Assembly (NCBI GenBank): GCA_013203475.1
Contig: JABMNV010000035.1
Span: forward strand, 1 to 37,220
From: Acidobacteriota bacterium
GTDB lineage: Bacteria; Acidobacteriota; Vicinamibacteria; Vicinamibacterales; SCN-69-37
Length of the DNA: 37,220 nucleotides
Direction: 5' to 3'
Position 1 is the first letter of the stretch, and each line of letters opens with the position of its first letter. Under the pieces are notes generated by a model. The model was not told the DNA's origin, did not search any database, and was given only the letters and a program-made list of their open reading frames with translations. Of the stretch, positions 1-37,220 are shown one piece after another. Made by a program: the position numbers and the translations under genes.

Positions 1-314
1 AGGTCAAAGATGGGATATCCCACCAGTTGACCAGGACCGTGGTACGTCACGTCCCCGCCGCGACCCGTTTCGTGGACCGTCACACCCTGGCGAGCCAGGT
101 CCTGCTCTGAGGCAATGATGTGCTTCGGCCCATGCCGAGTCTTGACGCCCAGTGTGATCACGGGCGGATGTTCCAGCAGCAGCAACGTATCGCCGATGCG
201 GCCAGCTCGGCGGTCTTCCACGAGGGCGGCCTGGAGCTTCAGCGCCTCCGCGTAGTCCACTTCGCCCAGGCGGCGGACGGTAAACGAAGAGCGGGCGCTG
301 GGTGCTACACCCAC
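1..314 (-). CDS. lipB: LipB, octanoyl-[ACP]:protein N-octanoyltransferase (partial, 3' end outside window)
   Basis: Transfers octanoate from acyl carrier protein to the lipoyl domains of 2-oxoacid dehydrogenases and GcvH, the first step of lipoate assembly in the cytoplasm. About 104 codons are visible before the window edge. The translation holds the LipB signature blocks: LLLLEHPPVITLGVKTRH, then RGGDVTYHGPGQLVGYP, which contains the conserved G-G-x-V-T-Y-H-G-P-G-Q core. The catalytic Cys/Lys region lies beyond the edge. I chose GTG at 314, which overlaps the end of the upstream E2 gene; the frame has no better start. Position directly after E2 and Lpd suits a lipoylation role: E2 carries the lysine that LipB modifies. 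Confidence 0.88.
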   Translation of the reverse strand, partial: MGVAPSARSSFTVRRLGEVDYAEALKLQAALVEDRRAGRIGDTLLLLEHPPVITLGVKTRHGPKHIIASEQDLARQGVTVHETGRGGDVTYHGPGQLVGYPIFD

Positions 315-1609
315 GACATGTCGAAGTCCTGCAGCCGCTCCTTGAGCGCCTGGAGGAACCGTCCGGCGTCTGCTCCATCAATCAGTCGATGGTCGTAGCC
401 GAGCGTGAGGTGGCACATGGGTCGAATGGCGATCATGTCATCCACAACGACCACTCGCTTGTCGACGCTGCCGACACCGAGAATGGCCACCTGGGGCTGA
501 CTGATGACTGGCAGACCAAACACCGCGCCGAAGATTCCGGGGTTGGTGATCGTAAACGTTCCGCCCTGCACTTCGTCCGGCAGGAGCTTCTTGCTTCTGG
601 CGCGGCCAGCCAGATCCTGAATCGCTCGGCAGATGCCGAGCATGTTCTTCTCGTCAGCCTTCTTGATCACGGGCACGATCAATCCCTGCTCAAGGGCGAC
701 GGCAATGCCCAGATTGATGTCTCGCTTATAAATGATGTTATCGCCGTCAATCGACGCATTCGAAAACGGAAATTCGCGAATGGTATCAACCGTCGCCTTG
801 GCCAGAAACGCCGTGTAGGTGAGCTTCGCCCCAGCCGCCTCGTATTCGGTCTTCTTCTTCTTGCGAATTTCGTCGATGCGACTGAAATCGACCTCGTAGG
901 CGGAATACACGTGGGGAGACGTGCGCAGGCTCATCACCATGTGGTCGGCAATCTTCTTCCGCATAATGCCCATCGGTTCGATGCGCACGTTTTCGCCCGG
1001 CGCGAACGCCTGAATGCTCGCGGCTGCCGGCACAGGTGTCGCGGCCGTTCCCGCTGAGGGCTGTGCCGCCGCTCCGCTTTCAACAAACGCCAGGATGTCT
1101 TTCTTCGTTACGCGCCCGGAGATGCCTGTCCCGTTCAACTGGCTCAGATCCACGCCGTGTTCCTTCGCGATGTTCCGCACCACGGGCGACGATTTGGTGC
1201 GGAGGCGGGTCTCGAGGTCGTTGGCCGACTCCGGGCCGGGGCCCGTCTCGGCCTGGGGCGCATCGCTTGCTGCGGCGGCCGAAGTTGCGACGGCCGCCGG
1301 CGCAACCTCTGTCGCAGCCGCAGACGTGTCCGGCGCTGCGACCGCTATGTCTGACGCGGCGGTGCTTTCGCCGGCCACGCCGATCAAGGCGACGACGCTG
1401 TTGACGGGTACCGTCTCGCCTTCCTTGACTGCGATCTCAAGCAACACGCCCGCGCCAGGTGAGGGAATCTCAGCGTCCACTTTGTCCGTGGAAATCTCGA
1501 ACAGCGGCTCATCTTTATCAACCGCGTCGCCGACCTTCTTGATCCAGCGAACGATCGTGCCTTCTGCGATTGATTCGCCCATCTGGGGCATTACTACTTC
1601 AGTGGCCAT
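305..1609 (-). CDS. 2-oxoacid dehydrogenase complex, dihydrolipoamide acyltransferase (E2)
   Basis: Core E2 subunit of a pyruvate, 2-oxoglutarate or branched-chain 2-oxoacid dehydrogenase; it moves the acyl group from lipoamide to CoA. The 434 residues show one N-terminal lipoyl domain (about 1-78) with the lipoylated Lys43 in the STDKVDAE context, an Ala/Pro-rich hinge (about 80-135), a peripheral subunit-binding domain (about 137-177) and the C-terminal catalytic domain ending in DHRLIDGAD, with His407 and Asp411 matching the H-x-x-x-D-G active site. ATG at 1609 is well placed. Lpd lies 36 bp upstream and lipB overlaps downstream, so these look co-transcribed. No E1 gene is visible, so the substrate cannot be fixed; sucB- or bkdB-type are both possible. 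Confidence 0.93.
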   Translation of the reverse strand: MATEVVMPQMGESIAEGTIVRWIKKVGDAVDKDEPLFEISTDKVDAEIPSPGAGVLLEIAVKEGETVPVNSVVALIGVAGESTAASDIAVAAPDTSAAATEVAPAAVATSAAAASDAPQAETGPGPESANDLETRLRTKSSPVVRNIAKEHGVDLSQLNGTGISGRVTKKDILAFVESGAAAQPSAGTAATPVPAAASIQAFAPGENVRIEPMGIMRKKIADHMVMSLRTSPHVYSAYEVDFSRIDEIRKKKKTEYEAAGAKLTYTAFLAKATVDTIREFPFSNASIDGDNIIYKRDINLGIAVALEQGLIVPVIKKADEKNMLGICRAIQDLAGRARSKKLLPDEVQGGTFTITNPGIFGAVFGLPVISQPQVAILGVGSVDKRVVVVDDMIAIRPMCHLTLGYDHRLIDGADAGRFLQALKERLQDFDMSWV

Positions 1610-1645
1610 TCAGTTCCTCAGTCTCTCCCAGCACCCAGCACCAAC
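1610..1645 (-). repeat. short imperfect GGTGCTG repeat in the lpd-E2 gap
   Basis: The 36-bp gap between lpd and the E2 gene holds, on the minus strand, two adjacent GGTGCTG heptamers followed by GGGAGAGACTGAGG, which may serve as the E2 ribosome binding site. The repeat is short and could be chance. It resembles in style, but not in sequence, the 8-bp arrays found later in the window. Confidence 0.35.
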
Positions 1646-3067
1646 TCACATATGTATCGCCGTGCCATGCACCGCGTGTGCTGCCTCACCCACCGCCTCA
1701 GACATCGTCGGATGTGCGTGGATGGTGCGGATCAGTTCTTCCACCGTGCACTCCAACCGCAGCGCGATGCCGGCCTCGGCAACCAGTTCTGTCGCGCGCG
1801 GGCCGATCATGTGCACGCCCAGGATCTCGTCGTATTTCTTCTCGGCGACGATCTTCACGAACCCGTCGGTCTCGTTGGCGATCTTGGCTCGGCCCAGGAC
1901 AAAAAATGGAAACACGCCGACCTGCACGTCATACCCGCGGTCGATGGCCTGCTGCTCGGTCAGGCCAATACTGCCAATCTCGGGGTCGCAGTACGTGCAA
2001 CCCGGCACCTGATCGTAGTTGATGGGCTGCACGTCGTGGCCAGCAATTCGCTCAGCCAGCACAATACCTTCAGCAGATGACAAGTGCGCAAGCTGCGGGT
2101 GCGCGCCAGTGCCCATCGTGATGACGTCTCCGACGGCCGAGATACCAGGCACGCTGGTCCGAAACAGCGAGTCGACCTTGATGTAACCGTGCTCCATCTC
2201 GAGGCCGAGCTCCTCGGCGCCAAGGCCATCCGTGACCGGGCCCCGACCGGTGGCCACCAGCAACTTGTCGACCGTCATCGTCTCGGTCTTGCCATCAGCG
2301 TCCACCATGTCGATCGTGACTGCGTTGTCCTTGACCGTCGCCGAAGTCACCTTCGTGCCGGTCTTGACGACAATGCCCTGTTTCTTGAAGGCCTTGGCGA
2401 GCTCGGCAGAGACGGCTTCGTCTTCGTTGGGCACCAACCGTGGTAACAGCTCAATGATGGTGACCGCGCTGCCGAAGCGGCGATAGATCGACGCGAACTC
2501 CACACCCACCGCACCACTGCCCATGATCGCCAACGACGCTGGCACGGCCGGCAGGGCGATCGCCTGATCGCTGGTGATGATGTGCGTCTGGTCCAGTTCG
2601 ATGCCGGGCACACTCCTGGCGTACGACCCTGTGGCAACGATGATCTCTTTGGCCTGCAGCGTCAGTGGCTCTGCGTCAGGCGAGGTGACCTGGACCGCTC
2701 CACCGCCCGCCAAGCGTGCGCTGCCCTTGATCCACTCAATCTTGTTCTTCTTGAAGAGATACTCGACACCTTTGGTCAGCCCGGTCACGACCTTGCCGCG
2801 ACGTGCGTTGACCCGACTCATGTCGATCGACGGCTTGCCGTCGCCGATCACCAGCCCCCATTCCTTGGCGTCCTGGGCGATCTTGAGCGCGTGCGCGTGT
2901 TCGAGCAACGCCTTGGTCGGAATGCAGCCCCAATTCAGACACGTGCCGCCCAGGGTCGGCTGACGCTCCACCACGGCGGTCTTCAGGCCGAGCTGTGCCG
3001 CGCGAATGGCGGCCACATAGCCGCCGGTGCCAGCGCCAATCACTACCACGTCGTATTCGTGTGCCAC
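1646..3067 (-). CDS. lpdA: dihydrolipoyl dehydrogenase (E3)
   Basis: FAD flavoprotein that reoxidises dihydrolipoamide on E2 (or GcvH) and passes electrons to NAD+. The 473 residues match the usual family length. Visible are the N-terminal dinucleotide fold (VVVIGAGTGGYVAAIRA), the redox-active disulfide in GGTCLNWGCIPTKAL (Cys43, Cys48), a second NAD-binding fold around IMGSGAVGVEFASIYRRFG, the FAD-binding VGDV block, and the C-terminal HAHPTMSE active-site pair (His452, Glu457) donated across the dimer. The start is GTG at 3067 behind AGAGGGA. It is first in the lpd-E2-lipB cluster, which suggests the three form one lipoate-dependent operon. Confidence 0.95.
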   Translation of the reverse strand: MAHEYDVVVIGAGTGGYVAAIRAAQLGLKTAVVERQPTLGGTCLNWGCIPTKALLEHAHALKIAQDAKEWGLVIGDGKPSIDMSRVNARRGKVVTGLTKGVEYLFKKNKIEWIKGSARLAGGGAVQVTSPDAEPLTLQAKEIIVATGSYARSVPGIELDQTHIITSDQAIALPAVPASLAIMGSGAVGVEFASIYRRFGSAVTIIELLPRLVPNEDEAVSAELAKAFKKQGIVVKTGTKVTSATVKDNAVTIDMVDADGKTETMTVDKLLVATGRGPVTDGLGAEELGLEMEHGYIKVDSLFRTSVPGISAVGDVITMGTGAHPQLAHLSSAEGIVLAERIAGHDVQPINYDQVPGCTYCDPEIGSIGLTEQQAIDRGYDVQVGVFPFFVLGRAKIANETDGFVKIVAEKKYDEILGVHMIGPRATELVAEAGIALRLECTVEELIRTIHAHPTMSEAVGEAAHAVHGTAIHM

Positions 3068-3136
3068 GCGTCCCTCTTCTCAGGCCCCACATCCAGCCAG
3101 TTGACCGATGACAAAGGGCAAGCGAGGTACGTTAAC

Positions 3137-3180
3137 AAAAAAAGACACCCGCGGGTCAGCGTCAGCCAGTCCACGGGTGT
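3137..3180 (-). terminator. rho-independent terminator of the HU-like gene
   Basis: On the minus strand ACACCCG (3180-3174) pairs with CGGGTGT (3151-3145) and is followed by C and seven T residues (3143-3137). This is the classic stem plus U-tract arrangement. It lies between the HU-like gene and lpd, so the HU gene is probably its own transcription unit and lpd starts from a promoter just downstream. Confidence 0.8.
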
Positions 3181-3198
3181 GAGTCGGGCTCCCGGCCG

Positions 3199-3498
3199 TT
3201 ACTTGTGCGGAAGTACTGCGTCTTTGAGTTGCTTCGCGATTCGGGCCTTGACTACGGTCTTGGCGGGAATCTTGATGGTCTCGCCCGTTGCGGGGTTTCG
3301 ACCATCACGGGCCTGCCGGTTCTGCACCACGAGCTTGCACATCCCGGGAACCGTGAACTCTCCTGTCCGTTTCAGTTCTTTCTCGGACAAGACCAGTAAT
3401 TCATCAAAGAGGTCTCGCACCACCGTTCGCTTCATGTCGAACTTATCAGCGAAGTGTGCGAACAACTCCATCTTACCCATGCGGCTGGCGTCTGCCAT
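3199..3498 (-). CDS. HU/IHF-family DNA-binding protein
   Basis: Small nucleoid-associated protein of 99 residues, the family's usual size (90-100). The C-terminal half shows the hallmark beta-arm and following strand: GRNPATGETIKIPAKTVVK, with Arg-Asn-Pro at the arm tip that intercalates into DNA and causes bending. The N-terminal part (about 8-50) is the helical dimerisation body. The start ATG at 3498 is preceded by GGAGTGACC, a good ribosome binding site. A strong terminator follows directly. It is divergent from queF with about 130 bp between starts. Whether it behaves as HU or as IHF cannot be told from sequence. Confidence 0.93.
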   Translation of the reverse strand: MADASRMGKMELFAHFADKFDMKRTVVRDLFDELLVLSEKELKRTGEFTVPGMCKLVVQNRQARDGRNPATGETIKIPAKTVVKARIAKQLKDAVLPHK

Positions 3499-3629
3499 CG
3501 GTCACTCCAATCCTGAATCGCGGGAACCCGACAGCGCCGTCGTGGTTCTCAATCAAGTTCCCGTGTACGTGCCGGTATCGTAGCCCCGGTCCACCAGTGA
3601 AAGTCAATTGCTGCGTCTACAATACCAGC

Positions 3630-3986
3630 ATGGCCGAACCGATTGATACCTTCCCGAATCCGTGTCCGGACCGGGATTACAACATAGACATCCGCTGCCC
3701 GGAGTTCACATCCATGTGCCCCAAAACCGGCCTGCCGGACTTCGGGGAGATCCGAATCCAGTACGTTCCGGGCCAGACCTGCCTGGAACTCAAGGCGCTG
3801 AAGTACTACCTGGCAGACTATCGGAACCAGGGGATTTTTTACGAGGCGGCCACGAACAAGATTCTCGACGATCTGGTCGGGGCCTGCCAACCGAAACGGA
3901 TGACCGTGACGGGCGCGTTCACCGCACGAGGTGGCATCAGCACGACCGTGGTCGCCACGCACGGGACCAACGTCCCGCCCTCTTAA
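3630..3986 (+). CDS. queF: NADPH-dependent preQ0 reductase QueF (unimodular type)
   Basis: Reduces the nitrile of 7-cyano-7-deazaguanine (preQ0) to preQ1 for queuosine in tRNA. The 118-residue product matches the short, single-domain (YkvM-like) form. Visible are FTSMCPKTGLPDFGEI, with the Cys that forms the thioimide adduct and the Asp that follows, then the ELKALKYYL strand and the NKILDDLV and FTARGGIS blocks typical of the tunnelling fold. ATG at 3630 fits the family N-terminus; the frame is open further upstream but that part is not conserved. I see no preQ1 riboswitch in the gap upstream. It is followed by a hairpin and a helicase gene with no apparent functional link. Confidence 0.94.
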   Translation: MAEPIDTFPNPCPDRDYNIDIRCPEFTSMCPKTGLPDFGEIRIQYVPGQTCLELKALKYYLADYRNQGIFYEAATNKILDDLVGACQPKRMTVTGAFTARGGISTTVVATHGTNVPPS

Positions 3987-4042
3987 CCCTGGTTCATCGC
4001 CTGGCACCGGCCCCCTTCTTGCACTCCTAGAGGCGTGGCGCG

Positions 4043-4075
4043 GCGATCCACCCGTATTTCGTGGGGTGGGATCGC
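4043..4075. other. imperfect inverted repeat (hairpin) between queF and the helicase gene
   Basis: GCGATCC at 4043-4049 is answered by GGATCGC at 4069-4075, with ACCC opposite GGGT extending the stem across one bulge. There is no T run, so this is not a standard terminator. It may end queF transcription in another way or act as an operator or leader hairpin for the helicase gene, whose GTG start is 40 bp downstream. Confidence 0.5.
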
Positions 4076-4114
4076 AGATTTCGCCATTTCCCGCGCCTCG
4101 GGGAGTGAAGAAAA

Positions 4115-5629
4115 GTGCCAGATCACGGCCGACCACCAGAACCAGGCGATCTCATCTGGGTCCGTCGGCGGCCCTGGCGTGTCCGATCGACCACCGTTGG
4201 AGTCGGCCTGCACCGCGTGGCCGTGGTGTCGCCTGGACGGCCATTCGCCGACCGGACCTTTCTGATGCCCGCCGACACCTGGACCCACGAAGACGCGCGC
4301 CGAACACAGGACGTTTCCCCCCGCCGGGCCGTCGCCTGGCTGGCCGCCTGCGTGGCACGCGCACATCCGGCCTTCACTCCAGCGACAATTGTTCGAGCCA
4401 ACAGCACGCTGCTGCCCTATCAATTGGAGCCGGCGCTGGTCGTCCTCGCGGGAGCGCGGCGCGTGCTGATCGCCGACGCCGTGGGACTGGGCAAGACCGT
4501 GCAGGCGGTGCTGATCGTCGCCGAACTCCTCGCCCGTCGTCCCGACGCGCGTGTGTTGATCCTGGTGCCTGCGCCGCTGCTCGCGCAGTGGACCGAAGAA
4601 CTGGCGCAGCGCTTTTCGCTCACCGCCCGCTCAGCGGACGCTGCGACGTTCAGGCAACTCAGAGCCGATCAGGCATATCTGAGTAGTCCCTGGAACAGCG
4701 CCGGCATCTGGCTGGCGTCGCCTGATTTTCTGAAGCAGCCGCACGTGCTCAAGGAGGTGCCCAACACATCCTGGGACGCACTCGTAGTCGACGAGGCCCA
4801 CACCATGGCCGGCGACTCGTACCGCCGAGCCGCGGCGCACGCGCTGGCGCTGGCAGCCCGACACGTCGTGCTCCTGACCGCGACGCCGCACGATGGCGAC
4901 GAGGTGCGATTCAGGCGCCTGCTCTCGATTGGCGCGCAGGGACGCGCTGACCCGCTCACGGTTTTTCGTCGGACACGTCTCTCTCGTCGGCGTCCTGATC
5001 GACGACTGCACCTCCGGCCGAGCGTGGCGGTCTGCCGCGCCTTGGCAGCCGTCGATCAGTTTGCGTCTGCCGCGACGCGGTCGGCTGCAAGATCGACCGG
5101 TGCAGAGAATCACATCCAGGCGCTGCATCTCATCTGCACGATCTTCCGCAAACGGGTGCTCTCGTCGAGCGCGGCGTTTGCCGCTTCCGTGGAGCGACGC
5201 CTGGCCATCGTAGAACAGCAGTCACACTCGGCAAGTCCAGGGTCATCGGAGGCGTGGGCGCAACTCGCCTTGTTCGAGTCTGACGACATGCCGGGTGATG
5301 AGGCACGGGCGCTGGAAGCGTCGACCGGCGTGCCCGCCGGACGCGAACTGGCGTGGCTGCGGCGACTACACCACTTGGCTTCGGTCGGGTCCAGGACGGA
5401 TCTCAAGTTGGCGCGTTTGTCTACCCTGCTGCGCCGGGCGAATGAGCCTGCAATCGTCTTCACGGAGTACCGGGACTCCCTTCAGGCCGCGGCGATCGCC
5501 CTGGGATCGGCGCGGCCGGTCGCGCTCCTCCACGGCAGTCTGCCACCAACTGAACAGCGCCGCGCCATCCGGGCGTTTGTCGAGGGGCACACATCCTGCT
5601 GGCCACCGACGTGGCAAGCCAGGGATTGA
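4115..5629 (+). CDS. SNF2-type helicase, DrmD-like: N-terminal part of a frameshifted gene
   Basis: Superfamily 2 ATPase of the SNF2 type. The N-terminus (PGDLIWVRRRPWRV, residues about 10-23) resembles DISARM helicase DrmD. RecA domain 1 carries motif I DAVGLGKTVQA, motif II DEAHTMAG and motif III LLTATPHDG. Domain 2 begins with AIVFTEYRDS and LLHGSLPPTEQRR. The frame then goes out of register at a run of four G (5584-5587) and stops after about 14 unrelated residues (GHTSCWPPTWQARD). One added G would join it to the frame that supplies motifs V and VI. Start GTG at 4115 follows GGAG at 4102-4105. The full protein would be about 742 residues. Either the gene is inactivated or the base is a sequencing error; all helicase motifs on both sides remain intact. 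Confidence 0.82.
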   Translation: MPDHGRPPEPGDLIWVRRRPWRVRSTTVGVGLHRVAVVSPGRPFADRTFLMPADTWTHEDARRTQDVSPRRAVAWLAACVARAHPAFTPATIVRANSTLLPYQLEPALVVLAGARRVLIADAVGLGKTVQAVLIVAELLARRPDARVLILVPAPLLAQWTEELAQRFSLTARSADAATFRQLRADQAYLSSPWNSAGIWLASPDFLKQPHVLKEVPNTSWDALVVDEAHTMAGDSYRRAAAHALALAARHVVLLTATPHDGDEVRFRRLLSIGAQGRADPLTVFRRTRLSRRRPDRRLHLRPSVAVCRALAAVDQFASAATRSAARSTGAENHIQALHLICTIFRKRVLSSSAAFAASVERRLAIVEQQSHSASPGSSEAWAQLALFESDDMPGDEARALEASTGVPAGRELAWLRRLHHLASVGSRTDLKLARLSTLLRRANEPAIVFTEYRDSLQAAAIALGSARPVALLHGSLPPTEQRRAIRAFVEGHTSCWPPTWQARD

Positions 5630-6342
5630 ATCTGCAACATCGTGCGCGATGGGTCATCAATCTCGACCTGCCCTGGACGCCCGTTCGCCTGGAACAACGT
5701 GCGGGTCGCGTGGATCGCATCGGCCAGACGCGCCCGGTCCACATCACGGTCATCACCACACGCCACGGGGCGGAAGCGGCGATGCACGCTCGGCTCGCCG
5801 AGCGTCAGGGCGTCAGCGCCGCGGCGGCCCTGCAGACGTGCACCCGCTGGACGCGCGCGGCCCGTGGCCTCGCGCGCCTGTTTCTGCGCCAGCGGGCGCT
5901 CGTCGCCCGCTGGCGCGGCCCCGCCCCCACCGCGCTCCCGCGCGCTGCGGTGCGGCCGTCTCTCTTCCACCGACTCTGCGGCACCGCGTCCTCGCCGGCC
6001 ACCATTCTCGAAATCCCCCTGATGTCGGCAGACGGCACCGTGCTCGAACGCGTGTTCGCCGTCGAGGACGGTGCCGTATCCGACGGCGCCGACGACGCCG
6101 TGAGTCGCCGCACGCGTGCGCTTGACGCCCGCCTACGACAACGACGCAACCGAGAGCAAGGCGCCGTGCGTCAGCCCGGCCGCCCGGCGGCCGCGCAGCC
6201 GGGTCTGTTCGACGCGCGCGAATTACTTGACGCGCGCGATCAGCCCGCGCCAAACGCTTCGCGTGAGACAGCGTTGGCCACGGCGTCCGGCGTGCGCGCA
6301 GGACGCCCGCGGGCGGTGCTGGTGCTGGAGGTCCGCCGATGA
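5587..6342 (+). CDS. SNF2-type helicase, DrmD-like: C-terminal part of the frameshifted gene
   Basis: Continues the gene above in the -1 frame from base 5587. It opens with AHILLATDVASQGLNLQ (motif V) and LDLPWTPVRLEQRAGRVDRI (motif VI, with the Q-R-x-G-R-x-x-R-x-G-Q arginine fingers). The remaining residues form an Arg/Ala-rich C-terminal tail without recognised domain. As an isolated frame it could only start at GTG 5611, which would cut into motif V, so independent function is unlikely. Its TGA overlaps the ATG of the methyltransferase gene (ATGA at 6339-6342), showing that the two genes are translationally coupled and probably work together. Confidence 0.8.
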   Translation, partial: AHILLATDVASQGLNLQHRARWVINLDLPWTPVRLEQRAGRVDRIGQTRPVHITVITTRHGAEAAMHARLAERQGVSAAAALQTCTRWTRAARGLARLFLRQRALVARWRGPAPTALPRAAVRPSLFHRLCGTASSPATILEIPLMSADGTVLERVFAVEDGAVSDGADDAVSRRTRALDARLRQRRNREQGAVRQPGRPAAAQPGLFDARELLDARDQPAPNASRETALATASGVRAGRPRAVLVLEVRR

Positions 6343-9300
6343 CCGTCCCGGGCATCAGCGGCCGACTGCTGCCCGCGCGCTTTATCGCCGAGCAGATCGC
6401 GCCTGGCGCGACCGGCGGCAGACGGACACAGGCGGGTTGGGAGCGCTGGTGGAGAGAGGTCGAACGTACGTGCGGCCCCGCCACAGGCGTCCGGACGCTT
6501 TTTGATGTGGCCGCCATGCCCCTGTTCGGTCGGCTCGGCTATCGCACACTCCACCCGCAGTTCACTCCCCAGGCCGTTTGCGCCACATTGCTCACACCCC
6601 GCGGCCGCCCCATCGCCCTGGTGGTCCGGAACTGGGCCCGACGGCCCTCGTCAGTCTGGCGAGAAGCGACCGCCGCCGCGCGCTACATCGGCGCCGCGTG
6701 GTGCTTTGTGCTTGCGCCGCCGACGTTGTCGATCCTGCCGGCTCACAGCCACACGACGCGGCGTAGCCTCGACCTGGCGCTGCCGCTATCGGTGCAGTCC
6801 GCATCACTGGGTACGTTCCTCGCGCTGGCGACCGCCGCGTCGTTCGACGTGACGCCCAAGTCCACGTTGGACCACTGGATCAGTCTCGCCGCCACCTATC
6901 AGGCCCGGGTTCGGTCTGACCTGCAGCATGGCGTGCTTGACGCGCTCGGCGAACTGTCATCCGTACTGTCTTACCGACAGGGCGAGGTCTCGCCCAGAGA
7001 CGAAGCGCTGACGATCGTCTACCGCGTCCTTTTCTTGCTCTTCGCCGAGTCGCGCAACCTCGTCCCGCAGCATCATCCAATCTATCGGGAGGCGTACACG
7101 CTGTCGTCCCTGTGCGATGCCGCGCTGCACACGATTCCCGCGCGAGGCGTATGGGATGGACTCGCAGCCATCTCACGTCTCTCGAGGCATGGCGGACAGG
7201 TCGATACACTCAAAGTCTTTCCGTTCAACGGCCACCTGTTCTCAGCGGGGTCGGCGCCTTCACTGGAGTCCACTCGCAATGGCGGTCGGCCCACCTCGGC
7301 CAGCGACGCACGGGATCTGGCCGTCAGCCGCTCCCTGATCGCCCTCGGCACGCGTCGGGAACCCTCAGGACGCGTGCGCATCAGCTACGCCGAACTTGGC
7401 GTCGAGGAACTTGGTGCGGTGTACGAGCGGGTCCTCGAAGTTGGAACACGAGGCCAGAGCCACGCGCGCAAAGACACCGGCACGTTTTACACTCCACAGG
7501 CACTGGCCGACTTCGTGGTGCACCGCACCCTGAGCCCGCTTGTCGCGCACCAATCGGCCGACCGCATTCTCTCCCTCCGTGTGCTCGACCCCGCGATGGG
7601 CTCAGGCGCCTTTCTCGTGGCAGCGCTCCGCTTCCTGACCGACGCCTACGAACGGGCCCTCGTGCGCGAGGGACGCTGCGGGCCGTCAGACATAACGGCT
7701 GCAGATCGCGCACGTTTTCGGCGGAATATCGCGCAGCAGTGCCTGTTCGGCGTGGATCTCAATCCCGTGGCTGTGCAAGTCGCCCGCCTGTCCCTGTGGC
7801 TGGCCACACTCACCCACGCCCGCCCCCTGAGCTTCCTCGACCATCGCCTGCGCCAGGGGAACAGCCTGATCGGCGCCACACCGGCAGACATCGAGCGCGC
7901 CCCGGGAGCCGCGATCCGCACGTTGCCGCTGTTTGACACTGCGCGGTCACACCTTGAAGGCACGCTGCGGGCCGTCTTGCCGACGCTCACCGACATCTTT
8001 GGCCAACCTGACGACACGGTCACCGACGTGCGTCGCAAAGAGGCGGCGTGGGCAGACCTGCGTCAGCAGTCGCACCCGCTTTCGCGCTGGCAGCTCGCCG
8101 TCAGTCTGTGGTGCGCCCAGTGGTTGTGGCCGAAAGACAGCCGCTGTCCGTCGCCCGCTGAAATTCGCATCGCCGCGCATCGCATCGCGAGCGACCACCG
8201 CGTCGGTAACGCCCGCGGCCAGCGCACCGTGTCTGACGCAATGGCCCTCCACATAGGACAGTGGGCGACCGTGGCGCGACAGATGGCCGCGCAACACCAG
8301 ATGTTCCACTGGCCGTTGGAGTTTCCGGACGTGTTCTACGACACGACCGGAGCGCCCAGGCGCGATGCCGGCTTCGATGCCGTGATCGGTAACCCGCCAT
8401 GGGAGATGATCCGGCGAGACGCCACCTCTGGCCGTCGAGGCTGTGGACGAGACCCGGTGGTGGCGTTCGTGCGCGGGTCCGGTCTGTTTCCGCTCTGCCA
8501 GCGCGGCCACCTCAACCTGTATCAACCGTTCGTTGAGCGCAGCCTGTCACTGGCGCGGCCCGGCGGACGCGTCGGACTCATCGTGCCCTGGGGATTTGCC
8601 GTGGACGACGGCGCCAGCGCGTTGCGCTCTGCACTCTTCGAGGCCGCCGCTGTTGACGCCGTTGTGGGTTTCGACAACGCACGCGGCCTGTTTCCCATTC
8701 ATCGCGGCCTGCGCTTCGCCGTGGTCGTGGCTCAACCCCGGAGCGGGCCCAGAGATGCACGAGCCACCTTCGGAATTACGACGACCGAGGAAATCGAGAC
8801 CCTGACGACCTCGGTCGAGGAACCATTGCCCATCCGGTTGGGCTCGGAAGACCTGATGACGGTCGGCGGCCCCACCCTGCGAATTCCGGATCTCCGCCAG
8901 GCCGACGATCTCGAGTGGCTCCTGGCCATCATGCGCGCGCATCCAGCACTGGGGGCGACGCAGGGGTGGCAAGCGCAGTTCAGTCGCGAACTCAACGCCA
9001 CCGACGACCGAGACTCTTTCAAGGACCGACGGGGTGCCACCAGGATTCCGGTGGCCGGCGGCAAACACATCGAGCCATTCAGGGTCCGCATCAACGACTG
9101 CGGACAGTTCATGGGCGTCGACGCCGCGCGCAGACGCCTGCCCGACTTACGATTCACCAAGCCGCGGCTGGTCTATCGCGACGTGTCAGGGGTGGGTAAT
9201 CGCTTCACGCTCATTGCGGCGGTGATGCCAGGCGACGTGGTGACCACCCACACGCTGTTCTGTCTCCGCAAGGAGTTGCCAGTCCAGCAGCAGCACTTCC

Positions 9301-9533
9301 TGTGCGGCGTCTTTAATTCACGACTCATGAACCGCGTGGTCCGTCTCCTGATGGGCGGCCATGTCACGACCAGCCTTGTGGAGCATCTGCCTGTGCCGTG
9401 CTGGCAGCCGACTCGCTGCCAGCGCCGCATCGCCACGATCGCGGCGGCCTTGGCCGGCCCTGGACTCACCACGGTGGCGAGAGCACGCCTGATCACGCGA
9501 CTCAACGTGGAGGTGGACTCTTTGTACCTGTGA
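6339..9533 (+). CDS. Eco57I-type N6-adenine DNA methyltransferase (DrmMI-like or type IIG-like)
   Basis: Large 1064-residue DNA methyltransferase. The SAM-binding motif I is VLDPAMGSGAFLVAALRFL (near residue 413), preceded by the GTFYTPQALADFVV block, and followed by FGVDLNPVAVQVARLSLWLA; the catalytic motif IV NPPW is near residue 685, defining an N6-adenine enzyme of the gamma class. Residues 1-370 form a long N-terminal region with LLFAESRNLVP, typical of Eco57I-like and DISARM DrmMI-type enzymes; I see no convincing PD-(D/E)XK nuclease signature there. The C-terminal third is probably the target-recognition part. ATGA overlap with the upstream helicase makes a two-gene cassette. No drmA, drmB or drmC genes and no other nuclease lie nearby. 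Role: self-DNA marking or restriction-modification, inferred. Confidence 0.88.
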   Translation: MTVPGISGRLLPARFIAEQIAPGATGGRRTQAGWERWWREVERTCGPATGVRTLFDVAAMPLFGRLGYRTLHPQFTPQAVCATLLTPRGRPIALVVRNWARRPSSVWREATAAARYIGAAWCFVLAPPTLSILPAHSHTTRRSLDLALPLSVQSASLGTFLALATAASFDVTPKSTLDHWISLAATYQARVRSDLQHGVLDALGELSSVLSYRQGEVSPRDEALTIVYRVLFLLFAESRNLVPQHHPIYREAYTLSSLCDAALHTIPARGVWDGLAAISRLSRHGGQVDTLKVFPFNGHLFSAGSAPSLESTRNGGRPTSASDARDLAVSRSLIALGTRREPSGRVRISYAELGVEELGAVYERVLEVGTRGQSHARKDTGTFYTPQALADFVVHRTLSPLVAHQSADRILSLRVLDPAMGSGAFLVAALRFLTDAYERALVREGRCGPSDITAADRARFRRNIAQQCLFGVDLNPVAVQVARLSLWLATLTHARPLSFLDHRLRQGNSLIGATPADIERAPGAAIRTLPLFDTARSHLEGTLRAVLPTLTDIFGQPDDTVTDVRRKEAAWADLRQQSHPLSRWQLAVSLWCAQWLWPKDSRCPSPAEIRIAAHRIASDHRVGNARGQRTVSDAMALHIGQWATVARQMAAQHQMFHWPLEFPDVFYDTTGAPRRDAGFDAVIGNPPWEMIRRDATSGRRGCGRDPVVAFVRGSGLFPLCQRGHLNLYQPFVERSLSLARPGGRVGLIVPWGFAVDDGASALRSALFEAAAVDAVVGFDNARGLFPIHRGLRFAVVVAQPRSGPRDARATFGITTTEEIETLTTSVEEPLPIRLGSEDLMTVGGPTLRIPDLRQADDLEWLLAIMRAHPALGATQGWQAQFSRELNATDDRDSFKDRRGATRIPVAGGKHIEPFRVRINDCGQFMGVDAARRRLPDLRFTKPRLVYRDVSGVGNRFTLIAAVMPGDVVTTHTLFCLRKELPVQQQHFLCGVFNSRLMNRVVRLLMGGHVTTSLVEHLPVPCWQPTRCQRRIATIAAALAGPGLTTVARARLITRLNVEVDSLYL

Positions 9534-9575
9534 GAGAGACGAGGGAATCGCGGCAGTGCGTTATAGTCCATTCGC

Positions 9576-11099
9576 GTGCCTAACTACGGCTTTGTGATCG
9601 ACCTGAAAATGTGCATCGGCTGTCATGCCTGCACGATCGCCTGCAAGGCAGAACACGACATTCCGGTGGGTGTGAACCGGTGCTGGGTCAAGACGGTCGA
9701 GAAGGGCCGATTTCCGGACGCTCAGCGATTGTTTCTTCCGGTGCTGTGTAATCAGTGCGAAGACGCCCCGTGCATGAACATCTGCCCAACGAGCGCCTTG
9801 TTCCGGCGCCGCGACGGCATTGTTGACCTCCACCCAGACGCCTGCATTGGCTGCAAAGCCTGCATGGCCGCCTGCCCCTATGACCAGCTCTTTATTGATC
9901 CGAACACGCGGACCGCAGAGAAGTGCAACTTCTGCGCAAATCGCATCGAGAACCAGTTGGAGCCGGCGTGCGTGAGTGTGTGCCCGACCGAATGCCGCAT
10001 CTTTGGTGACCTCGACGACCCGACGACCAAGGTCGCCCAGATTGTGCAGCGGGAGGCGTTCACGGTTCGCAAGCCGGAAAAGGGAACGGGACCCAAGGTC
10101 TTCTACCTTGGCGCAGACGACAGCATCATTCAGCCAGAGGTGGCCGCACGACCCTTCACCTTTCGAGAGGGAAAGGTGCACCTGCGGCCGCTGGGCGGCC
10201 GGGAGCCCGATCCGGAGTCTCCCGGCGAGCCGCGCGTGGACTACGATGTCCCCCACAAGAAAGCTTGGGGCATGGACCTTGTGCTTTACCTGCTGACCAA
10301 GGGCATCTCCACCGGCGCACTCTTCCTGGGTGCCATTCTCTGGCTCATGGGCGACCAGTCGGCTCTCTCCGGGTTTGCGGCACCGCTCGTGTCGTGCATC
10401 TTCGCAGCGCTGACGGCCGGTGTCCTCGTCATGGACCTCGAACGGCCTGAACGCTTCTATTACATCCTGACCCGACCGAACTGGAAGTCATGGATGGCGC
10501 GCGGCGCCTTTATCCTCACGGCGCATGGCGCCATTGCCGGCCTCTGGCTGCTGGCCTGGTGGCTGGGAGTCCCCGGACTCATCACACTGTGTGCCTGGCT
10601 GACACTGCCCGTCGCCTTGGCCGCCACCGGCTACACGGGCCTGCTCTTTGCGCAGGGGTTGGCACGAGACCTCTGGCAGGGGCCCCACGCCACGATCGAC
10701 CTGGTCGCACAGGCGGCCGCCGAGGGCAGCGCAGCGCTCCTGCTCGCGGCACTCTTTACTGACGTCGACCCGTGGGTGCTTCGCAGCCTGGGCTGGACGC
10801 TGGCCGGCGCCACGACGCTGCATCTGAGCATTCTGGTCACTGAAAACCTCCTGGCGCCGAGCCCAACGCTGCATCACGAACTGGCCGTTCGGGCGATCCG
10901 CGAAGGTGCCTACCGGCAACTGTTCTGGGTCGGCGCGCTCGGATTGGGTGGCCTGGCGCCACTCGTGCTCTTTGCCATCGCTGTCGCCTCGGGCTTCTCG
11001 ATGATCGCACTCGTGCCGATGGCCCTGGTGACCCTGGTGGGCAGCTTCGCGTGGGAATACATCTGGGTTGAAGCTGGGCAATGCGTCCCGATTTCTTGA
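9576..11099 (+). CDS. fused iron-sulfur/NrfD membrane subunit of a molybdoenzyme (PsrB-PsrC or SoeB-SoeC type)
   Basis: Electron-transfer and quinone-reacting parts of a complex iron-sulfur molybdoenzyme in one 507-residue chain. Residues 1-175 are a four-cluster ferredoxin: CIGCHACTIAC, CNQCEDAPCMNIC, CIGCKACMAACP and CNFC with CVSVC. A linker (about 176-235) leads to an NrfD/PsrC-like membrane domain of about eight helices (about 240-505), with LERPERFYYILTRPNWKSW, the usual NrfD loop. These two parts are normally separate genes; fused versions are known but less common. The start is GTG at 9576. The stop is 3 bp before an octamer array and the catalytic subunit gene follows, so the pair forms one operon. 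Confidence 0.9.
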   Translation: MPNYGFVIDLKMCIGCHACTIACKAEHDIPVGVNRCWVKTVEKGRFPDAQRLFLPVLCNQCEDAPCMNICPTSALFRRRDGIVDLHPDACIGCKACMAACPYDQLFIDPNTRTAEKCNFCANRIENQLEPACVSVCPTECRIFGDLDDPTTKVAQIVQREAFTVRKPEKGTGPKVFYLGADDSIIQPEVAARPFTFREGKVHLRPLGGREPDPESPGEPRVDYDVPHKKAWGMDLVLYLLTKGISTGALFLGAILWLMGDQSALSGFAAPLVSCIFAALTAGVLVMDLERPERFYYILTRPNWKSWMARGAFILTAHGAIAGLWLLAWWLGVPGLITLCAWLTLPVALAATGYTGLLFAQGLARDLWQGPHATIDLVAQAAAEGSAALLLAALFTDVDPWVLRSLGWTLAGATTLHLSILVTENLLAPSPTLHHELAVRAIREGAYRQLFWVGALGLGGLAPLVLFAIAVASGFSMIALVPMALVTLVGSFAWEYIWVEAGQCVPIS

Positions 11100-11101
11100 G
11101 T

Positions 11102-11157
11102 GGGGAGTTGGGGACATGGGGAGTTGGGGAAGCTGGGAATTGGGGTAATGAGGTAAT
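11102..11157. repeat. array A: seven degenerate 8-bp repeats, (G/T)(G/A)GGnnnT type
   Basis: Read in strict 8-base steps the stretch is GGGGAGTT, GGGGACAT, GGGGAGTT, GGGGAAGC, TGGGAATT, GGGGTAAT, GAGGTAAT. It starts 3 bp after the stop codon of the fused FeS-NrfD gene and its last unit supplies the A and T of the ATG that starts the catalytic subunit gene. The GGGG of the sixth unit may act as ribosome binding site. It is the same style of octamer as arrays at 16019 and 16562. Confidence 0.85.
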
Positions 11158-13846
11158 GGCTGAGTTTCGCTCGCACCCGCCCGTCTCTGACTGGGACAAC
11201 TACGTCGATTTCGAGTCGACCAGTTGGCCGAAGAAGGACCGGCGCAACTACTGGATCATCCCTACCATTTGCTTCAACTGCGAGTCAGGGTGCGGGGTGA
11301 TTGCGTACGTGGACAAGGACACGCTTGATGTCCGGAAGATCGAGGGCAACCCGCACCATCCGGGCAGCCGCGGCCGGACGTGCGCGAAGGGTGTGGTCAC
11401 GCCGAACCAGATCGAAGACCCGGACCGCATCCTGTATCCGCTCAAACGCGTCGGCAAACGGGGTGGTGGTGAATGGGCCCGCGTCACCTGGGATGAGGTC
11501 CTGGAAGATATCGGGGGCCGCATCCGCAAGGCCATTCTCGAAGACCGTCGCCGCGAGGTGATGTATCACGTCGGCCGTCCAGGCGAAGACGGCTACATGA
11601 ACCGGGTCTTGCAGGCCTGGGGCCTCGATAGCCACAACAGCCATACCAACGTCTGCTCGTCGTCTGCACGACTTGGACACTTTCTCTGGACGGGCGCTGA
11701 TCGGCCATCGCCCGACTACGCCCACGCCGAAACCATTCTGTTGCTGTCGTCACATCTGGAGTCGGGCCACTACTTCAACCCGCACGCCCAGCGCATCATG
11801 GAGGGCAAATCCCGCGGCGCCAAGCTCATCGTCATGGACCCGCGTCTGTCGAATACCTCGGCCAAGGCCGACGTCTGGATGCCGACCAACCCGGGCACGG
11901 AGAGCGCGGTGTTGCTGGCCATCGCCAAGCACCTGATTGACAACGGACAGTACAACCGCGAGTTCGTCAGGCGCTGGGTCAATTGGGATGTCTATTTGAA
12001 AGCGTGCCGACCTGAACTGCCTGTCACGTTCGAAGCATTCGAAGATGCGCTGAAGCAGGAGTACGAGATCTTCACGCCCGAGTACGCAGAGATTGAGTCG
12101 GGCGTCCCGGCCCACAAGGTGGTTGAAGCTGCCGAAGCCATCGCGGCGGCCGGCACGGCGTTTTCGACACACAGTTGGCGTGCTGCGGCCGCTGGGCACC
12201 TGTGGGGATGGCAGATCACTCGTTGCGTGTACTTTCTGGTGGTCCTCATGGGGGCCGTGGGCGAGAAGGGCGGCGTGAACCTGAACGACACGAACAAGTT
12301 CGTCCCGAAACATCCGAACCCTCCTCCGCCGCCGGAATACTGGAACGAGCTGCTCTTTCCCAAGGAGTTTCCGCTCGCGTTCTTCGAGATGAGTTTTCTC
12401 CTGCCGCACTTCCTGAAGGAAAAACGCGGCAAGCTCGACGTGTACTTCACACGCGTCTACAACCCGGTCTGGACCAATCCCGATGGGTTTTCGTGGATGG
12501 AAATGCTCGAAGACGAATCGCAGATTGGCCTCCACGTGGCACTGACCCCCATCTGGAGTGAGACCGCATGGTTCGCCGACTACATCCTGCCAATGGGCCT
12601 GGGCACGGAGCGACACGACACCATGAGCCAGGAGACCCACGCCGGGCGATGGCTGGGATTCCGCCAGCCCGTGAAACGGGTGGCACTCGAAAAGCGAGGG
12701 ACGTCGGTCACGCACACCCATGAGGCCAACCCGGGCGAGGTGTGGGAAGAGTCGGAGTTCTGGATCGCGCTGTCGTGGAAAATCGATCCCGATGGTTCGA
12801 TGGGCATTCGCAAGTTCTTCGAGTCGCCGTATCGTCCCGGCGAACAAGTGACCATGGACGAGTACTACGGCTGGATGTTTGAGAACTCCGTGCCCGGCTT
12901 GCCGGAGGCGGCTAAGAACGAGGGATTGACGCCGCTTGAGTACATGCGAAAGTACGGCGCCTTCAAGGTGGACGACAAGGCCTACAGCAAGGCGCACGAG
13001 CAACCGGCTGCCGACGGCGTGGACGTGGAAGGCCGGGCGCTGACTGGGTTTAATACGCCATCGAAGAAACTCGAATTCTTCTCCCCCACGCTCGCCGAAT
13101 GGGGGTGGCCCGAACACGCGATTCCGAAGTACGTGCCGGGCCATGTCTACTGGCGCGACCTGGATCGCTCGTCAGACGAGTTTGATCTTCTGCCAAACTT
13201 CCGTCTGCCGACGCTCATCCACACGCGCTCACCAGTGAAGTGGCTGTACGAGATCTCCCACAGCAACCCCCTCTGGATGGCCACGGGCGACGCAGCCAAG
13301 CTCGGCATCGCAACCGGAGACTTGGTCAAGGTGCAGACCGGGATCGGGTTTTTCGTCACGCGGGCGTGGGTCACCGAAGGCATTCGCCCAGGCGTCGTCG
13401 CGATGTCGCACCACTTGGGCCGGTGGAGACTGGATGAAGACAAGGGTGGCTCACGGAACGCCAGCTCGCTGGTTAAGATCACCAGGAGCGCCGACGGCAA
13501 GTACGAGATGCGACAGGTGCACGGGTCACAGCCGTTCGCCAGCAATGACCCTGACAGCGCGCGCGTCTGGTGGACGGAAGTGGGTGTGCACCAGAACCTG
13601 ACCTTTCCCGTCCAGCCCGACCCGGTGTCGGGCATGCACTGCTGGCATCAGCGTGTCAGGCTCGAAAAGGCCGGGGTCGATGATGCCTATGGCGATGTGA
13701 TGGTGGATACGGTCAAGTCTCACGAACTTTACCTGGAGTGGATGGCCAAAACCCGCCCGGCCCCAGGTCCGGATGGGACGCGGCGTCCCCGGTGGTTCGC
13801 CCGGCCGCTCAAACCCGTGCCGGCGGCGTACAATCTCAAGACGTAA
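11156..13846 (+). CDS. molybdopterin oxidoreductase catalytic subunit (CISM family; SoeA/PsrA-like)
   Basis: Large Mo-bisMGD subunit of about 896 residues. Near the N-terminus CFNCESGCG followed by RTCAKG gives the four cysteines of an FS0 [4Fe-4S] cluster. SHTNVCSSSARLG carries the probable Cys ligand to Mo. Later blocks KSRGAKLIVMDPRLSNTSAK and PTNPGTESA bind the pterin cofactor, and the C-terminal domain (from about 700) is the MGD-binding barrel. There is no twin-arginine signal, so the subunit is probably cytoplasmic, as in sulfite-oxidising SoeABC and unlike PsrA/PhsA. I prefer ATG 11156; the frame is open upstream to 11081 but this would translate the octamer repeats. Substrate (sulfite, polysulfide, other) is inferred only; the nearby TauE/SafE exporter favours sulfite. 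Confidence 0.87.
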   Translation: MAEFRSHPPVSDWDNYVDFESTSWPKKDRRNYWIIPTICFNCESGCGVIAYVDKDTLDVRKIEGNPHHPGSRGRTCAKGVVTPNQIEDPDRILYPLKRVGKRGGGEWARVTWDEVLEDIGGRIRKAILEDRRREVMYHVGRPGEDGYMNRVLQAWGLDSHNSHTNVCSSSARLGHFLWTGADRPSPDYAHAETILLLSSHLESGHYFNPHAQRIMEGKSRGAKLIVMDPRLSNTSAKADVWMPTNPGTESAVLLAIAKHLIDNGQYNREFVRRWVNWDVYLKACRPELPVTFEAFEDALKQEYEIFTPEYAEIESGVPAHKVVEAAEAIAAAGTAFSTHSWRAAAAGHLWGWQITRCVYFLVVLMGAVGEKGGVNLNDTNKFVPKHPNPPPPPEYWNELLFPKEFPLAFFEMSFLLPHFLKEKRGKLDVYFTRVYNPVWTNPDGFSWMEMLEDESQIGLHVALTPIWSETAWFADYILPMGLGTERHDTMSQETHAGRWLGFRQPVKRVALEKRGTSVTHTHEANPGEVWEESEFWIALSWKIDPDGSMGIRKFFESPYRPGEQVTMDEYYGWMFENSVPGLPEAAKNEGLTPLEYMRKYGAFKVDDKAYSKAHEQPAADGVDVEGRALTGFNTPSKKLEFFSPTLAEWGWPEHAIPKYVPGHVYWRDLDRSSDEFDLLPNFRLPTLIHTRSPVKWLYEISHSNPLWMATGDAAKLGIATGDLVKVQTGIGFFVTRAWVTEGIRPGVVAMSHHLGRWRLDEDKGGSRNASSLVKITRSADGKYEMRQVHGSQPFASNDPDSARVWWTEVGVHQNLTFPVQPDPVSGMHCWHQRVRLEKAGVDDAYGDVMVDTVKSHELYLEWMAKTRPAPGPDGTRRPRWFARPLKPVPAAYNLKT

Positions 13847-14875
13847 ATGACCGAATCTCGCGCCCTGATGTCTGGAGTCGTGGCGACCGCGTTGCTGCAG
13901 GCGGCGGTGTGGTGGGGCTCTGTCCAAGGCTGGCTCACCGTTGACCAGACCTTGTCCCTGCTTGTGCTCACCACGTGGACGGCGGTTCTCGTCATCGGCG
14001 TGTTCGCCACCCGCATCATCGGCAGACTCCGGGACGAACTCAAGATCCGCAGCGACCATCACGCGGCCACCCTCTCGGAAGTGGAGCAACTGGACATCCG
14101 CAACGAGATGCTCACGACAGCAGGTCGGTCCAATGACGGCGGCCTGGTGTTCCAGGCGCTGGCCCGTCGTGTGGGAAAACTAATTGCCTGCGATCGCATC
14201 GGCCTGGCGCTGGTCAAGGACGGTGGTGAGGACGTGCAGATCTACAGCTCACGCGTCAGTGAACCCGAACGACGCCGGCGACCCAGGCCTGAGCTGCAAT
14301 TCGGTCTGGAGCGCAGCATCTTCGGCCGGGTGATCCGCACGTGTGAACCGATGCTGGTCGATGACACGGCGACGTTCGCCTCCGAATTTCAGGACGCGGG
14401 TGTCCTAGCCTCGCAGGGATTTCGCTCGCTGCTGATCGTCCCACTGGTTTCTCGAAATCGCGCCATTGGTGCCCTGACCGTGATCGCGCGCAAGAAAGAG
14501 GCGTTCGCCCCCGAGCACCGCGCTGTGCTTCAGCCACTGGCCGAGATCCTGGCATTTGCCCACGTCGCTCAGCGCCAACATCTCGCGTTGGACCGTTACA
14601 AGGCGATGGAGGCGACGGCCGAAATGACGCTGATGCTGGCCTCAGACATCAACGGCTGCTTGCAGGTGATCATCGGCCGTTGCGCCGTGTTGCAGAGTGA
14701 GAAGCCGACGATGGCGGATGAACTTGAGGTGATTGCAAAACAGGCCGAACGAATTGCGACCTTGCTTGAACGTGAACGCACCCTGGCAGAAGATCGACTC
14801 CACGTCGCCTCGACAACGGCGGAATCTTTTCGCTCCAGTCCGGAGGAGTACGCCGACGAAGAAGACTCGCGGTAG
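13847..14875 (+). CDS. membrane-anchored GAF-domain protein with degenerate HisKA-like helix
   Basis: 342 residues. Two hydrophobic segments (about 10-28 and 36-54) suggest a membrane anchor, followed by a GAF domain (about 95-240; FQALARRVGKLIACDRIGLA through FRSLLIVPLVSRNRAIGALT). Residues about 260-305 resemble the dimerisation helices of a histidine kinase, as in A-H-D-x-N-N-x-L, but the sequence is ASDINGCLQVIIGR, so Ser replaces the phospho-accepting His. No ATPase domain follows. The protein may sense a ligand or redox state and signal by protein contact. The ATG follows the molybdoenzyme stop codon with no gap, implying coupled translation and a role in that respiratory unit. Confidence 0.75.
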   Translation: MTESRALMSGVVATALLQAAVWWGSVQGWLTVDQTLSLLVLTTWTAVLVIGVFATRIIGRLRDELKIRSDHHAATLSEVEQLDIRNEMLTTAGRSNDGGLVFQALARRVGKLIACDRIGLALVKDGGEDVQIYSSRVSEPERRRRPRPELQFGLERSIFGRVIRTCEPMLVDDTATFASEFQDAGVLASQGFRSLLIVPLVSRNRAIGALTVIARKKEAFAPEHRAVLQPLAEILAFAHVAQRQHLALDRYKAMEATAEMTLMLASDINGCLQVIIGRCAVLQSEKPTMADELEVIAKQAERIATLLERERTLAEDRLHVASTTAESFRSSPEEYADEEDSR

Positions 14876-14883
14876 TCTCTCAG

Positions 14884-15192
14884 TCAGGCGCCAAGCGCCC
14901 ACTGCATCTTCCGCACGATCGCAAAACCCAACAGAACAAGAGCGGCGACAGCCGCCAGGACAAACGACCATTCCCTGCGGCGCCATTCGTCGATCAAGAC
15001 GCCGATCACCGTCAGCACCGGAAGAGCCACGAGCAACGCAAGCCCCGCCCAGGCCAGGGCAGCCGCGGCCGCCGCCGCCGGTCCCGACACCACAAGCGAG
15101 AGCACCAGCCCCATCCCAAGTGAGGCAGCCGTCGTCATCAGGCCCATCCGGATGACGCCGCGCAACGCAGGAGGAGATGTGTCGTCAGTCAT
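14884..15192 (-). CDS. DUF1634-like small membrane protein
   Basis: 102 residues with three predicted membrane helices (about 14-36, 40-66 and 77-94) and a short charged loop IDEWRRREWS before the last. Size, topology and position directly after a TauE/SafE gene match the DUF1634 family, which is commonly encoded beside such exporters. Function unknown; probably an accessory of the transporter. Its ATG overlaps the exporter stop codon (ATGA at 15192-15189), so the two are coupled. The gene ends 8 bp from the convergent GAF gene. Confidence 0.7.
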   Translation of the reverse strand: MTDDTSPPALRGVIRMGLMTTAASLGMGLVLSLVVSGPAAAAAAALAWAGLALLVALPVLTVIGVLIDEWRRREWSFVLAAVAALVLLGFAIVRKMQWALGA

Positions 15193-16001
15193 TTGAAGAA
15201 GAGGTATCGGGACGCCACAACGGCCAGGACAAGCGCCATGAATATTTTCAACGATCGGACCTTGACCTTGGCGCCAACCCAGAATCCCAGTCGAGAACCG
15301 ACCATCGCCCCCAACACGGCTCCGGCGGCCAACATCGGCGCAGTCAGATTGCCACGCGCATAGCTATCAAGAACGCCCGGAAACGCGGTCACCCCGATAA
15401 TAGCCGCACTGGTCGCCGCCGCCACACGCATCGGCACGCCACACCACGAGTTCAGAGCCGGCACAATCAGCACGCCCCCACCCACGCCGGCCAGCGTCGA
15501 AATGACACCCGCGCCACCCGCCACACCGACGGCCAACGGCAACCGGCGAAGTCGATACGCCACCTCGGTGCCGGTCTCAGGATCTTCGACCCGACCACCC
15601 AGTGTGCCCAGGTCCTCGACCACGCCATGCAGAACGTTTCGATGATTGAGCCTGGATACCATGACCATGGCCACCAGAGCCGCCGTTGCGCCGAACACCC
15701 GTTCCTGCCCACCTGGCGAGAGGTAGTCGAGCAAGAATGTGCCCGCGATCGCCCCCGCCACCGAAAACACCTGCAGCACCAAGGCGAGCCTGACATTGGC
15801 AAACTTCCGGCCGGCTGAAGTCAGCGACACAAAGTTCGACGTCGAGATGACCGTGATCAGACTGATGGCCGTCGCCTGCCCGATGGGAAGCCCCACGCCA
15901 ATATTGAGAATCGGCACCAGAAAGATCCCGCCGCCGAGCCCCAACAGCGCTCCCACGCTGCCAGCACCGACGCCGGCGAGAAAAGTGAACAGGACAAACA
16001 C
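15189..16001 (-). CDS. TauE/SafE-family membrane permease (probable sulfite or organosulfonate exporter)
   Basis: 270 residues, the family's usual size, with about eight membrane helices in two related halves. Each half has the characteristic Gly-rich re-entrant block: GALLGLGGGIFLVPIL near the N-terminus and STLAGVGGGVLIVPAL in the middle. Known members export sulfite, sulfoacetate or taurine-derived anions, or take part in sulfur transport. The start is GTG at 16001; an out-of-frame ATG lies just upstream. The octamer array B begins 17 bp upstream, so the repeats sit in the promoter or leader region. The neighbouring molybdoenzyme suggests a joint role in sulfite disposal, which is inference. 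Confidence 0.88.
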   Translation of the reverse strand: MFVLFTFLAGVGAGSVGALLGLGGGIFLVPILNIGVGLPIGQATAISLITVISTSNFVSLTSAGRKFANVRLALVLQVFSVAGAIAGTFLLDYLSPGGQERVFGATAALVAMVMVSRLNHRNVLHGVVEDLGTLGGRVEDPETGTEVAYRLRRLPLAVGVAGGAGVISTLAGVGGGVLIVPALNSWCGVPMRVAAATSAAIIGVTAFPGVLDSYARGNLTAPMLAAGAVLGAMVGSRLGFWVGAKVKVRSLKIFMALVLAVVASRYLFFK

Positions 16002-16018
16002 GTGGGGTCATTGTAAAT

Positions 16019-16066
16019 GAGGCAATGGGGCAATGGGGCAATGGGGCAATGCCGGAATTGGGGAAT
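16019..16066. repeat. array B: six 8-bp repeats, consensus GGGGCAAT
   Basis: In 8-base steps: GAGGCAAT, GGGGCAAT three times, GCCGGAAT, TGGGGAAT, followed by a looser GGAATGGGGGGATGG. It lies between the divergent TauE/SafE and S23-like genes, beginning 17 bp upstream of the exporter start. Units share the G-rich head and AAT tail with arrays A and C. Confidence 0.88.
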
Positions 16067-16194
16067 GGAATGGGGGGATGGCACAAATTGCCACGCTATT
16101 TTCGTCCCTTGAGTGGATTTATTGCCAGCCCTGGGCCGGTGCTTCCGCTTTGTCAGGCGTGACGACTGGCGCGCTCCTTGCTCGATCTGGCCTG

Positions 16195-16563
16195 ATGGAT
16201 GCGCGCGGAGTTCGCCTTGATGCCCTGGAAGCGCGCACGCGGCGCTTCGCCGTTGACGTCGTGCGCACTTGCCAGAAGATCCCAGTCACGTCGGTGCTTG
16301 GGGTGATGGCGCGACAGCTGGTCAAAGCCGCAACGAGCGTGGCCGTCAACCACCGTGCGGTGCGTCGGTCGCGCTCATTGCGGGAATTCGCGGCGAAACT
16401 CCAGATCGTCAACGAAGAGATTGATGAAGCAGTCCACTGGCTCGAAGTCATTCAAGAAACAGATGACGCAGCCACTGCCGACGTCAGCAAACTGATACAG
16501 GAGGGTCGAGAACTCAGAGCAATCTTCGCAACCGCCAGAAAGACAACGAGACTAGGGCGATGA
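16195..16563 (+). CDS. four-helix-bundle protein (S23/IVP-like, TIGR02436 type)
   Basis: 122 residues from ATG 16195, the usual size for the S23 ribosomal intervening-sequence protein family. Recognisable blocks are the first long helix (residues about 8-27, FAVDVVRTCQKI), QLVKAATSVAVNHRAVRRSRS with a basic patch, and LQIVNEEIDEAVHWLEVIQE. Family members form pentameric bundles; the related Avd protein binds RNA in diversity-generating retroelements, but no reverse transcriptase is present here. The start is uncertain: no clear ribosome binding site, and the frame is open upstream into the repeat array. The stop codon TGA at 16561 overlaps the first unit of array C. Function unknown; nucleic-acid binding is plausible. 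Confidence 0.78.
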   Translation: MDARGVRLDALEARTRRFAVDVVRTCQKIPVTSVLGVMARQLVKAATSVAVNHRAVRRSRSLREFAAKLQIVNEEIDEAVHWLEVIQETDDAATADVSKLIQEGRELRAIFATARKTTRLGR

Positions 16564-16726
16564 GGCAATGAGGCAATGAGGCAATTGGGCAATGCGGCAA
16601 TGGGCAATGGGCAATGGGCAATGGCGGCATTGAGGCAATGCGGGTAATGCTGGCACTACAGCATTGCGGCATTCCGGCATTGCCCAATTGCCCAATTGCC
16701 CAATTGCCCAATTGCCCAATTGCCTC
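16562..16726. repeat. array C: inverted (head-to-head) octamer array between convergent genes
   Basis: Left arm: GAGGCAAT three times, TGGGCAAT, GCGGCAAT, then three 7-base GGGCAAT and looser units. Right arm is the complement orientation: ATTGCGGC, ATTCCGGC, ATTGCCCA five times, ATTGCCTC (16663-16726). The two arms could fold into one long imperfect hairpin with its centre near 16655. The array fills the whole gap: it begins at the S23 stop codon and its last unit contains part of the panE stop codon. It could act as a two-way terminator. Confidence 0.88.
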
Positions 16727-17645
16727 ATTCTTCAGCGTGCGGTCGAAGAACTCCGTAGAGCGCACGCATCAGGGGCGTGTCTACGCCCAGGGCTCGGCCG
16801 CGCCGAATGACCGAACCCAGGAGGGATTCGACCTCGATGCGTTTGCCCACCGACAGATCGATCAGGAGTGACGATCGCGTCGACGCTGGAATCTCGCCAA
16901 TCGCCGTCTCGATCTTGCCCGCGACGTCTTCGGCCACGCTGATCCCGGAGGCACGGGCCACACGCTCGACTTCGCGCACGGCCTCCATGAATGCTGCCCG
17001 AGACTCCTCGTCTGCCCACACGGGTCCGATCGGTAACCGCGCGGCACCCGTGAACGCAGCGAATGGCGCGAGGTAGATGAACTTCTCCCACAACGGAATC
17101 CTGGCATCTGCCACCGGCTCAGCGTGGATATCGGCGGTCAGCATGAGATCTGCCAGAGCACGCACGCGTGCAGACACATCTGCGCCGGGACGAAAGACCT
17201 CTCCGAAAACGATGCGCCGGCGCGAGCCGGTCTGGCGGATCACGCCAGGTCCGTCGATGGCCGTTGCGATGTACGTCGGACCAGCAATCACGGCGTCCTC
17301 CCCCACAACGCGCGCCAGGTCGTCGGCACTGTCGACGCCGTTCTGCAAAGTCAGTACGGTCGTCGCGGCGCCCATCAGGGGTTTTACCAAAGGAAACACC
17401 GTGTCGTTGTCGTACGTCTTGACGGCAACGATCACCACGTCGACGGGACCGATAGCGTCCGGATTGTCTTCTGCGGCCACCTTGACCGTAAAGTCGCCCT
17501 GCACGCCAATAATGCGCAGGCCGTTGGCCCGAATCGCGTCACGGTGCGCACCCCTGGCCACAAAGCTGACGTCGGCGCCAACTCTCGCCAGCAGCGCTCC
17601 GTAGTACCCACCAACCGCGCCAGCCCCCATGATCGCGATTTTCAT
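16725..17645 (-). CDS. panE: ketopantoate reductase (ApbA/PanE family)
   Basis: Reduces 2-dehydropantoate to pantoate with NADPH for coenzyme A synthesis. From ATG 17645 the protein has 306 residues, normal for the family. Visible are the N-terminal Rossmann motif MKIAIMGAGAVGGYYGALLA, the VAVKTYD and TLQNGVDS blocks, and the C-terminal helical domain with the catalytic Lys in PLWEKFIYLAPF and the S-S-L-L-I-D-L pattern near residue 262. The start overlaps the upstream peptidase stop codon (ATGA at 17645-17642); the frame is open upstream but not conserved. It is last in a four-gene operon. Many ApbA-family proteins act on other 2-keto acids, so the exact substrate is less sure than the fold. 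Confidence 0.88.
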   Translation of the reverse strand: MKIAIMGAGAVGGYYGALLARVGADVSFVARGAHRDAIRANGLRIIGVQGDFTVKVAAEDNPDAIGPVDVVIVAVKTYDNDTVFPLVKPLMGAATTVLTLQNGVDSADDLARVVGEDAVIAGPTYIATAIDGPGVIRQTGSRRRIVFGEVFRPGADVSARVRALADLMLTADIHAEPVADARIPLWEKFIYLAPFAAFTGAARLPIGPVWADEESRAAFMEAVREVERVARASGISVAEDVAGKIETAIGEIPASTRSSLLIDLSVGKRIEVESLLGSVIRRGRALGVDTPLMRALYGVLRPHAEE

Positions 17646-19027
17646 GATTTCTCCAGAATCAACAACTGCTCCACGCGGTAGCGCCCTGACGGCAGAGACG
17701 TCAGGAGCATCATGTTCGGCGACGACCCCATCGTGATCGTCGAAACGTCCGAGGCCCACGGACCATCGGGAAGAGTGACTTCGCTGCCAACCGTAGCCCC
17801 GACGAGCGCAGGCGCCAACACCCTGTTGCGGCCGTCCACTTCAAACAGGCCACCCGCCTTGCGAAGGTCCCCAATGTCGTCGATGGACTGCTCGATGACC
17901 ACCCGTCGTTCGCCGTTCTCCAGACGAACGCGTCGATTGGCGACTACGCCTACGTCACCAACAAAAGCAGGAATCCCGGTACCCGACACGATGGTGGCTC
18001 CGCGGATGACAAGGTAGAACCCACCAGAGTCGTTTTCCGGCAGCGAATCATAGCGAGCAGGATCGGCCTGGTGCACTGATCCGCTCGCCAGTGCGTGCAG
18101 GGCGTGGACAAAAGCCGTGTAGTTGAGGCGAACCAGCATGGAGTCTGGATCCGCGTCCGGCCATGGCCCGGTCTCTATCAGGAGGACCGGAGTGCCCCAC
18201 AACGTCAGGTTGTCGCCAAACGCCCGCACCTCGAAGCTGTCGTCGTACCGGCCGATGCGGCCGAGCGCGAATGGCTCAAGCGCATCCCGCACGACCGCAG
18301 CCAGACGCTTGGTCAGCAGGCGTCCTTCGCTCATCGATCGCGCTTCATCAAACGCCACCGACAGGAGGGAAATCGCGGCACCCTTCGGCGGAGTGCCGAC
18401 CGTCGTTCGCCAGCCTTGATTGTGCAGATTAAAGCCCACCTCAGGTTCGAGCTCGTCGCGGAGCGACTTCAGAAGTCTGCCTTCTGGCGTCTGCAGCATC
18501 AGTGCATCACGATTGATGTCGATGCCCTGCGCGTTGCGGCGCTGAAATCGTTCCGCGCCATCGGGGTTGAGCATCGGCACGGAGTGAACCGTGAGCGCCG
18601 ACAGGAGCTGCTGCACACGCGGTTCCCGCTCGTGGATCCGGATGTACTCGTAGAGGTCAAACAATGCCGATGTCGCGGTGGGTTCGTCGCCGTGCATCTG
18701 CGACCACATGAGCACCACCAATGGTCCAGTGCCAAACGTGACGTCCCAGATTTGCCGCCCCTCAAGCGAACGCCCCACCTCGCGCACACGGAGCAGGCGG
18801 TTGCCTGAGGCAGCAATGGCCTGCACCCGTTCCATGACTTCTGTGTGAGTGACCAGTGGCGAAACGGGTGACGAGACGTGCTCGGCATCCCACATCCGGG
18901 CCAGCACGGGCGGCGAAGGTGCGGCCGCTTGCGGCACCCGGGCCACGGTCGCGCACGCACTGCCCCCGATCAAGACGCTGAGCAGGACAACGCCGGTCCG
19001 CAATCGACGAGGCGCCGACGGAGTCAC
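17642..19027 (-). CDS. M14-family zinc carboxypeptidase, lipoprotein
   Basis: 461 residues. The N-terminus is a lipoprotein signal ending in GGSAC with Cys25 as the acylated residue, so the enzyme is probably attached to the outer or inner membrane facing the periplasm. The M14 zinc site is His112 and Glu115 (MHGDEPTATSALFDL), with His202 in NLHNQG; substrate-binding Arg173 lies in INRDA, and the general base Glu285 is in LLIETGP. Residues beyond 340 form an extra C-terminal domain, beta-rich by appearance. Start GTG at 19027 overlaps the stop of the phosphatase gene (GTGA). In an operon with an amino-acid permease it may release amino acids from peptides or wall fragments. Confidence 0.88.
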   Translation of the reverse strand: MTPSAPRRLRTGVVLLSVLIGGSACATVARVPQAAAPSPPVLARMWDAEHVSSPVSPLVTHTEVMERVQAIAASGNRLLRVREVGRSLEGRQIWDVTFGTGPLVVLMWSQMHGDEPTATSALFDLYEYIRIHEREPRVQQLLSALTVHSVPMLNPDGAERFQRRNAQGIDINRDALMLQTPEGRLLKSLRDELEPEVGFNLHNQGWRTTVGTPPKGAAISLLSVAFDEARSMSEGRLLTKRLAAVVRDALEPFALGRIGRYDDSFEVRAFGDNLTLWGTPVLLIETGPWPDADPDSMLVRLNYTAFVHALHALASGSVHQADPARYDSLPENDSGGFYLVIRGATIVSGTGIPAFVGDVGVVANRRVRLENGERRVVIEQSIDDIGDLRKAGGLFEVDGRNRVLAPALVGATVGSEVTLPDGPWASDVSTITMGSSPNMMLLTSLPSGRYRVEQLLILEKS

Positions 19028-19530
19028 GGCTTGAAACGGATGCGCGTGGTCGTCCCGTTGGCGGCCACGAAGAACACACTGTCGTACTCATCGTCGGCCA
19101 GCGTCACTGCCGAACCGCCGAGCGCCTGGATGATGGCCGGCACCGTATTGGAATGGCCCACGACCAGAACAGCTCCACTCTTGTTCGACTTGATTTTCTC
19201 AATGAGGGCGGCGGCGTCGCGCGCCATCACCACCTCAACAGCAATGCCGATTTTCGCGGCAAGCGGTGCAGCGGTATCCTTCGTTCGGCGGTACTCCGAC
19301 GTGTAAATCGCGGACACGTTGGCGTCCGCCAGCATCGCTGCCAGTTTCTGGGCGCGGGTCTTTCCGACGGACGACAACTCGGGATCGGGACTTCCGGTCA
19401 TCGATGTGGCCGGCGTGGCCCCATCGTCTGCGCGCTCCGCGTGTCTGACCACGATCACCATTTGCGCCTTCGCTACGACCGGGATTCCCATCACCATCAC
19501 CATCAATCCGAACACGAGCACACGTATCAT
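19024..19530 (-). CDS. exported histidine phosphatase family protein
   Basis: 168 residues with an N-terminal hydrophobic signal (1-22) ending near VVAKAQ. The catalytic motif VVRHAER places the phosphorylated His at residue 30 with Arg29; the second His is His126 in VVGHSNTVP. TSEYRRTKDTA matches the family's conserved Arg region (about 78-87). The size is that of a small-core phosphatase (SixA/PhoE-like) but the signal suggests action outside the cytoplasm. Its ATG overlaps the permease stop (ATGA at 19530-19527) and its stop overlaps the peptidase start. Substrate unknown. Confidence 0.88.
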   Translation of the reverse strand: MIRVLVFGLMVMVMGIPVVAKAQMVIVVRHAERADDGATPATSMTGSPDPELSSVGKTRAQKLAAMLADANVSAIYTSEYRRTKDTAAPLAAKIGIAVEVVMARDAAALIEKIKSNKSGAVLVVGHSNTVPAIIQALGGSAVTLADDEYDSVFFVAANGTTTRIRFKP

Positions 19531-20888
19531 TTATTTCTCCATCGCGCTGTCCAATAGAGGGCGGCACCAACGACCAGTGCGATCCCGCCGACCTCACGCT
19601 GCAAGGGAGTGGCGCCAAACAGGATCGCAACACAGACTGCCAGAGCCAGGATCGGCACGACCGGTCCACCAGGAATTGTAAAGGACGCCGGCCCCTGCCG
19701 ACGAAGCGCGAGCACAGACGCACAGGTTCCCGCATACACCATCAGCCGGCTGACCGCACTGCTGGCCGCCAGCGTGGCGAAATTTCCAGACAGCGCAAGG
19801 ACGAGGGCGACCAACGACGTGATCACGATCGCCACGGCAGGGGTGTGGAAGCGGGGATGCACACGACCGAAGAACGACGGCAGGTCGCCCTGCTCCGACA
19901 AGGCATACAAATTTCGCGATCCCGACAGTGCCTGCCCGACGTTGTTGCCCGTCATTGAGATCGCGCCGCCCGATGTCATCAGCAGGGCACCCCACACGCC
20001 AAGAAACAACAGCGACGCGTCCGCGAGCGGCGTGCGAGCGACGGCCAAGTTGGGCAGCGTCCCCATCGCCACCACCTGAACAAGAGTCATCACGATGGCC
20101 ACGATGATAATGGTCGTCACCATGGCGAACGGCACTGCGCGCTTCGGATCGCGCGCCTCCCCGGCTGGCACGCCGACCACTTCGTATCCGCCGTAGGCGA
20201 AGATGAGGTAGAGGGCCGACGTAGAAATCTGTGACCAGGTCAATGCGACTTCGGGCCGCAGAGCATCAAATGAGACGTAGGGCAGGCCGATCACGATGAA
20301 GATCAGCAGCGGAGTCAGTTTGCCAACCGTCAGCGTGTTGACCACCCACGCACTTTGTTTGATCCCCCTGACGTTGATGCTCATGATCGACAAGATCACG
20401 GTCGTGATGACCATCTCCCGTGCCATGCCTGGCTGGTCGGCCCGAAGCTCCGGCCAGTAGTAGCCCAGCGCGTCCGTCAGCCCATTGACGACCGAGGCCC
20501 AGCTGGTCACTCGGGTGACCCACAGCATCCAGCCCACTTCGAAGCTGACAAACCGTCCAAATGCGGCTCGCGTGTAAAGATACGCGCCGCCAGTGCCATC
20601 GAAACGACTCCCAGCCTCCGCAAAGTTCAGTGCAATGAGCAGTGCCAGCACGCCGACCAGCGCGACGGCAATGGCGCTCCATGCGCCGATCTGGGAAGCC
20701 AGCAGCGCGGGCATCAGAAAGACAGCGCCGCCGATGACCTGGTTTACGCCAATGGCCGTCAGGTCCCACTTTCCCAGTTCCCGGAGCAGGCCACCAGTCG
20801 AGCCTGAAGCGGAGCCAGATGAGTGGGAAGCAGACGTGCCCGAAGATGGTGGTGGCGTGGGCGTGTGAGGCGAAAGTGGCGTCGTCAT
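19527..20888 (-). CDS. APC-superfamily amino acid permease
   Basis: Amino-acid or polyamine transporter, 453 residues from ATG 20888. A Pro/Ser-rich cytoplasmic tail (about 1-35) precedes about twelve membrane helices. The first helix contains the unwound substrate-binding motif TAIGVNQVIGGAVFLMP, as in G-x-G of LeuT-fold APC carriers; FAYGGYEVVGVPAGEARDPK matches the conserved helix-6 unwound region. The four-gene operon it heads (permease, phosphatase, peptidase, ketoacid reductase) has every junction overlapping by 4 bases. It is divergent from the Rieske oxygenase gene with only 34 bp between starts, so both share a promoter region and perhaps substrate-linked control. Confidence 0.9.
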   Translation of the reverse strand: MTTPLSPHTPTPPPSSGTSASHSSGSASGSTGGLLRELGKWDLTAIGVNQVIGGAVFLMPALLASQIGAWSAIAVALVGVLALLIALNFAEAGSRFDGTGGAYLYTRAAFGRFVSFEVGWMLWVTRVTSWASVVNGLTDALGYYWPELRADQPGMAREMVITTVILSIMSINVRGIKQSAWVVNTLTVGKLTPLLIFIVIGLPYVSFDALRPEVALTWSQISTSALYLIFAYGGYEVVGVPAGEARDPKRAVPFAMVTTIIIVAIVMTLVQVVAMGTLPNLAVARTPLADASLLFLGVWGALLMTSGGAISMTGNNVGQALSGSRNLYALSEQGDLPSFFGRVHPRFHTPAVAIVITSLVALVLALSGNFATLAASSAVSRLMVYAGTCASVLALRRQGPASFTIPGGPVVPILALAVCVAILFGATPLQREVGGIALVVGAALYWTARWRNK

Positions 20889-20922
20889 GATGTTGGTCCG
20901 GGCAGTTGTATCATGCGTGGCA

Positions 20923-22047
20923 ATGAAACCGCGCGATCCTCTGCCTGCCCGGGCCCACACGCTGCCAGCGAAGTACTACACAGATCGAGATGTGTACGAC
21001 CGCGAACAGGAACGTTTTTTTCGAGGGATGTGGGTGTGCGTCGGTCGCTTGGGCGAACTCTCGGACCGTGGGTCGTTCGTCGCCCGTCATGTGGCGGGAG
21101 ACAGCATCTTCATCGTGCGGACCAACGGACCCGGCGAGCCGGACGCCGTGAAGGCGTTCCAGAATGTGTGCCGGCATCGCGGCACCCAGTTGTGCCGCGA
21201 CGAACACGGTCGCTTTCAGGGATCCATCCAGTGCGAATACCACGCATGGACGTATGGCTTGGACGGCCAACTCCTCGGCGCGCCTCACATGGACGGCACC
21301 GCAGGTTTTCGGAAAGGAGACCACTCGCTTCTGGAGGTCCGCGCCGGCCTGTGGGAAGGGTTTATCTTTATCTGCCTTGCCGACTCAGGCCCAACACTTG
21401 AGCAGCAGTTGGACGATTTGCCATTCAAGTTTCGGCCATGGCGGATGCACGAACTGCGACGCGGTGACGGGATGACCTACGACATCGCCACCAACTGGAA
21501 ACTCATCATCCAGAATTTCAGTGAGTGTCTCCACTGTCCGAACCTGCACCCGGCACTGAACAAGCTCTCGCACTACCTGAGCGGCGAGAACGAACCGTTG
21601 CGCCCTACGTACATGGGTGGCCGCATGGATCTCAACGACGGTGTGGAAACCATGTCGATGGATGGAACATGCCCGCGTGCGTTTCTTCCTGGCCTGTCAC
21701 CGGACGACCAGCGTCGCGTCTATTACTACGCGCTCTTCCCCAACCTCCTCATCAGCGCCCACCCCGACTACGTGATGGCGCACACGCTGTGGCCGCTGGC
21801 GCCCGATCGAACACGGCTGGTCTGTGAGTGGCACTTTCACCCGGATGAAATCGCCCGTGCCGGATTCAGCGTCGACGACGTGCGTGAGTTTTGGGACATG
21901 ACAAACCGGCAGGACTGGCACGTGTGCGAACTGGCACAAGCGGGCATCAGTTCACGAGCGTACCGGCCGGGACCGTACTCGGACCGGGAAGATTTGCTCT
22001 ACGCTTTTGACCGCTTCATTGTGGCCGCACTGGACGACGCGCCTTAG
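20923..22047 (+). CDS. Rieske non-heme iron oxygenase, large subunit (betaine/carnitine-demethylase-like)
   Basis: 374 residues from ATG 20923. The Rieske [2Fe-2S] site is C-R-H-R-G at Cys83/His85 and C-E-Y-H-A-W at Cys104/His107. The mononuclear iron site lies in NWKLIIQNFSECLHCPNLHP with His204 and His209; a later Asp in the W-D-M-T-N-R-Q-D-W block probably completes the triad. The layout resembles GbcA and related enzymes that demethylate quaternary amines, releasing formaldehyde. A GcvT-type methyltransferase nearby, which could capture the C1 unit on folate, supports this. No dedicated reductase is in view. Substrate is inference. Confidence 0.88.
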   Translation: MKPRDPLPARAHTLPAKYYTDRDVYDREQERFFRGMWVCVGRLGELSDRGSFVARHVAGDSIFIVRTNGPGEPDAVKAFQNVCRHRGTQLCRDEHGRFQGSIQCEYHAWTYGLDGQLLGAPHMDGTAGFRKGDHSLLEVRAGLWEGFIFICLADSGPTLEQQLDDLPFKFRPWRMHELRRGDGMTYDIATNWKLIIQNFSECLHCPNLHPALNKLSHYLSGENEPLRPTYMGGRMDLNDGVETMSMDGTCPRAFLPGLSPDDQRRVYYYALFPNLLISAHPDYVMAHTLWPLAPDRTRLVCEWHFHPDEIARAGFSVDDVREFWDMTNRQDWHVCELAQAGISSRAYRPGPYSDREDLLYAFDRFIVAALDDAP

Positions 22048-22105
22048 GTAACGCTCCGGCGCCTCAAGCACGCGAACGGCCCACTGCCTGCGCAGGTCAT
22101 CAACC

Positions 22106-22560
22106 ACGGCCACGCGGGCATCCGGCGCCATCGCCGCGCACCTGTTCAAGCGACATGTAGCCGACCGTCCCCAGCACCATGCCGGCGGCGGTGGGAGAGG
22201 CCAGAACGGTTGAGGCGTCCGCCGTCGCGTCGGCAGCTTGAGCCGACGCTTTGGCGAGACCAGAATCCAGAATCTTCGCGCGCCCATCGGTGGTGACAAA
22301 CAGGTTCTCGGGTTTGATGTCGCGGTGCGTGATGCCTTTGGCGTGCGCCGCAGCCAGTCCTGACGACACCTGACGAGCCAGTTCGAGCGCCTAGGTCAGC
22401 GGGATGCGGCCCTCGTCCATCCGGGCGCGGAACGTCTCGCCCGAGCCGGGTGTCGCGGGCGCGGTATACCTCGCCCATGCCGCCTTCGCCGAGCTTGGCC
22501 ACGATCTCGTACGGGCCTCCGCGCCGGGCGTTCCTTCGGAGAAATGCGGCGCGAGGTGCA
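22106..22560 (-). pseudogene. Hanks-type Ser/Thr protein kinase, decayed fragment
   Basis: The minus strand shows the start of a kinase domain, [20 protein letters not shown] followed by RDTRLGRDV (glycine-rich loop), but the VAIK lysine region and helix C are missing. In another frame it resumes with the end of the hinge ([15 protein letters not shown]), an in-frame TAG, then [21 protein letters not shown] (catalytic loop) and [10 protein letters not shown], where DFG has become DSG, and [13 protein letters not shown], after which it ends abruptly. It therefore has an internal deletion, a stop and a 3' truncation. It lies between two convergent metabolic genes. Confidence 0.87.
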
Positions 22561-22576
22561 CCTGCTGAAGTTCCGG

Positions 22577-23788
22577 TCAACGCTTGGTGGGAGCAAGGAC
22601 GGACGATGTCTTGCGGGCAGGACGAAAGAACGGCGTCGCCGTCACAGTGGCCGGCACGGTGTGCCGCGCGGCGTCAACCGTGTGCTCCACCTCCAACACC
22701 GTCCCGGCCGCACTGTGTGCTCCAGTGACCGTGGCCAACCCGACCATCTGTTTCAGTACAGGTGACCACGTGGACGAGGTCATGCGGCCAACTTGACGGC
22801 CCTTTGCGTAGACCGGCACGGCCACTCTCGACGCCGTGGATACGGCCAGCGGTGGAAGGCCAACGGCGTCGTAGAGACGCTCAACCGCAGGCCACTCCAC
22901 CGCCAAGCCGACGATGCGCCGCTGGGGGGCGACGGCGTGTTCGGCCTCCAACGCGGCTCGGCCTACGAAGCGCCCCTTGTTGAAGTCGACGAGACGGCCC
23001 AGTCCCATCTCGAAAGGCGAATAAATCTGAGACGTCGTGAGCGCCTTCCGAGCGCTGAAGAAATCCACATCGATGAGCAACAAACCCGCCTCGATCCGAG
23101 TGACGTCGAGCGCCAGCATGCCGGCGGGGCGCAATGCATGCGCTGCACCGACTTCAAACAGCGCATCCCAAACCGTCGTCGCATCGTCGCGGTCCATCCA
23201 GAGTTCGTAGCCGAGGTCACCCGTGTAGCCCGTGCGCGAAATGTCGACCTTGGCGCCAGCGATGGTGCCGCTTGTCATCCGAAAAAACTTGAGCGTGTCG
23301 ATATCTGCCTCGGCAACCTGCCGGAGCAGACGCGCGGAGGTCGGCCCCTGAATCGCGAGCGCGGCGACCCGCTCAGACACGTCCTCGACTTCTGCCTGAA
23401 GACCGGCTGCGTGTTGGCGCAGCCATCGGAGATTCGGCTCGGCGGCGGTCAATCGGAAACGTTCGTCCGCCACGCGCGTCACGGTGCCATCGTCAAGCAC
23501 CTGCCCTTGTTCGTTGCACCAGGGTGTGTAGATGACCTGGCCGACCTGGAGACGTTGTGCGTCTCGGGTGATCACCCGATCGACAAGGGTGACGGCGTCC
23601 CGACCGGTGATCAGGTATTTGAAGAGCGGCGAAATATCGAACAGTGCAGCGCCGTTGCGGACCGCGTTGTATTCATGGTCATGGTGCGCCTCATAGGAGC
23701 TGACCGTGTAAAAGCCCGCCCAGTCGCGATAGTTGAGGCTCTGACAGAGGGGAAAAGTGCGCTCGTGAAACGGGGTACCGACAGGCAT
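22577..23788 (-). CDS. GcvT-family aminomethyltransferase / folate-dependent demethylase
   Basis: 403 residues, near GcvT size (360-370) with a C-terminal extension. Family blocks seen: [21 protein letters not shown] near the N-terminus, [15 protein letters not shown], then the tetrahydrofolate site region [17 protein letters not shown] with the conserved R-T-G-Y-T-G-x-x-G-Y-E, and [10 protein letters not shown]. It probably transfers a one-carbon group from a methylated amine or formaldehyde equivalent to tetrahydrofolate. It is not next to glycine-cleavage genes; the convergent Rieske oxygenase suggests a role in N-methyl compound breakdown. No clear ribosome binding site precedes ATG 23788. 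Confidence 0.9.
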
Positions 23789-24144
23789 GGGGAGATATTA
23801 CAGGGGTCCAGGGGGTCCTTGGTCATGTCATCCCTCGTTCAAGCCCTCAGGCGTTTGAGTCTGCGATGGAGATTGACCCTGGCCGAGTCTGGCGTCAGGC
23901 CAGGCACCAAAGCCAGCAACTGTCGTCGAGTCACGTCATGAAGGACGGGACGGGACGGGCCGACGACCGTTAATCCATTTACTCGACGGAGGAGACACGG
24001 CCCGCTCGCTGCGTGACATCGTCTCCTCCAGTCACGGTGCATCAACCCATTGAGTACGCCCGGCCTATCGGCAACTCCCCAGCACGCGGCGGCGGACTTC
24101 GCCGAGATCGCGGAGAGTTTGCTTCGACAGGACCTGAATCTTGT
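23789..24144. other. non-coding stretch between GcvT gene and acquired island
   Basis: About 356 bp without a gene I can support. It holds a perfect 9-bp inverted repeat (separate entry), a short tandem GACGG-like run near 23945, and a 26-codon frame at 24148-24068 (minus, starting MNKIQVLSKQTLRDL) that overlaps the preceding island gene by ATGA and may be the stump of a further island gene. Confidence 0.4.
23988..24029. other. 9-bp perfect inverted repeat, GGAGGAGAC ... GTCTCCTCC
   Basis: GGAGGAGAC at 23988-23996 is matched exactly by GTCTCCTCC at 24021-24029 with a 24-base spacer. No T run follows on either strand. It lies at the edge of the acquired island and upstream of the GcvT gene; it could be an operator, a recombination relic or a leader hairpin. 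Confidence 0.55.
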
Positions 24145-24427
24145 TCATGTGCGAACCAGGCTCAAATGGTCGCGTTCAATCTGATAGTTGTAATTGGCAC
24201 AAAAGATGATCAACCGGCAGTTGTCCCCGGCCAGTCGATCGATTCGTGTACGGAATCACGGCGATGTAACGGCCATTCGTGTTGGTGGCTCCGGTGATTT
24301 TCCCCGTGGCGGTGTCATCAAAGAAATGAGCCGTCAGGACCGCGTCATGGATCACCGATTGATCGGCGTCACACCGCAGGCCGTCGAGCGTCAGATTCAT
24401 ATCGTTTTGAACGAACAGATTCGCCAT
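24145..24427 (-). pseudogene. small phage-like protein, frameshifted
   Basis: ATG 24427 follows GGGAGG, a good ribosome binding site. The opening MANLFVQNDMNLTLDG and the pattern of short beta strands (FFDDTATGKITG, NGRYIAVIPYT) resemble small uncharacterised proteins found in planctomycete-type phage or gene-transfer regions. The frame as read stops at 24176, after a run (NRSTGRGQLPV) unlike the rest. Removing one base near 24249 restores IDRLAGDNCRLIIFCANYNY and a TGA at 24147-24145 that overlaps a following ATG, which looks like the true end (about 94 residues). Function unknown. Confidence 0.55.
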
Positions 24428-24430
24428 GTA

Positions 24431-24604
24431 CTACCTCCCCGGACTCGTGATCACGGCCGCGTTTTCCTTGGGTGTCGTCGTGGAGTCGGCGCTGTAACGA
24501 GGCTTCGTGGAAACGCTGGCCACAATCGCCCCCTGCCTGGCCAACGTGGGATCGGGCACGCCCGCGAATGAGATCGACGAAAAACTCGTCCAGCCGAACA
24601 GCAT
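24431..24604 (-). CDS. 57-residue hypothetical protein of the acquired island
   Basis: ATG 24604 follows a strong ribosome binding site (AAGGAG, 24615-24610). The product begins MLFGWTSFSSISFAGVPDPT and is rich in Ser, Thr and Ala, with no membrane helix or known motif. It stops 3 bp before the next gene, whose ribosome binding site lies in its final codons. Gene order, spacing and size resemble small structural genes of phages; no function can be assigned. Confidence 0.5.
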   Translation of the reverse strand: MLFGWTSFSSISFAGVPDPTLARQGAIVASVSTKPRYSADSTTTPKENAAVITSPGR

Positions 24605-24644
24605 GATTCACTCCTTGGTCAGAAACTCGGCCCGGTCGCGGAGA

Positions 24645-25211
24645 CTAGCCGGAAGCACGTTGAGACCACCAGAACAGGCTGATGGTTCGCCGGCGCTGGG
24701 GACCAGTCACCCGCGAGACCTGATGCCATGCGGTGTCGGACGTGGCAAACAACGCCACCCGGCCACGGACCGGCAACGCCTGCTCTGTCACTGCTCGCGG
24801 GCCTGGATCGAGCATCTGCAACGCCCCGCCACACTCGGGCTGCCAGTCATCCACAAACAGGATCGCATTCGCAACGCGTGCCCAACCTGTCAGCGGATGC
24901 ACGGCCCCGTCCAGATGAGCGGACAGCAATCCCCCTGGGGGATGGGAATGCAGCCCGGCCCCATGCAGATCGAGATCCGGGAAACAGTCATCCGACACCC
25001 CCAGCAATTCGACCACTGGCAGCTTCAACAACTCCGCCACCGCCAGCTTGGCCGCTGCCGGCAGGCGGTCGGGATCTTTGGTGGCGAATTTGTCCGACGT
25101 GTCATCCCGGTACCGATGCCAGTACGGCCAGTCGTCCCGTGGCCACGTGGCGGCGACAGCGTTCAACAACGTCGATGGAATTACTCCATCAATGGTTTTG
25201 ATCAGATTCAC
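24645..25211 (-). CDS. 2OG-Fe(II) dioxygenase (prolyl-4-hydroxylase-like)
   Basis: About 188 residues from GTG 25211, whose codon overlaps the TGA of the upstream methyltransferase (GTGA). The double-stranded beta-helix iron site is visible: HLD in LLSAHLDGAVHP supplies the H-x-D pair, the distal His is in TSDTAWHQVSRV and the 2-oxoglutarate-binding Arg in QRRRTISLFWW. Small free-standing enzymes of this type hydroxylate proteins, sugars or small molecules. In a neighbouring frame the last part would read ASLRDRAEFLTKE before a TGA near 24609, a more natural ending, so a small frameshift near 24655 is possible; the catalytic part is unaffected. Confidence 0.75.
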   Translation of the reverse strand: MNLIKTIDGVIPSTLLNAVAATWPRDDWPYWHRYRDDTSDKFATKDPDRLPAAAKLAVAELLKLPVVELLGVSDDCFPDLDLHGAGLHSHPPGGLLSAHLDGAVHPLTGWARVANAILFVDDWQPECGGALQMLDPGPRAVTEQALPVRGRVALFATSDTAWHQVSRVTGPQRRRTISLFWWSQRASG

Positions 25212-26032
25212 AGCAGCCCCCGAAACACCATGCCCCACGCTTCCACGGCCCCATCGTCCCGATGCCACTCCAGGCCGTACCGTCCGAAGAATGCAATCCA
25301 TTCGTCCCGTGACTTCAGATTGCAGTGTCCCCACTCCGCATCGAACGCGTCCGCGTGTGGCGTGCTGGTGAAATAGAACCACTTGCACTGTCCGGCCAGT
25401 TGCCGACAGATCGGGTCCAACTGCTGGTCAGTCAGATGCTCGAACACTTCCACCGTGACGATGCAGTCCACGGGCGATTCAATCTGAAAGTCCTGCAGGT
25501 CCGCCAGCAGATACGACAGGGGTTCAACGCCCTGCGACAACGCGAAGTCCCGAGCGTACTGATTGCGATCAATTCCCACCGCCTGCAGGCCCGCCGCTTT
25601 GGCCTCCAACAGGAACGGCCCGAGACCGCTGCCGAGTTCCAGCACAGTCGCACAGCCCATTCGACGGACCTCCGCCGCCAACCGGCCGTGGATCTGGCAT
25701 AACTCCGCCCACTTGGCCCCGGTGAATTCCCTCGCGACCTCCATCCGAAAGAAGCCGAGATCGGATTGCAGAATCTGCTGCTCCCACCGCTCGACTTCCG
25801 CCTGTTCGTACAAGTGCTGGCAGTCGTCGCCGAACAGACACGCCACGGCCGCTGCCGGAAACAACCCCGCTGGCCACGCTTCCACCTGGCCCGTGAAATT
25901 CGGATGCAACCGACACCAGTTCTGGTTTTGAAACACGTCCGCATTGCGGAACCAAAAGAACGTCCCCGAATAGTGCCAGTGCCAATTGCGGATCAGATCA
26001 AAATCAGCGTACCTTTTGAAACTGCCTGCCAT
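25208..26032 (-). CDS. SAM-dependent methyltransferase, C-terminal part of a frameshifted two-domain protein
   Basis: From ATG 26032 about 274 residues. The first 100 (including NWHWHYSGTFFWFRNADVF and EAWPAGLFPA) resemble the end of a glycosyltransferase-like domain; the S-G-T-x-F-W-F-R block recalls RgpF-type proteins. From about residue 115 a class I methyltransferase follows: TVLELGSGLGPFLLEAKAAG (SAM loop), VGIDRNQYARDFA and DCIVTVEVFEHL. The start of the frame is not natural: the reading frame upstream continues one base out of register into the next entry, and joining them gives one protein of about 480 residues. The TGA overlaps the dioxygenase start. It may glycosylate or methylate a surface or phage structure; substrate unknown. 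Confidence 0.7.
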   Translation of the reverse strand: MAGSFKRYADFDLIRNWHWHYSGTFFWFRNADVFQNQNWCRLHPNFTGQVEAWPAGLFPAAAVACLFGDDCQHLYEQAEVERWEQQILQSDLGFFRMEVAREFTGAKWAELCQIHGRLAAEVRRMGCATVLELGSGLGPFLLEAKAAGLQAVGIDRNQYARDFALSQGVEPLSYLLADLQDFQIESPVDCIVTVEVFEHLTDQQLDPICRQLAGQCKWFYFTSTPHADAFDAEWGHCNLKSRDEWIAFFGRYGLEWHRDDGAVEAWGMVFRGLL

Positions 26033-26649
26033 CGGGAACGACTCAACGCCTGATGGACCGCGTCCCAATCGTCCAGGCACGTCCGGTACATCATTGATGC
26101 CCAACGCAATGTCAAATGCCCGTCCGTGGACCGCATCCCCTTGGCATGCGCGAAGAACGTGACGTCGTCCGGTCCGCGTGGGATCGTCAGCATCAACGGC
26201 AGGAACGTCTGACCTTCCACTAGCAATGCACACCCGCCATCGTCGCTGATCAGGTTCCCTGGCTCGCCGATCATGGGTTGGTTGGCGACCTCAAACCAAT
26301 TGTCGATCCGCACCCCGGCAAACATCGCCTCCACGTCCGCCAGCGTGGCGGTGTCTCCGTCCGTGGCAACACCGATCGACCGAACCCCGTCAAACATCTC
26401 GATCCGGGCAATCAACTGACGACAGTTCCACCGCCAGTTGTCGGATCGACTGTGCGGGTAAATGTGATACAGCAGATGCCGCGTCGGCTCGCGCGTGAAC
26501 GCCGCGGGAGTCACAATCGGCGGATCGTCGGGCGTTGGTCGCGGAGCCAAATCCACATGTGGACACAAGGCGCGATAGGCCGCCCGATGTGCCTTACTGG
26601 CTGCATCCACGACAAACACCGAACGAGGTTGAGCCAATGACATTCTCAT
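25993..26649 (-). CDS. glycosyltransferase-like N-terminal part of the same frameshifted protein
   Basis: 218 residues. ATG 26649 overlaps the stop of an upstream gene stump (ATGA). The chain has alternating strands and helices as in GT-A folds, a HLLYHIYPHSRSDNWRWNC block, and the conserved-looking DDVTFFAHAKGMRS. The C-terminal run SRSRWQAVSKGTLILI is out of frame: adding one T in AGTCGTTCCCG near 26034-26040 turns it into SRFPMAGSFKRYADFD, which flows into the methyltransferase entry. I know this sequence style from uncharacterised planctomycete proteins; a sugar-transfer role is an inference from fold-like blocks. Confidence 0.62.
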   Translation of the reverse strand: MRMSLAQPRSVFVVDAASKAHRAAYRALCPHVDLAPRPTPDDPPIVTPAAFTREPTRHLLYHIYPHSRSDNWRWNCRQLIARIEMFDGVRSIGVATDGDTATLADVEAMFAGVRIDNWFEVANQPMIGEPGNLISDDGGCALLVEGQTFLPLMLTIPRGPDDVTFFAHAKGMRSTDGHLTLRWASMMYRTCLDDWDAVHQALSRSRWQAVSKGTLILI

Positions 26650-26755
26650 TTGTGATCACCCACCATCATCAGAAAAAACGCGGCGTTCGTCCCGACTTGG
26701 CCACCGGGGCCGGTCCCACCGCCTCCGCCCACACCGCTCCCAAACTCACAGGTCC
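26641..26755 (-). pseudogene. 3' stump of a glycine-rich island gene
   Basis: In the frame ending at TGA 26648-26646 the minus strand reads FGSGVGGGGGTGPGGQVGTN followed by AAFFLMMVGDHK and the stop, which overlaps the next gene's ATG. A Gly-rich tail followed by a natural-looking end suggests the last 35 residues of a larger protein. Upstream the frame closes within a few codons, at the edge of the transposase remnant, so the rest was lost or displaced. Confidence 0.5.
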
Positions 26756-26756
26756 T

Positions 26757-27122
26757 TCACCGACCGATGGCGTACGACACGGGCTTGCCACGCGTCGTTA
26801 TCTGATTCAGGAGGTTGCATGCGAGGACGGCCTCCGTCCCCTGCCGTGCTGGCCTGCGGGCTCGCAGGCCCCCTCCGATGATCGACTTGTACCGGAAGCA
26901 CGCGTTCTCCACCCGGGCCTGCCGATGATAGTCCGTCGTCTTCTTCCAGCGACGCCGTCCCATCTCCCGGACCGCCTCGATCACGCCCACACGGGCGACC
27001 CCGAGATGCAGCTTCTTCCAGCCTCTCCTCCCCCGTCCTCCATGTTTCGCCGCGGCCCATTCACCTTCGTCCACGATCGAGAGTCCGGTACTGTCGATGA
27101 TCGGCGTTGTTGCACGAATCAT
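26757..27122 (-). mobile_element. IS5-type transposase remnant with internal deletion
   Basis: 121 residues of an IS5-group DDE transposase. Present are IDSTGLSIVDEGEWAAAKHG with one catalytic Asp, KLHLGV, and RQARVENACFRYKSIIG with the catalytic Glu, then the usual C-terminus TEAVLACNLLNQI. Missing are the N-terminal half and, between KLHLGV and VREMGRRRWKK, the roughly 70-residue part with the second Asp, yet the join keeps the frame. The element is therefore inactive. I could not identify terminal inverted repeats with certainty. It borders the truncated end of the acquired island. Confidence 0.85.
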
Positions 27123-27267
27123 AACTAACCCGCACGATGCCCACCTGCCCAGCCGGGCTGCGGGCTCGAAGGCCCGTTCAGCTAATCCGCCGGCGCAGGG
27201 GATTCATACAACAACGCCGCTGATCGGAGTGCCGCTCACGTGCTCACGCGCACCAGGGCACGCGCGT

Positions 27268-29724
27268 TCACCCCACGGGGATCCGAAAAATCGTGGCGCT
27301 CGCTGGTGCCACGTCCAGCGCCGTCGGCACGCCAGTCACGCGCTGTTCGACAAATCGCACCGCTGGCGCCTTGCCCGGTTCGTTGTACGCCATGTCGTCC
27401 TCGGCGGTGAGCACCCACGCTGTGCCCTGCGCCGCCAGCCGCGCGCCTTCGACGCGAAACGCCAGCCGCTGCGTCTCGAACGTCGGGTTGACGACGGATA
27501 TCGTCAGCGCCGTCCTGTCCGCGGTCCACGCCACGGCCACGTCGAGCGGCTCGGGCGCGCCGGTAATTTCCACCGGAATCGTCCCAAAGTGCCGCCGGTA
27601 CATCACCAGCGCGACGCCCGTGGAGTCGAGTACGGCCGCGGTCTTGCTGGTCTTGATCGCCCCAATCACGTTGACCGTCTGCGCGTAGTTGGCCATCGCG
27701 ATCACGTCGGTCTGTCGGCTGTACTCGTTGATCCCGGCCGCGATGCCCAGCGCATCGCGCAGGAAATAGCGGGTGCCCAGCTCGCCGAACACGTGCGGCC
27801 CGTACCAGTAGTTCCACTCGTCGATCGCCACGCGGATGTTGCGGCCCTGCATCTGCGGAATCGTCCGCACGTACTCGCGATGGGCGTCGGCAATCGCGCG
27901 AATGGCGTCACCGATCTGCCGCACGTGCGTCAGCAGCCCGCCCCCGTGCCAGTCCTGCCGATAGAAGTGTTTGCTGTTGAGGTGAATGTAGTCGGCGCCC
28001 TGCGCCAGCAGTTGCCGGTCCCAGTCGCTGCTCGGACGCACCGCTTCGCCCGACGCGACAAGCAGGAGGGAGGGGTCGACCTTGAGCAGCGCCTGTGAAA
28101 ACGTATTGTGCCGGGTGACGAACTCCTCGATCGGCACATTCCCCAGTTGCCAGTCGCCGGACATCTCGTTGCCGACCGCCCAGTACCTGGAACCCCACGG
28201 ATCGCGCCGCCCGTGCTGCGCGCGCAGCCTGCCCATCGGCGTGTCCGGTCCGCCATTGACGTACTCCACCTGCTGCGCCGCCGATGCGGCGTTCCCCAGA
28301 CCCGCGTTGACCGCGATGAACGGCTGGGCGTTCACCTCGCGAAGGAACTCGAAGAACTCGTGGGTACCGAAGTCGTTGTGCTCGATGCCGGTCCATGCCG
28401 GATTCTTCCGCGGCGGCCGCTTGTCGCGGTCGCCGATCCCGTCCTTCCAGTCGTACCCACTGACGAAATTCCCGCCAGGCCAGCGATAGATCGGCGCATC
28501 GAGCTGCTTCAGCAGATCGAGCGTGTCGCGCCGCATGCCGTTGATGTTGTCGGCGGGCATGAGCGACGCCGTGCCCACCCGGAACGTGCCGCGGCCCCGG
28601 CCGACGATCTGGAATCGCGCGTCGTCACTCGCCGCGCCCGCACGAAACGCCAGCGCATGTTTCTCGAATGCCGGCGTGAGTGTGTCGATCGTCACCACCT
28701 GCCGATCGTTCGGCCCGCTGCCCCAGATCACACTCAGGTCGACCGGCGCGGCGGAGGCATCACCCGCGAGAAATACATAGCCGACGTAGCCCCTGCCCGC
28801 CACCACGCCGAGCCCTGGCTGGGCGATTCCGCGCGGCTCGCCACCTGTGCTCAGATCCACCTGCGGGGTGTGCTCTCCCACAAACGCGCCTGCGGTCGCC
28901 ATCGTCACCGCGCCCGCGTCACCCACCGCCTGCCACGGCGACGGCACGTGCTCGCGATCGCGCCGGGTCTCGCCGACGGCCGAATAGAACTTGCGGTCCT
29001 CGAGCATCTCCGCCCAGATCCCGCCATAGATGCTTCGCCCGAGATGTTCGATGAACTGCCCGTAGATCAGGTCGGGCATCGGCTCGCGTGTGGTGGCGGC
29101 GTGGATGACGACATCGGGCCTCAACTCACGAGCCGCGATCAGTTCAAGCGTCAGGTCGTCGAACCATCCTTTACCAGCTGCCACTTCGGGCTCGCCGGGC
29201 GCGCGTCGCCCTCGCTGGCCGCCCAGGGTGGCTGCCAGAATGAAGCTGTCCTGCCCCTCGGTGTCGAACGTCATGTCCACACGCGTCCAGTCCGTCGTGC
29301 CCGTGATTCTCTGCCCAGCGGACGTCACCGTCACGCCGCCGCGCAGCTCGAATCTCGCGCCCCAATCGTCGCCGGTCGGCACATCTTCGGTCTTGATCCA
29401 CCCGCTGAGCCTGTAGCTGGCGTACGGCCGGACCAGCGTCTTGTTGGTCCACGTAACGCGCGCCGCGGCCACCATCAGGCTGCGCTCGCCGGCGTGCGAC
29501 GTGTCTGACGCCATCTTCGCTCCCGGCGTCGTGTCGGGCCGCGGGCGCGGCTCCATGATCCACTGCGCGGGCCGCCCGTCTGGCTCCAGCAACTCCGCCG
29601 ACGGATTCACGATCGCGCCCACCGGCTGGCGCGGCCCCTGCGTGCCGCCGGATGTCGCGCCGCCAGCGGACACGGACACCACAGTCAGCAAAACCCCTAC
29701 AGTTATCGATCGGCTGAACATCAT
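27268..29724 (-). CDS. GH51-type alpha-L-arabinofuranosidase, secreted
   Basis: Hydrolyses terminal arabinofuranosyl residues of arabinan or arabinoxylan. From ATG 29724, behind AGAGAGGTGG, the product has 818 residues. An N-terminal signal peptide (1-24) precedes a carbohydrate-binding-like beta domain (about 35-190, GWFDDLTLELI at its end). The catalytic barrel follows from IYGQFIEHLGRSIYGGIW. The acid/base Glu is in VGNEMSGDW (near 518) and the nucleophile Glu in IDEWNYWYGP (near 634). The C-terminal beta domain (about 690-818) ends the protein. The frame is open upstream to 30021 but that part overlaps a plus-strand gene remnant and lacks a signal. No sugar transporter is nearby. Confidence 0.9.
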   Translation of the reverse strand: MMFSRSITVGVLLTVVSVSAGGATSGGTQGPRQPVGAIVNPSAELLEPDGRPAQWIMEPRPRPDTTPGAKMASDTSHAGERSLMVAAARVTWTNKTLVRPYASYRLSGWIKTEDVPTGDDWGARFELRGGVTVTSAGQRITGTTDWTRVDMTFDTEGQDSFILAATLGGQRGRRAPGEPEVAAGKGWFDDLTLELIAARELRPDVVIHAATTREPMPDLIYGQFIEHLGRSIYGGIWAEMLEDRKFYSAVGETRRDREHVPSPWQAVGDAGAVTMATAGAFVGEHTPQVDLSTGGEPRGIAQPGLGVVAGRGYVGYVFLAGDASAAPVDLSVIWGSGPNDRQVVTIDTLTPAFEKHALAFRAGAASDDARFQIVGRGRGTFRVGTASLMPADNINGMRRDTLDLLKQLDAPIYRWPGGNFVSGYDWKDGIGDRDKRPPRKNPAWTGIEHNDFGTHEFFEFLREVNAQPFIAVNAGLGNAASAAQQVEYVNGGPDTPMGRLRAQHGRRDPWGSRYWAVGNEMSGDWQLGNVPIEEFVTRHNTFSQALLKVDPSLLLVASGEAVRPSSDWDRQLLAQGADYIHLNSKHFYRQDWHGGGLLTHVRQIGDAIRAIADAHREYVRTIPQMQGRNIRVAIDEWNYWYGPHVFGELGTRYFLRDALGIAAGINEYSRQTDVIAMANYAQTVNVIGAIKTSKTAAVLDSTGVALVMYRRHFGTIPVEITGAPEPLDVAVAWTADRTALTISVVNPTFETQRLAFRVEGARLAAQGTAWVLTAEDDMAYNEPGKAPAVRFVEQRVTGVPTALDVAPASATIFRIPVG

Positions 29725-29826
29725 CCGCCACCTCTCTTGCCTGCATTGTGTCCGATTGGCGGCCCTGGCACCCGTGGTGAACGTCGCCCTGCATTCGCGG
29801 CACGCAGTCAAGGTAGGCTTTTCCAT

Positions 29827-30000
29827 ATGACTGCTGAGTTCCCAAAGGGTGTGGCCCTGCCAAGTCTTGAGAAACAGTGGAGCATTGGCATCTACACGGG
29901 CGCCGACCCGCTGACGCTCGAGGCCCCACGGGGGCTCGTCAATCCTGTGGTCACGGCCCGACACGTCACCGACGCCGCGCATCGTCTCGACACGATGAAA
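29827..30000 (+). pseudogene. N-terminal stump of a glycosidase-like (GH43/GH130-style) gene
   Basis: From ATG 29827 the translation KQWSIGIYTGADPLTLEA followed by LVNPVVTARHVTD resembles the first 50 residues of beta-propeller glycosidase-like proteins of the five-bladed type. After about residue 55 the likeness ends and the frame runs into unrelated sequence. No downstream part is present, so this is a truncated remnant. Confidence 0.5.
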
Positions 30001-30201
30001 GAACGGTCGAGTGTCCGGCACTTCGCCTACGCTGTTCCTGTGAGCCGTCTCTCACGCGACCTCGCCACCCAAGCCTGGAACTGGTCTCATGGGAGGGATG
30101 TTGCGCGAAGCTCATCCAGAATCGGACCGTGAAGCACGGCTTCCAGGCGCGCAAGTGCTCGTGCGCTTCGTTTCCGTGAGCCTGACGGAACAGACACGAC
30201 G

Positions 30202-30333
30202 ATGGCGTTTCCTGCCAGGTACTTCGACGGTGTCGGGACCACGGCGTGGACACCTGACGGACGCTCACTGGTCGCGGGTACCTTTAATGCCGAGACGCTG
30301 AACGACATCTCGCTGATGCCTCTCGACGGACCG
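30202..30333 (+). pseudogene. WD40-like (PD40) beta-propeller fragment
   Basis: One frame reads AWTPDGRSLVAGTFNAETLN followed by DISLMPLDGPR, a single PD40 blade as found in TolB-like proteins or in the sensor part of acidobacterial protein kinases. There is no start context or continuation. It overlaps, in antisense, the last 20 or so codons of the amidase gene, showing that the amidase 3' end runs into debris. Confidence 0.45.
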
Positions 30334-31917
30334 CGAGTCGACCGGCGCGAAGGGGGCAAAAATCGGCGGCGCGAGGACGGGCGGACGCCGGTGGCGGGTG
30401 GCCTGTTCGTAGGCGTAGCTCAGTCGCATGAGCAGCGGTTCCGACCAGGCGCGGCCCAGAAGCGACAACCCCAGCGGTAATTCTTCTGTTGAGAAGCCCA
30501 TTGGCACGGTCAGTGCCGGAAAGCCCGCAGAGCTTGAGAATCGCAACGACTGCCCGGCTTCCTGCACATCGATGTGGTTAATGAACTGCGGAAGTTGACT
30601 CCAGGTCGGGTAAATCAAGACATCCAGTTGCTGACGATCCATCGCCGCAGACAGTGCCCCAGCCACGGCCTCGCGGTACGCCGCATTGGCCTCGCAGGCC
30701 TTGCTGCCTGGACCTTCCGAAGCGGCCTGCTGCCTCGCCCGCATGTCTTCGTCGACGGAGGGGTCATACCGTCCACTGGCGAGGATCTCCGCCAGGCTAT
30801 GCACCGGCACCAGATCCCCTTGGCTCTTGAGGTAGTCGTTCAGGTCGTACTTGAGTCCCTGGCAACGCTCGGCGATGGGCGACGGCTTCACATTCTCGAG
30901 CGATACCGAGTCCGCGACGTCCACGCCCAAGCTCTTCAGATCGGCAATCGCACGCGCGAAGACCCTGGCCACCTGGGAATCCACCTTGAGCGGGCCGCCT
31001 TGATAGGCCTGGCGCAGCACACCAACCCGCATGCCGGTTGGCACGTCACCCAAGTTGCTCCGCACGTGCGGTGGGTTGGACAGTTGCCGGAAGGCCTCTG
31101 TCGCCGGATCGCTCGGATCCCACCCAGCGAGGGCGTCCAACACGGCAGCGGCGTCCGCGATCGTGCGCGCCATGGGACCGGTCACATCCGACAGGAGGTC
31201 GAGCGGGATCACACCGGTGCGGCTCGTCAGCCCCATGGTCGGACGGACGCCGACGATCGACGCGTGCGACGCGGGCCCTCGCACGGAGTTACCGGTATCG
31301 GTGCCGAGGCCTACGAGGCCGAAGTTGGCGGATATGGCGACCGCAACACCGCCGCTCGATCCGGCGGGCACCCGGTCGAGCTCGTAGGGGTTCTTCGTAC
31401 GGCCCTGAATCCGATTCACCGTGGTGAGAGCATTGAGAGCCAAGTCCGACATCGAGGCCTTGGCCAGAATCAGGGCGCCCGCCGCCTTCAGCCTGGTGAT
31501 GGCGGTGGCATCGCGTCCAGGGATAAACCCCTTCAACGCCAGCGACCCGCCCGTGGTCTCCCACCCCAGTGTCTCAATGTTGTCTTTGACGATCACGGGA
31601 ACACAATGCAGCGGCCCGGACAGCCCTTCTTCGGCGAACAGGCGATCCAGTCGATCGGCTTCTTCCACGGCGTCCGGATTGATGCTGGCAATCGCGTTCA
31701 GATGCGGACCGTCCTGGTCGAACGCCGCAATGCGAGAAAGATAGCGCTCGACAAGCGTATGGCATGTCAGGTCACCGTTCTTGAAGGCCGAATGCACTTG
31801 CGCAATCGTGGCCTCTTCCACAGAAAAGACGAGCTCGCCCGCAGTCTCCGCCCTGGGACTGGCGGAAAGCCAGACCGACACGGCAACGGCCGCGACAACG
31901 AAGTACCGGGAACTCAC
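30265..31917 (-). CDS. amidase signature family protein, exported
   Basis: Amidohydrolase of the Ser-cisSer-Lys type, 550 residues. An N-terminal hydrophobic signal (about 1-24) predicts export. The catalytic Lys is in VIVKDNIETLGWETTGGS; the Gly/Ser-rich signature is PAGSSGGVAVAISANFGLVG followed by GTDTGNSVRGPASHASIVG, which holds the cis-Ser and nucleophile Ser. Domain order and length suit GatA-like secreted amidases. The C-terminal 40 residues after HRRPP are unlike the family and are partly antisense to a PD40 fragment, so the natural stop may have been lost. Substrate unknown; peptide amides or aryl amides are possible. Its start is divergent from the FAD oxidoreductase genes. Confidence 0.88.
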   Translation of the reverse strand: MSSRYFVVAAVAVSVWLSASPRAETAGELVFSVEEATIAQVHSAFKNGDLTCHTLVERYLSRIAAFDQDGPHLNAIASINPDAVEEADRLDRLFAEEGLSGPLHCVPVIVKDNIETLGWETTGGSLALKGFIPGRDATAITRLKAAGALILAKASMSDLALNALTTVNRIQGRTKNPYELDRVPAGSSGGVAVAISANFGLVGLGTDTGNSVRGPASHASIVGVRPTMGLTSRTGVIPLDLLSDVTGPMARTIADAAAVLDALAGWDPSDPATEAFRQLSNPPHVRSNLGDVPTGMRVGVLRQAYQGGPLKVDSQVARVFARAIADLKSLGVDVADSVSLENVKPSPIAERCQGLKYDLNDYLKSQGDLVPVHSLAEILASGRYDPSVDEDMRARQQAASEGPGSKACEANAAYREAVAGALSAAMDRQQLDVLIYPTWSQLPQFINHIDVQEAGQSLRFSSSAGFPALTVPMGFSTEELPLGLSLLGRAWSEPLLMRLSYAYEQATRHRRPPVLAPPIFAPFAPVDSRSVERHQRDVVQRLGIKGTRDQ

Positions 31918-32002
31918 AACACTTACTCCTGAGTCGCATACGCTCCCGGTCGGGCCGGTGTTTCACAACCTTCTGGATCCTTGGCTCTCCAGACCTCATA
32001 CA

Positions 32003-33604
32003 ATGTCCCCGATGTCGACACACTACGACGCCATCGTCATTGGCGCCGGACACAATGGCCTGACCGCGGCCGCCTATCTGGCCAGAGCCGGGCAGAAGGT
32101 TCTGGTCCTTGAACGCCGCCACATTGTCGGCGGTGCGGCGGTGACCGAGGAGATCTATCCGGGTTTCAAATACTCGGTCTGCTCCTACGTCGTCTCGCTG
32201 CTACGACCAGAGATCATTCGCGAACTGGAACTGGCCAAACACGGTCTGGAGATTCTGCCGCTCGATGGCACGTTCACGCCGATGCCGGACGGCGACTACC
32301 TCTGGCGCACGAACGACCACGCGCAGACGTTTCGCGACATCGCCAGGCACTCGCGGGTGGATGCCGAAGCGTACGACGAGTACGGTCGCGCGATGGTGGA
32401 GATGAGCCGGTTCGCCAAGCCGATTCTCGGCATGACGCCGCCCGATCCGTTCTCGCTGAAGCTGCGGGACCTCAAGCCACTGCGCGACATCCTGACGCGT
32501 TTCAGGGCCCTGCCCGACGCCGACCGCTACAACCAGTTGCAGCTGCTGACCATGAGCGCGGCGGACTTCCTGGATCAATGGTTCGAGACCGATGTCCTCA
32601 AAGCCACGATGTCCGCCTCGGGCATCATCGGCACCTTCCTCGGCGTGCGATCACCAGGTACGGCATACGTCCTGCTCCACCACTACATGGGAGAAATCGA
32701 CGGCGCGTTCCGGTCGTGGGGACTTTCGCGCGGTGGCACGGGAATGGTGTCAGAAGCGATTGCCTCGGCCGCGCGTGCGGCGGGCGCTGAAATTCGCCTT
32801 GAGGCCCCTGTCAGCAAGGTGCTCGTCAATAACGGGCGCGCCACTGGCGTGGTCCTCGAAAACGGCGACTACGTGCTGGCGGACACCGTGCTCTCGAGCG
32901 TCGACCCGAGGCTGACGTTCATGAAGATGGTCGGCGAGGAACACCTCCCCGGCGACTTCGCCGACGACATCCGGCACTACAAGTTCCGCGGCTCGTCGGG
33001 CAAGGTCAACCTCGCGCTCGATGGGTTGCCCGACTTTACTGCGCTCAAGGGAGCCGGACCACATCTGCGCGGCGCGATCTCGATGTCGCCCAGCGTGGAC
33101 TACATGGAGCGCGCGTACGACCAGGCGAAATACGGGCAGTACTCACGACGCCCCTACATCGACATCGTAATTCCCAGCCTGACCGATCCGTCGCTGGCAC
33201 CGCCGGGCAAACACGTCATGTCGTGTTTTGTGCAGTACGCCCCGTACGATCTGAAGGAGCCGTCCACCAGTGATGCGCCATTGTGGGACCAGCACCGTGA
33301 TGCCTTCGGCGACGCGGTGATCGACACGATCGCCGAGCATGCCCCAAACCTGAAAGACCTGATCCTCCACCGCCAGGTCCTCACGCCGCTCGACATCGAG
33401 CGCACGTTCGGCCTGTCGGAGGGCAATATTTTCCAGGGCGAGCTCACACTCGAGCAGCTGTTCTTTCTCCGCCCAGCGCCGGGGTGGGCCGACTACCGCA
33501 CACCAATTAAGGGACTCTTCATGTGTGGTTCCGCGACCCATCCTGGCGGCGGCATCATGGGCGCGCCCGGGCGCAATGGCGCGATGAAAGCGATGGGACG
33601 ATGA
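32003..33604 (+). CDS. PYROXD2/phytoene-desaturase-like FAD oxidoreductase (first of tandem pair)
   Basis: 533 residues from ATG 32003 (a second ATG at 32012 is equally likely). The N-terminal Rossmann motif DAIVIGAGHNGLTAAAYLA and LERRHIVGGAAVTEE bind FAD. The C-terminal FAD signature is GLFMCGSATHPGGGIMGAPG. Central blocks such as MSPSVDYMERAYDQAKYG and PSLTDPSLAPPGKHVMS are typical of the PYROXD2-like branch rather than true carotenoid desaturases. No carotenoid biosynthesis genes lie nearby, so the substrate is unknown. Its TGA overlaps the ATG of a close paralogue (ATGA at 33601-33604), suggesting two subunits or two sequential steps. Confidence 0.9.
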   Translation: MSPMSTHYDAIVIGAGHNGLTAAAYLARAGQKVLVLERRHIVGGAAVTEEIYPGFKYSVCSYVVSLLRPEIIRELELAKHGLEILPLDGTFTPMPDGDYLWRTNDHAQTFRDIARHSRVDAEAYDEYGRAMVEMSRFAKPILGMTPPDPFSLKLRDLKPLRDILTRFRALPDADRYNQLQLLTMSAADFLDQWFETDVLKATMSASGIIGTFLGVRSPGTAYVLLHHYMGEIDGAFRSWGLSRGGTGMVSEAIASAARAAGAEIRLEAPVSKVLVNNGRATGVVLENGDYVLADTVLSSVDPRLTFMKMVGEEHLPGDFADDIRHYKFRGSSGKVNLALDGLPDFTALKGAGPHLRGAISMSPSVDYMERAYDQAKYGQYSRRPYIDIVIPSLTDPSLAPPGKHVMSCFVQYAPYDLKEPSTSDAPLWDQHRDAFGDAVIDTIAEHAPNLKDLILHRQVLTPLDIERTFGLSEGNIFQGELTLEQLFFLRPAPGWADYRTPIKGLFMCGSATHPGGGIMGAPGRNGAMKAMGR

Positions 33605-35181
33605 ACGACGTCGTCATCATCGGCGGTGGCATCAACGGACTGGTGGCCGCGATCGCACTGGCGCGACAGAAACTCGGCGTGCTCGTCGTTGACCGACGCG
33701 ACACGACGGGCGGAGGCGCCATCACCACCACGAGTCCCAAAGGATTCAAGACGCCAACGCTCACCCACTCACTGGGGCCGCTGAGCGCGGACGTGGTCAG
33801 AGCGCTCAGACTCGATCGGGAAAAACTCGAATTCTTGATGCCGGATCCGGTGTTGACCACGTTTGGGACGTCTGGCGAGGCCGTGACCTTTCACCGCGAC
33901 CACGTCCTGACCGCAGCGTCGATCGACCGCGTCTCCACGCACGACGCGGCCGCGTGGCAGCCGTTCGTCCAAACGATGCAGAAGCTGGCCTCGGTCATGG
34001 CCAGCATCAATAGACACCCGCCCCCCGCGATCGACGACCCTTCCGCGTCTGAGTTGTGGCGGTTGCTCAGCGTCGGACGACGGGCGCGGGCGTTGGGGCG
34101 ACGGGACATGACTCGACTGGCCCGGTACGCGCCGATGGCCGTCGCAGACCTTGTCGGCGAGTGGTTCGAACGCGACCTGGTGCAGGCGGCACTCGCCGCG
34201 CGGGGTGTGTTCGGCCATCTCCTTGGTCCGTGGTCTGCCGGCACAGGGGCGCTGCTCCTCAAACGCATGGCAGAAGATCCAATGCCCGTCGGATGCGGCA
34301 TGACCATGCGTGGCGGGCCCGGCGCGCTGGCTGAGGCTCTGACCTCTATCGCGGTTCGTGCCGGAGTGGTCATCCGGACCAAGGCCGCAGTAAGTCGTGT
34401 GTTGACCCGCGACGGGACCGCAACGGGCGTCGTCCTGCAGGACGGAGAGGAAGTCCCCGCGCGGACGGTAGTAGCCGCCATCGACCCAAAGCTGCTGTGT
34501 CTGACCTTGATTGACCCGGCTGATTTGCCGGTGACATTCCGCCAGCGAATGACGCAGGTGCGGGGGCGCGGCGTGACGGCCAAGGTCAACTTGTCGCTGT
34601 CGGCGGCGCCCACGTTCACGGCGCTTCACGGAGATGAGGTGCCGCTGAGAGGCCGGATGCTCATCGCGCCGGATGTGGACTACATCGAGCGAGCGTTCGA
34701 TGCGGCCAAGTACGGCAAGCACTCGCCACGGCCATGGCTTGAGATAGCCGTGCCGACGGTCAACGATCCGTCGCTGGCACCCGATGGACAGCATGTGATG
34801 TCGGCGTACGTGCACTATGCGCCGCGTACGCTGCGAGAAGGCACATGGGCCGACGTGCGGGACGCGCTCTATCAGTCAGTGATCGACGCACTGGAGCCGC
34901 ACGCGCCCGGCATCGATGCGCTTGTCATCGAACGCGAGGTCATTACCCCTGAGGACCTTGAGACTGAATGGGGCTTTTCGGGCGGCCACGTGTTTCACGG
35001 CGAAGAGACACTGGACCAGTGGTGGGTCAGTCGCCCGGTGCTTGGCGCCGCTCAATATCAGACACCCATTGCCGGGCTGTATCTGGCCGGCGCAGGCACC
35101 CATCCGGGCGGCGGACTGACAGGCCAGTCTGGCCTGAATGCCGCGCGAACGATTTCACGCGCGCTCAAACGTCGACGGTGA
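33601..35181 (+). CDS. PYROXD2/phytoene-desaturase-like FAD oxidoreductase (second of tandem pair)
   Basis: 526 residues. N-terminal FAD motif VVIIGGGINGLVAAIALAR; C-terminal GLYLAGAGTHPGGGLTGQSG. It aligns over its whole length with the gene before it: the D-V-D-Y-I-E-R-A-F-D-A-A-K-Y-G-K and V-N-D-P-S-L-A-P-D-G-Q-H-V-M-S blocks are shared, so the pair arose by duplication. Identity looks moderate, implying an old event with divided function. It is coupled to the first by a 4-base overlap. A GG-x-H-P-GGG-type end in both suggests both keep FAD. The stop falls inside the 3' end of a small convergent gene. Confidence 0.9.
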   Translation: MNDVVIIGGGINGLVAAIALARQKLGVLVVDRRDTTGGGAITTTSPKGFKTPTLTHSLGPLSADVVRALRLDREKLEFLMPDPVLTTFGTSGEAVTFHRDHVLTAASIDRVSTHDAAAWQPFVQTMQKLASVMASINRHPPPAIDDPSASELWRLLSVGRRARALGRRDMTRLARYAPMAVADLVGEWFERDLVQAALAARGVFGHLLGPWSAGTGALLLKRMAEDPMPVGCGMTMRGGPGALAEALTSIAVRAGVVIRTKAAVSRVLTRDGTATGVVLQDGEEVPARTVVAAIDPKLLCLTLIDPADLPVTFRQRMTQVRGRGVTAKVNLSLSAAPTFTALHGDEVPLRGRMLIAPDVDYIERAFDAAKYGKHSPRPWLEIAVPTVNDPSLAPDGQHVMSAYVHYAPRTLREGTWADVRDALYQSVIDALEPHAPGIDALVIEREVITPEDLETEWGFSGGHVFHGEETLDQWWVSRPVLGAAQYQTPIAGLYLAGAGTHPGGGLTGQSGLNAARTISRALKRRR

Positions 35182-35394
35182 GTGCCGTTCGAGGACGCCG
35201 GGCACCGTGTCGCCGCCGCGATGCCCGTCCGGACACTGCGGGTTTGGCACGTCCACGACGGCAAGAGGCTCGCCGTTCCACGCTTGATACACCCCAACGA
35301 CGCAGCCGCAGTCTTCGATCGTACTGTTGAGTAACGACCGCAGCGCAGGTGACCACGATCCCAGACTGAAGACTCGCCGCTCTCGAGAACCCAT
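35155..35394 (-). CDS. small Cys-containing hypothetical protein
   Basis: 79 residues, ATG 35394. The middle reads DCGCVVGVYQAWNGEPLAVV followed by DVPNPQCPDGHRGGDTVPG, with three Cys and a His that could bind a metal. I recognise the C-G-C-V-V-G-V-Y block from short uncharacterised bacterial proteins. Its last 27 bases overlap the end of the convergent FAD oxidoreductase gene. Function unknown. Codon pattern fits coding but no strong ribosome binding site is seen. Confidence 0.55.
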   Translation of the reverse strand: MGSRERRVFSLGSWSPALRSLLNSTIEDCGCVVGVYQAWNGEPLAVVDVPNPQCPDGHRGGDTVPGVLERHSPSTFERA

Positions 35395-35458
35395 TGTCAG
35401 TCTTGGACCGAGCCGAGGTCGGTCAGGTTACATCAGATACCAAACTAGGCCGAGCGCC

Positions 35459-36283
35459 TCAGCTCCCTGAAGCCAGGAGACCGTCGATCACAGATTGAAA
35501 GGCTTGCAGCGACTTGGCGCCGGACAACATCTCCGTCACCGTGACTCGACCGGATTCCACTGTGCCCAAGAAGAACGCCGGAGTCCCTGACAGGCGGAGC
35601 CGAGTGGCTTCGACCACGTCCGCCATGACCGCCGCGGACGCTTCGCCGGCTATGCATCGATCAAACTGCTCGGCATTCAGACCGACCGTCGACGCGTACC
35701 GCGACAAGTCCGCGGGTTCAAGACGACGAGGGTTCAGGAAGAGTTGGTCGTGCATCTCCCAGAACTTGCCCTCCTGGCCACCGCACTCGGCCGCCTCAGC
35801 CGCGCGGCGCGCGCTCGGATGAATCTGGTCGAGGGGCAGATGCTTGAATGCCCAGAGCACCTTCCCGGTGGCCACGTACTGGCTCTCAAGAGCTGGAAAC
35901 GTGGCTTGAGCAAAGCTCGCACAGAACGGGCACTGAAAATCGGAAAACTCGATGACCGCCACCTTGGCGTTGAGGTTTCCCTTCAGCTGCGCCGTCAGGA
36001 TCGAGACGGGTTCATCAGGAAGGACTTGAGGTGGTGGCCCAGGTGGCCGAGCCGACGCTTGTCTTGAGGCGCGGACCGCCGCCTGAAGATCAGCGAGTTC
36101 GGCCCGGACCTGACTCAGGCCCACGAGCGCCACCGCCAGACCAAAGGACAGCGACAGCAGGCAGACAATGCCCCCGATCGCGGCGAGCCGAGTAAACGTC
36201 AGCCTGCCGCTCCCCGCCGTCCGGGTGTGGGCGTCTGGAGCCTGGCCAGCTCCAGACGCCTGTTCCTGCTGGTCCGTCCTCAC
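35459..36283 (-). CDS. membrane-anchored DsbA/DsbG-like thiol-disulfide oxidoreductase
   Basis: 274 residues from GTG 36283. One membrane helix (about 32-54) anchors the protein, then a short coiled coil (about 56-75), a Pro-rich linker (79-90) and a thioredoxin-fold domain of the DsbA type (thioredoxin_4) with the active site Cys118-Pro-Phe-Cys121 in FSDFQCPFCASFA, and a cis-Pro in LSGTPAFFLG. The domain faces outside the cytoplasm. It probably forms or reshuffles disulfides. The start codon overlaps the TGA of the upstream Cys-rich surface protein (GTGA at 36283-36280), so that protein is a likely client. The frame is open upstream but only antisense-like. Confidence 0.88.
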   Translation of the reverse strand: MRTDQQEQASGAGQAPDAHTRTAGSGRLTFTRLAAIGGIVCLLSLSFGLAVALVGLSQVRAELADLQAAVRASRQASARPPGPPPQVLPDEPVSILTAQLKGNLNAKVAVIEFSDFQCPFCASFAQATFPALESQYVATGKVLWAFKHLPLDQIHPSARRAAEAAECGGQEGKFWEMHDQLFLNPRRLEPADLSRYASTVGLNAEQFDRCIAGEASAAVMADVVEATRLRLSGTPAFFLGTVESGRVTVTEMLSGAKSLQAFQSVIDGLLASGS

Positions 36284-37220
36284 GCTTCGATCAGCTCGCC
36301 GCCACCACGCCAACGACGCCGTGAGCGATACATGACAAACAAACCGAGGCAGTAGGCGACGACGGTCACGACTCCAAACGCAGCCGTGCCAATCAAGACG
36401 GTTGGAGACGCGAAATAGACCCGCCTGGAAACCTGAGCTGCGGGACCAACAACCGCGGCCGACTCTGGGTTGATGACAGCCGCAAACCAACCGCTGAAAA
36501 CCCCTTCGACGGTGCACCCATCGCCAAACTCCGCATAACAGTTGCCACTCGCCGCGTGCCACTCGCACGCATCCGCCCCCTCACCCTGGCAATAGCTCAA
36601 GCACGCATTTGAGTCCGGCTGGTAGACGGCCCCCATCTCGACGTAGTTGGAGCAATTTCTGATGGCAGAGTCCTGGGCCATTCCCCCGCCGCCACCGCCG
36701 CCGCCGCCCCCGCCACTACCACCACCCTCACCCTCTTCCGGTATGAGGTAGCCGTACCAGCCCGGATAGTTACCCTGGAGTTCGCAGTAATCTCCGCGCT
36801 CGGAGTAACAGTTCCCTGTCACCAAGTGCCACTCGCATGCATCGGCGTTAGTCGCCTCACAGTAACTGATGCAGGCGTCCAGGCCAAAAAGCACAACAGG
36901 CGCCAACTCCGAATAATTCTGACAATTCCGCACCGCCAATCCCGCCCCGTTGAGAGTTACCGGAGATATGCCGTCGGACGCAGTACCGCCGGAGGGACCG
37001 GGACAACCAGAGGTCGGACACAACGTGCCCAGTCCTGAAACACAGAAGCCGATGGTCGCGTCATAGTCATCGCAATCCTGCCCGATGTGCCACCCGTCAC
37101 CATCACAATCAAACTCGCTGTGACAATTGACCCCGCCCCACCCTGGGACTCCGCCAGGAAGGCAGCCGTCAGCGTCGCGGCACTCGCCACCGCCACCACC
37201 GCCGCCGCCACCCGAATCGG
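36280..37220 (-). CDS. Cys-rich surface protein with MopE-like motif and two PAN-like repeats (5' end outside window)
   Basis: About 312 codons are visible; the frame continues past the window edge. In order: a Gly run; a segment with DCDGDGWHIGQDCDDYDATI, matching the Asp-rich calcium or metal motif of MopE-type proteins; first repeat (RNCQNYSELAPVV to GWYGYLI) and second repeat (RNCSNYVEMGAVY to GWFAAVI), each with about six Cys and the shared C-x-S-Y-C, ADACEWH and GNCY blocks, resembling PAN/apple domains; an 11-Gly linker between them; a C-terminal membrane helix (about 25 residues before SRRRWRGGG) with a basic tail. It is thus a membrane-anchored exported protein. Ligand binding or adhesion is plausible. 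The coupled DsbA-like gene suits its Cys content. Confidence 0.75.
   Translation of the reverse strand, partial: DSGGGGGGGGGECRDADGCLPGGVPGWGGVNCHSEFDCDGDGWHIGQDCDDYDATIGFCVSGLGTLCPTSGCPGPSGGTASDGISPVTLNGAGLAVRNCQNYSELAPVVLFGLDACISYCEATNADACEWHLVTGNCYSERGDYCELQGNYPGWYGYLIPEEGEGGGSGGGGGGGGGGGMAQDSAIRNCSNYVEMGAVYQPDSNACLSYCQGEGADACEWHAASGNCYAEFGDGCTVEGVFSGWFAAVINPESAAVVGPAAQVSRRVYFASPTVLIGTAAFGVVTVVAYCLGLFVMYRSRRRWRGGGELIEA

What the first reader, a model, noticed from the sequence alone, without database searches (positions are those of the whole stretch)
16019..16726. S23/IVP-like gene framed by two octamer arrays: possible repeat-borne unit
A single small four-helix-bundle gene (16195-16563) lies between array B (six units of GGGGCAAT type) and array C (inverted octamers). 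Both arrays use the same 8-bp unit, in a window where otherwise only one other array exists. The S23 family is known from insertions in 23S rRNA and, as Avd, as an RNA-binding partner of reverse transcriptases. A free-standing copy with repeats on both sides could be a mobile or repeat-maintaining unit of undescribed type: a protein that binds the repeat or its transcript. The pairing may also be chance.
Basis: partly seen in the sequence, partly recalled or inferred. Interest (0 to 1): 0.72.

Follow-up and report, generated by a model that had tools for sequence, protein, structure and literature searches.

The report
Repeat-framed S23 gene cassettes in bacteria
A small gene of unknown function (the S23 family) is almost always found between two mirror-image stacks of 7-9-letter DNA repeats, in bacteria of many phyla; the gene and its repeats come and go as one unit, which offers a candidate source for the puzzling short repeats scattered through many bacterial genomes.

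Summary
The window gene (16195-16563) is an S23/TIGR02436 four-helix-bundle gene inside a 714-bp unit (16016-16729) whose ends are inverted arrays of one octamer. Of 228 distinct S23 loci from many phyla, 183 (80%) carry complementary inverted arms, against 26 with comparable direct similarity; 1 of 108 control positions in the same loci does. Units of 7, 8 or 9 nt differ between loci but agree across the gene. Orthologous sites show the whole unit (panE-TauE in this genome; accB-accC in seven Lysobacterales genomes, 440-470 bp), a gene-less hairpin, or an empty gap of about 10 bp. One hairpin keeps a remnant of the lost interior. Dispersed gene-less arrays tend to use the units of their own genome's S23 frames, including the known GGGAATC repeats of xanthomonads. 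The own genome has no reverse transcriptase, and RAYT genes lack such arrays. Best reading: an IVS-like cassette living outside rRNA, whose pentameric protein probably binds the repeat hairpin; gene loss leaves solo hairpins. That S23 itself drives dispersal is inferred, not shown: several array-rich genomes hold no detected S23. I found no paper linking the two, in an open-access library only.

The parts
16016..16081 (+). Left (outer) arm, array B: 4.5 good GGGGCAAT-type octamers (16016-16051) plus a degenerate tail to 16081
   Evidence: TRF score 65; 16016-16067 is complementary to 16678-16729 over 52 nt at 85%
16195..16563 (+). S23 / 23S rRNA-IVP-like four-helix-bundle gene, 122 aa (the frame stays open from an ATG at 16033 inside array B)
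   Evidence: TIGR02436 61 bits, PF05635 36.8 bits; AlphaFold pLDDT 89, four helices; Foldseek to 2RLD, 2GSC, Avd 4DWL
16556..16640 (+). Array C, first half: about 11 direct GGCAATGA-type units, overlapping the S23 stop codon
   Evidence: TRF score 98
16661..16729 (-). Array C, second half: inverted units (ATTGCCCA), the right outer arm; it forms a hairpin with the first half and an inverted repeat with array B
   Evidence: TRF scores 35 and 92; inverted repeats I1-I6; predicted fold z = -6.2
16016..16729 (.). The whole unit (arms + S23 + arms), filling the TauE-panE intergenic region
   Evidence: Orthologous intervals in six congeners: about 70, 71, 54 and 25 bp with solo arrays; 60 and 6 bp without
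15189..16001 (-). TauE/SafE-family neighbour (left flank, not part of the unit)
   Evidence: PF01925 136.6 bits
16725..17645 (-). panE-like ketopantoate reductase neighbour (right flank); its stop codon lies inside the terminal repeat
   Evidence: PF02558 134 bits, PF08546 86 bits; sequence
11101..11145 (+). Dispersed gene-less TGGGGAA-type array; same unit type as the frame of another S23 gene of this genome (L005)
   Evidence: TRF scores 46 and 53; match to an own-genome S23 frame

Best explanation
The locus is one copy of a widespread element type, here called an S23 repeat-framed cassette. It is typically 0.4-0.6 kb, with an S23 gene in the loop between two inverted arms made of short tandem units (mostly 7, 8 or 9 nt, about 35 nt per arm). 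SHOWN: the frame, its generality over phyla, the same unit on both sides of a locus, co-inheritance of unit and S23 lineage at unrelated positions, presence or absence of the whole unit at orthologous intergenic sites, and one solo hairpin left by internal deletion. INFERRED: the transcript folds on its arms like the 23S rRNA intervening sequence (IVS). The S23 pentamer binds the tandem units, perhaps one per subunit (compare the ring protein TRAP, from general knowledge), which would favour arms that stay alike. Cassettes enter short intergenic gaps, and loss of the gene leaves hairpins that persist as the scattered heptamer or octamer arrays. How the DNA is copied to new sites is unknown; no nuclease or reverse transcriptase is encoded in the unit.
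For: Inverted arms: 183/228 distinct loci, direct 26/228; 54/79 GTDB loci against 1/108 control positions; 9/10 plasmid loci; 28/30; 27/30 Lysobacterales. Unit and gene lineage travel together: 35/55 nearest non-syntenic pairs at 65% identity or more share a unit, random pairs 3.8%. accB-accC: 7 filled (440-470 bp), 3 solo hairpins with other units, most others 0-21 bp. Solo hairpin with interior remnant in G013 where G010 has the S23 unit. Dispersed arrays match own-genome S23 frames in 32/56 cases, 8.6% per foreign-genus genome; 39/59 in three cyanobacteria, about a third for another cyanobacterium. Six of 7 genomes with GGGAWTC-framed S23 are GGGAATC-rich, 5 of 144 others. Arms change unit in concert at a Rhizobiales site. 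Pentamer relatives 2GSC, 2RLD, Avd.
Against: Binding of repeats by S23 is untested. Array-rich genomes without detected S23 exist: G115 and G134, G224 and G233. At panE-TauE, solo arrays occur in four congeners and S23 only in this genome, so the gene may have entered an existing array. No target-site duplication could be defined. Some sites are conserved in place over genera, so movement is rare. About 20% of S23 loci show no frame by this measure.
Confidence: 0.7

Rival explanations
1. The arrays come first. Tandem-repeat hairpins arise and spread by another, host-encoded route, and S23 genes are passengers that settle in them because such sites tolerate insertion.
For: Solo arrays at panE-TauE in four congeners without S23; array-rich genomes without detected S23; different units at the same slot in G010 and G013.
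Against: Unit type and S23 lineage are inherited together at non-syntenic places; a passenger should land in arrays of any unit. Arms match across the gene in 80% of loci. The G013 hairpin carries the lost interior.
Confidence: 0.2
2. S23 is a resident RNA-binding regulator. The dispersed arrays are its target sites in many transcripts, kept by selection, and the frame is its own autoregulatory site; mobility is incidental.
For: Conserved position next to nuoE and at another site in Rhizobiales with concerted unit change; same-strand bias where both neighbours run the same way, 70 against 35; cassettes between accB and accC and in CRISPR I-D operons. Post-transcriptional roles were proposed for TAACTGA repeats (PMC4679880).
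Against: Dispersed hairpins lie at positions that differ between congeners and change unit, which is not expected of a conserved regulon. Most Lysobacterales genomes lack S23.
Confidence: 0.2
3. REP/RAYT-type spread: a Y1 transposase mobilises the arrays.
For: Y1_Tnp genes occur in 12 of 14 family genomes.
Against: Arrays flank 1 of 20 Y1_Tnp genes and none on both sides; their flanks show repeats with about equal direct and inverted similarity.
Confidence: 0.03
4. Diversity-generating or other retroelement: S23 acts as Avd with a reverse transcriptase.
For: Fold similarity to Avd 4DWL and to the DGR ribonucleoprotein 8UB7.
Against: No RVT_1 in the own genome; 1 of 14 family genomes has any.
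Confidence: 0.02
5. Chance pairing of a common repeat with a small gene.
For: The octamer family is common in the genome (244 matches against 23 for the reversed pattern).
Against: All statistics above, p below 1e-20 against controls.
Confidence: 0.01

Closest known systems
Intervening sequence (IVS) of 23S rRNA with S23p ORF (Coxiella, Leptospira; PMC4990558)
   Same: S23-family ORF in the loop between complementary ends; total length 428-444 nt in Coxiella against a 400-550 bp mode here; proposed long ago to be a mobile element whose function and origin are unclear.
   Different: Here the sites are protein-gene intergenic regions, the arms are tandem 7-9-nt arrays whose unit differs by locus, and gene-less hairpin copies are scattered in the genome.
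Heptamer arrays of Xanthomonas and Nostoc (GGGAATC, GGGGAYT; PMC4692102)
   Same: Same unit and same convergent inverted pairs (70-75 per genome in that paper); Lysobacterales genomes rich in GGGAATC mostly hold an S23 framed by it.
   Different: That paper does not mention S23 and found the repeats generally not associated with mobile elements.
TAACTGA repeats of Beggiatoaceae, cyanobacteria and Bacteroidetes (PMC4679880)
   Same: Intergenic heptamer arrays with patchy distribution; the author raised a repeat-binding protein as the possible mobile element. Two TAACTGA-rich Nostocales genomes hold S23 genes framed by that unit.
   Different: No S23 link was made there; mostly direct repeats near start codons.
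RAYT / REP (BIME) system
   Same: One protein-coding copy framed by repeats, with many gene-less repeats elsewhere in the genome (works like).
   Different: S23 has no HUH nuclease; repeats are tandem arrays with variable unit, not fixed palindromes.
Avd of diversity-generating retroelements
   Same: Four-helix bundle of the same fold.
   Different: No reverse transcriptase in the own genome; free-standing gene.

Membership tests
S23 / TIGR02436 / PF05635 protein family | Profile score over curated cut-off | tested here: met
   61 bits against 24; 36.8 against 33.8
S23 / TIGR02436 / PF05635 protein family | Four-helix bundle like 2GSC and 2RLD | tested here: met
   Model pLDDT 89; TM 0.65-0.84 to 2RLD and 2GSC chains
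S23 / TIGR02436 / PF05635 protein family | Pentameric assembly | not testable with these tools
   2GSC and 2RLD each hold five chains; no oligomer was modelled for the window protein
23S rRNA IVS element | S23 ORF between complementary ends | tested here: met
23S rRNA IVS element | Inserted in a 23S rRNA helix | tested here: not met
   Lies between TauE and panE genes; no rRNA among Rfam matches in the window stretch or in 20 other S23 loci
23S rRNA IVS element | RNase III excision of the transcript | not testable with these tools
   Needs RNA work
RAYT / REP system | Y1 (HUH) transposase gene in the repeat-framed unit | tested here: not met
   Only the S23 domain in the unit; Y1_Tnp genes elsewhere lack such arrays
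Diversity-generating retroelement | Reverse transcriptase | tested here: not met
   No RVT_1 match in G000
MITE / TIR transposon | Terminal inverted repeats | tested here: met
   52-nt ends at 85%
MITE / TIR transposon | Target-site duplication at a clean empty site | tested here: inconclusive
   Empty sites found but too diverged to read a duplication

The most novel reading that the evidence does not exclude
S23 proteins are the drivers of a class of mobile element found across bacterial phyla: a pentameric, non-enzymatic protein recognises tandem 7-9-nt units in a hairpin and brings about their copying to new intergenic sites with host enzymes. Each S23 lineage evolves with its own unit. 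The scattered short-tandem-repeat arrays of xanthomonads, cyanobacteria, Beggiatoaceae and others are its gene-less offspring, and the 23S rRNA intervening sequences are the special case that landed in rRNA.
Probability: 0.4. Interest if true: 0.95.

Novelty: new variant of a known kind. Interest (0 to 1): 0.86.

Why it matters
Two old loose ends meet here: S23 genes (function and origin of IVS elements described as unclear, PMC4990558) and the heptamer arrays of xanthomonads, cyanobacteria and Beggiatoaceae (no mechanism evident, PMC4679880; not linked to mobile elements, PMC4692102). If the arrays belong to S23 cassettes, a testable protein-repeat pair exists for each unit, and 'four helix bundle protein' genes can be read as markers of an element rather than of a ribosomal function. 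It also warns that contigs may break there: three of the five S23 genes of this genome lie at contig ends.

Tried and rejected
Chance: rejected by controls. RAYT as driver: arrays at 1/20 Y1_Tnp genes. Reverse transcriptase or DGR: absent in the own genome. 23S rRNA insertion: no rRNA near 20 S23 loci. Rfam: only sub-threshold miRNA-precursor matches caused by the hairpin. Presence of S23 as a strict need for arrays: not upheld (G115, G134, G224, G233 are array-rich without detected S23; G178 is rich in TAACTGA but its readable S23 frame is of another unit). The TAACTGA test in Nostocales is weak: both-sided TAACTGA frames in 2 of 8 rich genomes, one-sided in a third, none in the poor ones. 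First genome-contig query with too diverse an alignment failed. Early per-locus left/right labels ignored strand for 12 loci; the inverted-versus-direct statistics do not depend on it, and strand was corrected before the strand-asymmetry test. Phylogenetic non-independence was not modelled; p values are descriptive.

Full report
WHAT IS THERE. The gene at 16195-16563 is a member of the S23 / 23S rRNA-IVP family: TIGR02436 61 bits against a cut-off of 24, PF05635 36.8 bits against 33.8. AlphaFold gives four helices at pLDDT 89, and Foldseek finds the S23 chains 2RLD and 2GSC and, further off, Avd of the Bordetella phage retroelement. 2GSC and 2RLD each contain five chains of the protein. The gene lies in a unit from 16016 to 16729. 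The outer 52 nt are inverted repeats, 85% complementary, made of octamers (both ends begin AATGAGGCAAT). Array C is itself a hairpin: direct units (16556-16640), then inverted units (16661-16729). The unit fills the space between a TauE/SafE gene and a panE gene; the panE stop codon lies in the terminal repeat. The predicted RNA fold is stronger than shuffles (z -6.2).

IS IT GENERAL? The own genome has five S23 genes, all flanked by short tandem repeats, but of different units. In the family (14 genomes, 53 S23 genes), 42 of 48 usable loci have an array within 400 bp on at least one side and 28 on both. Of 247 control genes from random stretches of five of these genomes, 42 and 3 do. The arms are inverted: local complementarity of left and right flank has a median score of 56.5 against 22 for direct similarity, 21 between flanks of different loci and 22 at controls. 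The same holds for ten plasmid loci, mostly cyanobacterial (9/10), 79 loci from GTDB species of many phyla (54/79 against 1/108 control positions in the same loci), 30 loci from twelve of those genomes (28/30), 30 Lysobacterales loci (27/30), 20 more (16/20) and 13 more cyanobacterial ones (10/13). Over 228 distinct genes, 183 have inverted arms and 26 have direct similarity of the same strength. The paired arm has a median of 35 nt, its period is mostly 7, then 8, seldom 9, and the unit is most often 400-550 bp long. The inward-running strand is G-rich: upstream arms G over C in 67, C over G in 8; downstream arms C over G in 66, G over C in 8.

UNIT AND GENE BELONG TOGETHER. For nearest S23 relatives at unrelated positions, the arm unit is the same in 35 of 55 pairs at 65% protein identity or more, against 3.8% of random pairs. 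At a conserved Rhizobiales site next to nuoE, orthologues carry either GTGAATG or GGCAGTC arms, changed on both sides in concert (nuoE named from its Pfam domain PF01257 and general knowledge).

SITES WITH AND WITHOUT. Orthologous panE-TauE intervals in the genus: 727 bp with arms and S23 in the own genome; solo arrays of the same unit in G008, G009, G010 and G013; no array in G011 and G012. The accB-accC junction in Lysobacterales: seven genomes with arms and S23 (440-470 bp), arms beginning a few bases after the accB stop and ending at or close to the accC start; three with gene-less hairpins of other units (89, 107 and 207 bp); three with other longer spacers; the other junctions read are 0-21 bp. 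G010 against G013: the S23 unit L049 in G010 faces, at the same place in G013, a hairpin with the same arm unit that retains part of the interior next to the arm, so gene loss by internal deletion can make a solo hairpin. At a second place G013 has an S23 unit where G010 has a hairpin of another unit.

DISPERSED ARRAYS. In random stretches of family genomes, 32 of 56 arrays match an S23 frame of their own genome over the equivalent of 13 exact bases; the mean per foreign-genus genome is 8.6%. In three cyanobacteria it is 39 of 59, against about a third for another cyanobacterium. In 151 Lysobacterales genomes, eleven are rich in the GGGAATC array known from Xanthomonas and Nostoc (PMC4692102); nine of these have S23, against 42 of 140 (p = 0.001). 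Of the seven genomes with a GGGAWTC-framed S23 in accB-accC six are rich, against five of the 144 others (p = 2e-7). Shared ancestry is not corrected for. Exceptions matter: G115 and G134, and in Nostocales G224 and G233, are rich in arrays without detected S23. The TAACTGA test gave two rich genomes with TAACTGA-framed S23, a one-sided third, and none among the poor genomes, which is suggestive only.

HOW IT MAY WORK. Shown: frame, generality, co-inheritance, presence/absence, one internal deletion. Inferred: the arms pair in the transcript as in the 23S rRNA IVS, which has the same plan (S23 ORF in the loop of complementary ends, 428-444 nt in Coxiella; PMC4990558). The pentamer binds the tandem units, perhaps one per subunit; median arm length equals five heptamers, a weak hint. 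Binding would favour arms that stay alike and explain why unit and protein change together. Copying to new sites needs host enzymes; none is encoded, no reverse transcriptase was found in the own genome, and RAYT genes do not carry such arrays. The main rival, that S23 genes are passengers of arrays spread otherwise, is not excluded; the panE-TauE history fits it equally well.

NOVELTY. S23 proteins, rRNA IVS elements and heptamer arrays are each known. Searches of the open-access library found no paper that links S23 genes to inverted short tandem repeats outside rRNA; subscription papers and most preprints were not covered. MacGregor (PMC4679880) suggested that a repeat-binding protein could be the mobile element; S23 is a concrete candidate. 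I file the finding as a new variant of a known kind (IVS-like S23 elements), with a real chance that the whole class deserves a name of its own.

Noticed in passing
window 11101-11145: A TGGGGAA-type octamer array sits at the start of a molybdopterin oxidoreductase ORF (11081-13846); read as coding it gives LGTWGVGEAGNWGN, so the true start is probably further downstream. Its unit matches the frame of another S23 gene of the genome (L005).
   Followed up: partly
L104 (Anabaena sp. 90 plasmid) and L110 (Pseudanabaena galeata plasmid): S23 genes with heptamer arms lie between cas6 and cas4 of CRISPR operons (type I-D in Anabaena) in two different cyanobacteria.
   Followed up: no
L431, L432, L435 (genome G199): TIGR02436 matches in longer open frames (200-222 aa) without inverted arms in a genome whose other S23 genes often have arms; they may be a separate, Avd-like subfamily.
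   Followed up: no
G000 contigs C44, C66, C204: Three of five S23 genes of the own genome lie at contig ends, so the repeats probably break assemblies and S23 copies may be undercounted in drafts.
   Followed up: partly
L253, L254, L275-L277, L297, L307, L308: In seven Lysobacterales genomes the S23 cassette sits between accB and accC, just before the accC start codon. The solved S23 protein Xcc0516 (2GSC) is from Xanthomonas campestris and may be this copy.
   Followed up: partly
L360, L361 and others in Nostoc (G015): Several S23 copies are split over two frames or hold stops; at least one (L361) still has complementary arms.
   Followed up: no
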